From positions 414,001-478,000 of the forward strand of contig NZ_CP117835.1 in NCBI RefSeq assembly GCF_029094545.1: a stretch of DNA of 64,000 bases, given 5' to 3'. The stretch is from Alkalihalophilus pseudofirmus (GTDB taxonomy: Bacteria; Bacillota; Bacilli; Bacillales; Bacillaceae_D). The first letter of the stretch is position 1, and every line of letters starts with the position of its first letter. The translations under genes and the position numbers were made by a program. The notes under the pieces were generated by a model. That model saw nothing but the letters and a program-made list of their open reading frames with translations, made no database searches and was not told the origin of the DNA. Of this stretch, positions 1 to 64,000 are shown piece by piece.

Positions 1-220
1 AGCGGAAATGTTTCAAGGACAGCTTGATGCTATTATCACATTTGCAGAACAGCTGAATGAACTCGATACAACAGGAGTAGAACCTACTTCTCACGTTCTT
101 GATATGAAGAATGTATTACGCGAAGATAAGCCAGCTGAAGGATTGCCAATTAAAGATGTACTTAAAAATGCACCAGATCATGAAGATGGCCACATTAGAG
201 TGCCGTCTATTATGGATTAG
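1..220 (+). CDS. gatC: Asp/Glu-tRNA amidotransferase subunit C, 5' truncated
   Basis: Small subunit of the GatCAB amidotransferase, which turns Glu-tRNA(Gln) (and Asp-tRNA(Asn)) into Gln-tRNA (and Asn-tRNA) in the cytoplasm. The reading frame is already open at base 2, and about 72 codons are present against a family length near 96, so roughly the first 24 residues lie before the window. The visible part has the GatC features: the FAEQLNELD helix, then the stretch [19 protein letters not shown] that wraps around GatA, and the C-terminal [17 protein letters not shown]. The ATG at base 8 is an internal methionine, not the start. gatA begins 17 nt after the stop, with gatB behind it. Identity is secure. 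Confidence 0.95.
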
Positions 221-237
221 CAGGGAGGGTTCGCTTC

Positions 238-1695
238 ATGTCATTATTTGATCATAAAATGAAAGATTTACATACGATGCTTCACAATAAAGAAGTCAAA
301 GTTTCAGAGCTTGTTGACGAGTCGTACAAGCGTATTGCCCAAGTCGATGACAAAGTAGGTGCTTTTTTAGCGTTAGATGAGGAAAAAGCTCGTGCCTATG
401 CAAAAGAGCTCGACGAGGCACTAGGAACGGAAACATCTCGCGGTTTATTATTCGGTATGCCGATCGGCGTTAAGGATAATATCGTCACAAGAGATTTACG
501 TACGACTTGCTCAAGCCGTATTTTAGAAAATTTTGATCCAATCTATGATGCAACGGTTGTTCAGAAGCTAAGAGACGCGCAGTCTGTAACGATCGGTAAG
601 TTAAACATGGATGAATTTGCGATGGGCTCATCAACAGAGAACTCTGCCTATAAAGAAACGAAAAATCCATGGAACCTTGACTACGTACCAGGCGGGTCAA
701 GCGGTGGTTCAGCAGCAGCTGTTGCAGCAGGCGAAGTTCCTTTTACACTAGGTTCTGATACGGGCGGTTCGATTCGGCAGCCGGCAGCCTATTGCGGAGT
801 CGTTGGATTAAAGCCTACATATGGACGAGTTTCACGATTTGGATTAGTAGCATTCGCTTCATCACTTGATCAAATCGGTCCTGTCACTCGTAATGTTGAA
901 GATAATGCCTACTTACTGCAAGCAATATCAGGTGTCGATCCAATGGACGGCACATCTGCTCCAGTTGATGTACCTGACTTTTTATCAGCTCTTACAGGAG
1001 ATGTTAAAGGGCTTAAAATTGCTGTGCCTAAAGAGTATTTAGGCGAAGGCGTAGATGAGAACGTCAAGCAGTCTGTTCTTGATTCCTTGAAGGTTCTTGA
1101 AGCCCAAGGTGCAACATGGGAAGAGGTATCTCTTCCGCATTCTAAATACGCTCTTGCAACGTATTACTTACTCTCTTCATCAGAGGCATCAGCGAACCTT
1201 TCTCGCTTTGACGGGGTACGTTATGGCTACCGTACCGATAATGCCGATAACTTAATTGATATGTATAAACAAACACGTGCAGAAGGCTTCGGTAACGAGG
1301 TGAAGCGCCGTATCATGCTTGGAACCTTTGCTCTAAGCTCTGGATACTATGATGCTTACTACAAAAAAGCCCAGCAGGTTCGTACGTTAATCAAGCAGGA
1401 CTTTGATAAAATATTTGAAAATTACGATGTTATTATTGGACCGACAACACCGACGCCTGCTTTCAAGATCGGTGAGAAAACAGACGATCCGCTAACGATG
1501 TATGCCAACGATATTTTAACTATCCCAGTGAACTTAGCTGGTGTACCTGGTATCTCTGTGCCTTGTGGCTTCCAAGACGGTCTTCCTTTAGGCCTGCAAA
1601 TTATCGGAAAGCACTTTGATGAGAGCACAATCTACCGTGTGGCGCATGTGTTTGAACAAGCAACGGACTATCATACAAAGAAACCAACATTGTAA
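238..1695 (+). CDS. gatA: Asp/Glu-tRNA amidotransferase subunit A
   Basis: Glutaminase subunit of GatCAB; it releases ammonia from glutamine and feeds it to GatB. The protein has 485 residues, the usual length. It belongs to the amidase signature family. The Ser-cisSer-Lys triad can be seen: the lysine in GVKDN (about residue 79), the [14 protein letters not shown] loop (about 152-165) with the cis-serine, and the nucleophile in [12 protein letters not shown] (about 172-183). The ATG at 238 is preceded by GGGAGG with suitable spacing. It is co-transcribed with gatC upstream and gatB, which starts 15 nt after its stop. A glutaminyl-tRNA synthetase gene also lies in this window, so GatCAB may not be the only source of Gln-tRNA here. 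Confidence 0.98.
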
Positions 1696-1710
1696 GGGGT
1701 GAGATCAGCG

Positions 1711-3138
1711 ATGAATTTTGAAACAATTATTGGTCTTGAAGTACACGTAGAATTAAAAACAGAATCAAAAATTTTCTCATCAAGCCCGAACCACTTCGGT
1801 TCAGAACCTAACACAAATACAAGTGTCATCGACCTAGGCTATCCTGGTGTGCTGCCTGTGTTAAATAAACGCGCAGTAGAGTATGCGATGAAAGCAGCAA
1901 TGGCGCTAAACTGTGAAGTGGCAACAGACACTAAATTTGACCGTAAAAACTACTTCTACCCAGATAATCCGAAAGCCTATCAGATTTCGCAATTTGATAA
2001 ACCGATTGGGGAAAACGGATATATTGATATCGAAGTAGACGGTAAAACAAAGCGTATCGGTATTACGCGACTGCATTTAGAAGAAGATGCTGGTAAGCTG
2101 ACTCACTCGGGCAGCTATTCGCTTTGTGACTATAACCGTCAAGGAACACCTTTAATTGAAATTGTATCTGAGCCGGACATCCGCACACCAGAAGAAGCGT
2201 ATGCGTACTTAGAAAAGCTGAAGTCCATTATTCAATATACAAGTGTATCTGATTGTAAAATGGAAGAGGGTTCTCTGCGTTGTGACGCCAATATCTCTCT
2301 GCGCCCGGTAGGACAAGAAAAGTTTGGAACTAAAGCAGAGCTGAAAAACTTAAACTCCTTTAACTTTGTACGCAAAGGACTGGAGTATGAAGAAAAACGT
2401 CAAGAGCAAGTGTTGCTCTCAGGCGGCATCATCGAACAGGAAACACGCCGCTTTGACGAAGCGACAGGAAAAACGCTTCTTATGCGTGTAAAGGAAGGTT
2501 CAGATGACTATCGTTACTTCCCAGAGCCAGACTTGATTCCGCTTTTCATTGATGATGAGTGGAAAGAGCGCATCCGTGCTGAAATTCCGGAGCTTCCTGA
2601 TGCAAGAAAGAAGCGTTATGTAGAAGAGCTTGGGCTGCCAGAATACGATGCAGGCGTATTAACTGTAACGAAAGAAATGGCTGATTTCTTTGAAGCAACG
2701 GTTGAACAAGGCGGAGACGCCAAGCTTGCTTCAAACTGGCTGATGGGCTCAGTAAATGAGTACTTAAATGCCGAGCAGAAAGAGCTTGGAGACGTAGCTC
2801 TAACTCCAGATGGTCTTGCGAAAATGATCCAACTGATTGAGAAAGGCACCATTTCATCTAAGATAGCGAAAAAAGTCTTCAAGGATTTAATCGAAAAAGG
2901 CGGAGATCCTGAACAGATCGTTAAAGACAAAGGTCTTGTGCAAATCTCTGATGAAGGCGAGCTTCTTAAGATGGTAACTGAAGTTCTTGATAACAACGAT
3001 CAATCCGTTGAAGATTTCAAAAACGGAAAAGAACGCGCGATCGGATTCCTAGTCGGCCAAATTATGAAAGCCTCAAAAGGAAAAGCCAACCCGCAAATGG
3101 TAAACAAGATCTTATTAGAAGAAATCAAAAAGCGCTAA
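1711..3138 (+). CDS. gatB: Asp/Glu-tRNA amidotransferase subunit B
   Basis: Transamidating subunit of GatCAB: it binds the mischarged tRNA, activates the glutamyl or aspartyl carboxylate with ATP and accepts ammonia from GatA. The ATG at 1711 gives 475 residues and is preceded by AAGGGGTGAG; the in-frame GTG at 1699 would overlap that site and adds only four residues, so I prefer 1711. Signatures seen include the N-terminal [10 protein letters not shown], the metal-site region ([14 protein letters not shown]) and the C-terminal YqeY-like tail ending in [11 protein letters not shown], which contacts the tRNA. It is the last gene of gatCAB; a hairpin terminator follows at 3188. Confidence 0.97.
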
Positions 3139-3187
3139 TCAGAGCGTTATATCAAAACGTTAATCTCCTGCAACGGGGACAAGCATA

Positions 3188-3228
3188 AAGCGAGTGGAGA
3201 ACCTGTGCGGTTAGCCGCTCGCTTTTTT
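3188..3228 (+). terminator. Terminator after gatCAB
   Basis: The arms AGCGAGTGG (from 3189) and CCGCTCGCT (3215-3223) pair with one G-U, followed by a run of T. It ends the gatCAB transcript. Confidence 0.75.
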
Positions 3229-3246
3229 CTGAGAGGAAGTGGACGA

Positions 3247-3324
3247 ATGATTTACGGCTATATTTTAGTCGGACTGTTAATTATCGTTGGCTGGGTGTAT
3301 ATCATTAAGAAAAATAAACAATAA
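3247..3324 (+). CDS. Putative 25-residue single-span membrane peptide
   Basis: A short frame, ATG at 3247 and TAA at 3322-3324, preceded by GAGAGGAAG about 7 nt upstream. The peptide is MIYGYILVGLLIIVGWVYII followed by KKNKQ: one hydrophobic helix and a positive tail, typical of small bacterial membrane peptides. It sits between the gatB terminator and dgkB. I do not recognise a family. The frame is short enough to occur by chance, but the composition and ribosome binding site favour a real gene. Confidence 0.45.
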   Translation: MIYGYILVGLLIIVGWVYIIKKNKQ

Positions 3325-3487
3325 AAAAGAGTTAAGGTGCTTGTCATGGACCTGATATTTGTTCATACAATGTAGGTAAGCAATATTAATTGTCCTTTTC
3401 TTCTTAATTAGGTTACAATACAAGCATAAATAAGCTGACAAATAGTGGATTTGGGTAAAGTTAATTTAATTAAAGTAGGGGATCTCA

Positions 3488-4390
3488 ATGAAAAAAGCAC
3501 GTCTTATCTACAACCCGACGTCTGGACGTGAACAGATTCGTAAAAATTTAGCCTACGTTCTAGAACGTTTAGAGAAGGCAGGGTATGAAACGTCTGCTCA
3601 TGCGACAACAGGAGAGGGCTGTGCCAAAAGAGCAGCTAAGCTCGCGGCTGAACGGGGAACTGATCTCGTCATTGCGGCAGGCGGAGACGGGACAATATTT
3701 GAAGTGGTAAATGGATTGGCCGAACTAGATGAGCGTCCAATGATCGGTCTGATTCCAGCAGGGACGACCAATGATTTTGCACGGGCTCTTCATATTCCAA
3801 AAGAAATTGAAAAAGCATGCGATGTGCTGTGTGACGGCCATATTGAACCAATTGATATTGGACGAGTGAATGATAAATACTTTATTAATATCGCAGCAGG
3901 CGGAACACTGACTGAACTCACATATGAAGTGCCTAGTAAGATGAAGACAATGGTCGGCCAGCTTGCCTACTACATTAAAGGGCTCGAAAAGCTGCCGCAA
4001 ATTGCACCGACTCACGTTAAGATTGAATATGATGGAAAGCTGTTTGAAGGAGAAATTATGATGTTTCTCGTTTCCAATACGAATTCTGTCGGAGGGTTTG
4101 AGCGTCTCGCACCAAAGGCTTCGCTGCAGGACGGGATGTTTGACTTTATCGTTGTTAAAAAGATCTCTTTCCCAGAATTTCTGCACCTGACCACACTTGC
4201 GATGCGAGGAGAACACCTCAACCATCCAAAAGTAATGTATGTTCAGGCAAACCGTATTAAAGTGCAAGTGGAAAGCGATATGCAGCTGAACCTAGACGGT
4301 GAATACGGAGGCGTCCTTCCAGCCGAATTCGTGAACCTCTATCAACATTTTCAGATGCTTACACCGAAAAACCGGAAAAAACGTACGTAA
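3488..4390 (+). CDS. dgkB: Diacylglycerol kinase, soluble DgkB type
   Basis: Phosphorylates the diacylglycerol released during lipoteichoic acid synthesis, returning it to phosphatidic acid. The protein has 300 residues, as is usual for DgkB. The DAGK catalytic domain is N-terminal: the ARLIYNPTSGRE opening, the nucleotide loop AAGGDGTIFEVVNGL (about 61-75) and GLIPAGTTNDFAR (about 86-98). The C-terminal beta-sandwich ends with the typical DGE segment near residue 275. The start is supported by AGTAGGGG upstream. Position after gatCAB and before the rRNA methyltransferase matches the conserved Bacillus order. Confidence 0.95.
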   Translation: MKKARLIYNPTSGREQIRKNLAYVLERLEKAGYETSAHATTGEGCAKRAAKLAAERGTDLVIAAGGDGTIFEVVNGLAELDERPMIGLIPAGTTNDFARALHIPKEIEKACDVLCDGHIEPIDIGRVNDKYFINIAAGGTLTELTYEVPSKMKTMVGQLAYYIKGLEKLPQIAPTHVKIEYDGKLFEGEIMMFLVSNTNSVGGFERLAPKASLQDGMFDFIVVKKISFPEFLHLTTLAMRGEHLNHPKVMYVQANRIKVQVESDMQLNLDGEYGGVLPAEFVNLYQHFQMLTPKNRKKRT

Positions 4391-4399
4391 TATGTGAAG

Positions 4400-4424
4400 G
4401 CTGCGGGATACCTGCAGCTTTTTT
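4400..4424 (+). terminator. Terminator after dgkB
   Basis: An 8-bp stem, GCTGCGGG against CCTGCAGC, with the loop ATA, followed by six T. Confidence 0.8.
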
Positions 4425-4449
4425 GTGTTGTCGGGGTGTGGTTATAGAG

Positions 4450-4560
4450 GTAATTCGAATGCAAAGAGCATTATTTCGAACAAAGTGGAGCATTTTTCAA
4501 TCAAGTTATCAATTATTTCGAACACAAGCCTCATTTTTTCGAACAAATCCATCAAGAATA
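4450..4560 (+). repeat. Degenerate 21-nt tandem array, TTTCGAACAAA type
   Basis: Between dgkB and the rRNA methyltransferase, the core TTCGAA (or a variant) recurs at 4454, 4475, 4496 (TTCAAT), 4517 and 4538, exactly 21 nt apart; a weak sixth unit may lie at 4559. The consensus is roughly ATTTCGAACAAA-N7-AT. The rest of each unit varies, so this is not a simple microsatellite. The open frames through it are incidental. It shares its 21-nt period with the arrays at 31590, 40693 and 53342 but not their sequence. Confidence 0.75.
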
Positions 4561-4655
4561 TGGAAATTCATATCCGCGCAGAACTTCCATTTCGTAATCC
4601 AATCAAACCATGCTACAATCACAAAAGGAAGAAAAGTGAAAAGGACGGCTATATT

Positions 4656-6032
4656 ATGAGCAAACAACAAGCACCAGTTGATAAAAATCAAATCATTGAG
4701 GTTAAAATAGAAGATCTTACCCATGACGGAGCAGGTGTCGCGAAAGTAGACGGCTATGCGTTGTTTATTCCAAAGGCGCTGCCAGGGGAGAAAATTAAAG
4801 CTAAAGTAGTGAAAGTTAAAAAAGGCTACGGCTTCGCCCGAGTGATGGAGACAATTGAAGAAAGCCCGCACCGCACAGAGCCGCCATGCCCGATCTACCA
4901 TCAATGCGGAGGCTGTCAGCTGCAGCATATGAGCTACGAGGCGCAGCTTACCTATAAACAAAAGCAAGTGAAAGATGTGCTCGCGCGAATCGGACAAATC
5001 ACCGACATTCCCGTTCATCCGACACTCGGCATGAATGATCCGTGGCGCTACCGCAATAAAGCGCAAGTGCCGGTAGGAGAAGAGGAAGGCGGACTGATTG
5101 CTGGATTCTATCAAGAGCGGAGCCACCGTATCATCGATATGGATGAATGCTTAATTCAACATCAGGAAAATGATGATGTGGTAAGTAAAGTGAAAGAAAT
5201 AGCGAAGAAATACGGTATTCGCGGTTATGATGAGGACAAGCATAAAGGAACGCTCCGCCACGTCGTTGCACGCTACGGGAAACAAACTGGAGATATCATG
5301 GTTGTGCTCGTCACAAGAGGCAAGGAGCTTCCAAATAAAAAGAACATCATTGAAGAAATTAGAGAGTCGATTCCAAACGTAAAATCGATCGTACAAAACA
5401 TCAATCCAAAACGCACTAATGTCATCTTCGGTGATCAAACGATTGTCTTATGGGGAGACGAATACATTTATGATTCAATCGGGGATATCCGATTTGCGAT
5501 ATCTGCCCGCTCATTCTATCAAGTCAACCCGGATCAAACGAAAGTGCTGTATGATAAAGCGTTAGAATACGCTGATTTAAAAGGTGACGAAACCGTGATC
5601 GACGCCTATTGCGGCATCGGAACGATTTCACTGTTCCTCGCTCAAAAAGCAAAGCATGTCTACGGCGTGGAAATAGTCCCAGAGGCGATTTCTGATGCTA
5701 AGAAAAATGCTGAGATTAACGGCTTTACGAATGTAGACTTTGCAGTAGGTGAAGCAGAAAACGTCATGCCATGGTGGTACGCACAAGGCATCCGTCCAGA
5801 TGTTATCGTCGTCGACCCGCCGCGTAAAGGCTGTGATGAAAAGCTTCTAGAAACAATTTTAAGTATGAAGCCAAAACGCGTTGTCTATGTATCCTGTAAC
5901 CCAGCCACTCTAGCGCGAGATTTGCGAGTGTTAGAAGACGGAGGATATAAGACGAAGGAAGTGCAGCCAGTGGATATGTTTCCGCATTCAACACATGTAG
6001 AGACTGTTGCGGTACTAGAAGTAAAGAATTAA
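4656..6032 (+). CDS. rlmCD: 23S rRNA (uracil-C5) methyltransferase, RlmCD type
   Basis: SAM-dependent enzyme that makes 5-methyluridine in 23S rRNA; in Bacillus a single enzyme does both positions. The start at 4656 gives 458 residues, the family length, beginning [11 protein letters not shown]. The frame stays open to 4425, but that part runs through the 21-nt repeat array and is not coding. Domains: TRAM (about 10-70), [4Fe-4S] cysteines in [11 protein letters not shown] (about 80-90), SAM motif [27 protein letters not shown] and the catalytic cysteine in [13 protein letters not shown] near the C-terminus. The ribosome binding site is AAGGAC. A terminator follows. Confidence 0.94.
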
Positions 6033-6034
6033 TT

Positions 6035-6062
6035 AAAAGAGCCCAAGCTGGGCTCTTTTTTG
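6035..6062 (+). terminator. Terminator after rlmCD
   Basis: AAAAGAGCCC and GGGCTCTTTT form a perfect stem with a 5-nt loop and a T tail. Confidence 0.88.
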
Positions 6063-6275
6063 AGTTTGTAGGGTTTTTTGGTCTATAGCATTAGGTTTCT
6101 ATTTAATGTAAAGAAGACTCCTACTGTGTATTGCTAATAAGCGTTATTGATAAACATATTGGGCATGAGAATGTGAAAGTAATAACTGCATCTTCTATTG
6201 GGGATAACTATCATGAAACTCAGGGAGCAGATCTTCTTCTGCTTATGTACTCCAAAAAGAAAGGTGATTAGATAT

Positions 6276-6995
6276 ATGGAGGTCTTAAAAGAGTCAAGTA
6301 TTATATTAGTGAGAATTATTACGATTTTCCCTTTATTTTTATTAATCACCCAGTATATGGGGAAGCGTTCCATTGGGGAAATGCCTATTTTCGATTTTCT
6401 TATTATTATGACCTTAGCCAATGTGGTAGGAGCTGACATTGCTGATCCAAGTGTAGATCACATTTATACTTATTTAGCTATTATCGTTATTCCACTAATA
6501 CAAAGGTTTACTGCCTACTTATCGATTACGCACCGGAAAATAGGGAAAAAAATCACGTTTGAACCTACGTTGGTTATTCAAGATGGTAAGCTTTTAGTGG
6601 AAAACTTAAAAGGTATTAGATATACCATCGACAACGTGCTGCAAATGTTACGACAAAAAAATATATTTGATATAAGTGAAGTGAAAATTGCCATTATTGA
6701 AGCGAATGGGCAAATAAGTGTGTTGAAAAAAGAAAATAAATTAGGAGTAACCATTGAGGACTTTAATATAAAAAAGAAAAGTAAAAGTTTGTCTTATCCC
6801 TTAATCGTTGAAGGGAAAATTTACGAAGATATCTTAACTTATTTAGGTTTAAATCGACAATGGTTAATTTCTGAATTGCAAAAAAGAAGGGTTGCACAAG
6901 TCAATCGTGTCTTTTTCGCTTCCATTAATGACGACCAAGAACTCCACGTTTCTCTAAAAAATGAACAGCAGCAAATGCCGCCTATTTACAACTAA
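6276..6995 (+). CDS. DUF421 (YetF-type) membrane protein
   Basis: Membrane protein of the DUF421/YetF family, whose function is not settled. The ATG at 6276 with AAGGTGAT 7 nt upstream gives 239 residues; the longer frame from 6198 adds 26 atypical residues and lacks a binding site. Three N-terminal membrane segments (about 7-25, 33-50, 58-75) include the family motif KRSIGEMPIFDFLIIMTLAN (about 23-42), where the R-x-G-E loop is characteristic. A soluble YetF C-terminal domain follows (about 90-200: LVIQDGKLLVENLK, then VKIAIIEANGQISVLKKE). It is a monocistron with its own terminator at 7071. Confidence 0.88.
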   Translation: MEVLKESSIILVRIITIFPLFLLITQYMGKRSIGEMPIFDFLIIMTLANVVGADIADPSVDHIYTYLAIIVIPLIQRFTAYLSITHRKIGKKITFEPTLVIQDGKLLVENLKGIRYTIDNVLQMLRQKNIFDISEVKIAIIEANGQISVLKKENKLGVTIEDFNIKKKSKSLSYPLIVEGKIYEDILTYLGLNRQWLISELQKRRVAQVNRVFFASINDDQELHVSLKNEQQQMPPIYN

Positions 6996-7070
6996 CGGAG
7001 GGTATAGGTTATAATTTATTATTTTCAACCTTGTACAAAGATAGGGTTAATAGGAGGGGACTATTAGAGA

Positions 7071-7098
7071 AACGATTGCTTTTAAGGCAATCGTTTTT
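7071..7098 (+). terminator. Terminator after the DUF421 gene
   Basis: AACGATTGC and GCAATCGTT form a perfect 9-bp stem with a T tail. The remaining gap, 7099-7328, shows nothing I can name. Confidence 0.85.
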
Positions 7099-7328
7099 CA
7101 TAATGGGTTCCTATTCTGTACCAATGAATGAGATTGTAGTTCATATTGTTTGCTTAAATTAAAAAGGACCTACGAAAAGAAGGGTACGTTTTATAAAGAC
7201 AAAACTACTTCGTATAAACGAATGATATATTATCATGACTAAAGAATTTTATCCTGCAAAATCGTGCACAGAATGTCGGATGTCTAGATTAAATTCCTGC
7301 TATTCTATTGATGAAAGGGGGCATATAA

Positions 7329-8174
7329 ATGGATTTGCTTCACCACATGAATACTGCAATGAAGTATATCGAGGAAAACCTTACTCGTGAGATAGACTTC
7401 AAGGTGGTGGCAAGGTTAGCTCACTGTTCTGAATATCATTTTAAAAGAATGTTTTCTTTCCTTGCACGAATATCGTTATCAGAATATATACGTCGCAGAA
7501 GACTAACATTAGCAGCATTAGAATTTCAAAATCATAACGTAAAAGTAATTGATGTTGCGATGAAATATGGGTACAACTCACCGGACTCTTTTACTAGAGC
7601 GTTTCTTAATGTACATGGAATCACACCATCAGAAGCAAGAAAAAACGGTAGGCAATTAAAAGCATATCCACCCATGACCTTTCAATTATCAATAAAAGGA
7701 GGAACTGAAATGAATTATCGTATTGTTGAAAAAGAAGGGTTTAACGTGGTTGGTGTTAAATTTGAAGTTGTGATGATTAATGAGATTCTAACACCAACTT
7801 ACGAAAGTATGATATCAGCTATCAGTGATACTGAAATGAAAGAGTTAGAAGCTAGTTCGAATATAGAACCTTATGGTGTCGTTCATGTATCAGTAAATTA
7901 CTCTGAAAGTAAGGAAGGAAAGGCAACTTTTAATCAATATATTGGAGCCGCTACATCAAAAGAGCCGCTAGAAAAATACTCTGTTTTAGAAGTACCTAGC
8001 TTATTGTGGGCAGTCTTTGAAATTGATGGGAACTGGGAGCATGTTGAAGAACAGTGGCAACGCATATACTCAGAGTGGCTACCTTCATCCTTATATGAAT
8101 TGGCAGAAGGACCAGAAATACTAGCTAGCAAAGACCAAAAAAGTGAGATATGGATCTCTATTAAGGAAAAATAG
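7329..8174 (+). CDS. AraC-family regulator with GyrI-like effector domain
   Basis: Transcription activator type with the DNA-binding part first. Residues 1-105 are an AraC/XylS double helix-turn-helix ([20 protein letters not shown], then [18 protein letters not shown] and [12 protein letters not shown]). Residues about 125-280 match the AraC effector-binding/GyrI-like domain that binds small hydrophobic or cationic compounds (from [19 protein letters not shown] to the C-terminal [10 protein letters not shown]). 281 residues is normal for this architecture, as in Rob/SoxS-like drug-response regulators. The start follows AAAGGGGG. The ligand and targets cannot be read from the sequence; neither neighbour is an obvious efflux gene. 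Confidence 0.9.
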
Positions 8175-8202
8175 GTATTTCTTGCTTTTAAGTATAAACA
8201 TT

Positions 8203-8230
8203 GAGAGAAGCTGGTGAAACGGCTTCTCTC
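8203..8230. terminator. Hairpin between the AraC gene and the convergent gene
   Basis: GAGAGAAGC (8203-8211) and GCTTCTCTC (8222-8230) form a perfect 9-bp stem. No good T tail follows on either strand, so it is a weak bidirectional terminator at best. Confidence 0.5.
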
Positions 8231-8262
8231 TATAATTGTTGACCCTTCTGCTTTGTCTCACT

Positions 8263-8748
8263 TTATTTGTCATAGATAGAACGGATCTGTGACCTGATCT
8301 CACGTCCATTTGTTGTTTGAAGAGCAAAAAACTTCGGCGGGGCAGGAATGGAGAAGCGTACATGGGAATGTGACATCTCCATAAGAAGTGTACCGATCTC
8401 CTTATGCTGACTATTTTTTATCGTAAGCCAAAATACTCTCTTTTCGTTCGCAGGTGTGCCCCATTGTTCTTTTTCAAGAGATTGGCGGAACAGAAGGAAA
8501 CCAGCAATCACAAAATCATCCGCTTTCACTTCGGCTGCAGAATAGAAACCTGAATCTTCCACTTGCCGCCAGATAGGTCCCAGTAATTTTTCTGCGTACA
8601 TACCGTAGGTAGCATCTTCATACTCTGGAAATAAGGTTTCAAATTCCACATGGTTGTCTTCAAGGATTCTCTCCCAGTTAGCTTCAACTTCTTCATTCAA
8701 CGTTTTCTCAATTTCAGTTATGCTCATGTTCTGGCTCAATAAAGTCAT
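8263..8748 (-). CDS. Hypothetical cytoplasmic protein
   Basis: A 161-residue soluble protein I do not recognise. The N-terminus is acidic and helical (TEIEKTLNEEVEANWERILEDN); the C-terminal half is mixed beta (VFWLTIKNSQHKEIGTLLME, then HVRFSIPAPPKFFALQTTNG). It has no signal peptide, membrane helix or cysteine cluster. The ATG at 8748 is preceded on the minus strand by AAGGGGG with 8 nt spacing, which decides it over the inner methionine at 8727. It converges on the AraC gene and diverges from the tandem-MerR gene. Confidence 0.7.
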   Translation of the reverse strand: MTLLSQNMSITEIEKTLNEEVEANWERILEDNHVEFETLFPEYEDATYGMYAEKLLGPIWRQVEDSGFYSAAEVKADDFVIAGFLLFRQSLEKEQWGTPANEKRVFWLTIKNSQHKEIGTLLMEMSHSHVRFSIPAPPKFFALQTTNGREIRSQIRSIYDK

Positions 8749-8884
8749 AGGTTAATCCCCCTTCTTTTTGATTCATCCTTATCGTACAACCTTAAAGCAA
8801 ATTGCAAAGTTTGTTATAATGAATAAGGAAGGTTAGTTAGGTTTAGAGGTCAAACCTTGCAAGTAAATTGAAGGAGATCATGCA

Positions 8885-9568
8885 ATGGAGATACTTAAAC
8901 CTGCCGACATTGCGGCGAAATTAAACGTAAGTACAAACACACTGCGTAACTACGAAGCTAAAGGACTTGTCCCTTCACCAAAACGAACAGCAAGTGGGTA
9001 CCGTATTTACTCGAGTGTTCATCTTATCTATTTTTCGTGTGTAAAATCACTTTCTGATGGGTTTGGGATGGATGTAGCAGTGAAAGTTATGAAGAGCATA
9101 AGGGGTATGAAAATCGATGAAGCTCTTTGGACTCTTAACGACGAGCTGATTCGTAGGGGAGAAGAAAAAAAGTTTGTAATAGAAGCGGTTAAACTAATTG
9201 AATACTCGGAGAAAAATTCTTGTCTCTGGTCGTTAGGGGAAGCAGCAGAAAGAATGAATGTTTCCCGAACAGCCATCAGATATTGGGATAAAGAAGGGTA
9301 TATACGAGCTATCCGAGATTCAGACAGCGGCTACCGTACATTTGATGGTCTTCAATTGGCTAAAATAAGCCTGCTTAAAGCGATTAATCACCGATATTAT
9401 ACGGATGAAAATGCAAGGATGAAGGACAGGTTCGAGGGAACTGAGGGGGCAGAGGCATGTCGAAAGCTTGCTTCTGAGGTTCTAACATTGCTAGGCATAC
9501 GGAATAGAAGACAGTTGAAAGCGATGGCCTATGTAGAAAAACTTCTGGAGGTAATTGAATTTGAATAA
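8885..9568 (+). CDS. Regulator with two tandem MerR-type DNA-binding domains
   Basis: Residues about 3-70 form a MerR winged helix (LKPADIAAKLNVSTNTLRNY, then the wing SPKRTASGYRIYS). Residues about 114-165 form a second one (WSLGEAAERMNVSRTAIRYW, then DSDSGYRTFDGLQLAKI). A helical linker (about 70-112) lies between them and a helical tail follows. Each copy keeps the helix-turn-helix and the GYR wing motif. No cysteine or aromatic effector pocket of the metal or drug MerR groups is evident. It is preceded by AAGGAGAT. The next gene starts 30 nt downstream and is probably co-transcribed. Target and signal are unknown. Confidence 0.85.
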   Translation: MEILKPADIAAKLNVSTNTLRNYEAKGLVPSPKRTASGYRIYSSVHLIYFSCVKSLSDGFGMDVAVKVMKSIRGMKIDEALWTLNDELIRRGEEKKFVIEAVKLIEYSEKNSCLWSLGEAAERMNVSRTAIRYWDKEGYIRAIRDSDSGYRTFDGLQLAKISLLKAINHRYYTDENARMKDRFEGTEGAEACRKLASEVLTLLGIRNRRQLKAMAYVEKLLEVIEFE

Positions 9569-9598
9569 GCTCGTTGCAAAGGAAATGGAGATGATTTT

Positions 9599-9904
9599 AT
9601 GGCGAAAAAAATAATATTAAATCAGACTGTGATTAAGGTGCAGAGTTTCAAAGAAAGGAAAGTAAATAATAACCATGAAATTTCAGTTGTCTTTCACGTT
9701 ACGAGTGAAGAGTATCATGATATAGCAACGTTACTATATCAAGGGACATTTGATGTAAAAGTACCTGAGAGAAGCTTATCGTTTAGAGGAAGCATCGTGC
9801 AATATTCTACTTCAATTACAAATTTATACGAAAAAGGGCAAGTCGGGAACTATTCATTAACTTTGCTTGAAAACGCTAAAGAAACGGATGCAGCCATAAA
9901 GTGA
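9599..9904 (+). CDS. DUF3219 (YkvR-like) protein
   Basis: A 101-residue soluble protein that looks like the DUF3219 family (B. subtilis YkvR), of unknown function. The recognisable core is the segment around residues 35-85: EEYHDIATLLYQGTFDVKVP, then LSFRGSIVQYSTSITNLYEK. It is predicted to be mostly beta strand. It follows the tandem-MerR gene by 30 nt, with AAGGAAATGGAG upstream, so it may belong to the same transcript. Family assignment is from memory of the motif, not a search. Confidence 0.72.
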   Translation: MAKKIILNQTVIKVQSFKERKVNNNHEISVVFHVTSEEYHDIATLLYQGTFDVKVPERSLSFRGSIVQYSTSITNLYEKGQVGNYSLTLLENAKETDAAIK

Positions 9905-10021
9905 AGTGTTTGCGTGTTTGAATCTAATAGAAATAATAAATATCACCTTTGGGTATATGAGAAGGTAAGGAGTGACATTAGCCAGATTCTATTAGATAAC
10001 TAGAAACAGAAAGGATTAAAA

Positions 10022-10939
10022 ATGACATTACAACAACTAAAATACGTAATTGAAGTAGCAAGATGCCGTTCCATTAACAAGGCTGCACAGAAGCTTTTTA
10101 TTAGCCAACCCAGTCTATCAAATGCACTAAAAGAGCTGGAAGAAGAAATCGGAATCACGATTTTTTCACGAACTAATAAGGGAATTGTCGTTACTCATGA
10201 GGGTTCGGAGTTCTTAGGTTATGCAAGGCAGGTGGCAGAGCAAGCAGAACTTTTAGAAAACCGTTATACTAAAACTTCCTCAAAGCAACAAAGTTTCTCT
10301 GTGTCTGCCCAGCATTATGCCTTTGCCGTTAGTGCTTTTGTGAGGCTGCTTAAAGAGTATGACCGAGAGGAGTATGAGTTCACCTTACGAGAAACAAGAA
10401 CATATGAAATTATTGATGATGTGAGGAACCTCCGCAGTGAAATCGGTATTTTATACCTGAATGATTTTAATCGAAATGTGCTTCGAAAATTTTTGAGAGA
10501 AGGAAATTTAACGTTTCATGAGCTTTTTATCGCAAAGCCTCATGTTTTCATTAGTTCCACCAATCCACTGTCTGAAAAGGACTTTGTTACATTAGATGAC
10601 TTGATTCCTTATCCTTACCTTTCTTATGAGCAGGGGGACTATAATTCCTTTTATTTTTCAGAGGAGATTCTAAGCACGCTTTCGAGGCAAAAAAATATAC
10701 GGGTGAGTGATCGCGCCACTTTATTTAACTTGCTGATAGGATTAAATGGCTATACCATTTCCACTGGTGTGATCAGTCATAAGTTAAATAGCAAAGATAT
10801 TATTGCTGTTCCGTTAAGAGTAGAAGAACAGATACATGTCGGTTATATTACTCATAAACATTTGACAACGAGTACGTTAGGCAGGATCTATATTCAATAT
10901 TTAAAGGAAACAATTGAAGAAGAATTACAGCAGTTATAG
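10022..10939 (+). CDS. LysR-family transcriptional regulator
   Basis: A 305-residue LysR-type regulator. The N-terminal winged helix is clear (LQQLKYVIEVARCRSINKAA, then SQPSLSNALKELEEEIGITI, residues 3-47), followed by a linker helix and a periplasmic-binding-like effector domain. A MetE-like methyltransferase gene begins 119 nt downstream on the same strand. In lactobacilli and streptococci LysR regulators next to such genes respond to sulfur amino acid status, so a role in methionine supply is plausible but is inference from position. AAAGGATT precedes the ATG. Confidence 0.9.
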   Translation: MTLQQLKYVIEVARCRSINKAAQKLFISQPSLSNALKELEEEIGITIFSRTNKGIVVTHEGSEFLGYARQVAEQAELLENRYTKTSSKQQSFSVSAQHYAFAVSAFVRLLKEYDREEYEFTLRETRTYEIIDDVRNLRSEIGILYLNDFNRNVLRKFLREGNLTFHELFIAKPHVFISSTNPLSEKDFVTLDDLIPYPYLSYEQGDYNSFYFSEEILSTLSRQKNIRVSDRATLFNLLIGLNGYTISTGVISHKLNSKDIIAVPLRVEEQIHVGYITHKHLTTSTLGRIYIQYLKETIEEELQQL

Positions 10940-11058
10940 CTTGAAACTATAACAAGGAATAGATTTAATGTCTTACATTATAATAATCTCCCCATGCTAC
11001 ACTTATCCTAGATCAAGCATTGAGAATATTAAATCTTTTAGGAAGTGGGAGAATATTA

Positions 11059-12162
11059 ATGACTAAAACTATTGTTCGAGCACCATTTAGAGCTGATCAT
11101 GTGGGAAGCCTATTAAGACCAGAAAGAATACATACTGCAAGAAAAGATTTCCAAAGGGACAAGATTACCGCTCAAGAACTCCATCAAATTGAAACAGAAG
11201 AAATTAAAAGGATCGTTGACAAGCAAATCAAAGTAGGACTTCAAGCTGTAACAGATGGAGAGTTCCGCCGTAGATTTTGGCATACTGATTTCCTTGAGCA
11301 TTTGAATGGCGTAGAAGGATACGTACCAGACTACGGATTTGCCTTCAAAGGGGAGGAGACAGAAAGATATGATGTACGTGTTACTGGAAAAGTCTCATTT
11401 AACCCAAACCATCCTCATATTAAAGACTTTATCGAATTTAAAGAAATTGTGGGCGGACGTGCTGTCGCAAAATTAACTATACCAAGTCCAAACCAAATGT
11501 TTAACGCAGGCATCCGCAATGTAGACATTTATCCAGATATCGAAGAATATACAAAGGATATTATTCAAACCTATCGCGAGGCAATTAAAGCCTTTTATGA
11601 AGCCGGATGTCGGTATTTACAATTAGATGATGTTTATATTGCTGGGCTGAACGCATCAGAAATTCCGTTTAATGACAGCGGGTATTCACGTGAGGAATTA
11701 ATAGACTTAGCTTTACGTGTAGTAAACGGAGTATTAGAAGATAAACCGGAAGATTTAATCATCACCACACATCTTTGCCGTGGAAACTACCGCTCTAAAT
11801 GGGCCTTTGAAGGGAGTTACGCACAAATTGCTCCAACCTTATTTGCAAAAGAAAAGGTAAACGGATTTTTCCTCGAATATGATGATGACCGTTCTGGTGA
11901 TTTTGGTCCGTTGGAATACATTCCAACAGGCGGTCCACAAGTAGTGCTAGGCGTGTTCACATCAAAACATGGTCAATTAGAAGACAAGGAAACGATTAAA
12001 GCTCGTGTTGAAGAGGCTGCAAAATATGTGCCACTAGAACAATTATGTATTAGTCCTCAATGTGGCTTTGCCTCAACTCATCATGGAAACATTTTAACAG
12101 AGGAAGAGCAGTGGACGAAACTTAAATATATAGTAGACATTTCAAAAGAGATTTGGGAATAA
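11059..12162 (+). CDS. Cobalamin-independent methionine synthase family protein, YxjG/YxjH type
   Basis: Short MetE-like enzyme (367 residues) equal to the catalytic C-terminal half of methionine synthase II; relatives include B. subtilis YxjG and YxjH. It probably transfers a methyl group to homocysteine; the methyl donor of this subgroup is uncertain. The zinc ligands can be matched: His and Cys in TTHLCRGN (about 243-250), Glu in FFLEYDDD (about 270-277) and Cys in CISPQCGFAS (about 334-343). The ATG at 11059 follows AGGAAGTGGGAG; a TTG at 11020 is an unsupported extension. No S-box riboswitch is visible upstream, so control may rest with the adjacent LysR protein. Confidence 0.88.
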   Translation: MTKTIVRAPFRADHVGSLLRPERIHTARKDFQRDKITAQELHQIETEEIKRIVDKQIKVGLQAVTDGEFRRRFWHTDFLEHLNGVEGYVPDYGFAFKGEETERYDVRVTGKVSFNPNHPHIKDFIEFKEIVGGRAVAKLTIPSPNQMFNAGIRNVDIYPDIEEYTKDIIQTYREAIKAFYEAGCRYLQLDDVYIAGLNASEIPFNDSGYSREELIDLALRVVNGVLEDKPEDLIITTHLCRGNYRSKWAFEGSYAQIAPTLFAKEKVNGFFLEYDDDRSGDFGPLEYIPTGGPQVVLGVFTSKHGQLEDKETIKARVEEAAKYVPLEQLCISPQCGFASTHHGNILTEEEQWTKLKYIVDISKEIWE

Positions 12163-12210
12163 GGGTTTTAACAAATTGCATTTTAAATACTAGGTGCATA
12201 ACGATTAGGA

Positions 12211-12243
12211 GGTGAACCAGATATTATTGGTTCATCTTTTTTA
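12211..12243 (+). terminator. Terminator after the MetE-like gene
   Basis: GGTGAACCA and TGGTTCATC form a 9-bp stem with one G-U, then a run of T. Confidence 0.78.
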
Positions 12244-12353
12244 TGCAGGGTTAATGATATAAGTATTAGGATAGTACAAACTGGTTCATAGTGGATATAA
12301 TAACTAAGTAATCTAACTTAAATTTGAAACGGCTGTATAAAAAGGAGAAGAAC

Positions 12354-13001
12354 ATGGACATTATTGATAAGTTAAAACTGGATAAATATCAAAATATGGT
12401 CGTGCTACATCAACCAAATGATTATGACATGTTTAAAGGATTTAATTCGGAAGTATCAGGAAAGCATGATGCTATCTTCATCTTTGTTGAAACCATTGAA
12501 GAAATAGTAAATGAAACTCAAACAATACTTAATGAGCAAAACTTACTAGATAAAGGATATTTATTTTTTGCTTATCCGAAAAAAGGGAACAAGAGATATA
12601 GTACGTTTGTTCATAGAGATGAAATTTTTCCCGCATTGAAAGTAGGGGAAGATGGATATGTGAAAAATAGTGATTTGAAATTTTCGCGAATGGTAAGTAT
12701 GGACCACGTATTCACAGTGGTTGGATTAAAGCATGAAAAAAAACAACTTAAAAAGTCACCCTCTGCAAGTCAGTGTGTTGCAGATTATGAGGAGAATATT
12801 AAAGAGGTAGAAAAGTTATTAACCATGCATCCAACTGAACTTAAGTTTTATCAGAGTTTAACTCCAGGTTACCAAAGGGATTGGGCTCGCTACATCTTTT
12901 CTGCTAAGCAACAAAAAACTCGTGATAAACGCCACCTCCAAATGGTTGATATCTTATCTCAAGGATATAAGTCGATTGATTTGTTTAGACAAAAGAAGTA
13001 A
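12354..13001 (+). CDS. YdeI/OmpD-associated family protein
   Basis: A 215-residue cytoplasmic protein. The C-terminal 60 residues match the YdeI/OmpD-associated domain (helical motif FYQSLTPGYQRDWARYIFSA, then AKQQKTRDKRHLQMVDIL). The N-terminal 130 residues form a mixed alpha/beta domain of the type often found before it (VVLHQPNDYDMFKGF, then DAIFIFVETIEEIV and GYLFFAYPKKGNKRYS). Biochemical function is unknown. The ATG at 12354 is chosen because AAGGAGAAG lies 6 nt upstream; the frame begins earlier at 12324 without a binding site. It is a single-gene unit with a terminator at 13035. Confidence 0.8.
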   Translation: MDIIDKLKLDKYQNMVVLHQPNDYDMFKGFNSEVSGKHDAIFIFVETIEEIVNETQTILNEQNLLDKGYLFFAYPKKGNKRYSTFVHRDEIFPALKVGEDGYVKNSDLKFSRMVSMDHVFTVVGLKHEKKQLKKSPSASQCVADYEENIKEVEKLLTMHPTELKFYQSLTPGYQRDWARYIFSAKQQKTRDKRHLQMVDILSQGYKSIDLFRQKK

Positions 13002-13034
13002 TTTACTGTAATGATGTAACGTAAAGTTACAGAG

Positions 13035-13059
13035 GGAGTGCTGAGGCCACTCCTTTTTT
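13035..13059 (+). terminator. Terminator after the YdeI-like gene
   Basis: GGAGTG and CACTCC form a 6-bp stem followed by TTTTTT. The rest of the gap to 13352 is AT-rich and I see no convincing gene in it. Confidence 0.75.
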
Positions 13060-13352
13060 ACTGAAAGAAACTCAGGTTTCTAAAGGAAAGGAAATTTCCT
13101 TTTCCTTGTTTATCAACATATAGAAGTAATGGATTGATGAACATAAAATTATAATACTGGTAATAACTTGAACATTCCTTTTTCCGTTTGATAAAAAATG
13201 CATAAGCATGGTATAAATTTAAAAGATACTTGGACATTCTACTTCTGAATTTTGGGGTCTCGGCTTGGTCTGATATTCCAACAGGAGAGAGTTTGACTAT
13301 AAATATGGATGTGAAGAAAATGAACTTAAATATAAATAAGGGTTCCAACACA

Positions 13353-14336
13353 ATGAAAGATAACTTCTGGGCTGATCTACCGCGTCCTTTCTTTATCCTG
13401 GCGCCAATGGAAGAAGTGACGGACGTTGTTTTTCGTCATGTAGTAAGTGAGGCGGCTAGACCGGATGTGTTTTTCACTGAGTTTACAAACAGCGAGAGCT
13501 ATTGTCACCCGGATGGGATGAAAAGTGTCCGTGGGCGTTTGACTTTTACAGAGGATGAGCAGCCGATTGTCGCTCATATATGGGGGGACAAGCCTGAATA
13601 CTTCCGTCAAATGAGTATTGGGATGGCGGAGCTTGGCTTTAAAGGCTTGGACATTAATATGGGCTGTCCTGTACCTAATGTGGTACAGAACGGGAAGGGA
13701 AGCGGCTTGATCCGCCGTCCTGAAGTGGCAGCCGAATTAATCCAAGCAGCCAAAGCTGGCGGGCTGCCTGTAAGTGTAAAGACAAGGATTGGTTTCGCCG
13801 AGGTAGACGAATGGCGGGACTGGCTGACTCACATTCTTAAGCAAGATATTGTGAACCTTTCTATTCATCTGCGTACAAGGAATGAAATGAGTAAAGTCGA
13901 TGCTCATTGGGAGTTGATCCCTGAGATTAAGAAATTGCGTGACGAGGTGGCGCCTCATACACTTCTCACGATTAATGGAGATATCCCTGACCGTCAAACT
14001 GGCTTGAAGCTTGTTGAGCAATATGGGGTTGATGGTGTGATGATTGGGCGAGGTATTTTCCATAATCCATTTGCCTTTGAAAAGGAACCGAAAGATCACA
14101 GCAGTAAGGAGTTACTTGATCTCTTAAGATTGCATCTAGATCTCTATGATAAATACTCACATTTAGAGCTGCGTCCGTTCAAGGCTCTTCACCGCTTTTT
14201 TAAGATTTATGTCAAAGGATTTAGAGGTGCGGGTCAATTAAGAAACGAACTAATGAACACCGAATCAACAGATGAAGTACGTGACTTGCTTGATCAATTT
14301 GAATCGGTGAATTTGGAGAGAATGAAGGAAGAGTAG
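13353..14336 (+). CDS. tRNA-dihydrouridine synthase
   Basis: FMN- and NADPH-dependent reduction of uridine to dihydrouridine in the D-arm of tRNA. The protein has 327 residues. The TIM-barrel opens with [17 protein letters not shown] (13-29); the catalytic cysteine is in [18 protein letters not shown] (about 98-115); the phosphate-binding end of the barrel reads ITINGDIPD, then [17 protein letters not shown]. The helical RNA-binding domain follows (from about 245). The ATG at 13353 gives the family N-terminus; the frame upstream to 13230 has no homology and no ribosome binding site. I cannot assign it firmly to one Dus subgroup. Confidence 0.93.
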
Positions 14337-14365
14337 AAGGTCACATTCAAGTGAATAAAAAGCAG

Positions 14366-14398
14366 AAAGAGTCTTTCAAATGAAAAGGCTCTTTTTTT
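14366..14398 (+). terminator. Terminator after the dihydrouridine synthase gene
   Basis: AAAGAGTCTTT and AAAGGCTCTTT pair with one G-U, followed by a T run. Confidence 0.8.
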
Positions 14399-14994
14399 AT
14401 GAATGAACATCAACACAATTGACGCAGAGTCTTACTAGTATGACTATGATCTTGAACTTAATATATAGCTTTATGTTTTAAATAGCTTTAGAGGAGAAAT
14501 AGGCAGGCTAATCCTTTGGTGTGTAGGGGTTTTCGAGAAGTGTACGCTTCTTTAATTTTTCAAACAACGCTCCTTCAAAACACTTAGGTATCACCGTGGG
14601 AAAGTTACAATAATATAATCACGAAAAAGACCTAGTTGCTGCATGGTTTAACCCTCTCTAATAAAAAAGAGTATACTCAGCATAAATCATGAAAATAAAA
14701 CCAGCAAAAAAGCAAAACGTAAAAATAAAAACGACGAAATGCGTGTTACAGCCTTATTAAAAGGGAAAAGCGACAAAATCTGAGCAGAAAAAAGAGGTGT
14801 TTTGTAAATACAAATGTTTTTAAAATCAACCATACTGTTTCCTGTTTTTATAGAGACCATTATTAAGAAAATGGTCTTTTTTGTATGGAGGGCATCTACA
14901 AAAGTTTGGAAAATAGACAATTGAATATTGGATATTTATGTTAAAATAGTAAGGTGTTGTTAGTTATATTTAGTAGTAGAAAGGATGATGGAAC
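14399..14994. other. 600-nt intergenic region without a convincing gene
   Basis: No frame here has both a ribosome binding site and sensible protein content. The region holds a weak hairpin (AGAAGT/GCTTCT near 14537), the palindrome GAGTATACTC near 14670 and a terminator-like hairpin at 14854-14882. That hairpin implies that something upstream of it may be transcribed. Confidence 0.5.
14854..14882 (+). terminator. Orphan terminator-like hairpin
   Basis: AGACCATT (14854-14861) and AATGGTCT (14870-14877) form a perfect 8-bp stem with a T6 tail. It lies about 110 nt before the next gene and more than 450 nt after the previous terminator. Confidence 0.65.
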
Positions 14995-15324
14995 GTGGCT
15001 GTTTTCCAATGGCTCGACCAATGGTTAGCTAGTGACCCAACAAATTTTAATTTGTTTATTATGATTTCAACAATCATTGCACTTTCTTCGGTCATTGTCC
15101 TGACAGTAATGATTAAAAAGATAGGCATTGAGCACTTACATATCAAATTAAAGATCGATCGGGCGATGTTTGTATCCTTACTTATTTTAATTACCGGATT
15201 TGTCCTTTTTGTCCCTGTTGAAATGATTTTTTATAAACAATATGTAGGCTCAATGGTAGTCATTTCTATTCTTGTAGGTGCGGTCGTCAGCAGTTATTTC
15301 TATTTGAAGCAGAAGACTGTGTAG
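14995..15324 (+). CDS. Small membrane protein with three predicted helices
   Basis: A 109-residue protein I do not recognise. Predicted membrane helices lie at about 20-40 (LFIMISTIIALSSVIVLTVM), 58-76 (FVSLLILITGFVLFVPVEM) and 85-102 (MVVISILVGAVVSSYFYL), with a short amphipathic start (FQWLDQWLASDP). It starts at a GTG at 14995 because the nearby ATG codons are out of frame; GAAAGGA lies about 10 nt upstream. The histidine phosphatase gene begins 9 nt after its stop, so the two are probably co-transcribed. Confidence 0.7.
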   Translation: MAVFQWLDQWLASDPTNFNLFIMISTIIALSSVIVLTVMIKKIGIEHLHIKLKIDRAMFVSLLILITGFVLFVPVEMIFYKQYVGSMVVISILVGAVVSSYFYLKQKTV

Positions 15325-15333
15325 GAAAGAATG

Positions 15334-15903
15334 ATGGAGATCTCATTGATCAGACATGGCAAATCACAATTTGATGATAAGAAGAGAGTAACCTGTGCAG
15401 AGTTTGAGAGTTGGGTAGATAACTATAATGCCAGCGGAGTCCATAGACAAGCAAATTATCCTTCTGAAACACTCTTGAAAAGCACCTCTTCCAATCTTTT
15501 AATCACTAGTGACTTAAAAAGATCGATTGACTCAGCAGCCATCCTCCACCCAGAAGGAATAACAATCACCCATTCTTTGTTTCGAGAAACGGAGCTTCCA
15601 ACTCTACACGCGAAGCACTTCCCTATTAGATTAAAGCCAAGCACTTGGGCTGTATTGTTAAGGCTTTTATGGTTTGCAGGATATTCTAACGGTTGTGAAT
15701 CAGTGAGTGAGGCAAAAGGAAGAGCAGTTATAGCGACCGATCAATTAATCGCCTATGCCAAGGAATCTCAATCCGTAGCAGTCGTGGGCCATGGTTTTTT
15801 TAATAGGTTCATCTCTAAAGAATTGCAAAGGCGAGGATGGACGGGGAAGAAGAGGGCAGGGACAAATCATTGGAGTTGTACGACCTATACGATAACTGAT
15901 TAG
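15334..15903 (+). CDS. Histidine phosphatase superfamily protein
   Basis: Member of the phosphoglycerate mutase/phosphatase superfamily. The phosphoacceptor motif is SLIRHGKSQF (residues 4-13, RHG with the catalytic His), and the second catalytic histidine is in VAVVGHGFFNRF near residue 148. At 189 residues it is a short member; the central substrate region (SSNLLITSDLKRSIDSAAIL) has the usual arginine. Substrate unknown. It starts 9 nt after the preceding membrane-protein gene; ATG codons at 15331 and 15334 are both possible, and the second has better spacing to AGGA. Confidence 0.85.
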   Translation: MEISLIRHGKSQFDDKKRVTCAEFESWVDNYNASGVHRQANYPSETLLKSTSSNLLITSDLKRSIDSAAILHPEGITITHSLFRETELPTLHAKHFPIRLKPSTWAVLLRLLWFAGYSNGCESVSEAKGRAVIATDQLIAYAKESQSVAVVGHGFFNRFISKELQRRGWTGKKRAGTNHWSCTTYTITD

Positions 15904-15999
15904 ATAGATGTATAAAAAGGTCATATGTTTAGAGTAGGAATTGCCAAATAGACAACTCCTATTAGCATATAAATCATCACAAAAATAGGAGGCCAGCTG

Positions 16000-16182
16000 A
16001 TGGATAATCAATATGTTGTAGGCTGGGGTACATTGGCCTTGATTAATGCGGCACTGGCGCAAGGGAAAAATCGAACAGGGCTCAACTGGTTTCTGCTTTC
16101 GCTAGTATTAGGCCCTGCGGCAACATTTATTTTGTTATTTGTTGAAAAGAGAGAGTATAAAACGATTCGAGAAAATGAATAA
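16000..16182 (+). CDS. Small two-helix membrane protein
   Basis: A 60-residue protein with hydrophobic stretches at about 8-20 (GWGTLALINAALA) and 29-46 (NWFLLSLVLGPAATFILLF) and a charged tail. It resembles the small membrane proteins annotated only as hypothetical in Bacillus. The ATG follows ATAGGAGG with good spacing, so it is well supported as a gene. A lipoprotein gene begins 26 nt downstream. Confidence 0.7.
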   Translation: MDNQYVVGWGTLALINAALAQGKNRTGLNWFLLSLVLGPAATFILLFVEKREYKTIRENE

Positions 16183-16208
16183 ACAATTGAAATTGCGAGG
16201 ACTCATCC

Positions 16209-16766
16209 ATGACCTTTAAACGTATTTTGTTATTTTGTAGTTTTACTTGGCTGTTCTTTTTAGCATCTGCTTGCAGCAACCAAACGATGGAAGAGGCTAA
16301 GAAAGAAGTGGCATCAACAGATCTATCAGATGAACATATTGATGGAATGAACGTTGGCATGTTCATGACGGACGATTCTTTTGGAAGACGATTCGAGGAT
16401 ATTGAACGGTATCCTGCAAATGACCAATACGCTGATCAAAGAAACTATGATCAATATAGGAATGAAGATTTCATATGGAGTGTAGATCGACATACAATGG
16501 AAGTTTTACAAATTAGTGTTTTAGAAGAAAATGATACGTCCGCAAGTTCAAAGGGTATTAAAAGAGGCTCACCTATTGAAGAAGTAATCACACGTTATGG
16601 GGAGCATTACTATACGTATGAAGATCATGAACAATCGATCTTTATGATAGGGTTTGTGGACCATCAAAATAACTTGGACCTATCATTTATACATGATGAG
16701 AAAAACGTAACAGGAATAAGTTTGAGCTATGCTTTTGACATAATGAAGTGGGAAACGGAAGAATAG
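16209..16766 (+). CDS. Predicted lipoprotein of unknown function
   Basis: A 185-residue exported protein. The N-terminus is a lipoprotein signal: MTFKR, a hydrophobic core, and the lipobox FLASAC with the modified cysteine at 22 (the leucine is one place further out than usual). The mature part is acidic and polar, with a central FEDIERYPANDQYADQRNYD segment and a C-terminal half (GIKRGSPIEEVITRYGEHYY, then SIFMIGFVDHQNNLDLSFIH) that looks like a small alpha/beta domain of the kind repeated in Bacillus lipoproteins. No function can be assigned. It lies 26 nt after the small membrane protein gene and 38 nt before the DUF6366 gene. Confidence 0.75.
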   Translation: MTFKRILLFCSFTWLFFLASACSNQTMEEAKKEVASTDLSDEHIDGMNVGMFMTDDSFGRRFEDIERYPANDQYADQRNYDQYRNEDFIWSVDRHTMEVLQISVLEENDTSASSKGIKRGSPIEEVITRYGEHYYTYEDHEQSIFMIGFVDHQNNLDLSFIHDEKNVTGISLSYAFDIMKWETEE

Positions 16767-16804
16767 TTTAAGAGAAATCTTACTGGGAATCTGGAGGTGT
16801 TCAT

Positions 16805-17023
16805 ATGAGTGAGAAGAAAGAGACTCCAGAAAGACAAAGAGAAAGGCTGAGACAAGAAGAGTTAAAAAGGAATAGATCCGGTTCTATGAGCGATGGTTTC
16901 AACCGAGCAAGCAGCGGAAGCTTGGTCGATTTGGTTAACAGCTTAGGATGGAAGGGAACAGGAATTCTTATTATCATCATCATCCTCTTATTTACAATAG
17001 GGTCGTTCGTATTTAACCGTTAA
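16805..17023 (+). CDS. DUF6366 small membrane protein
   Basis: A 72-residue protein with a highly charged N-terminus (ETPERQRERLRQEELKRN), a middle rich in small polar residues and one C-terminal membrane helix (TGILIIIIILLFTIGSFVF, about 52-70). The pattern ETPE-x-RRERLRQEELKRNP...SLVDL-x-x-x-LGWKG matches my memory of DUF6366, a Bacillus family of unknown function. The start follows GGAGGTG. A bidirectional terminator separates it from the convergent ABC permease gene. Confidence 0.78.
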   Translation: MSEKKETPERQRERLRQEELKRNRSGSMSDGFNRASSGSLVDLVNSLGWKGTGILIIIIILLFTIGSFVFNR

Positions 17024-17028
17024 TATGT

Positions 17029-17058
17029 AAAAGCTCCAGGAGCAACTCCTGGAGCTTT
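17029..17058. terminator. Bidirectional terminator
   Basis: AAAGCTCCAGGA (17030-17041) and TCCTGGAGCTTT (17047-17058) form a perfect 12-bp stem flanked by A and T runs, between convergent genes. Confidence 0.85.
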
Positions 17059-17063
17059 CCCTA

Positions 17064-19007
17064 TTACAATGACATCTTAATCACTTTCTTATAATAAAGC
17101 ACTGATAATATCCCGAAGATCGAGTAGAGTACTGCATATAATCCCATAACAATAATCATCGGTGTCCATAGCTCAGTGCCAAAGAAGAACCAGCCTGATT
17201 TGACAGCAAAGTAGCTGTGAACAAGTCCTACAATGAGAGGGATTCCGAAATTAAAGAGCTGTTTTCCGAGTATACCTTTTAGCAGGTCTTTTTCGGTAAA
17301 GCCTAGCTTGCGCAGGATCTTGTAATTTGGTTGTTCCTCGTCGCCTTCTTCTACTTGTTTGAAATAGAGGATACAGCCTGAGGTAATTAAGAAGGTGAGA
17401 CCAAGGAATCCTACGATGAACATGATCAGTCCCATATTCTGTTTTTGGATACGTTCTTCCGTGTAATGAGAGCTATTGCCAAACTCATCTTTGAATGGCA
17501 TGCTGTTAAACAATTCATCAGCAACTGCTGCAGTCGCTCTATCATCTAATGTGAAGCCAATATAAGTTGAGGATTCTAGTTGAATGTCTGGGTCTAAGTC
17601 TGCAGCAAGCTGGGTATAGATCGACTCATCCACGATAGCGGCAGTTAACCCGCCCGTAAAATAGAGTGGCAGCACGTTTTCTTTTGCTAACCCTAGATAT
17701 TCTTGTTCAATAGTGGTCGTGAGGCCGTGAAAGGTAAGTGTGCCTGAATCCTGTAAGTTTAACAGCGTTTGCATCGCATCACTAAATCCTGCGAATGTCG
17801 TATCACCATCGCTTACATTGGTTTCCCTCACCTGATGATCACTAATGACAGCCATCCTCATTTTATTAGACTCAAATTGAAAGTTCTCCATATCTCTTCC
17901 TACAATCTGTTCTACATCAACTTCCACTTGAATGACATCAATTGCTTTTTCACTGTAACCAATTCCGCTATCTTGTAACACTTCACCGAACATTTCTGCA
18001 TTCTCTGTGGTGATAAATGCAAAGTCGTCAGGAGCCGTGCTCTCTGCTGTTTTTTCAGCAGAATAATACGAAATATAGCTTAATGATAAGAGGCCAATTG
18101 CTAAGGCAGATACCGTTGTGATAATGGTAAGCAGCATCGCATTTGATTTCATGCGGAACATAATCGACGATAGCGACATGACTTCGTTAATATTTAAGTA
18201 TCCACCTTTTTGTTTTCTAATTAGATTCGCAATAAACCGGACAGAACCTTTGTAGAGAAAATAAGTCCCGATAATAACGGAAGCCAAAATAAAGATCATC
18301 GCAATAAATAAATAGTTCGTAGTGACGAAGCTTCCATCAAAAAGCCTAGCAGATACGTAATAACCAGTGGCTATCAACGTGATACCTAAAATTCCCATCA
18401 AGATTTCGAGGATTGAAATCTTTCTTACTTGGCTTTCGGTTTTACTCTTTACTTGAAAAAGAGACAGGATGCTTTGATGTTTGATATACAGATAGTTCAT
18501 CAGCATAATGAAAAGGTAAATGCCTCCGAACACGAGCAGTGTTTGAATAAATGCATTTCCTGAAAAGTAAAGAGAGGCAACAGCTTCCACACCCGTTATT
18601 TTAAATAAGATCATCGCGACTAATTTTGAAGCGGCAAAACCGATAAAGATCCCGATTACTAAGGACCCGAAATAAAGCATTAAATTTTCAGCACTTAGAA
18701 TCATGAAGATACGGTTCTTCGTCATCCCAATCAGCTGAAACAACCCAATTTCTTTACTGCGTCTCTTAATAAATAAGTTATTTGCATAGATTAAAAACAC
18801 AGTTACGATCGCAATAAGAAGCACGGATGCTGTCTGTATGGCTGCTAATCCTCTAAGTGACCCAGATGCCTCGTCCATTGCAGGGTCATACTGTAAAGTA
18901 ACAAAGGCAAAGTAAAGAGCTGCACTAAACATCAAAGCAAATACATATAAATAATAGCTTTTGACATTCTTTTTAAAGCTGCGGAGAATTAACTGATTAA
19001 TGCTCAT
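17064..19007 (-). CDS. BceB-type ABC transporter permease
   Basis: Permease of a peptide-antibiotic sensing and detoxification transporter. At 647 residues it has the BceB layout: about ten membrane helices in FtsX-like groups (the motif [20 protein letters not shown] near residue 80 is typical) and a large extracellular domain of roughly 200 residues between helices seven and eight (about 305-510), the part that senses bacitracin- or lantibiotic-like peptides. The start overlaps the end of the ATPase gene by 11 nt, giving translational coupling. The substrate cannot be read from the sequence; BceB, PsdB and YxdM are all possible relatives. Confidence 0.92.
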
Positions 19008-19758
19008 AGTGCACCCCGCCTAAAACTCCTTGTGTCTTCATAATATCTTTTAAGAAGGTGTTGCGGCTCTCTTCTCCTTTATTCAACTGGGTATAGATTT
19101 GGCCGTCTTTTATAAAAATGACACGGCTGCTGTAACTCGCTGCCACTGGATCATGTGTCACCATGACAATCGTTGCTTTTCTTTTTTCGTTTAAGCTGCT
19201 TAATTTACCTAATAGGTCTGACGCTGCTTTAGAATCAAGAGCACCTGTCGGCTCATCGGCGAAAATAATGCTTGGCTCGTGAATAAATGCGCGTGCAGCA
19301 GACGTTCGCTGCTTTTGCCCTCCTGATATCTCATTAGGATATTTATCGGCAATTTCCGCAATACCTAGCTCTGCTGCCACTGATTTGAATTTCTCGAATG
19401 CTGCTTTTTTAGAAGTATTTGTGATGGAGAGCGGCAGCATAATATTTTCTTTGACGGTTAATGTATCAAGCAGGTTATAATCTTGGAAGATAAATCCTAA
19501 ATGATGTTTTCGAAATTCTGCTAGCTTCTTTTCTTTGCTTTTCGTTAGTTCCTCACCATTAATTATCAGTGAACCGTGGCTTAGGCGGTCAATCGTTGAC
19601 AAGACATTTAAAAGAGTGGTTTTCCCGGAGCCTGATGCCCCCATAATTGTTAGAAATTCTCCCTTTTCAATGCTAATATCAATTCCTTTTAATACCTCTT
19701 GTTTTGTGAATTTATTTCCATAGCTTTTATGGATTTTTCTAGCTTCAAGTATATTCAT
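18997..19758 (-). CDS. BceA-type ABC transporter ATP-binding protein
   Basis: A 253-residue MacB/LolD-type ATPase paired with the permease downstream. Walker A is [11 protein letters not shown] (about 39-49), the signature is [13 protein letters not shown] (about 145-157), Walker B is [13 protein letters not shown] (about 163-175) and the switch histidine is in MVTHDP (about 198-203). The ATG follows TGGAGGAATT on the minus strand. A BceR-type inverted repeat at 19850-19865, about 90 nt upstream, is the likely control site, with a -10-like TACAAT between them. Confidence 0.94.
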
Positions 19759-19800
19759 AACAAAATTCCTCCATCTATTAAGATACCCTTATTGTATAAA

Positions 19801-19815
19801 CTCTTGCACTAAGAG
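19801..19815. repeat. Short inverted repeat in the bceA-like leader
   Basis: CTCTTGCACTAAGAG: 5-bp arms around GCACT, about 43 nt upstream of the ATPase start and just before its TATACAAT element. It may be an operator or chance. Confidence 0.35.
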
Positions 19816-19849
19816 TCCTTTGATTCTCCTAACAAAAAAGCAAAAGCGA

Positions 19850-19865
19850 GTGACATTTTTGTCAC
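19850..19865. promoter_or_regulatory. BceR-type operator
   Basis: A perfect inverted repeat, GTGACA-TTTT-TGTCAC. It matches the core of the site bound by BceR in B. subtilis (TGAC-N4/6-GTCA type). It overlaps the stop codon of the histidine kinase gene and lies about 90 nt upstream of the ATPase gene that it presumably controls. Confidence 0.78.
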
Positions 19866-20869
19866 ACGCCTTGAATCTGGAGAAATTGATTTTCTTGTGA
19901 AAAGGTGAGGGTAAAGGTTGTCCCGCTGCCAACAGTTGATTGAACGGAAATATGGATGCCAAGCGGAGCGGCAGCCTTTTTTGCTAAGTATAAACCCATG
20001 CCAGTTGCATGCTGATCTTGATGCTGACTAGTAGAGGTAAAACCTTTATCAAAAATTCTTGAAAGATCCCTTGGGTCGATTCCGCGGCCGTTATCTGCTA
20101 CAGTTAGGGTCGTTTGTCCTTTTTGTACAGAGGATTGGATCCTAATTTCTGAGCCTTCTTCGCTGTATTTAACGGCATTAGTTAAGAGCTGGCGTAGAAT
20201 AAAGGCCAGCCATTTCGCATCAGTGAGTACTTCTGATGAAGCTAATTCAACGTCAAAGCCAATTCCTTTCTTTACACACCACGAACGCAACGTGTGAATC
20301 TCGCTGTAAAGCAGCGGCTCAAGATCAACTTTTTCAATAAACAAATCATTTTCAATAAAAGGAATACGCTTTTGATGCAGTTGTTGATCGAGCAAAAAGT
20401 GAATTCGCAACCATTCATGCATAAGCTCTGATTTTAATGTTGGATCATTCGTGCGATCAATAATTAATCGCAAAGCAGTTAAAGGTGTTTTCACCTCATG
20501 GATCCAAGAAAGCAGCTCATCTTTCTCTTGTTCAAGCAATAATTGATTTATAGAGGCTTCTTTTTCTAATTGTTCAACCGGAGAGGTAATCTGTCCATAA
20601 ACGAGCGCTTCAAAAGGACTGTTTGGCTGAGGTAGAGTGGTTATATCAGTTGTAGAATCACGAGCATCAAGCTCCTTAAAAAAAGCTGTTTCTCTAAAAT
20701 ACCGAATAATGACAAAGAGGCTTGAAATCACGAGTGAGAGAAACATGTAATAAAGCATTGACTCTAGCGAGAGAGAGGGATCTAGGTAAGCCATGAATAA
20801 ACCAAGCAGCTGCAAAAGTACAATCAAAAAGATCCAGCTGATTCTCTCCTTAATGAATGTCCTGATCAT
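19862..20869 (-). CDS. BceS-type intramembrane-sensing histidine kinase
   Basis: A 335-residue sensor kinase with two closely spaced N-terminal helices (about 12-30 and 36-56) and almost no extracellular loop. This is the intramembrane-sensing design that relies on its cognate ABC transporter for stimulus detection. The phosphoacceptor is H124 in SWIHEVKTPLTALRL; the N box (RQLLTNAVKYS), DNGRGI and GMGLYLAKKAA complete the ATPase domain. It lies 4 nt downstream of the response regulator gene. The stop codon sits inside the operator for the transporter genes. Confidence 0.93.
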   Translation of the reverse strand: MIRTFIKERISWIFLIVLLQLLGLFMAYLDPSLSLESMLYYMFLSLVISSLFVIIRYFRETAFFKELDARDSTTDITTLPQPNSPFEALVYGQITSPVEQLEKEASINQLLLEQEKDELLSWIHEVKTPLTALRLIIDRTNDPTLKSELMHEWLRIHFLLDQQLHQKRIPFIENDLFIEKVDLEPLLYSEIHTLRSWCVKKGIGFDVELASSEVLTDAKWLAFILRQLLTNAVKYSEEGSEIRIQSSVQKGQTTLTVADNGRGIDPRDLSRIFDKGFTSTSQHQDQHATGMGLYLAKKAAAPLGIHISVQSTVGSGTTFTLTFSQENQFLQIQGV

Positions 20870-20873
20870 TTTC

Positions 20874-21554
20874 TCACCTCTCTATCGCCATATATCCTTG
20901 ACCGACTTTTGTCTCAATTCCTGCTCCGAGGCCAATTTCAGCTAACTTTTTACGAAGCCTGTTTACATTCACAGTTAACGTATTATCGCTAATAAAGCGC
21001 TGATCGTCCCATAAAAGGTTAATTAACTCCTCTCGGCTGACGATTTTATTCTTGCGCTCAACAAGCAGCTTTAAGATAAATATTTCATTTTTAGTAAGCT
21101 CGATCATTCCATCATCATTAGAGATACGGTTTCTCTCAAGATCAATCGTTGCACCCATCCATGTCTTTAGATCGGGTGCGGCCGTACTATAGTTATAAAC
21201 ACGGCGCAGAATGGCTTGGATTTTTGCAATTAATACTTCAAAATGAAACGGCTTTTGAACAAAATCATCAGCGCCTAAATTCATCGACATCACCATATCA
21301 GTAGGATGATCACGTGAAGATAAAAAGATAATCGGTACATTCGAATGCTCCCGAATCATTCGGCACCAATGAAATCCGTCATATTTTGGAAGCTGAATAT
21401 CAATGATCACTAAATCGGGTTGAACCTCTGCAAAGCTCTCCATCACTTTTTGAAAGTCCCGCACCCCATACACTTCATACTCCCAAGCGGTAAGCCGCTC
21501 TTTGATCTCTTTAAAAAGAGAAGCATCATCTTCTATTAAAAAAATCTTAAACAT
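20874..21554 (-). CDS. BceR-type OmpR-family response regulator
   Basis: A 226-residue regulator: receiver domain (1-120) with acidic pocket EDD at 8-10, phospho-acceptor D52 in IIDIQLPKYDG and lysine in FVQKPFH; then an OmpR winged helix (about 130-225, ending NRLRKKLAEIG, GYMAIER). It is the first gene of the four-gene minus-strand unit regulator, kinase, ATPase, permease. It should bind the GTGACA-N4-TGTCAC site in front of the transporter genes when peptide antibiotic passes through the transporter. Confidence 0.93.
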   Translation of the reverse strand: MFKIFLIEDDASLFKEIKERLTAWEYEVYGVRDFQKVMESFAEVQPDLVIIDIQLPKYDGFHWCRMIREHSNVPIIFLSSRDHPTDMVMSMNLGADDFVQKPFHFEVLIAKIQAILRRVYNYSTAAPDLKTWMGATIDLERNRISNDDGMIELTKNEIFILKLLVERKNKIVSREELINLLWDDQRFISDNTLTVNVNRLRKKLAEIGLGAGIETKVGQGYMAIER

Positions 21555-21668
21555 TCAAATCACCATACCTTCCTTAAAAGTATAGCAAAATGTGATGAGA
21601 AAGGGGAATGATGGAAGTAACCTATGGTAAAATTTTACTTGAGTCATAAAAAGAATGGGGGATACGGA

Positions 21669-22445
21669 ATGGGAATTGATTTTCACAGTAAGGAAAACCA
21701 ACAAAGCTATACCACAAGAAATGTTCATTCTATATGGAGTGAGACGATACAGAGCTTAGTACCTTTCGATCACGTGTCGACTGCACTGGATGTTGGGTGC
21801 GGTGGGGGCATTTACTCCAAGGCTCTTTCTGATATGGGCGTAGATTCAATCATAGGAGTAGATTTTTCTCACGCCATGCTTGAAGGGGCAAAGGAAAATT
21901 GCAAGGGCTACCCGAGAATTTCATTTACACATGGTCATGCTTTTGACACTGGAGTGGAAGGGGAAAGTATCGATTTATTGCTGGAGAGAGCATTGATTCA
22001 CCATCTCCAAGATCTTGCCTCCTGCTTTAAAGAAGGGCATCGAGTATTAAAGGAAGAAGGATGTTACATCATCCAAGACCGTACACCAGAAGATTGTTTA
22101 GTAGAAGGAAGCGACGAACATATAAGAGGATATTTCTTTAAGCTGTTCCCTAGATTAATTGACAAAGAAACGAGCCGCCGACATACTAGCCAAACAGTCA
22201 TCCACCATCTAAAAGCGGCTGGCTTTAAAGAAATCGAGGAAAGAAAGCTGTGGGAGATCAGAAAAGTTTATAATCATAAAAATCAATTACTACAGGACCT
22301 TAAGGAGAGAGTAGGGAGAAGTATTTTACATGAGTTAGATGATAACGAATTACAGCATCTTATTCAGTTTATTGATAGAGCATTGCCATCTGAAGGTCAG
22401 ATTGTTGAAAAAGATAGATGGACGATATGGAGGGTTGTTAAATAA
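21669..22445 (+). CDS. Class I SAM-dependent methyltransferase
   Basis: A 258-residue Rossmann methyltransferase; motif I is ALDVGCGGGIYSKAL (39-53), followed by GVDFSHAMLEGAKEN as the acidic loop. The region after the core (FFKLFPRLIDKETSRRHTS) may form a substrate lid. Substrate unknown. The start at 21669 is chosen for GGGGGATACGGA upstream; the frame extends to 21624 without support. The GNAT gene begins 16 nt after its stop and the VOC gene 16 nt after that, so the three look like one operon. Confidence 0.85.
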   Translation: MGIDFHSKENQQSYTTRNVHSIWSETIQSLVPFDHVSTALDVGCGGGIYSKALSDMGVDSIIGVDFSHAMLEGAKENCKGYPRISFTHGHAFDTGVEGESIDLLLERALIHHLQDLASCFKEGHRVLKEEGCYIIQDRTPEDCLVEGSDEHIRGYFFKLFPRLIDKETSRRHTSQTVIHHLKAAGFKEIEERKLWEIRKVYNHKNQLLQDLKERVGRSILHELDDNELQHLIQFIDRALPSEGQIVEKDRWTIWRVVK

Positions 22446-22461
22446 GAGGAGATGGTAATTT

Positions 22462-22962
22462 ATGGACGAACAGTTGTTAATTCGGGAAACTAGGATAGAG
22501 GATGTTGAAAAAGTGTCAGGGCTCTTAAATAAGGTAACCAAAGACTTAATTAAGAGAGGATTTAACCAATGGGAGTACCCCTTTGATAGGGAGCTGCTGT
22601 TAGAGCAAGCTAGACATCACCATTCATATGTCGTAACAACCGAAGAAAAAGAAATCATAGGGACCTTTTGTATAAAGGATATTGAACAGATCAATGATTT
22701 ATCGTTGAAAGGTCTAAATAAATACCTTTACCAATTAGCTATCATACCTGATTATCAAGGAAAGAATGCAGGGGCTGTTGTATTGCGTTTCGCTTATAAG
22801 CTGGTTGAGAATTTGAATACGGCTCTCTATCTAGATTGTTGGGCAGGAAACGAAAAGTTAAAGAAATTTTATCTGAGAAATGGGATGTCTTATATAGGTG
22901 ACTTTCAAGAAGAAGGCTATTTTATAAGTGTGTTTATCTATAACCATCCCCAAAAGGGTTAA
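22462..22962 (+). CDS. GNAT-family N-acetyltransferase
   Basis: A 166-residue acyltransferase. The N-terminal strand LLIRETRIEDVEKVSGLLNK and the acetyl-CoA motif LAIIPDYQGKNAGAVVLRFA (about 93-112; a Q/R-x-x-G-x-A/G-type loop as QGKNAG) define the family, with LDCWAGNEKLKKFYLRNGM in the C-terminal part. The acceptor substrate is unknown. It starts 16 nt after the methyltransferase gene with AAGAGGAGATGG upstream. Confidence 0.88.
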   Translation: MDEQLLIRETRIEDVEKVSGLLNKVTKDLIKRGFNQWEYPFDRELLLEQARHHHSYVVTTEEKEIIGTFCIKDIEQINDLSLKGLNKYLYQLAIIPDYQGKNAGAVVLRFAYKLVENLNTALYLDCWAGNEKLKKFYLRNGMSYIGDFQEEGYFISVFIYNHPQKG

Positions 22963-22978
22963 CGTGAGAGGAGAAAGC

Positions 22979-23395
22979 ATGAAAGAATTATTATTACGAT
23001 CACACTGCGTGTTCCCGACACCAAATATCATCAAAACAGCCAACTACTATGAGCAGAAAATGGGATTTAAAGCTGTACATTATCTGGACGCCAGTGAGCC
23101 GCATATTTGTCTGTATCGCGGCACAACAGAGATCATCTTAACGAAAACGAATGGGCAAAAGGTTATTCCGAATCGAACGCTGTATGGTTATGGGTATGAT
23201 GCCTACTTCATTACAACGAATCAAGAAATGCTGGAAAAAGAGTTCAAGCAATCCGGCGTAAAAATCGTACGGCCCTTACAAAATACCGATTATCAAAATA
23301 TAGAATTTGTTGCAGAAGACATTGATGGAAGGTGGGTAGGGTTTGGTGTAAAGGTGGATTCAGATAAAGAAAATATTGGTCTATTAGATAATTAG
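22979..23395 (+). CDS. VOC-superfamily (glyoxalase/bleomycin resistance-like) protein
   Basis: A 138-residue protein of the vicinal oxygen chelate fold: two beta-alpha-beta-beta-beta modules, the first from CVFPTPNIIKTANYYEQKMG, the second around DAYFITTNQEMLEKEFKQSG and VAEDIDGRWVGFGVK. Function and ligand unknown; bleomycin-type and glyoxalase assignments are only fold-level. The ATG at 22979 follows GAGAGGAGAAAGC; the frame from 22928 overlaps the preceding gene and is not used. It is the last gene of the operon, with a terminator at 23400. Confidence 0.82.
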   Translation: MKELLLRSHCVFPTPNIIKTANYYEQKMGFKAVHYLDASEPHICLYRGTTEIILTKTNGQKVIPNRTLYGYGYDAYFITTNQEMLEKEFKQSGVKIVRPLQNTDYQNIEFVAEDIDGRWVGFGVKVDSDKENIGLLDN

Positions 23396-23399
23396 AAGT

Positions 23400-23428
23400 A
23401 AGCTGTGATTTGACAGCTTTTCTTTTTT
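23400..23428 (+). terminator. Terminator after the VOC gene
   Basis: AAGCTGT and ACAGCTT form a 7-bp stem followed by TTCTTTTTT. The 3' half also contains the TTGACA of the next promoter. Confidence 0.75.
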
Positions 23429-23439
23429 ACTACTATAAT
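23410..23439 (+). promoter_or_regulatory. Sigma-A type promoter of the Zur-box cluster
   Basis: TTGACA (23410-23415), 18 nt, TATAAT (23434-23439). Both hexamers are perfect. The Zur-type box begins on the last base of the -10 element, so a bound repressor would cover the transcription start. Confidence 0.75.
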
Positions 23440-23453
23440 CGTAATGATTACGA
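23439..23453. promoter_or_regulatory. Zur box 1
   Basis: TCGTAATGATTACGA is an exact 7-1-7 inverted repeat, equal to the B. subtilis Zur consensus and different from Fur (TGATAAT) and PerR (TTATAAT) arms. Confidence 0.9.
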
Positions 23454-23510
23454 TTTAAAAGTAAAATTATGAATAATATATAAGAGAAAAGGATATGAAT
23501 GGTTTATAAA

Positions 23511-23525
23511 TCGTAATTATTACGT
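23511..23525. promoter_or_regulatory. Zur box 2
   Basis: TCGTAATTATTACGT has one mismatch in the last position. It lies directly before the ribosome binding site of the ferredoxin gene, 72 nt downstream of box 1, so it may act as a second operator or roadblock. Confidence 0.82.
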
Positions 23526-23542
23526 TTTGGAGGAGTGTTTTT

Positions 23543-23935
23543 ATGGCTACTTGGGACCTTAGTCAAACGAAGCACCACGTACTGTTTTGTAATGGTGGGA
23601 GCTGTAATAAATGGGGCGCTGAAGAGGTTACGCAAGCAATTAGGAATGAGATTTCAAAAAGGAATTTAGATGATCAAATCCACACAACAAGGACGCGCTG
23701 TAATGGACGTTGTGATGACCGTTGTGTAGCAGTCGTTTACCCTTCTGGTGAATGGTACAAGGGATTAAACCCAGAGGATGCGGGCACCTTCGTTAATTCA
23801 CTTGTGTTGAATCGAGATCTTACAGGGAAGGTGAGTCACACCTATACAGGAGATGGATTTATAAGAGAAGAGGGCATAGCGAAAGGAATCTCTAAAGATC
23901 CTCAAAAAGTGAAGAGAGTATCAAAACAATATTAA
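23543..23935 (+). CDS. Thioredoxin-like [2Fe-2S] ferredoxin
   Basis: A 130-residue protein of the (2Fe-2S) thioredoxin-like ferredoxin group, related to CbiW-type proteins of cobalamin operons. The cluster ligands are likely C16 and C21 (CNGGSC) with C53 and C57 (CNGRC); C61 is an additional cysteine. The segment [16 protein letters not shown] is typical of the family. The C-terminal 35 residues are polar and probably flexible. It is the first gene of the Zur-box cluster, with two Zur boxes upstream and a strong GGAGGAG binding site. It may be an electron donor or a metal-linked redox partner; the actual role is unknown. Confidence 0.85.
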
Positions 23936-23951
23936 GAAAAGAAGTGATAAG

Positions 23952-24941
23952 ATGGTTTTTGCGAAGCAGCCAAAGATTCCAGTTACCATATTAACAGGTT
24001 ACCTAGGAGCAGGGAAAACAACGTTGCTCAATCGTATCCTTACTGAAAAGCATCAGAAAAAGATAGCTGTCATTGTAAATGAATATGGAGAAGTAGGAAT
24101 TGATAATCAGCTAGTGGTGGATTCTGAAGAAGAGATAGTAGAGATGAACAATGGATGCATCTGTTGTACAGTACGGGGCGATCTAATTAAAATCTTACGA
24201 ACCTTACACTATTCAATGGAGCAAGGCCGTATGCATTTTGATCAGGTGATTATTGAAACGACCGGATTAGCTGATCCAGCACCTGTAGCGCAGACATTTT
24301 TCGTTGATGAAGTATTAAGTGATGTCTTTGAGGTAGATAGTATCATTACAGTTGTTGACAGTAAACATATTACGAAGCACTTAGATAAAAAGGATGAAGC
24401 GCAGGAACAAATTGCCTTTGCAGACGTCATTATTTTTAATAAACAAGATTTAATCAGTAAAGATGAAATAAAGAAACTCGAAGCAAGAGTTAGTCAAATG
24501 AATCCAACAGCCAAACGACTTTATGCAGAAAATTGCCAAATCCCTTTAAATGATATTTTAAATATCCATACTTTTAATGTTGATCATAAGCTGAATGTAA
24601 ACCCTCACTTTCTTGATGATCATCACCATCATCATGATGACCGCGTATCATCGATTGCCTTTACAGAAGAGAGGCCTCTTGATATGAGTAAAGTTGATCG
24701 TTGGATGAGTTACTTGGTTCAAGAAAAAGGAGAAGATTTACTTCGTTATAAAGGAATTCTTAATATCGAAGGAATGAAGGAACGAATAGTGTTTCAAGGG
24801 CTGCATATGTTGTTTACAGGCAAACCTGATAAGAAATGGAGTGAAGGGGAAAAAAGAAAAACAGAGCTCGTTTTTATTGGTCGGAACTTAGACAAAATAG
24901 AACTAGAGAATCAATTTAGAGAGTGTATTAGCAGCCGATAG
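23952..24941 (+). CDS. COG0523 GTPase (CobW/ZagA-like metallochaperone), copy 1
   Basis: A 329-residue G3E-family GTPase. Walker A is GYLGAGKTT (16-24), the metal-binding CxCC motif is GCICC (68-72), and the base-specificity motif is NKQD (163-166). A histidine stretch, DDHHHHHDD (222-230), could hold zinc. The C-terminal CobW domain runs from about 240. Zur-controlled members in Bacillus (ZagA, formerly YciC) deliver zinc to essential enzymes during starvation, and this is the natural reading here. It lies 16 nt after the ferredoxin gene. A stem-loop spans its stop codon. Confidence 0.92.
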
Positions 24942-24956
24942 GAGGCCGCTAATACA
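24924..24956 (+). other. Stem-loop across a stop codon inside the cluster
   Basis: TGTATTAGC (24924-24932) and GCTAATACA (24948-24956) form a 9-bp stem, extended by GCC/GGC after one mismatch. The stop codon of the COG0523 gene lies in the loop region. There is no T tail, so RNA processing or partial attenuation is more likely than termination. Confidence 0.6.
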
Positions 24957-25005
24957 TTGCCATTAGTATACTTGTTACATAGTTAACAGAAAAACAACCT
25001 TTAAA

Positions 25006-25020
25006 TCGTAATGATTATGA
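25006..25020. promoter_or_regulatory. Zur box 3, degenerate in one arm
   Basis: TCGTAATGATTATGA: the left arm is perfect, the right arm has one mismatch. It overlaps a Fur-like box at 25012-25026 and sits 24 nt before the methyltransferase start. Confidence 0.75.
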
Positions 25021-25026
25021 TTATCA
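25012..25026. promoter_or_regulatory. Fur-like box overlapping Zur box 3
   Basis: TGATTATGATTATCA differs from the Bacillus Fur 7-1-7 consensus TGATAAT-N-ATTATCA at one base. It shares nine bases with Zur box 3, so the two proteins would exclude each other. Confidence 0.6.
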
Positions 25027-25043
25027 TCAAAGGGGGAGGGCGT

Positions 25044-25802
25044 ATGGAAACTTGGTATAAAGAGCATTTTAATGAAGATTACTTACGAATATACAAGCAT
25101 CGCAATGACAATCTAGCTCATCAAGAATTAACTCAATTGATGAAGTTTGTTCCGGTTGTTCAAGGTCAATCTTTACTAGATTTATGTTGTGGAAACGGTA
25201 GGCACAGCAGGTGGTTTGCTAAGCAGGGCTTTCGCGTAACAGGGGTTGATCTATCACCTGTATTATTGGGAGAAGCTCGAAAGGGTGAGCACGCTGAAGA
25301 TATTCATTATGTTCGTTCTGATATGAGAGATCTCTCGTATAAGGATAATTTTGACCTGGTTGTTAATCTCTTTACGAGCTTCGGCTATTTTAAAGAGGAT
25401 GAACAAAATAAGAAAGTATTACAGAATGCTTATGATGCATTAAAGCTGAATGGGTATTTTGTTTTTGACTATCTGAATCCATCCTTCCTTGAAAATAACC
25501 TTGTTCCTTTTTCAAAGGATATCATTGATGATCTTTCTATTCTTCAGTATCGGATGATTGTTAATAATACCGTTGTTAAGAAAATCAAGGTAGAAGATAA
25601 TGGCGCATTAAGAGAGTATGAAGAACGAGTAAAATTATATGAACGAGCCACCCTGGATGTGATGTTAAAAGAAGCAGGGTTTACGATTATTCACACATTC
25701 GGGGACTATGATGGGAGCGAGTTTCAAAGTAGGGAGTCTTCTAGATTAATATATATTTGCCAAAAGAGAAGCGTTGCACCAGATAACCATGAAAACAATT
25801 GA
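25044..25802 (+). CDS. Class I SAM-dependent methyltransferase in the Zur-box cluster
   Basis: A 252-residue Rossmann methyltransferase: motif I LLDLCCGNGRHSRWFAK (44-60), then VTGVDLSPVLLGEARK; a DxxxNLFTSFGYF motif IV region at about 112. The substrate is unknown. Position between a Zur/Fur-type operator and a siderophore-type transporter suggests it modifies a metallophore or another cluster-related small molecule, but no biosynthetic genes are nearby. The ATG at 25044 follows AGGGGGAGGG; the frame upstream starts inside the operator. The permease gene overlaps its end by 14 nt. Confidence 0.85.
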   Translation: METWYKEHFNEDYLRIYKHRNDNLAHQELTQLMKFVPVVQGQSLLDLCCGNGRHSRWFAKQGFRVTGVDLSPVLLGEARKGEHAEDIHYVRSDMRDLSYKDNFDLVVNLFTSFGYFKEDEQNKKVLQNAYDALKLNGYFVFDYLNPSFLENNLVPFSKDIIDDLSILQYRMIVNNTVVKKIKVEDNGALREYEERVKLYERATLDVMLKEAGFTIIHTFGDYDGSEFQSRESSRLIYICQKRSVAPDNHENN

Positions 25803-26889
25803 GGTAACAAATCGTACGAATCACCTGCTAAAACTCGATTTCAAGTCTCCTGTTATTTTATCAGTGTCGATGTTACTAATTCTAGTCATATCTATGACTG
25901 CATCTGTGATGATAGGGGCAGTTTCTATTTCTCCTTTAACAGTATGGAAGGTCGTCTTCTCTCAACTTTCTTTCATCGAAGCCCATATGATAGCAGATTG
26001 GTCATTGGCTGAGCAGCAGATCATTTGGGAGATTCGGTTTCCACGAGTGATACTAGCAGCTGTAGTGGGGGCAGGGCTGGCTCTGGTTGGGGTTGTGATA
26101 CAGGCACTTGTTAGAAATTCATTAGCCGACCCTTTTATATTAGGAGTCTCTTCAGGCGCATCGGTTGGGGCGACACTCGTAATCATCTTTGGGGCTTTTT
26201 CGGCTTTTGGACAATGGGCTTTATCAATAGCTGCTTTTGGGGGTGCCTTACTTTCGGTACTGCTTGTTTTCCTTTTATCACAGGTACAGGGCCGAATTTC
26301 AACCGTTCGACTTTTATTAGCCGGAATTGCTGTCTCAATGATGCTTTCAGCAATTACAAGCTATATTGTCATATCTGCCCCACGGGAAGAGGGGATTAGA
26401 GATGCGATGTTTTGGATGATGGGCAGTGTGGCCGGTGCAAAGTGGTCTCAGCTGCCTATTCCAGTAGTGAGTTTCCTTTTTGCATACATAATACTCATAT
26501 TGCTTGCAAGGCCCCTTAATTTGATGCTGATGGGTGAGAGTACAGCAGCAACTTTAGGAGTAGATAGTCAACGTCTAAAAAAATGGCTCATATTAATAAC
26601 TGCACTGCTGACAGGTGTGTTGGTTTCTGTTAGTGGAGCGATTGGGTTTATAGGACTGATGGTTCCTCATATGGTTCGTTTAGTTATAGGCTCGAATCAT
26701 CGGTATGTTCTTCCGCTTAGTGCATTAACGGGTGCCGTTTTTTTGATCTGGGCTGACTTAATCGCACGAACAATCGTAGCACCGCAAGAGTTACCAATTG
26801 GCATTATAACGGCATTATGTGGTGGTCCTTTCTTTATATGGCTGCTAAGAAAAAGTACATACTCATTTGGTGGAGGTGAGGATCATTGA
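25789..26889 (+). CDS. FecCD-family ABC transporter permease
   Basis: A 366-residue permease of the iron-siderophore/cobalamin/haem type with about ten membrane helices. Recognisable: the first helix (VILSVSMLLILVISMTASVM), the motif LVRNSLADPFILGVSSGASV (about 105-124) and GAIGFIGLMVPHMVRLVIGS (about 285-304), the coupling region. It begins at ATG 25789, overlapping the end of the methyltransferase gene. The ATPase gene overlaps its stop by 4 nt. Zinc-regulated FecCD-type importers are known for zincophores (coelibactin in Streptomyces), so a metal-chelate substrate fits, but cobalamin or a siderophore cannot be excluded. Confidence 0.92.
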   Translation: MKTIEVTNRTNHLLKLDFKSPVILSVSMLLILVISMTASVMIGAVSISPLTVWKVVFSQLSFIEAHMIADWSLAEQQIIWEIRFPRVILAAVVGAGLALVGVVIQALVRNSLADPFILGVSSGASVGATLVIIFGAFSAFGQWALSIAAFGGALLSVLLVFLLSQVQGRISTVRLLLAGIAVSMMLSAITSYIVISAPREEGIRDAMFWMMGSVAGAKWSQLPIPVVSFLFAYIILILLARPLNLMLMGESTAATLGVDSQRLKKWLILITALLTGVLVSVSGAIGFIGLMVPHMVRLVIGSNHRYVLPLSALTGAVFLIWADLIARTIVAPQELPIGIITALCGGPFFIWLLRKSTYSFGGGEDH

Positions 26890-27701
26890 AATTAGTCGTG
26901 GATGAGATAGGTATGGAATTAAACAAAAAATCGCTTGTGAAGGACATTAGTTTTCATGTAAATGAAGGGGAATATGTCGGAATCATAGGACCAAACGGCA
27001 GTGGGAAATCAACACTCTTAAAAACAGTCTATCGGGTCTTGGATCCAACTTCTGGTGTGGTGATGCTTGATAATGAAATCCACACTTCTTATTCTAATAA
27101 AGATTTTGCCAGAAAAGTAGCAGTGGTAGGACAAGAGAGTTCAGTCCCTTTTGATTTTTCAGTTGAGGATATTGTTCTTATGGGAAGAAATCCACATAAA
27201 CGGTTTCTTGAACATGAAACCCATATAGATAGGGAGATTGCTAGGGAAGCACTTGAAGATGTTGGGTTGCATGGATACGGGCAGCGAAGCTTTACTACCT
27301 TATCTGGGGGTGAAAAGCAGCGCGTTATTATTGCTAGAGTGATTGCTCAACAGCCTAGCTTTTTTATTTTAGATGAACCTACCAATCATTTAGACGTACA
27401 CCACCAGCTTCATATTCTTGATGTATTAAAGCAGTCTAAGTTGACGGTGCTCACTGCATTGCATGATTTAAATCTAGCAGCCTCTTATTGTGATCGCCTC
27501 TTGGTAATGCAGGATGGTAAGTTAATAGCAAATGGATGTCCAAGCGAAATACTCACAAAGCAGTTATTAAAGGAAGTATTTCAAGTAGACGCTACGATAT
27601 GGACACACCCCATCACAAATAAAGTACAAGTTATGTATGTCTCACAAGTGATGAGGCAGGAGGCATATGAGAAGGAATTGAAAAAATGGCTTCAAAGGTA
27701 A
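26886..27701 (+). CDS. FecE/BtuD-type ABC transporter ATP-binding protein
   Basis: A 271-residue ATPase of the siderophore/cobalamin importer class. Walker A is GPNGSGKSTLL (about 37-47), signature LSGGEKQRVIIAR (about 139-151), Walker B FFILDEPTNHLD (about 157-168), switch ALHDLNLAASYCD (about 193-205). It starts at TTG 26886, overlapping the permease stop by 4 nt and preceded by GGAGGTGAGG. It partners the FecCD-type permease and the downstream binding lipoprotein. Confidence 0.93.
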   Translation: MKLVVDEIGMELNKKSLVKDISFHVNEGEYVGIIGPNGSGKSTLLKTVYRVLDPTSGVVMLDNEIHTSYSNKDFARKVAVVGQESSVPFDFSVEDIVLMGRNPHKRFLEHETHIDREIAREALEDVGLHGYGQRSFTTLSGGEKQRVIIARVIAQQPSFFILDEPTNHLDVHHQLHILDVLKQSKLTVLTALHDLNLAASYCDRLLVMQDGKLIANGCPSEILTKQLLKEVFQVDATIWTHPITNKVQVMYVSQVMRQEAYEKELKKWLQR

Positions 27702-27770
27702 GAGAATTTTAAAAGTTATCGAATTAATAAAGTCTTTGCCGAGTGATTACTTAGGAAGGCAGGAAAAGAA

Positions 27771-28739
27771 ATGAACAATATATTTATTAAAGTCATCGTA
27801 GGGTTGGTGTTAGCATTCATATTAACGGCTTGCACTGAAGCCGAAGAAGCAAATCAAGTCGGGAGTGCAAAAGAATCTTCGCAAAATGAAGTAGTTGAAA
27901 TTGAAAATGGTGATCAGATATTAACCATTTCCGAAGTGCCCGAACGTGCAATAACTTTAAATCAACATGTAATGGAAGTAATGCTAGCTCTTGGGTTAGA
28001 GGATCATATGATTGGAACGGCGTACTTAGATGATGAGGTGATGCCTGAATGGAGAAAAGCGTATGATTCTATTCCGGTATTAGCAGACCAGTACCCCTCT
28101 CAAGAAGTGTTTTTGGATGCTGAGCCGGACTTTGCTTATGCTGGTTGGAGCAGTGCTTTTAATGAAGAAGCTATTGGGTCAATTGAGCAGCTCAAGAGTT
28201 ATGGAATTAACGCTTATCTTCACCAATCCTCTACAAAAGTGGGGCCTGCACTAGAAGATATCTATATGGATATTCGCCATATTGCCAAGATATTTAATGT
28301 GGTTGAGAGGGGAGAGGATTTAATTAGTGAACTAGACAATCAGATTGAACAAATAAAAGAACAAATACCAAGTGACCAACCTAAAAAAAGAGTTTTTGTT
28401 TATGATAGCGGCGATACAGCCGCATTCACTGTAGGTCAGAACTTTTTGAACCAACTGATTACAATGGCAGGTGCGGAAAATATCTTTTCTGATTTAGATA
28501 AAAATTGGGCAGAAGTGAGCTTTGAAGAAGTCGTTCAACGTGATCCAGAAGTGATTATTATTATTGATTATGGTGAAACATCTGCTGAGCAGAAGCGTCA
28601 GCAATTAATGACCCACCCTGCACTGACTGGTGTGACAGCCATTCAAGAAGAAAATTTTATTGTTCTTCCCCTTTCTTCAGCCGCTGAAGGAGTACGAGTA
28701 GCGAAAGCTTTAGAGGTTATCGTTGAAGGGTTGTATTAA
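27771..28739 (+). CDS. Siderophore/cobalamin-type substrate-binding lipoprotein
   Basis: A 322-residue type III (FhuD/BtuF-like) binding protein. The lipoprotein signal ends with LTAC, so C21 is lipidated. Two lobes flank a long helix; family landmarks are VPERAITLNQHVMEVMLALG (first lobe), the PDFAYAGWSSAF turn, and DPEVIIIIDYGET, then LSSAAEGVRVAKALEVI in the second lobe. It lacks a histidine-rich loop of the ZnuA (cluster A-I) kind, so free zinc is unlikely to be the ligand; a chelate or corrinoid is more probable. It is the third component of the transporter, with GGAAGGCAGGAAAAG upstream of the start. Confidence 0.9.
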   Translation: MNNIFIKVIVGLVLAFILTACTEAEEANQVGSAKESSQNEVVEIENGDQILTISEVPERAITLNQHVMEVMLALGLEDHMIGTAYLDDEVMPEWRKAYDSIPVLADQYPSQEVFLDAEPDFAYAGWSSAFNEEAIGSIEQLKSYGINAYLHQSSTKVGPALEDIYMDIRHIAKIFNVVERGEDLISELDNQIEQIKEQIPSDQPKKRVFVYDSGDTAAFTVGQNFLNQLITMAGAENIFSDLDKNWAEVSFEEVVQRDPEVIIIIDYGETSAEQKRQQLMTHPALTGVTAIQEENFIVLPLSSAAEGVRVAKALEVIVEGLY

Positions 28740-28759
28740 AGGAAAACATGCATTATGCT
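28731..28759 (+). promoter_or_regulatory. Possible internal promoter before the SufU paralogue
   Basis: TTGTAT (28731-28736), 17 nt, TATGCT (28754-28759), with Zur box 4 about 10 nt downstream, at the expected start of transcription. Confidence 0.5.
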
Positions 28760-28769
28760 GTTATCTAAA

Positions 28770-28784
28770 TCGTAATTATTACGA
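28770..28784. promoter_or_regulatory. Zur box 4
   Basis: TCGTAATTATTACGA is an exact 7-1-7 inverted repeat of the Zur type. It controls the SufU paralogue and second COG0523 gene. Confidence 0.9.
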
Positions 28785-28813
28785 AATGGGAATTTGTGAA
28801 AGGTGATGATTCT

Positions 28814-29269
28814 ATGTTTCAAGACCTTTATCGTAAAGTGGTAATGGACCATGCGAAGTATCGTCGCAATACAGGGGTGCTAGACGGTGAGCAAGTAAGG
28901 AAGGTGCACTATAAAAACCCGACATGTGGCGATGTTATCACCTTGTATATAGAAACGGATGGTAATCTAGTTAAGGATGTTTCTTATGAGGGAGAAGGCT
29001 GTAGTATTAGTATGGCGTCTTCCTCGAGGATGACAGAGTTAATTAAAGGAAATAGTATTGATTCCATTTCAAAAATGAGAAATGAGTTTGAGCATTTGAT
29101 TCGAAAAGGCAAGCAACAGGATCCTGCAATAGATCTGCAGGATGCGATGTCCTTAGAAGGGGTTCATAAGCTAAGAGCAAGGCATAACTGTGCATTAATG
29201 GCTTGGCAGGCATTAGATAAGCTTTTAAAAGATGAAGAGGGATACCAGGAGATAAAAAGACAACGATGA
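28814..29269 (+). CDS. SufU-family Fe-S scaffold/sulfurtransferase paralogue
   Basis: A 151-residue member of the SufU/IscU family. The residues that bind zinc in B. subtilis SufU are all present: C38 and D40 (PTCGD), C63 (EGCSIS) and C126 (HNCALMAW), in the right order and spacing. SufU takes persulfide sulfur from SufS by a zinc-ligand swap. The normal copy lies in the sufCDSUB operon; this one stands alone behind an exact Zur box. The ATG at 28814 follows AAAGGTGAT; a GTG at 28796 overlaps that site. It is followed after 9 nt by a second COG0523 GTPase, which might supply its zinc. Confidence 0.88.
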   Translation: MFQDLYRKVVMDHAKYRRNTGVLDGEQVRKVHYKNPTCGDVITLYIETDGNLVKDVSYEGEGCSISMASSSRMTELIKGNSIDSISKMRNEFEHLIRKGKQQDPAIDLQDAMSLEGVHKLRARHNCALMAWQALDKLLKDEEGYQEIKRQR

Positions 29270-29278
29270 GGTGGTTTG

Positions 29279-30232
29279 ATGAAGAAAAAAGTAGAGGTCA
29301 TTATACTAAGCGGGTTTTTAGGTAGTGGCAAAAGTACATTACTTTCACGTCTTCTTTCATATGAAAAGAAGAGAGGGCGTAAGGTAGCTGTTCTCATGAA
29401 TGAGCTGGGTAAAGTGAGCATTGACTCTTCTGTTGTTCCTTCAGATATACCTCTAAAAGAAATGCTGAATGGCTGCATTTGCTGTTCCATTCAAGGAGAG
29501 CTAAGCGTCCAATTAAAGGAATTGACCGAAGAACACACATTAGATGTGATTTATATCGAGGCTACTGGTGCCGCTCATCCATTAGATGTACTAGATGCGT
29601 GTACTCATCCTTTACTATCAGCATCCATTCAAATACAAGCTAGCATTTCAGTTGTAAACTCAAAACAATGGTTAGAACAGAAGATGAGTAATATGATGAA
29701 GAAATTGATAACTCATCAAGTGAAATTTGCAGACATTGTGTTAATTAACAAAATTGATCAAATAACCGAAAATGAATTAACAAAGGTAAAAGCCACAATT
29801 GAGAAAGAGAATCCGTCAGCTATAAAACAAGCAGTTACCTTCTCTCAAATGGATATGAACATTCTTCATGATAGGAATAGTCAACTAGGTAAGTTAAGTG
29901 AAAAACAGCGTGACTTCAATACAGATGTTAAAAGTCTTCATTTAAAAACATGTGCGATTCCTATAGAAGGTGCGATAAATCGTATTCAATTAGAAGAATT
30001 TCTAGAAGAGAATCAAGCGCAGCTATTAAGAATGAAAGGCTTTATTAGGCTTACTGATAGTCCTGCAATATACTTATTTAATTATGCATATGGATTTCCT
30101 ATGTATGAAAGGGTGAAATCTGAGGTTCAAGTGAGTCCTGTATTAGTGTGTATTGGCGAGGAGATCATTCAAGAAGAGTTGGAAGAGAAACTCAAAGAAC
30201 GAGGGATAGTAAAGGTATCACAAATTGGTTGA
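29279..30232 (+). CDS. COG0523 GTPase, copy 2
   Basis: A 317-residue G3E GTPase. Walker A GFLGSGKST (12-20), CxCC motif GCICC (65-69), NKID (about 157-160). Unlike the copy at 23952 it has no histidine-rich linker and its sequence differs throughout, so this is not a recent duplicate. It starts at ATG 29279 behind GAGGTGG, 9 nt after the SufU paralogue, and is the last gene of the cluster. A likely task is metal delivery to a client, perhaps the adjacent SufU protein; this is inference from adjacency. Confidence 0.9.
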   Translation: MKKKVEVIILSGFLGSGKSTLLSRLLSYEKKRGRKVAVLMNELGKVSIDSSVVPSDIPLKEMLNGCICCSIQGELSVQLKELTEEHTLDVIYIEATGAAHPLDVLDACTHPLLSASIQIQASISVVNSKQWLEQKMSNMMKKLITHQVKFADIVLINKIDQITENELTKVKATIEKENPSAIKQAVTFSQMDMNILHDRNSQLGKLSEKQRDFNTDVKSLHLKTCAIPIEGAINRIQLEEFLEENQAQLLRMKGFIRLTDSPAIYLFNYAYGFPMYERVKSEVQVSPVLVCIGEEIIQEELEEKLKERGIVKVSQIG

Positions 30233-30237
30233 ATGCG

Positions 30238-30272
30238 GAGCGATTACATTTTAAAAGTAATCGCTCTTTTTT
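30238..30272 (+). terminator. Terminator closing the Zur-box cluster
   Basis: GAGCGATTAC and GTAATCGCTC form a perfect 10-bp stem with T6. Confidence 0.9.
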
Positions 30273-30297
30273 ATTTGTTGGATAAGAGTGCTTGGGT

Positions 30298-30810
30298 TTA
30301 ATATTGACCAGAGCAACTTGAAGAATATGTTCGATTTATCTTATTATCTAGAATGCGAATTAATCCTATCCCGCTTTTTACTAACCAAAAAGTCATGGTA
30401 AGAACAGAGAACGTATACAGGCTGTTCCACCCCTTATGATACTCAACTAAATTTGTATGCTGCTCAAGCCAATCTTCTAACAATGTCATCGGGCCGCTAA
30501 AAAGGAAAACGCTCAAAATAGATAAGAGCGGCTTCATTTTATAGGTGAATTGGTTATAGATCACACATGATAACGGGAATAAGATATATAAAAATACAAT
30601 GTTAGAATCAAATAATTTTGGGAAATAACGATTTGGGTACTTTACATATTTTCTCTTGATAACAGGGCCATCGATTAAAGTAGAAACAAGCGTCTTAATA
30701 AAGAAAATAAGAAACCAGTCCTTGGAATCGCCTTTTCTTCTTAATAAAACAAAAATAGTTGTCCCTAGACCAAGCAGGGTTAGTATATTTAATATATGTC
30801 GATCTTTCAT
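30298..30810 (-). CDS. CBO0543-family membrane protein
   Basis: A 170-residue integral membrane protein with about five helices. The family landmarks are visible: the region KYPNRYFPKLFDSNIVFLYI (about 57-76), FPLSCVIYNQFTY and SGPMTLLEDWLEQHTNLVEY (about 105-124), then GWNSLYTF. CBO0543 proteins are common in Bacillus and clostridia and have no known function. It is transcribed divergently from the gene at 30942 and converges on the Zur-cluster terminator. Confidence 0.82.
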   Translation of the reverse strand: MKDRHILNILTLLGLGTTIFVLLRRKGDSKDWFLIFFIKTLVSTLIDGPVIKRKYVKYPNRYFPKLFDSNIVFLYILFPLSCVIYNQFTYKMKPLLSILSVFLFSGPMTLLEDWLEQHTNLVEYHKGWNSLYTFSVLTMTFWLVKSGIGLIRILDNKINRTYSSSCSGQY

Positions 30811-30941
30811 ATATACACCTCCACATTTATATGATGACCGGTTTCAAATGTATTATGTGACTTTAGTGTAAATCGGACTATATGTAACCTATTTTCTCTA
30901 ATGACCGTCTTATTGGTAACATGAAAAAAGGAGATGCTTAT

Positions 30942-31547
30942 ATGAAAATGACTAAAATAATTATTCTTGCTCTAGCTGTCTTATTGATTGGCGGTACAGC
31001 TGTTGCAACAACATCATTTTTAAATAGTGGATCAAAAGAAGAAGAGCAGGTTCAGCCAGCGTTTATACGTGTAACCGGGATGATTGAAAGCGTAGAAGAA
31101 CGTGATGGAACCTTATACTATTTGATTAATGAAGGGCAGGATGAAACAAGCTATATCATTGTTTCCTCTGACACTGCTGTATTCGACAATACGGGGGACG
31201 TTACAGAGCTTGAGCCAGGTGGTGAGATAACAGCTTACACCTATGCGAATAAGCCAATGCCGCTTATTTATCCGCCGCAGTACAGCCCAGAAGTTGTTAT
31301 TGTTGATACGGACCTAATGGGGAGTGCGGCAGTCGGGACATTTAATGACGAGTTAGTTGATGAAACCTTGTCGTTGAAATTGAATGTAAGTGAAGAGACG
31401 GAGCTGTCAAGTCTCACAGGGAAAGATGTGGGGGTTGAAGACCTGGCAGGGCAAGATTTGCTTGTCTTTTACTCCATCACCACAAAGAGTATTCCAGCGC
31501 AAACAACTCCGGAAAGAATTATTGTGCTGGACGGGGAGGAATCTTAA
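30942..31547 (+). CDS. Exported or membrane-anchored protein of unknown function
   Basis: A 201-residue protein with an N-terminal signal or anchor (MKMTKIIILALAVLLIGGTA, then VATTSF) and an extracytoplasmic remainder. The segment FIRVTGMIESVEERDGTLYY (about 45-64), then YIIVSSDTAVFDNTG, resembles the beta-barrel of exported Bacillus proteins that modulate surface or spore processes, but I cannot assign a family. The ATG at 30942 is chosen because AAAGGAGATG lies directly upstream; the first ATG (30921) overlaps that site. Confidence 0.72.
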   Translation: MKMTKIIILALAVLLIGGTAVATTSFLNSGSKEEEQVQPAFIRVTGMIESVEERDGTLYYLINEGQDETSYIIVSSDTAVFDNTGDVTELEPGGEITAYTYANKPMPLIYPPQYSPEVVIVDTDLMGSAAVGTFNDELVDETLSLKLNVSEETELSSLTGKDVGVEDLAGQDLLVFYSITTKSIPAQTTPERIIVLDGEES

Positions 31548-31589
31548 GAGCAGGAGAGGAAAGGGAGGCAGGCGTCTGTGTGAGCATTT

Positions 31590-31776
31590 AATTGTATACT
31601 TTAGGACCATTTATGCGCCGGTGTGAGAGGTGATTGCGCTCATCTATCGTACGATTGCGTCGGTTGCGAGAAGAATTGCGCCGATTTCCTTTAATTGCGC
31701 CGCTTCAAACGCTATATGTGTCAGTGTTCAGGACAATTATATTCATTTGCAGAGCAATTGCGTCACTTCACCCGGC
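31590..31776 (+). repeat. Dispersed intergenic element of 21-nt units, copy A1
   Basis: Nine degenerate units, consensus AATTGCGTC-N12, start at 31590, 31611, 31632, 31653, 31674, 31693, 31714, 31735 and 31756. The spacings are 21-21-21-21-19-21-21-21. The eighth unit has the variant AATTATATTC. It lies between the convergent genes at 30942 and glnS. The copy at 40693 has exactly the same spacing pattern. Two or three open frames cross it but have no ribosome binding sites. The rest of the gap up to 31796 shows nothing else. Confidence 0.85.
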
Positions 31777-31795
31777 ACACTTCCTCCCCGCACAG

Positions 31796-31834
31796 ACGAA
31801 AGAAGCTGCTCCCGCCAAATGCGGAGCAGCTTCT
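31796..31834 (-). terminator. Terminator after glnS
   Basis: On the minus strand AGAAGCTGCTCCGC pairs with GCGGGAGCAGCTTCT with one bulged base, followed by a T-rich stretch. Confidence 0.65.
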
Positions 31835-31840
31835 ACTAGT

Positions 31841-33520
31841 TTAAAGCTTAAATGAACTCTTCAATGAGACAATTAAGTTAAATACTGGATTGTCTTTTGT
31901 TGTTTCTTTTGGATCGACGTTGAAGTAGCCGTGTCTGAAGAATTGGAACTTGTCTTGCGGGCTGACTTCTTTCATGTTCGGTTCAACGAAGCCTTTTAAC
32001 ACTTCTAGAGAGTTTGGATTTACTTGGTCTAGGAATGTTTTTTCTGCAGCAGCTGGCTCTGTTGTATCTTCTTCCAGCTCTTCAGGATCTTCATTTAGTA
32101 ATAGCGGTTCATATAAGCGGAACTCTGCAGGTACAGCTTGAGTTGCTTCGACCCAGTGAAGGGTTCCTTTTACTTTACGGCCGGTGAAGCCTGACCCACT
32201 CTTTGTTTCAGGGTCATACGTACAGTGGATTTCAACAACATTTCCATCTTCATCTTTAATCACGTCTTCACATTTAATGAAGTACGCATGCTTTAGACGA
32301 ACCTCGTTGCCTGGGAAGAGACGGAAGTATTTCTTAGGAGGGTTCTCCATGAAATCTTCTTGCTCGATATAAATTTCTCTTGAGAATGGGATTTGTCTTG
32401 TGCCCATTTCAGGATTTTCTGGATTGATTTCCGCCTCAAGCATTTCTACTTGTCCTTCTGGATAGTTCGTAATCACAACTTTTAATGGACGCAAGATTCC
32501 CATTGTGCGAGGAGCCTTCATTTTTAAGTCTTCACGTACAAAGTAATCAAGCATTTGTGAGTCGACAGCACCTGATCCTTTTGAGACACCCGTTTCACGT
32601 ACAAATGTGCGGATCGCTTCAGGTGTATAACCTCTTCTTCTAAGACCAGAAACCGTCGGCATGCGAGGATCATCCCATCCGTCTACAAAACCTTCGTCCA
32701 CAAGCTGCTTTAATTTACGTTTACTCATCACAGCATTCGTAATATTTAAGCGGCCGAATTCGATTTGCTGCGGAACGCTTTCTGTTTCACATTCACGGAC
32801 AATCCAGTCATACAGCGGGCGTTGATCTTCAAACTCCGTCGTACAGATTGAATGCGTCACATCTTCAATCGCATCTTCAAGCGGGTGAGCAAAAGCATAC
32901 ATTGGGTAAATGCACCACTCATCCCCTGTATTATGGTGTGTCGTATGTGAAATACGATAAATCACCGGGTCTCTTAAGTTAATGTTAGGAGAGCTCATAT
33001 CAATCTTCGCTCGTAACACTTTCTCTCCGTTGCCAAATTCACCTTTACGCATACGCTCAAATAAATCGAGGTTTTCCTCAATAGAACGGTCACGGTAGGG
33101 GCTGTCTTTTCCAGGCTCAGTTAATGTGCCGCGGTATTCACGGATTTCATCTGCTGAGAGATCATCTACATAAGCTTTACCTTTTTTAATAAGAAGCACT
33201 GCTTTTTCATACATCTCTTGGAAGTAATTTGAAGCGAAAAAGAGGCCGTCCCAGTCATAGCCAAGCCATTTTACATCTTCTTTGATGGCATGAACATATT
33301 CAGAATCCTCTTTAAGAGGGTTCGTGTCATCAAAGCGCAGATTGGTTTTTCCGTTAAATTCATCTGCAAGGTCAAAGTTAATAACGATTGATTTTGCATG
33401 TCCAATATGTAAATAGCCGTTTGGTTCTGGTGGGAAACGAGTCGTCACATGAGTGCGTTTGCCGGACTCTAAGTCTTCTTTTATGATGTTTCGAATAAAA
33501 TTGGAAGAAGTATGTTCCAT
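31841..33520 (-). CDS. glnS: Glutaminyl-tRNA synthetase
   Basis: Class I synthetase charging tRNA(Gln) directly with glutamine. 559 residues, close to the E. coli enzyme. [15 protein letters not shown] (30-44) contains [14 protein letters not shown] near residue 266 is the KMSKS-type motif in the GlnRS form; RFDDTNP and the two C-terminal beta-barrel anticodon-binding domains (from about 340) are present. No YqeY-like C-terminal extension as in Deinococcus. The ATG at 33520 gives the family N-terminus; the frame extends 19 codons further without support. Most Bacillus use only GatCAB, which is also present at the start of this window. Confidence 0.95.
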
Positions 33521-33587
33521 ATTTTTCACGCCTTTTCTTAGATTGAATTGTGTATAGAATGTTTTTCCATCATACATCGTTTAATAG

Positions 33588-33622
33588 AGAATATTGTATC
33601 ACAACTCACTGGCGGAACAAAT
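33588..33622 (-). promoter_or_regulatory. Possible sigma-A promoter of glnS
   Basis: Read on the minus strand: TTGTTC, 16 nt, TACAAT, about 70 nt upstream of the glnS start. No T-box leader (no AGGGTGGNACCGCG-type antiterminator) is visible. Confidence 0.45.
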
Positions 33623-33635
33623 GCCAGGCTTTTTA

Positions 33636-33694
33636 TTTAACAGGGTTTTCACCGTTTTTTAGTGAAGTAGAGTGGTTTATGGTGCCCTGTTAAA
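33636..33694. repeat. Long-armed inverted repeat between divergent genes
   Basis: TTTAACAGGG (33636-33645) and CCCTGTTAAA (33685-33694) are perfectly complementary, 39 nt apart; CACC and GGTG just inside can extend the stem. No T tail follows on either strand, so it is not a terminator. It sits upstream of both glnS and the gene at 33788, where an operator for both would be. Confidence 0.6.
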
Positions 33695-33787
33695 AAAACG
33701 ATTATGCAATCACTCCATTAAAAGTAGCAAACTTCCATTTTGCCCATAGGATAGGGATAGGAGTCTAGGGAAAGTGAGGCGTATGCG

Positions 33788-34513
33788 ATGTATTATACAA
33801 GGGTTTCAAATGGCCAGCCGCAAGTGATTGCTTATGCACAAGGGGATGTGACCGGAGACGGGGTGCTAGATCAAGTTTATTTAACAGGAATACAAACACC
33901 AGATAGTCCTTTTGTACAAAACATCACCTTAGTTGTGCAAGACGGGAATACAGGCTACATGTCCAGTGTCGCGCTTAGTGACAATACGGGTTACGATCCG
34001 ACTTTGTTTTTAGGGGATTTTAGCGGTAATGGTGTAGATGATATTATGATCAGCATTAACACAGGCGGCAGCGGGGCCATTATGTATCATTATATTTATT
34101 CATACTTAGATAACATGGCTCAGCTGATGTTTGATTTTAATGTTTATAATGATGAGTATCAGTATGAAGTCACATATCAAGATTATTATAAAGTAGAAGT
34201 AATCAGTCAAAAGAACAATATGAAATACATGATTGATATTTCGACCAGGGACAGCGAGTATTTAGATGAAATTTATGATCAGAATGGCCAGCTGATTAGT
34301 CCGATAAGCGGATTTGTTAACCCATTGAGCGGACTGTATCCGGTTGATTTTGATTCGAACGGTGTATATGAACTGTTGGCTTATCAGAAAATTGCTGGAA
34401 GATATAATGCAGATGGTCTTGGCTATATGTTAAATACGTTAGGCTGGCAAGGGGATGGCTTTAATCTTCAAAATCAAAATGTAGCCATTTGGGGTACGGA
34501 AAACATTGAGTAA
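33788..34513 (+). CDS. FG-GAP/VCBS-like repeat protein
   Basis: A 241-residue protein with three Asp-rich calcium-loop-like motifs typical of FG-GAP/VCBS beta-propeller repeats: GDVTGDGVLDQVYL (about 19-32), GDFSGNGVDDIMIS (about 77-90) and VDFDSNGVYELLAY (about 187-200). It has no signal peptide and starts MYYTRVSNGQPQVIAYAQGD. Relatives in Bacillus are annotated only as hypothetical; some are linked to spores. The start follows AGTGAGGCG. It is a single gene diverging from glnS. Confidence 0.75.
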   Translation: MYYTRVSNGQPQVIAYAQGDVTGDGVLDQVYLTGIQTPDSPFVQNITLVVQDGNTGYMSSVALSDNTGYDPTLFLGDFSGNGVDDIMISINTGGSGAIMYHYIYSYLDNMAQLMFDFNVYNDEYQYEVTYQDYYKVEVISQKNNMKYMIDISTRDSEYLDEIYDQNGQLISPISGFVNPLSGLYPVDFDSNGVYELLAYQKIAGRYNADGLGYMLNTLGWQGDGFNLQNQNVAIWGTENIE

Positions 34514-34654
34514 AGGGCAGAATGTCTGTCCTTTTTGTGCTTTTAAAAGAGGTATATAGAGTGGTTTAACGTGTTTCGTTAAAAAACTTAGGGTATAGTA
34601 AGGGAAAAGAAGAGACATTCTGACTAACTAAACCTTCAAATAAAGGAGTTCTTT

Positions 34655-36127
34655 ATGCCACATCAAAATGAGAATTCAAAACGAGAATGGAATCTAGAGA
34701 ATAGTTATGCGGAACTGCCAGATATGTTTTATAAGGAGATTGAACCGAATCCTGTCAGGGACCCAAAGCTGGTTGTATTTAATGAAGAAGTCATCCTGAT
34801 GCTTGGCTTAGATAAAAGCGAGCTTCAAAGTGATACTGGAATAAATATATTAGCTGGCAACAGCGTTCCAAAGGGGTCGCATCCTATTGCACAAGCATAT
34901 GCGGGGCACCAGTTTGGACATTTTACAATGCTTGGAGATGGACGGGCGTTGTTGTTTGGAGAGCAAAAGACACCAACTGGGCAGACCTATGATATTCAGC
35001 TTAAAGGCTCAGGGAGAACGCCATTTTCCCGTGGCGGAGATGGTCGTGCTGCTCTTGGTCCGATGCTGCGAGAATATATCATAAGTGAAGCTATGTATGG
35101 TTTGAACATCCCTACAACGAGAAGCCTCGCTGTAGTGACGACAGGGGAGCCGGTGTACCGTGAGAGAGAAGAGATCGGGGCTATTATGACTCGTGTTGCC
35201 TCCAGCCATCTTCGTGTCGGAACATTTGAATATGCTTTTCGCTTTGGCGGTGTTGAAGGAGTGGAGAAGCTTGCTGATTATACAATAGACCGGCATTATC
35301 CAGATGCTAGGAATGAGGGAAACCCTTATCTTTCCTTATTAAATCGAGTCATCCATCGTCAAGCTGAGCTTGTTTCCAAATGGCAGATGGCAGGCTTTAT
35401 CCACGGGGTTATGAACACAGATAATATGTCAATTTGCGGAGAAACCATTGACTATGGTCCTTGCGCGTTTATGGATACGTATGATCCTAAAACCGTATTC
35501 AGTTCGATTGATATACAAGGCCGCTATGCGTATGGAAATCAGCCATATATTGCCGGGTGGAATTTAGCCCGTTTTGCCGAATCCTTGCTGCCGCTTCTTG
35601 ACGACAATAAAGAACGTGCAGTCGAGCTAGCACAGGATGCAATCTCTGGATTTAGCCATTTATATAAGAAGTATTGGCTTAAAGGAATGAGATCAAAGCT
35701 TGGACTCTTTAATGAAGAACAAGAGGATGAAGCGCTAATTGAGAGCCTCTTGGGCATGATGCAGAAATCTGGTGCTGATTTTACGAATACATTTAGAGCA
35801 TTGACATTAAATGAGTTTGAGAAAAGCGAGTTGAGTAAAGCTGCTGAATTTACACAGTGGCAAGAGCTGTGGATGGCAAGAAGAGAAAGACAGGATGAAT
35901 CTAAAGAAGCATCCGTCAAACTGATGAAAGAAGTCAATCCAGCGGTCATCCCTCGTAATCACCGGGTAGAAGAAGCTCTACATGCAGCTGAAAATGGAGA
36001 TTACAAAGTAATGGAGAAGCTGCTGCATGCCTTAAAAGATCCTTATGCATATTCAGCCGAACAGGAAGAATACTGTTCATTGCCGCCTCAAACAGATCAA
36101 ACGTATCAAACATTTTGCGGAACGTAA
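34655..36127 (+). CDS. selO: SelO-family protein adenylyltransferase (YdiU/UPF0061)
   Basis: A pseudokinase-fold enzyme that transfers AMP from ATP to Ser, Thr or Tyr of target proteins; E. coli SelO acts on redox and metabolic enzymes. 490 residues, full length. Conserved parts: [40 protein letters not shown] (about 112-131), [20 protein letters not shown] (about 248-267) with the catalytic Asp residues. The C-terminus ends CGT: the third-last residue is cysteine, the position taken by selenocysteine in some animal homologues and involved in a regulatory disulfide in E. coli. AAAGGAG precedes the start. Confidence 0.93.
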
Positions 36128-36142
36128 GGAATATAACAAGAA

Positions 36143-36173
36143 AAAGCCGCCTTTATAAATAAAGGCGGCTTTT
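36143..36173 (+). terminator. Terminator after selO
   Basis: AAAGCCGCCTTT and AAAGGCGGCTTT, a perfect 12-bp stem, with a short T tail. The following gap to 36393 has no gene. Confidence 0.88.
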
Positions 36174-36393
36174 GTGCGTATTGCGGCGAGAGACAGCACT
36201 CCACATAGTGCCTTGCCTAAAAGGCGCGTCAATCTCGTCTTATGCAAATTAGCTCATCGCTAGAACAGTATATCATCAATGTGACTGATAATGGAAGGTA
36301 AATATTTTACTCTGTATGTTTATTTTTGTCATTGTACATCCTCTTCTCTTCATAATCTGAAAAAGTGTAAATAATCGGAGGAGGGTGGATCAG

Positions 36394-37578
36394 GTGGTTT
36401 ATTATAATCATCCGAAATGGCAAGGAAATTTGTATAGAAATAACCCGTTTAATGGCTATCAGTGGCAGGGGACAGAGTATCCCTTTTTTTCTCAGCAGTC
36501 ATACAATCCGTACCTAATGCAGCCATTTCAAACTCCAGGTTATACTTATCAGCCGTATCAATGGGACCAGCAGCAATATGATCCCTACACATCTTATCAG
36601 TGGGACGCGAGCCAATCTTACTGGCCCGAGCAGCAGTACAATCCATTTGCCTTGGGGCAGCAGAACCCCGCTATATTTAACGGTGATTATGAAAGCGATA
36701 CCTATGATTGGCGTCAAGGGTGGAGCGGCTGGGAGGATCTTGGAGCGCCAGGACGAGGCTTCATAGGTTCGCCTGCTTCAGCCTCGTGGCAGGCAAACAG
36801 AATTGATACGTTCGTGCGCAGTAGAAACAACCAAATGTGGCATAAATGGTGGGACGGTGCAGGATGGAGCAGATGGGAAGATCTTGGTTCACCGCAAGGA
36901 GGATTAAGAAGCTCGCCAGCTGCTGTCTCATGGGGACCGAATCGTATTGATACGTTTGTGCGAGCTGGAAGAAACACCATGTGGCATAAGTGGTGGGACG
37001 GTGCAGGGTGGAGCAGATGGGAAGATCTCGGTGCTCCAAGACCAGGGTTTGTTGGGAAGCCAGGTGTAGCTTCGTGGCAGTCAAATCGCCTCGATTGTTT
37101 TGTACAAGGAAGAGATAATAATCTGTGGCATAAATGGTGGGACGGCTCAAGGTGGAGCGGCTGGGAAAACCTAGGTGCACCGCGAGGCGGTTTGAATGGC
37201 TCGCCGTCAGCTGTCTCATGGGGACCAAACCGGATCGACTGCTTTGTCAGAGGACGTAACAATCAAATGTGGCATAAATGGTGGGACGGCCGCAGATGGA
37301 ATGAGTGGGAGAATCTTGGCTCGCCGCAAGGAGGATTTGAGGGCTCTGTCGGAGTATCATCTTGGGCACAAAATCGAATCGACTGCTTTGTCAGGGGACG
37401 TAACAATCGGATGTGGCATAAATGGTGGGATGGCCGCAGGTGGAATGAGTGGGAGAATCTCGGCTCACCGCAAGGAGGGATACGATCCTCGCCAAGTGCT
37501 GTGTCATGGGGCTTAAATCGAATCGACTGCTTTGCAAGAGGCAGAAATGACGGCATGTGGCATAAGTGGTTTACGTAA
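36394..37578 (+). CDS. Six-repeat lectin-like beta-propeller (DUF346/PLL type)
   Basis: A 394-residue protein with two parts. Residues 1-105 are rich in Tyr, Gln, Pro, Asn and Trp without clear fold (WQGTEYPFFSQQSYNPY, then YDPYTSYQW). Then come six 48-residue repeats, each running W..WEDLG.P..G..GSP..VSW..NRID.FVR...N.MWHKWWDG; the MWHKW anchors lie exactly 144 nt apart (36838 to 37558). This is the DUF346 repeat of the fucose-binding PLL lectins. No signal peptide. The GTG at 36394 is favoured because GGAGGAGG is placed for it; the GTG at 36385 is too close. Candidate spore surface or cell-surface sugar binder. Confidence 0.87.
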   Translation: MVYYNHPKWQGNLYRNNPFNGYQWQGTEYPFFSQQSYNPYLMQPFQTPGYTYQPYQWDQQQYDPYTSYQWDASQSYWPEQQYNPFALGQQNPAIFNGDYESDTYDWRQGWSGWEDLGAPGRGFIGSPASASWQANRIDTFVRSRNNQMWHKWWDGAGWSRWEDLGSPQGGLRSSPAAVSWGPNRIDTFVRAGRNTMWHKWWDGAGWSRWEDLGAPRPGFVGKPGVASWQSNRLDCFVQGRDNNLWHKWWDGSRWSGWENLGAPRGGLNGSPSAVSWGPNRIDCFVRGRNNQMWHKWWDGRRWNEWENLGSPQGGFEGSVGVSSWAQNRIDCFVRGRNNRMWHKWWDGRRWNEWENLGSPQGGIRSSPSAVSWGLNRIDCFARGRNDGMWHKWFT

Positions 37579-37598
37579 TAAATACAATTTTTTTCAAA

Positions 37599-37629
37599 AA
37601 AGATATGACACTTGTCATATCTTTTTTTT
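37599..37629 (+). terminator. Terminator after the lectin-like gene
   Basis: AAAGATATGACA and TGTCATATCTTT form a perfect 12-bp stem with a 2-nt gap, then T8. Confidence 0.88.
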
Positions 37630-37725
37630 GACGTTCATGACTTCTCCTAAAAATGGTCATCTTATATGATGAAAGTATTCAATTCCCAAGTTCGTGAATA
37701 AATACCGTTTCTCAAGGGGGAAGTT

Positions 37726-38781
37726 ATGGCTCAGCAAAATTTATCAACGCTCAAAAAAAGCATTGCACCATTTGAAAAATCTGATACGAAATCAAGTGTG
37801 AGACAATTATTGAATACGGTTCCACCGTTCTTTCTATTGTGGTTTTTAGCCTATCAAAGCCTTTCTGTATCGGTTTGGCTGACCTTTGCCTTTGCTGTTG
37901 TCGCAGCAGGGTTTGTTGTGCGCATCTTTATTATTTTTCATGATTGTTGTCACGGATCATTTTTTAAAAACAAAAAGTTAAATAACATAGTTGGTACGAT
38001 TACCGGAATTATTACGATGTTTCCATATGAAAAATGGAAGCGCGAGCATTCAATCCACCATGCAACAAGCAGTAACTTAGATAAGCGCGGCACAGGTGAT
38101 GTATGGATTATGACGGTTGATGAATATGTCTCAGCATCGTTTAAGGAGAGACTTCAATACAGACTTTACCGCAACCCGCTTGTGATGTTTGGTCTTGGAC
38201 CGCTTTATCTGTTCCTAATTACGAATCGAATGAACCGCAAGGACGCTAGAAAAAAAGAGAGAATGAATACACATGTAACGAATATTTCAGTTGTTGTGAT
38301 TTATTCGCTTATCATTTGGTTAATTGGCTGGCAGGCATTTTTGCTTGTGCAGGCACCAATTTTATTCGTTTCAGGTTCATTAGGCATTTGGTTATTTTAT
38401 GTCCAGCATCAATTTGAAGATTCCTACTTTGAAGATGAAGGTGACTGGGATTATGTGAAGGCAGCAATTGACGGCAGCTCGTATTATAAGCTTCCAAGAG
38501 TACTCCAGTGGGTAACCGGGAATATCGGGTATCACCATGTCCATCACTTAAGCCCAAGAGTACCGAATTACAACTTAGAAAAAGTACATGAGTCAACACC
38601 GCCGTTGCAACAGGCAACGACGATTACAGTAGGCTCAAGCTTGCAGTCCATTCGTTTTCGTTTGTATGACCAACAAAGAAAAACATTTGTAAGCTTCAAG
38701 GAAGTAGCTCATCTTTTATCAAAGCCTCGTGGCAATGTTGAGCTTAAGAAAGACTCGACAAAGCTTTCACGTGCAAAATAA
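37726..38781 (+). CDS. des: Acyl-lipid delta-5-type fatty acid desaturase
   Basis: Membrane di-iron desaturase that introduces a double bond into phospholipid acyl chains after cold shock. 351 residues, nearly the length of B. subtilis Des. The three histidine boxes are H72DCCH76, H108SIHH112 and H270HVHH274; four to six membrane helices surround them. The start follows AAGGGGG. The kinase and regulator genes for the DesK-DesR pathway follow on the same strand after a terminator, as in B. subtilis, so control by membrane fluidity is expected. Confidence 0.95.
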   Translation: MAQQNLSTLKKSIAPFEKSDTKSSVRQLLNTVPPFFLLWFLAYQSLSVSVWLTFAFAVVAAGFVVRIFIIFHDCCHGSFFKNKKLNNIVGTITGIITMFPYEKWKREHSIHHATSSNLDKRGTGDVWIMTVDEYVSASFKERLQYRLYRNPLVMFGLGPLYLFLITNRMNRKDARKKERMNTHVTNISVVVIYSLIIWLIGWQAFLLVQAPILFVSGSLGIWLFYVQHQFEDSYFEDEGDWDYVKAAIDGSSYYKLPRVLQWVTGNIGYHHVHHLSPRVPNYNLEKVHESTPPLQQATTITVGSSLQSIRFRLYDQQRKTFVSFKEVAHLLSKPRGNVELKKDSTKLSRAK

Positions 38782-38788
38782 TGTTCAG

Positions 38789-38819
38789 AACCATTCAATT
38801 TGACGATTGGATGGTTTTT
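38789..38819 (+). terminator. Terminator after des
   Basis: AACCATTCAAT pairs with ATTGGATGGTT (one G-U), followed by T5. desK and desR therefore need some separate transcription or read-through. Confidence 0.75.
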
Positions 38820-38910
38820 CTTCATATTTTGAGGGGAAAGTAAATTGTTGATTAACAGCAATGGCAAGTTGAATATTGTATGATAAAGAAAAACAGAAAG
38901 GAGCGCTACT

Positions 38911-40041
38911 TTGCAAAATTGGTATAATATTTTCCCGAAAAATACGGGACTTAGTGTGTATGTATGGATTATTTTTTGTCTCCTGCCTTTTTACTTTATT
39001 TTTAGATCCTCATCTCTTTGGGAAATCATCTTTGGAATTTTAATGATCGTTCTATTTTTTGTGTCGTACCGTTTATCCTTTATCACTAAGGGAGGGCTTG
39101 TCTACCTTTGGGTCAGTATTGAAATGGCTATAAGCATCGGGATGACGTTGTTTTACGGATATGTGTACTTTGCTATTTTCTTAGCTTTTTTTATCGGGAA
39201 CATTCAAAGCAAGGGCGGCTTCATTACTCTTTATGTTGTTCATTTAGTCACGACGATTATTGCTGTCATCTTGAGCTTCTTTACTCAGCAAGAATTATTT
39301 CTCGCCCAGTTTCCGTTTATCATCATTTCTGTCATAGGTGTCATTTTACTGCCGTTTAATACGTATAACCGCAATAAGCGTGAGAAGCTAGAAGGGCAGT
39401 TAGAAGATGCGAATAAACGAATCTCTCAATTAATTGTGATGGAAGAACGCCAGAGGATTGCTAGAGACCTTCATGACACGCTTGGCCAAAAACTTTCATT
39501 AATCGGTTTAAAAAGTGATTTGGCTCGGAAGTTAATTGATATAAACCCAGAATCTGCTAAAGTAGAAATAAGTGATATTAATCAAACTGCAAGAACGGCC
39601 TTAAAAGAAGTCCGTGAGATGGTCTCTGATATGCGCGGGACTAAATTAGAAGATGAAATCGTTCATTTAGAGCAGATCTTAAAGGCTGCAGAAATGGAAT
39701 TCATTTTTAAAGGAAACGCGAAGCTTTCAAACACACCCTTACTAGTAGAAAATGTGGTAACCATGTGCTTGAAAGAAGCTGTCACGAATGTGATTAAACA
39801 TAGTGAAGCGACATCTTGTAAAGTGGTTATTAAAGAACTGCCGGAAGAGTTGCAAATTACCGTCCAAGATAATGGGATTGGCATCAATGACAAGGAAGAA
39901 TCTAATGATGGAACTGGACTTTTAGGTATAAGAGAGCGGCTTGAATTTGTCAATGGAAGCCTTGAGATCACTGCAGTGGACGGGACGACTCTTGATATTC
40001 GCGTGCCAAATGTCATTAAACAATCGATTAGGGGGGATTGA
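38911..40041 (+). CDS. desK: Membrane-fluidity thermosensor histidine kinase
   Basis: 376 residues starting at TTG 38911, chosen because AAAGGAG lies 8 nt upstream. About five N-terminal helices (to residue 150), a charged linker (YNRNKREKLEGQLEDANKR), then a HisKA_3 dimerisation domain with the phospho-acceptor H188 in QRIARDLHDTLGQKL, the same position as in B. subtilis DesK. The ATPase domain contains VTNVIKHSEA and DNGIG, GTGLLGIRERL. It phosphorylates DesR when membrane lipids stiffen in the cold. desR starts one base after its stop. Confidence 0.95.
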   Translation: MQNWYNIFPKNTGLSVYVWIIFCLLPFYFIFRSSSLWEIIFGILMIVLFFVSYRLSFITKGGLVYLWVSIEMAISIGMTLFYGYVYFAIFLAFFIGNIQSKGGFITLYVVHLVTTIIAVILSFFTQQELFLAQFPFIIISVIGVILLPFNTYNRNKREKLEGQLEDANKRISQLIVMEERQRIARDLHDTLGQKLSLIGLKSDLARKLIDINPESAKVEISDINQTARTALKEVREMVSDMRGTKLEDEIVHLEQILKAAEMEFIFKGNAKLSNTPLLVENVVTMCLKEAVTNVIKHSEATSCKVVIKELPEELQITVQDNGIGINDKEESNDGTGLLGIRERLEFVNGSLEITAVDGTTLDIRVPNVIKQSIRGD

Positions 40042-40042
40042 C

Positions 40043-40642
40043 TTGATTCGTATTGTAATCGCCGAAGATCAGCGGATGCTGCTTGGAGCGCTTAGTTCGC
40101 TCTTGGACTTAGAAGATGATATGGAAGTCGTGGGAAAAGCGAGAAACGGAGAAGAGGCGCTCGCTTTAGTACAAGAGCATAATCCTGATATTTGTATTAT
40201 GGATATTGAAATGCCGGTAAAAAGCGGACTAGATGTCGCAGAAGAGCTCGTCGATCACCCTTGTAAAACTATTATTTTAACGACATTCGCCCGCGCTGGT
40301 TATTTTGAACGCGCTCGTAATGCAGAAGTCAGCGGCTATTTGCTCAAAGACAGTCCAAGTGAAGAATTAGCAAGTTCGATTCGAATTATTATGGATGGAA
40401 GACGTATTTATGCTCCTGAATTAATCGACCTTGCGTATGACAATAAGAACCCGCTTACGAACCGTGAGAAGCAGGTAATGGAGCTGATCGCTGAAGGGAA
40501 AAGCACAAATGAGATTGCCAGTGAGCTTTATTTGACGAATGGAACGGTGCGTAATTATATTTCTGTCATATTAGATAAGCTTGATGTAGGGAATCGAATT
40601 GAAGCCATCTCTAGGTTTAAAGAGAAGGGCTGGTTTAAATAA
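40043..40642 (+). CDS. desR: NarL-family response regulator of the desaturase
   Basis: 199 residues from TTG 40043, the same length as B. subtilis DesR; AGGGGGG lies 6 nt upstream. Receiver domain with D54 in CIMDIEMPVKSGLD as phospho-acceptor; LuxR-type helix-turn-helix at the C-terminus (LTNREKQVMELIAEGKSTNE, then LYLTNGTVRNYISVILDKL). A longer frame from 39941 would overlap desK by 100 nt and is not used. Phosphorylated DesR activates des. Confidence 0.95.
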   Translation: MIRIVIAEDQRMLLGALSSLLDLEDDMEVVGKARNGEEALALVQEHNPDICIMDIEMPVKSGLDVAEELVDHPCKTIILTTFARAGYFERARNAEVSGYLLKDSPSEELASSIRIIMDGRRIYAPELIDLAYDNKNPLTNREKQVMELIAEGKSTNEIASELYLTNGTVRNYISVILDKLDVGNRIEAISRFKEKGWFK

Positions 40643-40692
40643 CAGAATGCTTAGATCGGAGTAGTGATCTGAACTGAAGATTGGCCAGCAGC

Positions 40693-40879
40693 AATTGTCT
40701 GTTTTCATGCGGTATATGCGTTAGTTAAAGAAGGTATTGGACGCATTCATCTGGTAAATGCGTCGGTTGACGAGATATTTGCGTCTATCTGCTTTTATTG
40801 CGCCTATTTAACAGCTAACTGCGTCGGTGTTTAGCGGAATTATATTCTTCTAAATTAGAATTGAGTCATTTATAAAAAT
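40693..40879 (+). repeat. Dispersed intergenic element of 21-nt units, copy A2
   Basis: Units start at 40693, 40714, 40735, 40756, 40777, 40796, 40817, 40838 and 40859: nine units with spacings 21-21-21-21-19-21-21-21, identical to copy A1. The eighth unit again starts AATTATATTC. Most others read A-N-TTGCGTC or ATGCGT. It lies between desR and a terminator, in the same orientation as the other copies. Confidence 0.85.
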
Positions 40880-40887
40880 AATGACCG

Positions 40888-40922
40888 AAAGCTATTCTAT
40901 TTTTAAATAGGGTAGCTTTTTT
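40888..40922 (+). terminator. Terminator downstream of desR and repeat A2
   Basis: AAAGCTATTCTAT pairs with ATAGGGTAGCTTT (two G-U), followed by T6. The repeat element is thus inside the desKR transcript. Confidence 0.75.
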
Positions 40923-41046
40923 GTTGCTAAAGAAAGTAAGACTGCCTCCCTTCAATAGAGCATATAGTTTTATAAAGGTCTAATTTCCAAAGTTCTATTT
41001 TGTGTATTCTACTTTAGTAAAGAGAGAACAGGCAGGGGGCGATGAC

Positions 41047-42723
41047 ATGAGCAACAAGAAGAGGAAGAAACCGAATATTCTTATCTTGATGGTGGACCAG
41101 CAGCGGTATCCTGCAGTGTATGAGACAAACGAAGTAAAGAAATGGTGTGAAGAGAATTTATGCGCTCAGCAGATGCTTAAGAAAAATGGGATGGTATTTA
41201 CCAATCATTATGCGGCAAGCACCGCCTGTTCTCCAAGCCGAACCACTTTATATACAGGCCAATATCCTTCCCTTCATGGAGTCACCCAAACGACAGGAGT
41301 GGCTAAAGGAGCTTTTGATCCAGATGTTTTTTGGCTTGATGCGAATACCGTACCGACAATGGGTCATTATTTTCGCACTGCGGGCTATGAAACATTTTGG
41401 AAGGGGAAATGGCATGCGTCAGATGAGGATATTTTCATTCCTGGAACCCATGATGCGTACTCAAGCTATAACCTAGACACAGGTGTCCCTGAAAAAGACA
41501 AGGTGAAAATGTATAAGCAAGCAAACAGGCTGGATGCGTTTGGCTTCTCTGGCTGGATTGGGCCTGAGCCTCATGGAACGGACCCTCGGAATTCGGCTTC
41601 TTCTGCCGCAACTGGTATGAGCGGCCGGGACCAAGTGTATGCAGAAGATACAGTGAAGCTGCTCCAAGCATTAGATAGGAAGAGTCAGAAAGAAGAGGAG
41701 CACAAGCCGTGGTTTGTGATGTGTTCCCTTGTTAATCCTCACGATATTGCCTTGTACGGCGTGCTAACTGCTGTGCAGCCGAATTATCATTTTGAGGTAG
41801 ACCAGACCTTGCCATTTATTCCGCCTGCGCCTACTGTAGAAGAATCCTTATCGACGAAACCGCGTGCGCAGGAGAGCTATCGGTATACGTATCCGAGAGC
41901 GCTTCAGCCGATTATAGATAATAATTTTTACAGACAGCTCTATTACAGCTTGCAAAAGAAAGCAGATCAAGAAATGGAAAAGGTCCTTAAAGCGCTGCAG
42001 CAATCTAGTTTTTATGAAGATACGATTGTGCTGTTCACTTCAGATCATGGAGAGCTGTTAGGGGCACATGGCGGGTTGTATCAAAAGTGGTATAACATGT
42101 ACGAAGAATCGATCCACGTGCCGCTCATCATCCATAATCCGCTGCTCTTTAACTCTCCTGAGGAGACTGGTATGCTGACGAGTCATGTGGATGTGCTGCC
42201 TACATTACTCGGTTTAGCGGGGGTAAAGGTAGAAAAAGTGCAAGCTAAGCTTTCAAAGAATCATACGGAAGTGCGTCCATTGGTTGGTAGAAATTTAAGC
42301 AAGTTAATCAAAGGCTCTGATGAATTTCATGAGGCAGATGAGCCGATCTATTTTATGACAGATGATGATGTGACAAAAGGGCTGAACCAAACAACTGCTA
42401 GAGGTGAACCTTATCAATCTGTTCTGCAGCCGAACCATATTGAAGCAGTGATTGCAACACTTCCTAGCGGCAAAGGGAGTAAGAAAGAAGTTTGGAAATA
42501 TGCTAGATATTTTGACATCCCCCAATCAGATGGCGACCAAGAAAGAAAACATGTCCTTGATGAATTTGAATTGTACAATCTGACGCAAGACCCGCTGGAA
42601 GAAAGAAATTTAGCGCATCCACAATACGCAACCGAGCTCACAGGGCGTATTCAAAAAGTACTGAGTGCGATCCTAGCTGAGCAATCGAGGCAGAAAAGAC
42701 TTGTGCCAAAAAAGAGTGAATAA
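41047..42723 (+). CDS. Sulfatase-family hydrolase
   Basis: 558 residues, alkaline phosphatase/sulfatase superfamily. The cysteine that becomes formylglycine is C61 in CSPSRTTLYTGQYP; metal ligands include DQQ at 17-19 and TSDHGELLGAHGG (about 333-345). There is no signal peptide, so the enzyme appears cytoplasmic; an anaerobic-type or FGE maturase would be needed and none lies in the window. Substrate (sulfate ester, phosphonate or other) is unknown. The start at 41047 follows GCAGGGGGC; a longer frame from 41002 is unsupported. A perfect hairpin follows at 42733. Confidence 0.9.
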   Translation: MSNKKRKKPNILILMVDQQRYPAVYETNEVKKWCEENLCAQQMLKKNGMVFTNHYAASTACSPSRTTLYTGQYPSLHGVTQTTGVAKGAFDPDVFWLDANTVPTMGHYFRTAGYETFWKGKWHASDEDIFIPGTHDAYSSYNLDTGVPEKDKVKMYKQANRLDAFGFSGWIGPEPHGTDPRNSASSAATGMSGRDQVYAEDTVKLLQALDRKSQKEEEHKPWFVMCSLVNPHDIALYGVLTAVQPNYHFEVDQTLPFIPPAPTVEESLSTKPRAQESYRYTYPRALQPIIDNNFYRQLYYSLQKKADQEMEKVLKALQQSSFYEDTIVLFTSDHGELLGAHGGLYQKWYNMYEESIHVPLIIHNPLLFNSPEETGMLTSHVDVLPTLLGLAGVKVEKVQAKLSKNHTEVRPLVGRNLSKLIKGSDEFHEADEPIYFMTDDDVTKGLNQTTARGEPYQSVLQPNHIEAVIATLPSGKGSKKEVWKYARYFDIPQSDGDQERKHVLDEFELYNLTQDPLEERNLAHPQYATELTGRIQKVLSAILAEQSRQKRLVPKKSE

Positions 42724-42732
42724 GCAGGTTAC

Positions 42733-42768
42733 TAACAGCCCTTTATCATCCTAGATAAAGGGCTGTTA
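42733..42768 (+). terminator. Perfect hairpin after the sulfatase gene
   Basis: TAACAGCCCTTTATC and GATAAAGGGCTGTTA form a 15-bp stem with a 6-nt loop. No T tail follows, so termination may be incomplete. Confidence 0.65.
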
Positions 42769-42869
42769 CGTGTGCACTGAAAAATTGTTTGTTTAATAAT
42801 GAGGTATATGGAAATAAATACATAGAGAGTGTAATGATAGAATACTTGATAGTTAAAAAGGAGGCACCT

Positions 42870-43352
42870 ATGGAGACACCAAATACTAGAAACAATATTA
42901 GAGAGAATAATTATTCTCGGCGTAATCTCTGGTCTGGGATTTTATTTGGAATTGGACTCATTGCTTTTGTGGATGAGATGGTCTTTCATCAGCTTTTACG
43001 CTGGCATCATTTCTATGATTTATCAACAACAGATATCGGCTTAATCTCAGATGGGTTATTTCATGCGTTTAGTTGGTTTGCTACAATTGGCGGACTGTTT
43101 TTATTTGCTGATCTAAGGCGGCGTCATGCTGTGAATATTAAGCGATGGTGGGGCGGTGTATTTCTTGGTGCCGGAGCGTTTCAGCTGTATGACGGAATCG
43201 TTCAGCATAAAATGATGCGCATTCATCAAATTCGCTATGTGGAAAATGTGATTGTGTATGATTTGGTTTGGAATATCGGGGCGGTTGTCATGATCATCAT
43301 AGGAGTCGTTCTAGTGAAACGCTCTAGTCACTCAAGGAAAAAGGGGGAATAA
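42870..43352 (+). CDS. DUF2243 membrane protein
   Basis: 160 residues with four membrane helices and the conserved DUF2243 motifs: GIGLIAFVDEMVFHQLLRWH (about 28-47), DGLFHAFSW, GAGAFQLYDGIVQHKMMRIH (about 110-129) and YDLVWN. The histidines in these motifs suggest metal or haem contact. The gene regularly lies beside CtaG-like genes, as here (next start 3 nt after its stop), implying a role in cytochrome oxidase copper or haem handling; this is inference from neighbourhood. AAAGGAGGC precedes the ATG at 42870. Confidence 0.88.
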   Translation: METPNTRNNIRENNYSRRNLWSGILFGIGLIAFVDEMVFHQLLRWHHFYDLSTTDIGLISDGLFHAFSWFATIGGLFLFADLRRRHAVNIKRWWGGVFLGAGAFQLYDGIVQHKMMRIHQIRYVENVIVYDLVWNIGAVVMIIIGVVLVKRSSHSRKKGE

Positions 43353-43355
43353 GTG

Positions 43356-44186
43356 ATGGAAGGAAATCATCATCACCATCACCATCACCACGCTATGGAT
43401 GGGACCTCGTTTGTGATGGCTGAGTGGATTTTAGCCACGCCTTTTATCATTTTGTTGGCAGCCTATTTAACCGCTGTCATCATTTCAAATCGAACGCATA
43501 AAAAATGGCCCGTTTATCGAGTTGTATTATGGATTGCGGGTACGGTTTTAGCGATACTTTCTGTCTTAGGACCACTAGCTCAACTCGCTCATGGGGATTT
43601 TGTTTGGCATATGGCCGGCCACTTATTCTTAGGCATGCTAGCCCCGCTATTCATGGTTCTTGCGGCGCCGATGACTTTGTTTTTACGGACTCTCCCTACA
43701 CATGCTGCTAGAAAAGTAACAACCATTTTAAAATCAAAATTTGCTGTGTTTTATACTGACCCTATTGTCGCTTCTATATTAAATATAGGAGGACTTTGGA
43801 TTCTCTACACCACAGAGCTGTATACGCTTATGCATGAGTATGTCATTCTTCATATTTTGATTCATTTCCATGTCTTTTTAGCAGGATATTTATTTACCCT
43901 CTCTATGATTTATATTGACCCAATGCCGCATATAAGAAGCTACCTATACCGTGCTGTTGTCCTAGTCTTAGCATTAGCAGGACATGGCATTCTATCAAAA
44001 TATATTTATGCCAATCCTCCAGAAGGTGTTCTAAGAGCGCAAGCGGAAGCTGGGGGAATGTTGATGTATTACGGCGGAGATGCTGTAGATGTGATTATTA
44101 TTTTTATCCTGTGCCTGCATTGGTATAGAGCGACTAAGCCTAAATTCCAGCAGATGAGGAGGCAGGCTGCGGCTGAAAGTATGTAA
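43356..44186 (+). CDS. ctaG: CtaG-type cytochrome c oxidase assembly factor
   Basis: 276 residues, caa3-type CtaG family, about seven membrane helices. It helps place copper in cytochrome c oxidase subunit I. Conserved segments: GDFVWHMAGHLFLGMLAPLF (about 80-99), ILIHFHVFLAGYLFTLSMIY (about 167-186), and HGILSKYIYANPP. The N-terminus carries eight consecutive histidines (residues 5-12), an obvious metal-binding tail. ATG 43356 is preceded by AAAAAGGGGG; a GTG lies directly before it. It is co-transcribed with the DUF2243 gene. Confidence 0.86.
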   Translation: MEGNHHHHHHHHAMDGTSFVMAEWILATPFIILLAAYLTAVIISNRTHKKWPVYRVVLWIAGTVLAILSVLGPLAQLAHGDFVWHMAGHLFLGMLAPLFMVLAAPMTLFLRTLPTHAARKVTTILKSKFAVFYTDPIVASILNIGGLWILYTTELYTLMHEYVILHILIHFHVFLAGYLFTLSMIYIDPMPHIRSYLYRAVVLVLALAGHGILSKYIYANPPEGVLRAQAEAGGMLMYYGGDAVDVIIIFILCLHWYRATKPKFQQMRRQAAAESM

Positions 44187-44189
44187 ATT

Positions 44190-44206
44190 GTTCATCTTGC
44201 GTTCAT
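44190..44206 (+). promoter_or_regulatory. Direct-repeat operator 1 of the 44.2 kb two-component system
   Basis: GTTCATCTTGCGTTCAT: two GTTCAT copies at 11-bp spacing, one helical turn, as for OmpR/PhoB-type regulators. A -10 element TATAAT follows at 44217-44222, so the operator takes the place of the -35 box. The same 17 nt, with one change, precede the MMPL gene at 46397. Confidence 0.72.
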
Positions 44207-44261
44207 AAACTTTCTTTATAATAGAAGGAGCACGTATTCTAATTAAAATAGAGGGAAGAAG

Positions 44262-44963
44262 ATGAAACATAAGGCGTTGAGTGTATTAATTATTGAAGAC
44301 GATCCCCACATTGCAGAGTTGATACAGTTATATATGGAGAAGCTGGGCTATTTGACGCAAGTGGCCTATGACGGTGAAGCTGGGCTTGAAGCCTATTACG
44401 AAACCTATCCTGATTTTATCTTTCTAGATATTATGCTGCCTAAAATAGACGGGTGGGAGTTATGCAAAGAAATTAGATGGGATAATAAAAAAATACCGAT
44501 CATTATGCTGACAGGAAAAGGAGAAAGCCAGGATAAGATTAAAGGTCTTGATATCGGGGCAGATGACTATGTTGTGAAGCCTTTTGACCCTAATGAACTG
44601 GTGGCTAGAATGAAGGCAGTTATGAGAAGAGCTGATCTTCTAAATGATGAAGATCAAGTCGTTTCCCTTTCAGGTCTTGTGGTTGATAAGAAGGAGTATA
44701 AGGCAGCTGCGGGTGACAAGGAGATTATGATGCCGCCTAAGGAGCTTGACTTGCTTTATTATCTTGCCAGCTACCCTAATCAGGTGTTTACTCGACAGCA
44801 GCTGCTTGATCAGATTTGGGGTTATGCGTTTGAAGGAGATCCACGAACGATTGATGTTCATATTAAACGAATACGTGAGAAGCTGACAGAGGCGGATGCA
44901 AAATGGACGATCAAAACGATTCGCGGAGTGGGGTACAAGTTTTTGGAGAAGGAACATGAGTAG
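44262..44963 (+). CDS. OmpR-family response regulator
   Basis: 233 residues: receiver (EDD at 12-14, phospho-acceptor D56 in FLDIMLPKIDGWE, YVVKPFDP) and a C-terminal winged helix ending VHIKRIREKLTEADAKWTIK, GVGYKF. It begins behind GGGAAGAAG. The kinase gene overlaps its end by 8 nt. A direct-repeat operator in front of this gene recurs before the MMPL transporter gene, which suggests autoregulation and control of that transporter. Confidence 0.93.
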   Translation: MKHKALSVLIIEDDPHIAELIQLYMEKLGYLTQVAYDGEAGLEAYYETYPDFIFLDIMLPKIDGWELCKEIRWDNKKIPIIMLTGKGESQDKIKGLDIGADDYVVKPFDPNELVARMKAVMRRADLLNDEDQVVSLSGLVVDKKEYKAAAGDKEIMMPPKELDLLYYLASYPNQVFTRQQLLDQIWGYAFEGDPRTIDVHIKRIREKLTEADAKWTIKTIRGVGYKFLEKEHE

Positions 44964-46365
44964 ACAGCAGAACATTTTCACAAAGTTGTTCGTCACTTAT
45001 TTTGTCATTATCTTGATTTCATTCTTCTTATTTAATTCCATCTTTCTCTACCTTTTTCATGTGAATATGTATGATGATTTTAAAGAAGGGTTTGCGTATT
45101 CTAAAGAGAAGATTGAAGCACATTTTGAGCTTGCTGACAGCGAAGATTGGAGCGAGGAGCTTCTTGATGCCTCACTCGACATAAGTTTGAGCCAAATGAA
45201 TAACAGCATCTATATCTACAGTTCAGGTGCAGAGCGAGTTTACCAATCGAGCTATGACCAAGCCCCGAAACTTCAGGTTGATCGATCAATGGTTGAAGAT
45301 GTGCTTCGCGGTGCGGAACTAGCTGAGGGAATGAGGGTGGATAACCGGCTTGTTTATACTATAGCTGAGCCGATTGATGTCACTGCGGGCACGCCTCATG
45401 TGATGGTCATGGTCTACTATGAATTAGATCATCAGTACAAACAGGTGCTGATCATGATTGGTTTAACCTTTACGATCACCATGGCGCTCACAGGATTTAT
45501 CCTTTGGTTTATCTCAAGAAGGCTGACTGCTCCGCTAAGGGAGATGAATCGAATTGCTCTTCAACTTGCTAAAGGAGATTTTTCTCAGCATGTACGGGTC
45601 AATTCTAAGGACGAGATTGGCCAGTTAGGCTCAACCTTCAATTATATGGCCAAAGAGCTTGAAAATATTGAGCAGATGCGGACAGACTTTATCACCAATG
45701 TGTCTCATGACTTAAGGTCGCCGCTTACATCGATTAAAGGGTTTCTAACTGCACTCCTTGATGGAACGATTGCCGATCATCGAAAAAACCATTATTATAC
45801 GATCATGAAAAATGAAACGGAACGCTTGAGCAAGCTGGTAAATGATTTATTAGATATGTCACAGCTTCAGCATGGTCATATTACGATTAAGCCGACCACG
45901 TATAATTTGAGTGAACAGGTTCGTCTGGTCGCCGCAAAAATGGAACCGCAGCTTCAAGCTTCAGACCTTTTTATCGAGCTTGAGGAAGGAGCGGGAGATG
46001 TGTATGTATTTGCAGATAAAGACCGAATTGAACAGGTGTTGATTAATCTAATAGAGAATGCGATTCATCACTCACCGCCAAAAAAACCTGTTTATGTTCA
46101 CCTATTGCAAGAAGCTGAACAGGTGAAAGTGAGCATTGAAGATTTCGGTGAGGGCATTAAAGAAGAAGATCTTACCTACATTTGGGAGAGATTTTACAAA
46201 ACAGATAAAGCTCGTTCCAAAAAAACGGGGACAGGAGTTGGTCTCTCCATCGTAAAATCGATCATTGACCTTCATCAGTCGTCCATTCAAGTGAAAAGTG
46301 AGGTTGGTATAGGTACGACGTTTATATTTACTTTACCGCAATCGAATAGTAAAGACATAGAGTAG
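44956..46365 (+). CDS. Sensor histidine kinase with HAMP domain
   Basis: 469 residues. Two membrane helices (about 13-34 and 164-186) enclose an extracellular sensor of about 130 residues; HAMP follows (SRRLTAPLREMNRI, about 187-240), then HisKA with H251 in TNVSHDLRSPLTSIKGF and the ATPase domain (NLIENAIHHS, DFGEGI, GTGVGLSIVKSI). The ATG at 44956 is placed 8 nt inside the end of the regulator gene with GAGAAGGA upstream. The signal is unknown; regulation of the neighbouring MMPL pump suggests an envelope or lipid stress. Confidence 0.93.
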   Translation: MSRQQNIFTKLFVTYFVIILISFFLFNSIFLYLFHVNMYDDFKEGFAYSKEKIEAHFELADSEDWSEELLDASLDISLSQMNNSIYIYSSGAERVYQSSYDQAPKLQVDRSMVEDVLRGAELAEGMRVDNRLVYTIAEPIDVTAGTPHVMVMVYYELDHQYKQVLIMIGLTFTITMALTGFILWFISRRLTAPLREMNRIALQLAKGDFSQHVRVNSKDEIGQLGSTFNYMAKELENIEQMRTDFITNVSHDLRSPLTSIKGFLTALLDGTIADHRKNHYYTIMKNETERLSKLVNDLLDMSQLQHGHITIKPTTYNLSEQVRLVAAKMEPQLQASDLFIELEEGAGDVYVFADKDRIEQVLINLIENAIHHSPPKKPVYVHLLQEAEQVKVSIEDFGEGIKEEDLTYIWERFYKTDKARSKKTGTGVGLSIVKSIIDLHQSSIQVKSEVGIGTTFIFTLPQSNSKDIE

Positions 46366-46367
46366 AA

Positions 46368-46396
46368 AAGGTTGGCTTTATAGCTGGCCTTTTTTT
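46368..46396 (+). terminator. Terminator after the kinase gene
   Basis: AAGGTTGGC and GCTGGCCTT pair over 9 bp including three G-U, followed by T7. It ends directly before direct-repeat operator 2. Confidence 0.65.
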
Positions 46397-46413
46397 GTTC
46401 ATCTTGTGTTCAT
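46397..46413 (+). promoter_or_regulatory. Direct-repeat operator 2, before the MMPL gene
   Basis: GTTCATCTTGTGTTCAT, the same two GTTCAT copies at 11-bp spacing as operator 1, with C to T at one spacer base. A -10-like GATACT starts 9 nt after it. Confidence 0.72.
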
Positions 46414-46516
46414 ATAAGCGTGATACTCTAAATTTGCAGGCAGTTAACAAGAGAGTCATTCACTTTAACTGAAATACTGCTTAACTAAAATTAAATCAAA
46501 GAAAAGAGGAGTATAG

Positions 46517-48721
46517 ATGAAAACGATCGCTGCATTTGCCTCAAACCGTAAAGGGGTGTGGATCATTTTACTAGCCTGGGTCATTATAGCAGGAGCCCTC
46601 GGCATGGCCCCTTCTGCCAATGATTATACGGTAAATACAGGTGAAAATGATCTGCCAAAAGAAGCACAGTCGGTTATTGCTAAGGAAAAAATTAACCACT
46701 ATTTCCCTGAAGACACAGGAATGCTTGGACTGCTCGTTTTTCAAAATGGTGCCGGATGGGATGAATCAACCTTAACTGAGGTGGATCAAGTAAGTGAATG
46801 GATAGGAGAAGAAATCCCAGAAGAACGTTTAGAGTCTTTGATTCCATTTCACCAGTTTCCAAGTCATGCAAAGGAAATGTTTTTATCGGAAGACAGTACA
46901 ACCCTTGTCCTGCCTTTAATGCTTGCTGACCAACTTGAGATGGATGAAATCAATGAGACTGTCATAGCTATAGAAGAGTACAGTTCAGAGGTTCTTGAAA
47001 ATGGGACATTGATGATCACTGGACCAGCGGGAATTGCTTCAGATACGATTGCTATTTTCTCAAATGCTGACCTCGTTTTATTATTTTCTACGATTGCATT
47101 AGTGCTCGTTTTACTTATTGTTATCTACCGCTCGCCGTTGCTCGCTGTTATTCCGTTAGTGGCAGTTGCGTTTGTGTATCAGGTAGTTGACCGAGTGCTC
47201 GGTATGCTTGCTGCCTCGGGGGCCTTGACGATTGAATCACAATCATTATCCATTGTGATGATCCTCTTGTTTGGGGCTACGACAGACTACAGCTTATTTG
47301 TCTTCTCACGTTTCCGAGAAGAGCTGCGAAAGCGAGAAAACAAACATGAAGCCATGGATGCGGCAGTTAGAGAAGTGGCCGAGCCGATCTTCTTTAGCGG
47401 AGGAACAGTATTTGCTGCGATGCTTGTGTTATTACTAGCTCAGTACGGTCCATATCAAAACTTTGCGCTCGTTTTTGCAATTACAATTGCGATTGTACTG
47501 ATTGCTGGATTAACACTCATTCCAGCTCTATTCACGATTGTCGGACGCCGCTCGTTCTGGCCGTTTATTCCGAAAGTGGGAGAAGAGACATTGGAGAAAA
47601 ATCGTTTCTGGTCTGCGATTGGATCTTTTGTCACTAAAAAACCGGTCATAGCAGGTGGACTAGTGCTCATCTTCCTGCTAATAAATGCGTCAAATGTGTT
47701 TAATACTCAGTATTCATTTAACATTATTCAATCCTTTCCTGAGGATATGAAGTCCCGTTTAGGGTTTGAACAATTAGAAGAAAGCTTTCCTCCAGGTGAG
47801 CTGGCACCGGTCTCTATATTAATAGAGGCAGAGGATGGATTTACACTAACAGATTCAGAGCTTGATTCTATTGAAACGTTAAACGAACAACTCCTCAGTC
47901 TAGATGGAATAGATTCCACCTCACTTCCGGATAAAGAGCAGATTAGAGAAGGTAGTGAACATGGCGGAAATGTGTTAAACGAAACGGGTGAAGCGTTGAA
48001 GTTTGATGTAATTTTAAGCATGAATCCTTACGATCAGGCATCACTCGATATTGCAGATGAACTAGTCGACAGGAAAGAGGAATTGCTGGCAGATAGCGGA
48101 CTTGGTTCAGAGTATGAACTGTATATCGGCGGCGAAACAGCTAAATCTGCGGACATTCGTGCACTGAGCAATTGGGATACGTTCGTTATTGTAGTAACTG
48201 TCACACTCGTTATTTTTGTGATGCTTATCTTCCACACGAGATCGCTCGTTGCACCGATCTATATGATGGCAACCATCCTTCTTTCCTATGCTTCAGCCTT
48301 AGGGTTAAGCTGGTTCTTCTTTGAGAATGTGTTTGGTTTTGAAGGGATGAGTTACCGAATTCCGCTGTATGCTTTTGTTTTCTTAGTAGCTCTCGGGGTT
48401 GATTACAACATCATGCTCATTTCAAGAATTCGAGAAGAAAACCGAAGCTTTGGTATAAAGGAAGCGACAAAACGCGGTGTAGCATTAACAGGCGGTGTGA
48501 TCTCATCAGCTGGATTAATCCTAGCAGCAACGTTCGGTGTATTAATGACACAGCCGATCTTAGAGTTATTTATGTTTGGATTTATTGTCTCGATAGGAAT
48601 CATGCTCGATGCTTTTCTAGTGCGAGGCATGCTTGTTCCAGCGATTGTTACCTTGTTAAAACAATGGAACTGGTGGCCTGCTGAGGCTAAGAAAGAACAA
48701 ACAAAAGAGGTGTCAAAATGA
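46517..48721 (+). CDS. MMPL/RND-family transporter (YdfJ-like)
   Basis: 734 residues in two homologous halves, each with a first membrane helix, an extracellular domain (about 35-180 and 385-550) and a block of five helices. MMPL features: GAR/GATTDYSLFVFSRFREEL (about 252-271) and ALGVDYNIMLISRIREEN (about 623-640), the paired Asp-Tyr motifs of the proton relay. Substrates of relatives are lipids or drugs. It starts behind AAAAGAGGAG. The next gene overlaps its stop (ATGA). The direct repeat in front ties it to the two-component system at 44.2 kb. Confidence 0.92.
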   Translation: MKTIAAFASNRKGVWIILLAWVIIAGALGMAPSANDYTVNTGENDLPKEAQSVIAKEKINHYFPEDTGMLGLLVFQNGAGWDESTLTEVDQVSEWIGEEIPEERLESLIPFHQFPSHAKEMFLSEDSTTLVLPLMLADQLEMDEINETVIAIEEYSSEVLENGTLMITGPAGIASDTIAIFSNADLVLLFSTIALVLVLLIVIYRSPLLAVIPLVAVAFVYQVVDRVLGMLAASGALTIESQSLSIVMILLFGATTDYSLFVFSRFREELRKRENKHEAMDAAVREVAEPIFFSGGTVFAAMLVLLLAQYGPYQNFALVFAITIAIVLIAGLTLIPALFTIVGRRSFWPFIPKVGEETLEKNRFWSAIGSFVTKKPVIAGGLVLIFLLINASNVFNTQYSFNIIQSFPEDMKSRLGFEQLEESFPPGELAPVSILIEAEDGFTLTDSELDSIETLNEQLLSLDGIDSTSLPDKEQIREGSEHGGNVLNETGEALKFDVILSMNPYDQASLDIADELVDRKEELLADSGLGSEYELYIGGETAKSADIRALSNWDTFVIVVTVTLVIFVMLIFHTRSLVAPIYMMATILLSYASALGLSWFFFENVFGFEGMSYRIPLYAFVFLVALGVDYNIMLISRIREENRSFGIKEATKRGVALTGGVISSAGLILAATFGVLMTQPILELFMFGFIVSIGIMLDAFLVRGMLVPAIVTLLKQWNWWPAEAKKEQTKEVSK

Positions 48722-49119
48722 ATAAAACAAAAGTATTATTAAGGTTTTCAGCGCTTTATGCGTTAATTGGAACATTTTTAGGAAGTCATATGGCAGGAGC
48801 AGGTTCGATGTTATTTAGAGCTATTCACGCCCACATTTTACTTGTGGGCTGGCTTTCTCTATTTGCTTTTGCCATCTTCTATGCCGTCTTTGCTATTCCA
48901 AAGCATTCCAAACTAGCGAAAGCCCATGTATGGACAGCACTAATCGGCAGCTTTGGCTTAACATTCGGCATGTGGATGCACTACTTCAAGCCTGACTGGG
49001 CGTCAGAAACGTTCAGCCTCATTTTCTACATTGTCGGAGGAACCGTATTAATTATCAGCTTTGGACTATTCGCTGTAATGACGTTTGTGTATGGACGTTA
49101 TTTTGGAGATAGAGGGTAG
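48718..49119 (+). CDS. Four-helix membrane protein with conserved histidines
   Basis: 133 residues with four predicted helices (about 8-26, 37-59, 70-88, 100-124). The motif FRAIHAHILLVGWLSLFAFA (about 32-51) with HAH, and GMWMHYF, recall haem-ligand helices of subunit I-like proteins of haem-copper oxidases, but the protein is far too short to be an oxidase. Possibly a haem-binding partner of the MMPL protein; function unknown. It overlaps the MMPL gene by 4 nt and is translationally coupled to it. Confidence 0.75.
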   Translation: MNKTKVLLRFSALYALIGTFLGSHMAGAGSMLFRAIHAHILLVGWLSLFAFAIFYAVFAIPKHSKLAKAHVWTALIGSFGLTFGMWMHYFKPDWASETFSLIFYIVGGTVLIISFGLFAVMTFVYGRYFGDRG

Positions 49120-49120
49120 T

Positions 49121-49169
49121 AAAAAAGCGGTGCGCATAAGGTGAAATCTCCCTATGAGCTCCGCTTTTT
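49121..49169. terminator. Bidirectional terminator
   Basis: AAAAAAGCGG (49121-49130) and CCGCTTTTT (49161-49169) enclose further partial pairing (GCGCATA/TATGAGC). It serves convergent genes. Confidence 0.75.
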
Positions 49170-49176
49170 ATTTAAT

Positions 49177-50751
49177 TTATCCTACTATAAAATGAACATT
49201 GCTGTATGTGAAGTTGCTCGTGTGAATTTTATTGCCAATTTGAACATGCCCATTTACTTTAATCGTTGAACCATTATTTGTCGTAAAAACGGTATTTTCA
49301 TTAAAATAGGCATTGCCTTCCACGAGAATAGAAGAGCCACCATTTAAAGTAACGCGTGGCGGGCCAAAAAGGTGGTGAGATACAGACAATTGACTTGCAT
49401 TGTCTAATACTAAATCGCCGTCAAATCGAGCACTTCCTTCAATTTTAAGTTTTGATTGAGTGTTTAAATGCGTACTTCCTTTTACAAAGAAATTTTGTTG
49501 TACAATAACATTAGCTCCATTTTGCGGAAGATTATTGAAGAAGACAGCATTACCTTTAACCGTAATCTCTCCGCCGCTGTTAAGGCCCCAACTTTCTTTT
49601 CTTACAAAGAAGTTATCCGTGACTGTAATTTTATAGCCACCATTGAAACCTAACCCTTCCGAGAAAAACACACCACCATTAATATAGGTATGTGTACAAG
49701 GAGCCCAATCGAAATTTCCTGCAAAATTAGAGTTTGATAATTTTGCATTTCCGGTGTACTCACACTGGTGTTTCGAAAACTTCTTCTCAGGATAATCCTC
49801 GGGTTTAAATGAAATTGAATCAAAGGAATCCTTATCAGTAAAAGCACTATCGTTAGGCGGCAGAGGTTCATCGGAATCTGGATTGCTAGGGTTATCTGGA
49901 TTTGAAGGTGCTCCACAATCAGGATCTACATAAGGAATAAACCCCTCATCACCAGCTGTAAAAACATATATTTCTCCTTGAGAGCTGCTTCCCGGTGCAA
50001 GTTTATGTTCACCGCTAACATGTACAATGGAAGTATCAATGATATGACCGCCGGATTGGTGATCAAAGTCACCTTGAACATGTAAGGTGGCCCCTGAAAC
50101 TTTTCCGCCGTGTTGTACCGTTAAATTACCCGTAATGTAAATAGAGACATTATCCTTGCTTATTCCTTTTAATTCTTTGCCATTTGGAATGATTAAATTA
50201 CCCTCAATCAGAATCGTGGTATTAGCTGGAATTGGATCAGGCAGATCTAAAGCTGATCGTATTGTATCCCAATAATTAGTCGATCCGGTATATATAGAAC
50301 AGACTTTTCCATTAGGAGGAGGCAGATCAATTCGATCTATATTACTGGCATATCTTTTTTCAATAATGGTATCGATCTCAAACGTTTGGTTTTGCTCGTC
50401 ATTTAACGTAAACGCCACATATAAATGTTCCTCTAATTTAGGGGAGATCGGACCGTTAAGAAGTGATTCACCGTTGATGAAGACCTGTTCAAAATGAACA
50501 TCACTTCGTCCTATTAGATTGTCTGCATGTAACTCATAAGGCGTATCAGCGCTATGTTTCTGTCTAAGGTGAGAGAGGATGATATTAGCCTCTTGTCTTA
50601 GGTCAATATGAGACTGTGTTTTGTTTGTATGGGTAACTGATGTTGTAAGAAGATTAAAAGTTACTGCGCCAACTATCCCTAGCAGAGTCAGGACAGCTAA
50701 CACTTCGAGTAGGGTAATTCCCCGCTCGTTTTTTAAAAGTTTTAAAAGCAA
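49177..50751 (-). CDS. Prepilin-like protein with beta-solenoid repeat region
   Basis: About 524 residues. The N-terminus is a type IV prepilin leader and helix (NERGITLLEVLAVLTLLGIV; cleavage after Gly, Glu at +5). From about residue 185 the protein consists of short strands with repeated G-N-L/A-x-V and NGGxIxVxGN turns (for instance GNLTVQHGGKVSGATLHVQG and GGEITVKGNAVFFNN), like bactofilin or other beta-solenoids, interrupted by a Pro/Asn/Asp-rich linker (about 285-310). The SD AGGTGAT favours TTG at 50751; a GTG at 50760 would lengthen it by three. Last gene of a three-gene operon. Confidence 0.8.
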   Translation of the reverse strand: MLLKLLKNERGITLLEVLAVLTLLGIVGAVTFNLLTTSVTHTNKTQSHIDLRQEANIILSHLRQKHSADTPYELHADNLIGRSDVHFEQVFINGESLLNGPISPKLEEHLYVAFTLNDEQNQTFEIDTIIEKRYASNIDRIDLPPPNGKVCSIYTGSTNYWDTIRSALDLPDPIPANTTILIEGNLIIPNGKELKGISKDNVSIYITGNLTVQHGGKVSGATLHVQGDFDHQSGGHIIDTSIVHVSGEHKLAPGSSSQGEIYVFTAGDEGFIPYVDPDCGAPSNPDNPSNPDSDEPLPPNDSAFTDKDSFDSISFKPEDYPEKKFSKHQCEYTGNAKLSNSNFAGNFDWAPCTHTYINGGVFFSEGLGFNGGYKITVTDNFFVRKESWGLNSGGEITVKGNAVFFNNLPQNGANVIVQQNFFVKGSTHLNTQSKLKIEGSARFDGDLVLDNASQLSVSHHLFGPPRVTLNGGSSILVEGNAYFNENTVFTTNNGSTIKVNGHVQIGNKIHTSNFTYSNVHFIVG

Positions 50752-50768
50752 TGTAATCACCTGCTTTG

Positions 50769-51179
50769 TTAGTTGAAGTAGTCGTTAATGTTGACAATGT
50801 ACTCAGGGTGGGTTTGAGGTTTACCATTTACAGTAGTGATAATTTCAAAAGAGAAATTAGTTCCCGATACAACTGGTTCTGTAATAATAAAGTGTTGTAA
50901 TCCTAGGGGTACTTCATATGGAACTTGTAAATTCTCTTTAAAAAAACCTACTAAATCTTCTGGGTCTGCCTCACTTCTAATCGATTCAAAAGCTTTATCT
51001 ATATAAATATAAGCCATGTTCGCCAATTTCTCATGCTGCATTTGTTCTTCAACCATACTAAATTGTTTGGAACTAGATAAAACATTGTTCACTAGAATGG
51101 GGGCAAAAATGCCGATGACAGTGATGATCAGCAAGACGACTAACAAGGCATATCCATGTTGATTTTTTATATAATTCAC
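50769..51179 (-). CDS. Minor pilin-like protein (PilX/ComGG-like)
   Basis: 136 residues. Short positive leader, then HGYALLVVLLIITVIGIFAP: a pilin-type hydrophobic helix without the usual Glu at position 5, as in PilX or other minor pilins. The remainder is an alpha/beta head (EKLANMAYIYIDKAFESIRS, then FSFEIITTVNGKPQTHPEYI). Start at GTG 51179 because AAGGAGG lies 7 nt upstream on the minus strand; the frame extends into the previous gene but that part is not used. Middle gene of the pilin-like operon. Confidence 0.75.
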   Translation of the reverse strand: MNYIKNQHGYALLVVLLIITVIGIFAPILVNNVLSSSKQFSMVEEQMQHEKLANMAYIYIDKAFESIRSEADPEDLVGFFKENLQVPYEVPLGLQHFIITEPVVSGTNFSFEIITTVNGKPQTHPEYIVNINDYFN

Positions 51180-51192
51180 CTGTAAATCCTCC

Positions 51193-51597
51193 TTAATTAT
51201 TCTCAATATAGCCGTAAAGCCTAGTAGTGTCTTTTTCATTAAAATCCTCTGAGATTGACACATCTACATAGAAGGGGATTAAATTTAAATGAGTTTGATC
51301 CGGTACTTCTTCAGCTTGAATGTAATAATATTTATTGTTTATTTGAAAATAGTGATTTCCTTCGTCTGATGTATCATATTCCCCTAATTCAATAGATTTT
51401 GCCGTCCGCACATCAACCAGCACCTTCTCAGCCAGGTTAACAGCTGTTAACCGGTCCTCAACTTTGTTTGAAAACATCATAGATTGTGAGAAAAAGGTCA
51501 TAAAACTAATAATGACTATGCTAAGGATCACCATGGATGCAAGCACTTCTATTAAGGTGAGTCCATTGTTATTTATGCGAAATCGAGGTCTGTGCAA
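51193..51597 (-). CDS. Type IV prepilin-like protein
   Basis: About 134 residues. Leader HRPRFRINNNG followed by LTLIEVLASMVILSIVIISF, a canonical prepilin cleavage and methylation site (Gly at -1, Glu at +5). The C-terminal head is small and mainly beta (YYYIQAEEVPDQTHLNLIPF). A GTG at 51606 and a TTG at 51597 are possible starts; GAGGTGG fits TTG. First gene of the minus-strand operon. No prepilin peptidase, ATPase or platform protein is in the window, so assembly must use machinery elsewhere, such as Com. Confidence 0.8.
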   Translation of the reverse strand: MHRPRFRINNNGLTLIEVLASMVILSIVIISFMTFFSQSMMFSNKVEDRLTAVNLAEKVLVDVRTAKSIELGEYDTSDEGNHYFQINNKYYYIQAEEVPDQTHLNLIPFYVDVSISEDFNEKDTTRLYGYIENN

Positions 51598-51771
51598 TAA
51601 AACCACCTCATTTATAGGATGAATTAAGTACTATATTCTTAATTTACATGATGTCTTCCTAGAATACTATCGGAATGTTTGTGGACAGAGTTTGTTTTTT
51701 AGTCATTATTCTTAAAATGTTCATATGAAAGTGGCTTACCATCGGAACTCTCACCACTCGCTTATTGTAGT

Positions 51772-51793
51772 TATCTCATGAATCTGAGATAAT
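51772..51793. promoter_or_regulatory. Palindrome before the TraB-family gene
   Basis: TTATCTCA (51772-51779), 6 nt, TGAGATAA (51786-51793): perfect 8-bp arms, 46 nt before the start codon. No T tail. A candidate operator. Confidence 0.5.
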
Positions 51794-51838
51794 AAATGAA
51801 TAGTACATTGGCAGAAATGTTAATAAAGGAAGGTACAT

Positions 51839-53011
51839 ATGTCCGAGCAGAATATTACAAGGATTCATTTAAATGGAAAAGAACTTATTTTAATAGGAAC
51901 GGCTCACGTATCGAAGCAGAGTGCAGAAGAAGTGAAGCAAGTGATTGAGGCGGAGCAGCCTGATTCAGTTTGCGTAGAATTGGATGAGCAGCGCTATCAA
52001 TCCATCACTGCCGGTAACAAGTGGAAGGACATGGACATTTTCAAGGTTATTAAGGAAAAGAAAGCAACTCTTTTACTGATGAACCTATTTATTTCCTCCT
52101 TTCAAAAACGTATGGCTAAGCAGTTTGATATTAAGCCTGGGCAAGAAATGATACAAGGAATTGAATCAGCAAAAGAGACTGGAGCAGAACTCGTACTTGC
52201 TGACCGTAACATCCAAATCACCTTCTCTAGAATTTGGCACGGAGTCGGTTTATGGGGACGTGCGAAACTTCTGATGTCTATTGTTTACAGCGTATTTAAT
52301 AATGAAGAGATTTCAGAAGAAGAGCTTGAACGTTTAAAGACTGAAGATATGTTAAATACGATGCTTCATGATTTGACGGTCTCATTTCCGAGGTTAAAGA
52401 AGCCGTTAATTGACGAGCGCGACCAATATCTGGCACAAAAAATTAAAGAAGCACCGGGAGATAAGGTGGTAGCTGTGTTAGGGGCTGCTCACGTTCCTGG
52501 AATTAAAGAACAAATTAAACAAGATCATGACTTAGATCGATTAAATGAACGTCCAAAAAAATCGATTGCCCCGTCCATTATTGGCTGGATGATTCCAATT
52601 CTAATTCTTGGAATGATTGGGTATGCTTTTTATACAAACCCTTCCGTAGGTGCAGATTTAACCTTGAGCTGGGTTCTGTGGAATAGTGCGTTTGCAGCGA
52701 TTGGAGCAGCGATTGCGTTTGGTCATCCGTTAACGATTTTAACCGCACTCATACTAGCTCCACTGACCTCATTATATCCGCTGCTAGCTGCTGGCTGGTT
52801 TGCAGGCCTTGTTGAGGCGTATATCAGAAAGCCAAAAGTAGCGGACTTTGAGAGTCTATCGGATGATGTCTATTCGGTAAAAGGATTCTGGAGCAATAAT
52901 GTGACTCGTATTCTGTTAGTCGTTGTCTTGACTAACCTTGGAAGTACGTTAGGCACAGTAATTGGCGGAGCTGACGTTGTACGCCAGTTTATGCAGAATA
53001 TTTTTGGGTAA
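51839..53011 (+). CDS. TraB/PrgY-family membrane protein
   Basis: 390 residues. The N-terminal TraB domain (about 1-235) shows the two GxxH motifs LIGTAHVSKQS (17-27) and VLGAAHVPG (about 216-224) and the conserved VELDEQRY; four membrane helices follow (about 245-390). PrgY/TraB of enterococci reduces endogenous pheromone; the fold is related to erythromycin-esterase and TIKI-type proteases. In this context the role is unknown. It starts behind AAAGGAAGG. Confidence 0.85.
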   Translation: MSEQNITRIHLNGKELILIGTAHVSKQSAEEVKQVIEAEQPDSVCVELDEQRYQSITAGNKWKDMDIFKVIKEKKATLLLMNLFISSFQKRMAKQFDIKPGQEMIQGIESAKETGAELVLADRNIQITFSRIWHGVGLWGRAKLLMSIVYSVFNNEEISEEELERLKTEDMLNTMLHDLTVSFPRLKKPLIDERDQYLAQKIKEAPGDKVVAVLGAAHVPGIKEQIKQDHDLDRLNERPKKSIAPSIIGWMIPILILGMIGYAFYTNPSVGADLTLSWVLWNSAFAAIGAAIAFGHPLTILTALILAPLTSLYPLLAAGWFAGLVEAYIRKPKVADFESLSDDVYSVKGFWSNNVTRILLVVVLTNLGSTLGTVIGGADVVRQFMQNIFG

Positions 53012-53046
53012 ACGAATCTCTGTTATGTAGAGGGTAAGGTGATTAA

Positions 53047-53253
53047 ATGACAATCGTTGACTTTAAAGCGGCACAAAAGTGGGCAAAGATTCCTAAAGAC
53101 TTTCAACAACAGTTGTTAGAAAATGTATTTTGCCGAAATTGTGGTGTCACAAAAATTGTAGATTACGGAATAGAAACTGATAAATTCGGTATCGTACTCA
53201 CTGGCAAGTGTAAAAAATGCGGTGCAGATGTGGCACGAGTGATAGAAGATTAG
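53047..53253 (+). CDS. Small zinc-ribbon-like protein
   Basis: 68 residues with two CxxC knuckles: C29-R-N-C32 and C55-K-K-C58, typical of a zinc ribbon (VFCRNCGVTKIV, then GKCKKCGADVARV). Nothing else is recognisable. It lies 35 nt after the TraB-like gene with AGGGTAAGGTG upstream and is followed by a strong terminator, so both are probably one transcript. Confidence 0.72.
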   Translation: MTIVDFKAAQKWAKIPKDFQQQLLENVFCRNCGVTKIVDYGIETDKFGIVLTGKCKKCGADVARVIED

Positions 53254-53264
53254 ATTTAACGAGC

Positions 53265-53297
53265 AAAACTCCTCGCTAGGCAGGCGAGGAGTTTTTT
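53265..53297 (+). terminator. Terminator after the zinc-ribbon gene
   Basis: AAAACTCCTCGC and GCGAGGAGTTTT form a perfect 12-bp stem with a T tail. Confidence 0.9.
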
Positions 53298-53341
53298 ATT
53301 GTATTTTTCTCTGTCTTTATTGTAACTCTTCCTCAACGGAT

Positions 53342-53484
53342 ATACGCGGATTCCGCTGTTATATGCGTCAGTTGAGAGGATAATTGCGCTGCTGTCAGGT
53401 AATTGCGTCATTGTAGAGAAGATTTGCGTTCATCTTGAGCACAATTGTATTATTCTCTGCAATAATTGCGCCGCTTCGCTACAC
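53342..53484 (+). repeat. Dispersed intergenic element of 21-nt units, copy A3
   Basis: Units start at about 53342, 53361, 53382, 53401, 53422, 53443 and 53464: spacings 19-21-19-21-21-21. The last five spacings repeat the second half of copies A1 and A2 (21-19-21-21-21), including the variant AATTGTATTATTC in the next-to-last unit. Consensus AATTGCGTC. It lies between two terminators of convergent genes. The 5' part is degenerate or lost. Confidence 0.8.
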
Positions 53485-53527
53485 AGCTTCGCCTCAGCAC
53501 TCAGCTTCAATACAGCATCCCCGCCCA

Positions 53528-53562
53528 ACAAAAAGCGCCTCACCAAGCCGGTGAGGCGTTTC
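53528..53562. terminator. Terminator after the DctP-like gene
   Basis: GCGCCTCACC (53535-53544) and GGTGAGGCGT (53550-53559) form the stem; on the minus strand it is followed by a T run. Confidence 0.82.
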
Positions 53563-53564
53563 TC

Positions 53565-54599
53565 TTATTCTACGTTGGCGATTCGCTCTAAAATATCTCC
53601 GTATTGTTCTTCGTATTTTTCGTAAACAGGCTGAACCTGCTCGCGGAAGGCATCTAGGTCTAGTTCGTCGGCTGAAATGATTTCAACCCCGTTGTCTAGC
53701 AATTGCTGCTTCTGTTCTTCTTCAAGAGTTTGTGAGATCTCTCTTTGAGTCGCAGCGAATTCTTTTCCAAGAGTAACCAAGGTTTCTTGAATGTCTGCAG
53801 GTAAAGACTCATATAGATCATCATTCATTAACAATGTAGCAGAAGCATAGTAAAGTCCTGCCTCCGTAAAATGATCAACTTGCTCATAGACATTCGTACT
53901 TGAGATGACACCGTATGAGAAGTCAGATCCATCAATAACACCTTGCTGAAGGCCGCCGTACACTTCCGGAAAGGCCATTGGTGTCGCATTCGTTCCTAGC
54001 GCACTATATGTATCTAGTAATAGGTCGCTTTCAATTGTACGCATTTTTAAGCCTTTTAAATCATCAGGCGTTTTGACAGGCTGCTGGTTATTCGCAATAT
54101 GGCGCTGTCCATTTTCCCAGAACGAAATTCCTTTTAGGCCGGCATTGCTCATTGTATCTAATAATTCCTGGCCAATGTCGCTATCTAATGTTTGGTATGC
54201 ATGATCAAGGTCTCTGAATAAGAATGGAAATTCAATAGCCGTTACTTCTGGAACAAAGTTAGTGACAACCCCCGTTGTGATCACACTCATATCCAAGTTT
54301 GCCAATTGAACACCTTCTAATAGTTCACGTTCTCCGCCTAAAGCACCGTTGCCGAAAATTTCAAACTGAACACGGCCGTCCGTTGCTTCTTCTACAGCCT
54401 CAGCGTAAGCATCAAAGCCTAATGCGTATGCTTCCTCAGGCGGTGCGATATGACCGACCTTCAAGGTAATCACCTCATCTGATGCAGGTGCCTCGGCCGC
54501 TTCCGCTTCTGATGAGACTTCATCTGAGCCCCCACAGGCTGTTAACCATAGTAAACAAGCAGTTGTTGATGCGATTGATAAGATTTTTCTCTTTTTCAT
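53565..54599 (-). CDS. TRAP transporter substrate-binding lipoprotein, DctP family
   Basis: 344 residues. Lipoprotein signal with LTAC, C22 lipidated. The DctP fold shows the start ITLKVGHIAPPEEAYALGFD, the FEIFGNGALGGERELLEGVQ segment and the binding arginine in GLKMRTIESDLLLD (about 175-188, R-T/V motif), with GGLQQGVIDGSDFSYGVI. It would bind a carboxylate solute. No DctQ or DctM membrane gene is adjacent: it is flanked by a repeat element and an oxidoreductase gene. The ATG at 54599 follows GGGGGAGAAG. Confidence 0.9.
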   Translation of the reverse strand: MKKRKILSIASTTACLLWLTACGGSDEVSSEAEAAEAPASDEVITLKVGHIAPPEEAYALGFDAYAEAVEEATDGRVQFEIFGNGALGGERELLEGVQLANLDMSVITTGVVTNFVPEVTAIEFPFLFRDLDHAYQTLDSDIGQELLDTMSNAGLKGISFWENGQRHIANNQQPVKTPDDLKGLKMRTIESDLLLDTYSALGTNATPMAFPEVYGGLQQGVIDGSDFSYGVISSTNVYEQVDHFTEAGLYYASATLLMNDDLYESLPADIQETLVTLGKEFAATQREISQTLEEEQKQQLLDNGVEIISADELDLDAFREQVQPVYEKYEEQYGDILERIANVE

Positions 54600-54820
54600 C
54601 TTCTCTCCCCCTACTGAATCTTTAGCGCTTAAAAGCGTTGAATTAATAATGTATTGCCTATTATAAACCATGTCAGATCATTTTACACTAATTTTTTAGA
54701 ATTTTTTGTTTATTTATTGTGAAATGACTACTTTATTTCGGTAAGCAAACTATTTGAAATGAAGATATAAACCTCCTATGATAGAACAAACGTTGTAGAT
54801 GATTAGAGGAGGTACTAGAA

Positions 54821-55945
54821 ATGAACAACCAATATACTTCTATTTTCAAGGATTACACATTTAAACGTGGGGTGACATTGAAAAACAGAGTGATGATGGC
54901 ACCGATGACTAATTTTGCGTCTGATGAAGAAGGTAAGGTGACAGATGAGGAGCTTGCCTATTACAAAGTTCGTTCCGGTGGAGTAGGGGCGGTTATTACA
55001 GCCGTTGCGTATGTTACTCGAGATGGAAAAGGGTTTCAAAATGAAATAAGTGCCGATTCAGATGAGATGATTCCTAGCCTGAAGCGATTGGCAGATACGA
55101 TTAAGGGAGAGGGAGCAAAAGCGATTTTGCAAATTTTTCATGCAGGTAGAATGGCTCCAAAAGAAGAACTAGTCGAAGATCGTCCGGTTAGTGCAAGTGA
55201 AGTAGCAGCACTAAGACCAGGTTCAATTACTCCAAGAGAGCTTACAGAAAGAGAGATTGAGAACATTATTGAGGCATTTGGCGCAGCTGCAAGACGTGCG
55301 ATTGAAGCTGGGTTTGATGGTGTGGAGATTCACGGTGCCAATACGTATCTTATCCAACAATTCTTCTCGCCTCATTCTAACCGTCGCACAGATAAATGGG
55401 GAGGCACGTTAGAAAAGCGCATGACGTTTCCTCTTGCCGTCATTGATAAAGTAAAAGAGGCCGTCAATACACATGCCAATGAGCCGTTTATTGTCGGATA
55501 TCGAATTTCACCTGAAGAAATTGAAAATCCAGGTATTACAATGGAGGATACACTTTCCTTTGTAGATGTTCTAGCAGAGCAGGACCTAGATTATCTGCAT
55601 GTCTCCGTCCAAGACTTCTGGCAAGGATCAATTAGAGATGATCAAGATAAAGAGTCGAGAGTTACTATGATCCAAGAACGTGTAGGAAATAAGGTTCCAA
55701 TCATTGGCGTAGGTTCGCTTCATACGGCAGATGATGTGAAAAAAGCATTGGATACAGGGGTTCCTTTTGTCAGTTTAGGAAGAGAACTAATTATGGAACC
55801 AAAATGGATTGAAAAAGTTCAGTCAGGGAAAAAGTCTGATATCGCTACGACATTATCAAGAAAAGACCAAGAAACATTAGTCATTCCAGATGTATTGTGG
55901 AGTGCTATCACAAATACACCGGGCTGGTTCCCAGTTGAAGATTAA
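54821..55945 (+). CDS. Old yellow enzyme family NADH:flavin oxidoreductase
   Basis: 374 residues; FMN TIM barrel. Conserved: LKNRVMMAPMTNFASDEEG (21-39), ILQIFHAGRMA (about 104-114), GFDGVEIHGANTYLIQQFFS (about 167-186) with the His-Gly-Ala-Asn substrate site, then NRRTDKWGG. The C-terminal barrel end reads PIIGVGSLHTADDVKKAL. It reduces activated double bonds or related electrophiles; the exact substrate is unknown. It starts behind AGAGGAGG, divergent from the DctP-like gene. Confidence 0.9.
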   Translation: MNNQYTSIFKDYTFKRGVTLKNRVMMAPMTNFASDEEGKVTDEELAYYKVRSGGVGAVITAVAYVTRDGKGFQNEISADSDEMIPSLKRLADTIKGEGAKAILQIFHAGRMAPKEELVEDRPVSASEVAALRPGSITPRELTEREIENIIEAFGAAARRAIEAGFDGVEIHGANTYLIQQFFSPHSNRRTDKWGGTLEKRMTFPLAVIDKVKEAVNTHANEPFIVGYRISPEEIENPGITMEDTLSFVDVLAEQDLDYLHVSVQDFWQGSIRDDQDKESRVTMIQERVGNKVPIIGVGSLHTADDVKKALDTGVPFVSLGRELIMEPKWIEKVQSGKKSDIATTLSRKDQETLVIPDVLWSAITNTPGWFPVED

Positions 55946-55958
55946 AATGGATTGGTTT

Positions 55959-55991
55959 GATCCGCATAGTCTTTTTATGCGGATCTTTTTT
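55959..55991 (+). terminator. Terminator after the OYE gene
   Basis: GATCCGCATA and TATGCGGATC form a perfect 10-bp stem followed by T6. Confidence 0.9.
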
Positions 55992-56080
55992 GTGCCTTTA
56001 TGGCTGTTTCGAAAATAGGCATTAACCATTGGGAGATTACCTACATATGTTGCATTAAAAGGGTTGGGGAGGGTGATTGA

Positions 56081-57175
56081 GTGAAAGGAACAATTCGGAA
56101 CTACTATGCAGGGGGAAATACAGCTAAAGGGTTTTACAGTCTGTACGATTCAGCCATTGATGGATTAGATCGTTTATTTATTTTAAAGGGCGGTCCGGGT
56201 ACCGGTAAATCAACATTAATGAAGGCAATCGGCCAAGAAATGGTTGATAAAGGGATGGATATTGAATTTCTCCACTGCTCGTCGGATACGAATTCAATTG
56301 ATGGAATTATTGTTCCCGCTTATAAAATTGGAATTGTGGATGGAACGGCTCCGCATGTCATTGAACCAAAGGCCCCAGGTGTCATAGAGGAATATGTAAA
56401 CTTAGGAGTGGCTTGGGATACGGAGAAATTAATGCCGCATAAAGAGGAGATTTTAGCCCTTTCAAAGAAAATCTCTCATGCTTTTCACACTGCGTATGAT
56501 ACGTTTAGTGAAGCGCTGAGTGCTCATGATGACATCGAAGACATTTATATAAGCAATATGGACTTTGCGAAAGCAGATCAATTGGCAGAGGAGATGATTG
56601 ATTTATTTTACGGAGATTTGACGCTAGAGAAAACGGCTTGTGTGAAGCACCGGTTTTTAGGGGCAGCAACACCAGTAGGAGCCGTTGATCATATTCAAAA
56701 TTTAACCGCAGATATCACTGACCGCTATTTTATTAAAGGTCGTGCCGGATCTGGGAAATCGACGATGCTGAAGAAGATTGCAAAAGCGGGAGAGGATAAA
56801 GGCTTTGATGTAGAGGTCTATCACTGCGGCTTTGATCCTAACAGCCTTGATATGGTAATCATTAGAGAAAAGGGCATTGCCATCTTTGACAGCACGGCCC
56901 CTCATGAATATTTCCCTGAACGGTCAGGTGATCATATCGTTGATGTGTATGAGCGTTGTATCACACCTGGAACGGATGAGAAATTTGCTGATGACATTGC
57001 CCGTACCACTAAATCGTATAAAGACAAAATGAAAGAAGCGATCACTTATTTAGCTGATGCAAAAGTGTTAAGAGATCAGCTCGAGGCCATTTATATACAG
57101 GCAATGGACTTTAGTAAAGTTGATCAAATAAAAGAAGAGCTGTTACACGCATTCAATCAACATATATCTAAATAA
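56081..57175 (+). CDS. Double P-loop ATPase, PRK06851 type
   Basis: 364 residues made of two similar P-loop domains. Walker A of the first is GGPGTGKST (37-45), of the second GRAGSGKST (220-228). The halves share further features: FLHCSSDTNSIDGI and YHCGFDPNSLDMVI, then VDGTAPHVIEP and FDSTAPHEYFPE. Such proteins are widespread in Firmicutes and have no known role. It starts at GTG 56081 behind GGGGAGGG. It is followed by about 700 nt without a gene. Confidence 0.87.
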   Translation: MKGTIRNYYAGGNTAKGFYSLYDSAIDGLDRLFILKGGPGTGKSTLMKAIGQEMVDKGMDIEFLHCSSDTNSIDGIIVPAYKIGIVDGTAPHVIEPKAPGVIEEYVNLGVAWDTEKLMPHKEEILALSKKISHAFHTAYDTFSEALSAHDDIEDIYISNMDFAKADQLAEEMIDLFYGDLTLEKTACVKHRFLGAATPVGAVDHIQNLTADITDRYFIKGRAGSGKSTMLKKIAKAGEDKGFDVEVYHCGFDPNSLDMVIIREKGIAIFDSTAPHEYFPERSGDHIVDVYERCITPGTDEKFADDIARTTKSYKDKMKEAITYLADAKVLRDQLEAIYIQAMDFSKVDQIKEELLHAFNQHISK

Positions 57176-57298
57176 TGATCAGGAGCTCGGATATAACTAG
57201 TGGTTCACTAAGAATAAAAATGAAGCTCTATTTAGCGGATTTACTATAGACTGTGGGAGTTAAAGAAAGTCACTTGAAAAGTATATCCCTACAGTAGT

Positions 57299-57415
57299 TG
57301 TCGCTTTCCGCTGCAGGGACTCGCTTTCCGCGGGCGGTCCGGAAGCCTCCTCGTCGCACGCTCCTGTGGGGTCTTCCATGGCCACGCACATCCCGCAGGA
57401 GTCGAGTCCCTTCCG
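57299..57415 (+). repeat. Structured intergenic repeat, copy 1
   Basis: GC-rich element with CGCTTTCCGCGGGCGG, GCCTCCTCGTCGCACGC, TCCTGTGGGGTC and CCCGCAGGAGTC. AGGGACTCG (57315-57323) and CGAGTCCCT (57403-57411) pair across it, so it can fold as one long hairpin. Elements with this wording occur in many Bacillaceae genomes. Confidence 0.75.
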
Positions 57416-57589
57416 CTTCAATCAACGGAGCAAATAGGTAGTTAAGTAGCTCCCTCATTGAAAGCTGGCCGTCAATGACTTGGCTTTTAGTAAAGATGTT
57501 TAATTGATGTTTCGATTGGTCTGACCCCAAAAGAAATCATCTAGTAAATCCATTACAAAGCACATAACCTAGCGGATGAAATATATGTA

Positions 57590-57680
57590 GACTTCTGCAG
57601 GGACTAGAGCAGGAGTGAGATCCCACAGGGCAAAGCCCGAGGAAGCTCACTAGCTCCCCGCGAAAAGCGAAATATATTTC
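57590..57680 (-). repeat. Structured intergenic repeat, copy 2, inverted
   Basis: GAGATCCCACAGGG, CCCGAGGAAGCTCAC and CCCCGCGAAAAGCGAA match the reverse complement of copy 1 (AGACCCCACAGG, GACGAGGAGGCTTCC, CCGCCCGCGGAAAGCG) with about a quarter of the bases changed. Confidence 0.7.
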
Positions 57681-57791
57681 AGGAGCGGCGAGCTTACACC
57701 CCACCCATATTTATTAATTTTTCAGTTCGTTATTTTAGATGTATTTAAATAAGTTTAAATTACTATTTTCCCAGCCGTTTTTTCGTCTAAA

Positions 57792-57807
57792 TTAAACGTT
57801 TGTTTAA
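57792..57807. promoter_or_regulatory. Palindrome before the gene at 57872
   Basis: TTAAAC-GTTT-GTTTAA, perfect 6-bp arms, 64 nt before the start codon. A candidate operator of the TetR size class. Confidence 0.45.
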
Positions 57808-57871
57808 CGAGATGAATTCGGTTTCTAACTATGGTAAGATTTGTATAAACTTTAGAAGAAGAGGAAAACTC

Positions 57872-58393
57872 ATGTATGATCCAACAATATTTGAAAATCT
57901 TAAAGTAGCAATAGAAAATACGGTTTATGACTTAGATAATATCGATCAACTAATTGAGGTCAGCGGCAGAAAAGATTTAATGGATATGGCTGTTATGTCA
58001 AGGATGCTTGAGCTGTCTTTTTATTTAAAAAACCAGACCCAAGTAGAAGCAACGATTCACTTAGATGCAGCTATAGAAGATTTAGCGGCAGAAATCCTAG
58101 AAGAAGAGGATCAGCAGATTGGCTGCGTGTTGAGAGTTTCATTTCAGCTAATGGTTAAAGATCCTGACATAAAGTGCATGATGATTAATGAACTGCTTAA
58201 AGATATATGGCAGCCTGAATTAGCTATTTCTCAAAAGGTCGCCTGCCACTATCCATGTGAAGAAGGACAAGCATATGAGAACACGGTTACTATTCTTTTT
58301 CCTCGAAAAATTAATGAAGACCAGATGGAGCAGCTGCCAGAATTTATAGAGCATATCTTAATCAGCCTTGAGAGATTAAATGATCTAGAGTAA
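57872..58393 (+). CDS. Hypothetical soluble protein
   Basis: 173 residues, acidic, mostly helical in the first half (YDPTIFENLKVAIENTVYDL, then EATIHLDAAIEDLAAEILEE) and beta-rich in the second (ISQKVACHYPCEEGQAYENT, then VTILFPRKI). I do not recognise a family. No signal peptide or membrane helix. The ATG at 57872 follows AGAAGAGGAAAA; the frame opens at 57800 without support. The hydrolase gene begins 15 nt after its stop, so the two form an operon. Confidence 0.72.
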   Translation: MYDPTIFENLKVAIENTVYDLDNIDQLIEVSGRKDLMDMAVMSRMLELSFYLKNQTQVEATIHLDAAIEDLAAEILEEEDQQIGCVLRVSFQLMVKDPDIKCMMINELLKDIWQPELAISQKVACHYPCEEGQAYENTVTILFPRKINEDQMEQLPEFIEHILISLERLNDLE

Positions 58394-58408
58394 AGAGGAG
58401 GGAAGAGA

Positions 58409-59338
58409 GTGATCACGAGGGCAATAGAGCGTATAAAAACAGCTGAATATGCTTTTAATGATCCAAAGCTTGATCTGCAGTCGGAGGTCAACACCTACCT
58501 TGATTATTACGGGCTCCCACGGGGTATGGCTGATCATACATATGGCTATCTCGACATTAAAGGAGAAAAGATTTTTCTCCAATCCTTTAGTCCAGAAGAG
58601 CCGATTGCTGACGTGCTCGTTGTCCATGGATATTTCGATCATACTGGTTCTATGAGTCATTTAATCCATTCCCTTTTAAAAGCCCGGTGCAGAGTATGGA
58701 GCTATGATTTAACTGGTCATGGGTTGTCTTCAGGAGAAAGAGCAGCAATTGAAGACTTTTCGGATTACCTCGCAGTCTTTAAAGAAGTAAGCGGGTATGT
58801 CACGGCTGATTCTTTGCCTGCCTATGTCATTGCACACAGCACAGGAGCAGCGATTGTACTGGACCATCTGTTACATTTTCGATCTTCTTTTGAAAAAACA
58901 ATACTGCTCGCACCACTAGTGCGTTCCTATGGATGGAAGCTCTCGGTGCTAGGCCGTATGATATCACCTGCCTTTTTTCAAACGGCTAAGCGAGTGTACC
59001 GTAAAAACACCTCTTTAGCTGGATTTCAAAAGAAAGTTATTGAAGATCCTCTTCAGCACAACCGTCTATCTTTAAGTTGGGTAGATGCTTTAATTTCGTG
59101 GAATAAAAAAGTACATGTAAAAGGTTCATGCAAGGAGAAGCTGTTAATCATTCAAGGCGATCTAGACCGGACGGTAGATTGGAAATATAACTGTCGTTTT
59201 ATCAATTATAAATTTCCAAGTGCAAATATCATTTTAGTTAATGGGGCGGATCATCAATTGATGAATGAAACAATCGAGGTGCGAGAGCTGGTCTTTTATT
59301 TAATTAATAACTATATAGGGAGCAATAAAGACCATTAG
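58409..59338 (+). CDS. Alpha/beta hydrolase, monoacylglycerol lipase-like
   Basis: 309 residues, serine aminopeptidase S33/monoacylglycerol lipase group. Oxyanion region VLVVHGYFDHTGSM (69-82), nucleophile S144 in VIAHSTGAA, acid in QGDLDRTVDW (about D252) and catalytic His in NGADHQLMNE (about H281). The cap domain lies at about 170-225. Substrate unknown; acyl esters of lipids or detergents are likely. It starts at GTG 58409 with AGAGGAGGGA upstream. Confidence 0.88.
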   Translation: MITRAIERIKTAEYAFNDPKLDLQSEVNTYLDYYGLPRGMADHTYGYLDIKGEKIFLQSFSPEEPIADVLVVHGYFDHTGSMSHLIHSLLKARCRVWSYDLTGHGLSSGERAAIEDFSDYLAVFKEVSGYVTADSLPAYVIAHSTGAAIVLDHLLHFRSSFEKTILLAPLVRSYGWKLSVLGRMISPAFFQTAKRVYRKNTSLAGFQKKVIEDPLQHNRLSLSWVDALISWNKKVHVKGSCKEKLLIIQGDLDRTVDWKYNCRFINYKFPSANIILVNGADHQLMNETIEVRELVFYLINNYIGSNKDH

Positions 59339-59343
59339 TAAGG

Positions 59344-59370
59344 GCCTTCCGTATGCGGACAGGCTTTTTT
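59344..59370 (+). terminator. Terminator after the hydrolase gene
   Basis: GCCTTCCG pairs with CGGACAGGC with one bulged C, followed by T6. Confidence 0.7.
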
Positions 59371-59508
59371 CTTGTTTTTTAAAATCATAATCAGGGGATA
59401 ATGTAATGGTTCATCCTCTATTTGCTTTTATATTGTCTAACAATTATAATAATTTTAATGATTAAAAGTGGAATATCTGTTCCGAATAATGGAATGAGGA
59501 GGGGAGAT

Positions 59509-60231
59509 ATGAGAAACGAACAGATTTTTATTCAACCGCTAAGTGATACATCGATTATTATTACGTTTGGAAATGAAATTGATGAGAAGATTCACCTGCA
59601 GGTACAATCGTTAAGCAAGTACCTTGAACAAAATCCTTTTAAAGGGTTTGTGGAATATGTTTCTGCTTTTACAAGTGTGACTGTTTTTTATGATCCGCTA
59701 GAAGTTCTAGAAGGAAGTAACAATGAGCACTCGCCTTATCAAATCGTACACCAAACCATTACTAGTGCACTGGGAAAACTGCAGACAGAGGTTGGTCATT
59801 CTTCAAGAAAGATCGACATTCCTGTTTGTTATGGAGGCGAGTTTGGTGAGGATTTAGAAGTTGTAGCTGATCATAATAATTTGACTACAGATCAAGTCAT
59901 TGAGATTCACTCTAGTGGTGATTATCTTGTTTATATGATTGGATTTGCACCAGGATTCCCTTATTTAGGAGGGATGTCAAAGTCTATTGCTACTCCAAGA
60001 AGGTCAAATCCGAGAACATCGATTCCAAAGGGGTCTGTCGGTATTGCCGGCGAACAGACAGGAGTTTACTCTCTAGACACACCTGGCGGCTGGCAGATTA
60101 TCGGGAAAACTCCGCTCGATCTGTTTCGTCCTGAAGATGATACGCCTAGTTTGCTGCAACCGGGAGATAGAGTTCAATTTAAACCGATAACGGAAGCAGA
60201 ATATCACAAGTACAAGGAGAAGATTACATGA
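59509..60231 (+). CDS. pxpB: 5-oxoprolinase subunit PxpB (KipI family)
   Basis: 240 residues. With PxpA and PxpC it forms the ATP-dependent prokaryotic 5-oxoprolinase that opens pyroglutamate to glutamate. B. subtilis KipI, also an inhibitor of KinA, is the orthologue. Family motifs: the N-terminal PLSDTSIIITFGNEIDE, PVCYGGEFGEDLEVVADHNN (about 105-124), YMIGFAPGFPYLGGM (about 144-158), PKGSVGIAGEQTGVYSLDTP. ATG 59509 is behind GAGGAGGGG; the frame opens at 59422 without support. pxpC overlaps its stop by 4 nt. Confidence 0.94.
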   Translation: MRNEQIFIQPLSDTSIIITFGNEIDEKIHLQVQSLSKYLEQNPFKGFVEYVSAFTSVTVFYDPLEVLEGSNNEHSPYQIVHQTITSALGKLQTEVGHSSRKIDIPVCYGGEFGEDLEVVADHNNLTTDQVIEIHSSGDYLVYMIGFAPGFPYLGGMSKSIATPRRSNPRTSIPKGSVGIAGEQTGVYSLDTPGGWQIIGKTPLDLFRPEDDTPSLLQPGDRVQFKPITEAEYHKYKEKIT

Positions 60232-61244
60232 GTATAAAAGTACTTCGCCCTGGACTGCTCACCACTCTACAAGATCTAGGAAGAGTTGGATATCAGAAAT
60301 ATGGTGTCATCGTCAGTGGGGCGATGGATCCCTATTCCTTGCGTATCGCCAATCTATTAGTTGGTAACCGAGAAGATACAGCGTGCCTGGAGATGACGAT
60401 GCAAGGAGCGACACTTGAAGTAGAACAAGATACACTGATGGCCTTTACAGGCGGGCAGTTAACACCAAGCATCGGGAATTACCAGATTCCTTTATGGAGA
60501 CCTGTTTTCGTTAAACGTGGAAGCGTCATTCGATTTGGAAACTGTGCTAGTGGCTGCCGGACGTATGTTGCAGTGGCAGGAGGATTTGACATATTGCCTG
60601 TGATGGGAAGTCAAAGTACATACTTACGGGCCAAAATTGGCGGGCTGGATGGAAGAGCGCTGCAAGAAGGCGATGTTCTGCCCGTTTCAAAAGAACTCTC
60701 TGATCACGCCAAATATTTCATGAACCTTTTTAAAGAAAAAGCCGAGAAGTCTTTTTACCTTCCAGATTGGAGGGTAAGAACGTCCGTTACTCTCCCTAAT
60801 AAAGAAACAGTGATACGGATCCTGCCTGGCACGCATTACGATACGTTTACAGAGGCGTCAAAAGAGCGTCTCTACAATGATGCGTTTCAAATCTCGCCTC
60901 AGTCTGATCGCATGGGGTACCGGCTAGATGGATCAGAGCTTGCACGGAGTGAGGCTTCTGAAGTTGTTTCTGAAGCGGTTGCGTTAGGTACTGTTCAAGT
61001 GCCTGCAGATGGAAACCCGATTATCTTACTTGCAGACCGTCAAACGACAGGCGGTTATCCGAGGATCGCGCAGGTTATTTCGGTGGATATTCCGAAACTC
61101 GCTCAAATGAAACCTGGCGATTCGATTCAGTTTAGTGAAGTGACGCTAGAGGAAGCACAACAATTATATATGGAACGAGAAAGCGAATTAAAAAAGATAA
61201 AGAAGGGACTCTATGTAAAAAGGCATGAAAAAACCCCTTCTTAA
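60228..61244 (+). CDS. pxpC: 5-oxoprolinase subunit PxpC (KipA family)
   Basis: 338 residues, biotin-dependent carboxylase-like fold. Signature pieces: VLRPGLLTTLQDLGRVGYQK (5-24), GAMDPYSLRIANLLVGN (about 31-47), AVAGGFDI and GSQSTYLRAKIGGLDGR (about 128-144), and the C-terminal ILLADRQTTGGYPRIAQVIS (about 265-284). It is coupled to pxpB (ATGA overlap). Its last codons overlap the end of the convergent IclR gene by 4 nt. Confidence 0.94.
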   Translation: MSIKVLRPGLLTTLQDLGRVGYQKYGVIVSGAMDPYSLRIANLLVGNREDTACLEMTMQGATLEVEQDTLMAFTGGQLTPSIGNYQIPLWRPVFVKRGSVIRFGNCASGCRTYVAVAGGFDILPVMGSQSTYLRAKIGGLDGRALQEGDVLPVSKELSDHAKYFMNLFKEKAEKSFYLPDWRVRTSVTLPNKETVIRILPGTHYDTFTEASKERLYNDAFQISPQSDRMGYRLDGSELARSEASEVVSEAVALGTVQVPADGNPIILLADRQTTGGYPRIAQVISVDIPKLAQMKPGDSIQFSEVTLEEAQQLYMERESELKKIKKGLYVKRHEKTPS

Positions 61245-61250
61245 AGATGG
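61225..61250 (-). terminator. Terminator of the IclR gene inside the pxpC end
   Basis: On the minus strand CCCCATCTT pairs with AAGAAGGGG with one mismatch, followed by T6. It overlaps the last codons of pxpC. Confidence 0.6.
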
Positions 61251-62005
61251 GGCTCTTTGTAGCCAAGTTCTTTCGATATCTCATAGGATGCTTGTTTGAG
61301 TTGATTGATCATCTGTTGGATCTTATCGTCGCTAAATCGCTCAGAGGGACCGGCAATGCTCAGGCCGCCAGCGATTTCGCCCTTGAAATCAAAGATAGGA
61401 GCAGCAACAGATGTGGTACCGTTCTCAAGTTCAGAGCGGCTGATTGCTATTCCTTTCTTTCGTGAGTCAGATAGAATATCACGGAGTTTTGCAGCGTCGG
61501 TTATTGTTCCATTTCCGTATGATGTTAGCTTTTGCTCTTGTAGATACGTCTCTACGTCTTCTTCTGTCATATGAGCTAAAATGATGCGTGAGCAAGCTCC
61601 GGCATATAAAGGTGAACGTCTGCCTACTTTCGTAAACAACCTGACCGGATGGGTCGTATCAAGCTTTTCGATATAGAGGGCCTCTGATTGATCTTTTATG
61701 GTAAGGTTAACGGCTTCTCCGATTTGATCACGAAGCTCTTTCATATAAGGCAGGGCGATCTTTCTCAAATCCATTCGTTCCGTAACAAGCTGTCCGAATT
61801 CTAGAAAAAGAAGTCCTAATTTATACGAACCTGCCCCGTCTCTTTGCAGAAGGCCGGCTTCTTCTAATGAGGTAACCATTCGGTGCACAGACGTTTTCGG
61901 AAGTCCTGCTGCATCGACCATTTCATTTAAAGTAAGGGTCGGATTTGTACGGAATAAATGTAGGAGCTTCATCGATTTAATGACTGTTTTATTCGTGTTT
62001 TGCAA
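61241..62005 (-). CDS. kipR: IclR-family regulator (KipR-like)
   Basis: 254 residues: an N-terminal winged helix (KSMKLLHLFRTNPTLTLNEM, then GLPKTSVHRMVTSLEEAGLL, about 10-50) and a C-terminal GAF-like IclR effector domain (LIKE: LYIEKLDTTHPVRLFTKVGR, then SRSELENGTTSVAAPIFDFK). In B. subtilis KipR, of the same family, represses the oxoprolinase operon; position between pxpBC and the transporter and pxpA genes makes the same job likely here. It diverges from the transporter gene, and the 120-nt gap between them should hold its operator. Confidence 0.9.
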   Translation of the reverse strand: MQNTNKTVIKSMKLLHLFRTNPTLTLNEMVDAAGLPKTSVHRMVTSLEEAGLLQRDGAGSYKLGLLFLEFGQLVTERMDLRKIALPYMKELRDQIGEAVNLTIKDQSEALYIEKLDTTHPVRLFTKVGRRSPLYAGACSRIILAHMTEEDVETYLQEQKLTSYGNGTITDAAKLRDILSDSRKKGIAISRSELENGTTSVAAPIFDFKGEIAGGLSIAGPSERFSDDKIQQMINQLKQASYEISKELGYKEPHL

Positions 62006-62125
62006 GAGAAACGCTCCTTTTTATGTATGAGTAGTTCCTCTTTATTGTATTAAACGTGTTCGTAGCTGTCTACATCATAGAGGTGAAGTCACTACATAAA
62101 CAACTAAGGTGAAAGGGTGATACAT

Positions 62126-63349
62126 ATGAATCAAAATCCAATTGACGAACAGCAAGGAAAAATGACAGCGAAGCAGCGTTTAAGCGCCATGATGGGAGCG
62201 GCTTTCTTAATGGCCACCTCAGCGATCGGGCCCGGCTTTTTAACGCAGACAGCTGTATTCACCGAGCAGCTGTTAGCTAGTTTTGCTTTTATTATTTTAG
62301 CTTCAATTATTTTAGATATTGGTGCTCAAATGAACATCTGGCGTATTATTGCTGTTTCAAAAATGCGCGGACAAGAGATCGCGAATGCCGTTCTGCCTGG
62401 CCTTGGCTACGTTGTTGCTTTCTTTATTGTGCTAGGAGGCCTTGCTTTTAATATCGGAAATGTCGCTGGGGGCGGACTTGGGGTCAATGCGTTAATGGGG
62501 CTTGACCCAAGAATCGGTGCTGTGATGACTGGTGTGATTTGTATCGTTATTTTTACGCTTAAAGAAGCGAATGTAGCGATGGATAAAATTGTTCGTTATT
62601 TAGGCGCAGTTATGATTTTACTAACTCTTTATGTGATGTTTGTAAGTAATCCTCCGTATGCAGAGGCAGCTCTCCGCACAGTGGCACCACTTGAAATTGA
62701 TTTTCTTGCGTTAATTACAGTCGTAGGAGGTACGGTTGGAGGTTATATTACTTTTGCAGGGGGACACCGTCTTCTTGAGGCTGGTATTTCTGGTAAAGAA
62801 AATATTCGCCATGTTACAAATACGGCAATTTCAGGAATTGTGGTTGCATCTATTATGCGATTTATTTTATTCCTTGCCGTCCTTGGGGTGGTTTCAGCAG
62901 GCTTTGCTTTAAATGCAGAGAACCCTACTGCTTCTGTATTCCAAATAGCTGCAGGTGAGGTTGGTTACCGCATTTTTGGTTTAGTGTTATGGTTTGCTGG
63001 GATTACGTCTGTTATTGGTGCAGCTTATACATCTGTATCCTTCTTAACAACATTCCATAAAAGCATTGAGAAAAATAAAAATTACTGGACGATTGGATTC
63101 ATTGTTTTCTCAACAGCAGTCTTTGCCTTTATCGGCCGCCCTGTTACCTTGTTAATTTTAGCAGGGGCATTCAATGGTTTAATTCTTCCATTAACGTTAT
63201 CATGTGTGCTTCTAGCAGCACACCGTTCACGAATTGTCGGCGATTATAAGCACCCAATTTGGATGACGATCTTTGGTGCGATCATTGTTATTTTAACAAC
63301 ATACTTAGGTATTCACACGTTGACTCAAATGATTCCACAACTATTCTAA
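62126..63349 (+). CDS. NRAMP-related transporter of the oxoprolinase cluster (YcsG-like)
   Basis: 407 residues, about eleven membrane helices, NRAMP/LeuT-like. The first helix reads TSAIGPGFLTQTAVF: the DPGN metal site of true NRAMP proteins is missing, and there is no MPH motif in helix six (GGTVGGYITFAGGHR instead). Metal transport is therefore unlikely; in B. subtilis the orthologue YcsG is in the pxp/kip operon, so uptake of 5-oxoproline or a related acid is a fair inference. ATG 62126 follows AAAGGGTG. pxpA begins 39 nt downstream. Confidence 0.88.
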   Translation: MNQNPIDEQQGKMTAKQRLSAMMGAAFLMATSAIGPGFLTQTAVFTEQLLASFAFIILASIILDIGAQMNIWRIIAVSKMRGQEIANAVLPGLGYVVAFFIVLGGLAFNIGNVAGGGLGVNALMGLDPRIGAVMTGVICIVIFTLKEANVAMDKIVRYLGAVMILLTLYVMFVSNPPYAEAALRTVAPLEIDFLALITVVGGTVGGYITFAGGHRLLEAGISGKENIRHVTNTAISGIVVASIMRFILFLAVLGVVSAGFALNAENPTASVFQIAAGEVGYRIFGLVLWFAGITSVIGAAYTSVSFLTTFHKSIEKNKNYWTIGFIVFSTAVFAFIGRPVTLLILAGAFNGLILPLTLSCVLLAAHRSRIVGDYKHPIWMTIFGAIIVILTTYLGIHTLTQMIPQLF

Positions 63350-63388
63350 TGATAGAGAAGAAGTGAACTTTTTTAAGGGAGTGAGAGG

Positions 63389-64000
63389 ATGACGAGAGTA
63401 GATCTAAACTGTGATTTAGGGGAAAGTTTTGGAGCTTATAAGATAGGGCAGGATGAATTTATTTTAGATCATATCAGCTCGGCAAATGTGGCTTGCGGCT
63501 ACCATGCTGGTGATCATAATGTGATGGCAGCAACAGTTAAGATGGCTAAAGAAAGAGGGGTGAGCATTGGAGCTCATCCTGGCTTTCAAGATTTAATGGG
63601 CTTTGGCAGACGGCAGATCCAAACGAGCCCAGAGGATATTTACCATTTTGTCATCTATCAAATTAATGCCTTGAAAGGTTTTTGTCATTTGAATAATGTC
63701 TCAATGAAGCATGTTAAACCGCATGGTGCACTATTTAATATGGCGGCAAAGGATCCTGTGATGGCAAAGGCGATCGCACAGGCTGTCTATGATACGGATC
63801 CGTCGCTTGTGTTATTTGGCCTATCAGGAAGCGAGCTTACAAAGGCGGGGGAAGAATTGGGATTAACGGTGGCAAATGAAGTATTCGCTGATCGTACCTA
63901 TCAGCCGGATGGATCTTTAACACCGCGCACAGAAGCGAATGCATTAATCCATAATACAAATGCAGCGGTAGAACAGGTGCTGCAGATGGTCAAAGAAGGC
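63389..64000 (+). CDS. pxpA: 5-oxoprolinase subunit PxpA (LamB/YcsF family), 3' truncated
   Basis: The first 204 codons are in the window, about 80 per cent of the family length near 250; the frame is open at the edge. Motifs: [15 protein letters not shown] (4-18), [16 protein letters not shown] (about 31-46), [15 protein letters not shown] (about 59-73), [14 protein letters not shown] (about 111-124) and [19 protein letters not shown] (about 172-190). ATG 63389 is behind AAGGGAGTGAGAGG. It completes the pxpABC set and is probably co-transcribed with the transporter gene. Confidence 0.94.

Follow-up and report, generated by a model that had tools for sequence, protein, structure and literature searches.

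What would a bacterium gain from joining a ferredoxin, a FecCD-type importer, a SufU paralogue and two COG0523 GTPases behind boxes of the Zur type? The question is raised by an eight-gene cluster in a 64,000-nucleotide stretch of the Alkalihalophilus pseudofirmus genome (hereafter the window), which a sequence-only reading had interpreted as a metal-limitation system combining uptake of a zinc chelate or corrinoid with zinc-safe Fe–S assembly.

Eight genes and four Zur-type boxes

All eight genes are open and lie on the plus strand, and Pfam places their products in the families first proposed for them: a ferredoxin, two cobW GTPases, a methyltransferase, FecCD, an ABC ATPase, Peripla_BP_2 and NifU_N. 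Specifically, fdx (23543..23935) encodes a thioredoxin-like [2Fe-2S] ferredoxin, gtp1 (23952..24941) a COG0523 GTPase with a CICC motif and a His-rich loop, and mt (25044..25802) a class I SAM-dependent methyltransferase (Pfam/NCBIfam). These are followed by the genes for a FecCD-type permease (25789..26889; PF01032, 333 bits), an ABC ATPase (26886..27701; Pfam/NCBIfam) and a substrate-binding lipoprotein (SBP; 27771..28739; PF01497, 88 bits), then by the SufU paralogue gene sufU2 (28814..29269; TIGR01994, 164 bits vs a cut-off of 92.5) and by gtp2 (29279..30232), for a second COG0523 GTPase with a CICC motif. A terminator-like stem (GCGATTAC/GTAATCGC) with a T run closes the cluster at 30239..30272 on the plus strand; it was read directly in the sequence and falls outside the list of the automated scan, whose loop limit is 8. 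The ferredoxin passes PF01257 narrowly (25.4 vs a cut-off of 24.8) and stays below the cut-offs of the NCBIfam ferredoxin models. The label ‘ZagA-like’, previously given to the first GTPase, had to be dropped: the 329-aa gtp1 product is only 31–33% identical to the two long COG0523 proteins of the genome, which served here as the ZagA/YciC reference, and it scores 212 bits against the ZigA model, below the cut-off of 600. These long proteins (399 and 401 aa) are 64% alike and carry their own boxes.

The boxes stand where they had been described, at 23439, 23511, 25006 and 28770. Box 1 (23439..23453) and box 4 (28770..28784, 5' of sufU2) match TCGTAAT-N-ATTACGA, which we take to be the B. subtilis Zur box, without mismatch; box 2 (23511..23525, immediately 5' of fdx) and box 3 (25006..25020, 5' of mt-fecCD-abc-sbp) carry one mismatch each. 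Start codons follow 90, 18, 24 and 30 positions past the ends of boxes 1–4, respectively. The −10 element of a sigma-A-type promoter match, TTGACA-18-TATAAT (23410..23439, plus strand), overlaps box 1; this is the sole 12-of-12 match in the region, where promoter-like sites number 22 vs 21.2 in shuffles. The window holds no site with ≤1 mismatch beyond the four boxes, the next being a 2-mismatch site at 38003. A chance origin was rejected, as 40 dinucleotide shuffles of the window gave a mean of 0.0 sites at ≤1 mismatch vs four observed (at ≤2 mismatches, 0.3 vs five).

Across 4.24 Mb, a whole-genome scan found two perfect sites, both inside the cluster, and nine sites with ≤1 mismatch, four of them in the cluster; the other five precede rpsN2, the two long COG0523 GTPase genes, a NikA-type importer gene and a flavoprotein gene. 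One of the long COG0523 genes is followed downstream by dcd, and znuA is preceded by a pair of 2-mismatch sites. Because 32 sites with ≤2 mismatches genome-wide barely exceed the 26 of the control (the pattern read backwards), 2-mismatch sites alone mean little. A Fur-family gene adjoins those for an ABC-3 zinc-type permease and its ATPase. The genome thus has the hallmarks of a Bacillus-type Zur regulon: operators of this type near a promoter, the same operator before accepted zinc-starvation genes, and a Fur-family gene. Because the other 1-mismatch sites precede the genes listed above, the four cluster boxes are very probably Zur boxes. Were they instead boxes for Fur or PerR, the island would be an iron or siderophore system, which would suit a FecCD/Peripla_BP_2 transporter, a class whose usual cargo is iron-siderophore or B12. 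But the close matches elsewhere in the genome precede zinc-starvation genes, on which ground we rejected this assignment, and the islands of other genomes contain rpsN2, folE2, znuA and Fur-family genes, making it highly improbable.

The cluster forms part of an accessory block (23359..30332) that is missing as a unit in two relatives: in a genome of the same species and one of the same genus, 160 bp lie between the same flanks and all eight genes are absent. The sequence-only reading had proposed a search for the genes and boxes together in other genomes, and together they are found. One relative (G010) holds all eight genes in identical order with four boxes (three with one mismatch, one with two) at a different genomic place, and this joint conservation, together with the genome-wide site context, supports the interpretation of Zur-type control. 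A second relative (G024) keeps fdx, gtp1, mt, sufU2 and gtp2 without the permease and SBP, indicating that the importer is dispensable for the rest of the island; its sufU2 lacks a separate box in the surrounding 1.5 kb. BLAST against the genes of this genome supplied the names of most neighbours in other genomes, and a family scan those of a few. Pfam detects no integrase-type family among the genes of the block, and direct repeats at its ends were rejected, the match there being just 11 bp and A+T-rich.

SufU2 as a putative zinc-starvation isoform

SufU is both essential in Bacillus and zinc-dependent, which makes it vulnerable when zinc runs short. The M. tuberculosis enzyme requires Zn, regaining 50% of its activity with Co(II) and none with Fe, Ni, Mn or Cu, according to the available part of that study (PMC10216065). 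Among the matches listed from open-licence papers, none deals with Zur control of sufU (most concern the human SUFU gene or are in German, and the bacterial ones offer a gene list, a reference title and a study of phage resistance), and we found none in such papers on how cells protect SufU when zinc is scarce.

SufU2 is 35–48% identical to the housekeeping SufU of this genome and belongs to a separate clade (support 100/100) whose stem of 2.76 marks it as strongly diverged. Of 397 genomes from the order, 28 carry a member of the clade, and these span 11 families; the count leaves out G164, whose locus is the housekeeping suf operon; housekeeping SufU is also present in all 30 of the SufU2 genomes checked. 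The two kinds of locus differ sharply. Of 31 sufU2 loci, 26 have a box with ≤2 mismatches within 1.5 kb, whereas none of the 31 housekeeping loci does (0.2 in shuffles; over-long SufU ORFs were trimmed at the N-terminus to the reference start). In a comparison that shares genomes with the first, and is not independent of it, boxes with ≤1 mismatch accompany 20 of 25 SufU2 loci vs 0 of 44 housekeeping loci among the loci listed (80 of 589 confirmed places, of which 11 were left out: ten without a called SufU ORF, and L243, which belongs to the SufU2 clade but fails the motif rule). At least one searched neighbour gene occurs at 21 of these 25 SufU2 loci, often zinc-free S14, FolE2, dCTP deaminase, a COG0523 GTPase or ZnuA, vs none of the 44 housekeeping loci. 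Four of the 25, one of them a 3.5-kb contig, have neither a searched gene nor a ≤1-mismatch box, and four of the 44 housekeeping loci have a ≤2-mismatch site within about 20 kb.

Unlike zinc-free stand-ins such as RpsN2 and FolE2, which are marked by loss of the housekeeping zinc ligands, SufU2 retains all four: Cys38, Asp40 and Cys63 are present in 57 of 57 aligned sequences and Cys126 in 56, the remaining row being truncated. SufU2 should therefore still hold metal; a ligand-free isoform was rejected, and ‘zinc-safe’ Fe–S assembly, as originally worded, does not survive. SufU2 shares these four ligands and the preceding Arg123 with B. subtilis SufU (5xt5) and M. tuberculosis SufU, and differs in having Tyr33-Lys34 and His124-Asn125 where SufU has Met-Asn and Ile-Lys, the latter gain lying just before the last ligand. 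The genes differ in setting too, sufU2 lying in a Zur island and sufU in the suf operon.

Taken together, box context and gene content lead us to propose, with a probability of about 0.6, that the block is a Zur-controlled accessory island for zinc starvation in which SufU2 acts as a stand-in isoform sustaining Fe–S sulphur transfer. With zinc plentiful, Zur on the four operators would silence three units (fdx-gtp1, mt-fecCD-abc-sbp and sufU2-gtp2), which a drop in zinc would switch on. SufU is a zinc-dependent sulphurtransferase, and SufU2, as its isoform for zinc starvation, would then take persulphide from SufS for Fe–S assembly once housekeeping SufU cannot obtain metal, with the gtp2 and gtp1 products most likely serving as metal loaders for SufU2 or other priority clients. 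Because SufU2 retains its zinc site, its benefit under zinc shortage stays putative. Alternatively, SufU2 may not replace SufU at all and may donate sulphur to a special client, such as the island ferredoxin, tRNA thiolation or a MoaB-like protein. Its strong divergence from housekeeping SufU would fit this role, as would a MoaB-like gene at 4 of the 25 SufU2 loci listed (family confirmed for L071 and L076), but no client gene is found throughout, the genes most often seen nearby are those for COG0523 proteins and zinc-starvation functions, and Arg123 and all SufU ligands are kept; we regard a special client as rather unlikely. Under the stand-in model, the Zur-linked SufU clade offers a testable answer to how SufU function is protected, and a possible new zinc-priority client.

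The importer and its ties to cobalamin genes

The permease and SBP exceed the Pfam cut-offs of the FecCD/Peripla_BP_2 importer class, and the sequence relatives of the importer include BtuC/BtuF models and BtuF structures. Scores fall short of the cut-offs for BtuC (281 vs 461 and 262 vs 334 bits), BtuF (70 vs 234), BtuD (126 vs 281) and the putative F420-0 importer models TIGR03868/69/73 (192 vs 392, 315 vs 437 and 258 vs 372). The conserved SBP residues (H66, W126, W246, Y267 and R309) are compatible with a corrinoid or a metal chelate alike.

Genomic context is more telling. Importer relatives are located at cobalamin operons, two are seen with cobalamin riboswitches, and an importer orthologue lies downstream of tandem riboswitches of this class. 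In the present genome, the cobalamin operon at 2.80–2.82 Mb shares with the island a methyltransferase gene, a paralogous importer (55–71% identical) and a small ferredoxin, which heads the operon and is 46% identical to fdx. This operon has tandem cobalamin riboswitches at its head, and the 450 bp next to its importer contain no box at ≤2 mismatches, whereas the island has Zur boxes, COG0523 genes and SufU2. Across genomes, the SBP co-occurs with CbiD (21 of 25 SBP genomes vs 64 of 372 others; Fisher 6e-12) and, at the cbi locus, avoids CbiM (present in 2 of 16 with SBP vs 37 of 69; P = 0.004, leaving out 15 weak rows with E above 1e-9), both counts being uncorrected for phylogeny. The SBP count is a lower bound, as the search scored at most five candidates per genome. 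In the tree, island SBPs are interspersed with those from cbi operons (5 label changes, a number as low in 135 of 500 shuffles), and on this basis a separate zinc-specialised importer clade was rejected. Upstream boxes with ≤1 mismatch are missing at 16 of 27 importer loci, and the SBP occurs at just 1 of the 25 SufU2 loci listed (at the thresholds of this analysis), so the link between SufU2 and the importer is loose. The early suggestion of a cobalamin-type transporter gains substance, as riboswitch context, CbiD co-occurrence and tree interleaving all tie the importer to cobalt or corrinoid biology.

That its relatives sit at cobalamin operons and avoid CbiM there suggests that the substrate is cobalt or a cobalt/zinc chelate. 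The metal chelate that the importer would supply for both zinc starvation and cobalamin synthesis is most likely a complex of cobalt or cobalt/zinc, which may be processed or reduced by the methyltransferase and ferredoxin. Two other accounts of the cargo can be envisioned. The first is BtuFCD-like salvage of cobalamin or cobinamide, with Zur linking B12 supply to zinc starvation. The Btu relatives and riboswitch context favour it, as does the 1.5- to 4-fold rise of predicted iron or cobalamin importers in zinc-starved Paracoccus, as the available text has it (PMC5387054). Yet the Btu model cut-offs are unmet, in 16 genomes the biosynthetic gene cbiD is found no more than 20 kb from the SBP gene, a setting where import of the product would be less needed than cobalt, and relatives L073 and L076 have a different BtuFCD-like set (27–45% identical); we consider salvage improbable. 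The second, a tentative possibility that we would still bet against, is substitution of cobalt for zinc: Zur would control cobalt import, the COG0523 GTPases would pass on Co(II), and SufU2 would be remodelled for Co(II) at His124-Asn125, next to its metal site. The CbiD and CbiM counts, the riboswitch-linked orthologue and the interleaved SBPs agree with it, as do the partial rescue of M. tuberculosis SufU by Co(II) and, in the accessible part of one report, the swapping of some zinc for cobalt in zinc-starved C. metallidurans with involvement of COG0523 proteins (PMC11340326). Against it stand the lack of phylogeny correction in those counts, the presence of the importer without CbiD in G010, and the preference of the COG0523 relatives YeiR and YjiA for Zn(II), as stated in the portion at hand of PMC7895991. 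The importer connects zinc starvation with cobalt/cobalamin genes and makes the cobalt-for-zinc question directly testable in Gram-positive bacteria.

Relation to described Zur systems

The claim that no described system has this content holds for the gene combination but not for its parts: the accessible portions of two accounts already place COG0523 GTPases, the putative ferredoxin SCO7676 and the class I SAM methyltransferase MSMEG_6055 under Zur (PMC6103462, PMC7174638). The B. subtilis regulon (zinT, rpmEB, rpmGC, znuACB, yciC/zagA, rpsNB and folEB) likewise combines import with metallochaperones and with stand-ins that need no zinc. Among the operons named in the available part of its description, a SufU paralogue, a ferredoxin, a methyltransferase and a FecCD importer are all missing, and the paper does not mention SufU (PMC5007448). 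In B. anthracis, EMSA revealed two Zur-bound COG0523 genes and a permease gene; the part of this source at hand, on an 11-gene regulon, makes no mention of NifU, FecCD, ferredoxin or methyltransferase (PMC6336718). The M. smegmatis locus MSMEG_6045-6071 combines Zur-controlled importers, CobW proteins, alternative ribosomal proteins and a class I SAM methyltransferase, but with another box, other importers and no SufU paralogue noted in the available text (PMC7174638). Finally, Paracoccus denitrificans pden1338-1344 places a COG0523 gene and an importer under Zur motifs; this importer is of the nickel/dipeptide type, no SufU paralogue or FecCD importer being noted in the sections available, and the locus resembles the second island (L030) of the genome studied here (PMC5387054).

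Boxes and gene units of the cluster

The four TCGTAAT-N-ATTACGA boxes claimed by the sequence-only reading at 23439, 23511, 25006 and 28770 were recovered by a sequence scan with 0, 1, 1 and 0 mismatches, respectively, and shuffled windows (n = 40) held a mean of 0.0 sites with at most one mismatch. Genome-wide, perfect matches occur only twice, both inside the cluster. Sites with up to two mismatches number 32, near the 26 for the pattern read backwards, and weight was therefore placed on sites with at most one mismatch. Box 1 sits on the −10 element of a promoter match scoring 12 of 12. All eight genes are open and form three tightly packed units: fdx-gtp1 (ferredoxin and COG0523 GTPase), mt-fecCD-abc-sbp (methyltransferase and importer) and sufU2-gtp2 (SufU paralogue and second COG0523 GTPase).

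These are very probably Zur boxes, judging by the company that the motif keeps elsewhere in the genome, where a whole-genome scan found five other 1-mismatch sites. They lie at a 399-aa COG0523 GTPase gene followed by a dCTP deaminase gene (dcd) and at a NikA-type ABC importer (one site each, L030 region), at a 401-aa COG0523 GTPase gene divergent from a flavoprotein gene (two sites, L031 region) and upstream of rpsN2, encoding an S14 paralogue; two 2-mismatch sites are paired ahead of znuA. The candidate for Zur itself is a Fur-family gene that adjoins a permease and an ATPase of the ABC-3 zinc type. The label ‘ZagA-like’, earlier given to gtp1, is better transferred to the two long COG0523 proteins, to which gtp1 is 31–33% identical. 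In L030 (3561–7047; G000:C1:1916-1920 kb), the boxed NikA-type importer comprises five genes, and the dCTP deaminase, likewise behind a box with the long COG0523 gene, could possibly bypass the zinc-dependent dCMP deaminase. Elsewhere in the window, a BsrF small RNA lies at 36146–36260 on the minus strand (Rfam RF01411, 80.5 bits).

Comparison with relatives indicates that the cluster is one unit, real and reaching well beyond this genome. It is missing between its flanks (ending at 23358 and starting at 30333) in G009 of the same species and G008 of the same genus, where they are 160 bp apart. Gene set and boxes, sought together in other genomes, are kept together in G010 of the same genus: all eight genes keep their order and the same units are preceded by boxes, which have 1, 1, 1 and 2 mismatches. 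This copy lies a long way from the site of the downstream flank. At the G024 cluster, fdx, gtp1, mt, sufU2 and gtp2 are kept and the ATPase is shortened; permease and SBP were not found there.

Zur control of COG0523 genes, importers and stand-in proteins is known (PMC5007448, PMC6103462, PMC6336718, PMC5387054), and published lists also contain a Zur-controlled putative ferredoxin, SCO7676 (PMC6103462), and SAM methyltransferase, MSMEG_6055 (PMC7174638). No Zur-controlled SufU was found in the open-licence literature. The cluster would be a Zur island whose SufU isoform and cobalamin-operon type importer are the members not found described.

The SufU paralogue and its loci

Among 397 genomes of the order, 29 gave a match at E ≤ 1e-37; G164 was rejected as carrying a housekeeping gene within the suf operon, leaving 28 sufU2 carriers in 11 families. 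Housekeeping SufU was sought in 31 genomes (27 of the 28, three further sufU2 genomes and G164); 30 encode both, G164 the housekeeping form alone. In the tree, SufU2 (57 rows) forms one group against housekeeping SufU (75 rows) with one change and support of 100/100, long branches making rooting and inner order unsure.

SufU2 passes the SufU family model, and its closest solved structure is B. subtilis SufU (5xt5). Cys38, Asp40 and Cys63 occur in 57/57 rows, and Cys126 and Arg123 in 56/57, the remaining row being truncated. A zinc-free isoform was rejected, since the ligands are kept; SufU2 should be a metal-holding isoform because Cys38, Asp40, Cys63 and Cys126 persist. Its fixed differences from the housekeeping form are grouped round these ligands: Tyr33-Lys34 (57/57) replaces Met-Asn, His124 (52 of 56 rows, otherwise Tyr) replaces Ile, and Asn125 (54/56) replaces Lys. 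In one study, M. tuberculosis SufU retains 10% activity after zinc removal, and Co(II) brings back 50%, Fe, Ni, Mn and Cu none (PMC10216065). Given these data and the kept ligands, we infer for the cluster a mechanism in which SufU2 would sustain sulphur transfer, through a tighter hold on scarce zinc, loading by gtp2 or acceptance of cobalt.

Of 31 sufU2 loci, 26 have a box with up to two mismatches no more than 1.5 kb from the start, against 0/31 housekeeping loci and 0.2 in shuffles. Among the named loci listed (80 of 589 confirmed places; 69 classed, 25 SufU2 and 44 housekeeping), boxes within ~20 kb accompany 20/25 SufU2 versus 0/44 housekeeping loci at up to one mismatch, and 23/25 versus 4/44 at up to two. 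Neighbours of SufU2 in these 25 loci, called by BLAST thresholds, are gtp1 (14), gtp2 (11), fdx (11), dcd (10), long COG0523 types (9 and 4), rpsN2 (8), folE2 (6), znuA (4) and SBP (1); four loci have none of the genes sought, which are absent by BLAST from all 44 housekeeping loci. One island of Paenibacillus alkaliterrae (L239) combines SufU2 with ZnuABC-like genes, a Fur-family gene, two COG0523 genes, a MoaB-like gene, the FecCD importer and FolE2, and that of Cytobacillus oceanisediminis (L234) contains rpsN2, FolE2, dcd, gtp2, fdx, gtp1, sufU2 and the importer within 10 kb, this locus being left out of the counts as the ORF caller recovered only part of its sufU2.

Carriers among the loci listed include Evansella, Halalkalibacter, Alkalihalobacillus, Halobacillus, Gracilibacillus, Peribacillus, Metabacillus, Alkalihalobacterium, Ectobacillus, Sutcliffiella, Paenibacillus, Bacillus swezeyi and B. 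nakamurai. Many bear a genus name that points to an alkaliphile or halophile (Halalkalibacter, Alkalihalobacillus, Evansella, Halobacillus), a setting in which free zinc may be scarce.

The importer and its cobalamin link

The importer SBP occurs in at least 25 of 397 genomes (E ≤ 1e-55). CbiD is present in 21 of the at least 25 SBP genomes listed versus 64/372 others (Fisher 6e-12, uncorrected for phylogeny), and in at least 16 genomes SBP and CbiD genes are no more than 20 kb apart. CbiM is within 20 kb of CbiD in 2/16 of these versus 37/69 other CbiD genomes (P = 0.004, uncorrected for phylogeny). A second importer copy (SBP 58–60%, permease 71%, ATPase 55%) ends the cobalamin operon (L068) of the window's genome. 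An RNA-family scan covering three importer loci, L068, L084 and L205, found two cobalamin riboswitches at the operon head in L068, two in L084 between a 2-mismatch box and fecCD, and none in L205, where the operon head falls outside the locus. In 11/27 importer loci, the 450 bp ahead of the importer unit contain a box with at most one mismatch. The perfect box of L205 separates a corrin methylase, a phosphoribosyltransferase and a CbiA-type gene from fecCD; L206–L211 resemble L205 in gene order and length, their SBPs within 20 kb of CbiD.

Because island and cbi-operon SBPs interleave in their tree, the two importers are suggested to share one substrate type, and for both settings the best fit is cobalt or a cobalt/zinc chelate. 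A corrinoid, put forward by the sequence-only reading, is a less likely substrate. The solved structures most closely related to the SBP (4n01, 4mlz, 4ljs) are labelled just ‘periplasmic binding protein’, and the BtuF match is weaker. Against cobalt, the best NCBIfam match of gtp1, below cut-off, is PRK11537, which we take to be a YjiA-type model and which would side with zinc because YjiA takes Zn(II). Co(II) is taken by CobW and Zn(II) by its relatives YeiR and YjiA (PMC7895991), and cobalt is reported to substitute during zinc starvation in C. metallidurans, with COG0523 involved (PMC11340326).

In L074, L080 and L205 (family scan) and in L201 and others (BLAST), the importer genes are accompanied by genes for class I methyltransferases that differ in make-up, and our guess is that these enzymes process the imported chelate. 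Those encoded between ATPase and SBP carry a rubredoxin-like N-terminal domain in L074 (5570) and L205 (9150) by family scan, and in L201 (10153) by reading. The island fdx is 46% identical to its paralogue, the small ferredoxin heading the cobalamin operon of the same genome, presumably CbiW.

Further genes recur in these islands. The FAD/NAD(P) oxidoreductase gene of L031 (5491–7992; G000:C1:3035 kb), divergent from the long COG0523 gene with a Zur-type box for each, was found again in 4/25 named SufU2 loci among those listed. MoaB-like molybdenum cofactor genes lie near sufU2 or COG0523 genes in L071 (6344), L073 (11777), L076 (7144) and L239 (10447), the family being confirmed by family scan for L071 and L076. 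Directly adjoining gtp2 behind a 2-mismatch box are a zinc-binding deoxycytidylate deaminase gene (PF00383) in L136 (14255) and, in the same place, a 157-aa gene in L137 (3049), either possibly encoding a client of the GTPase.
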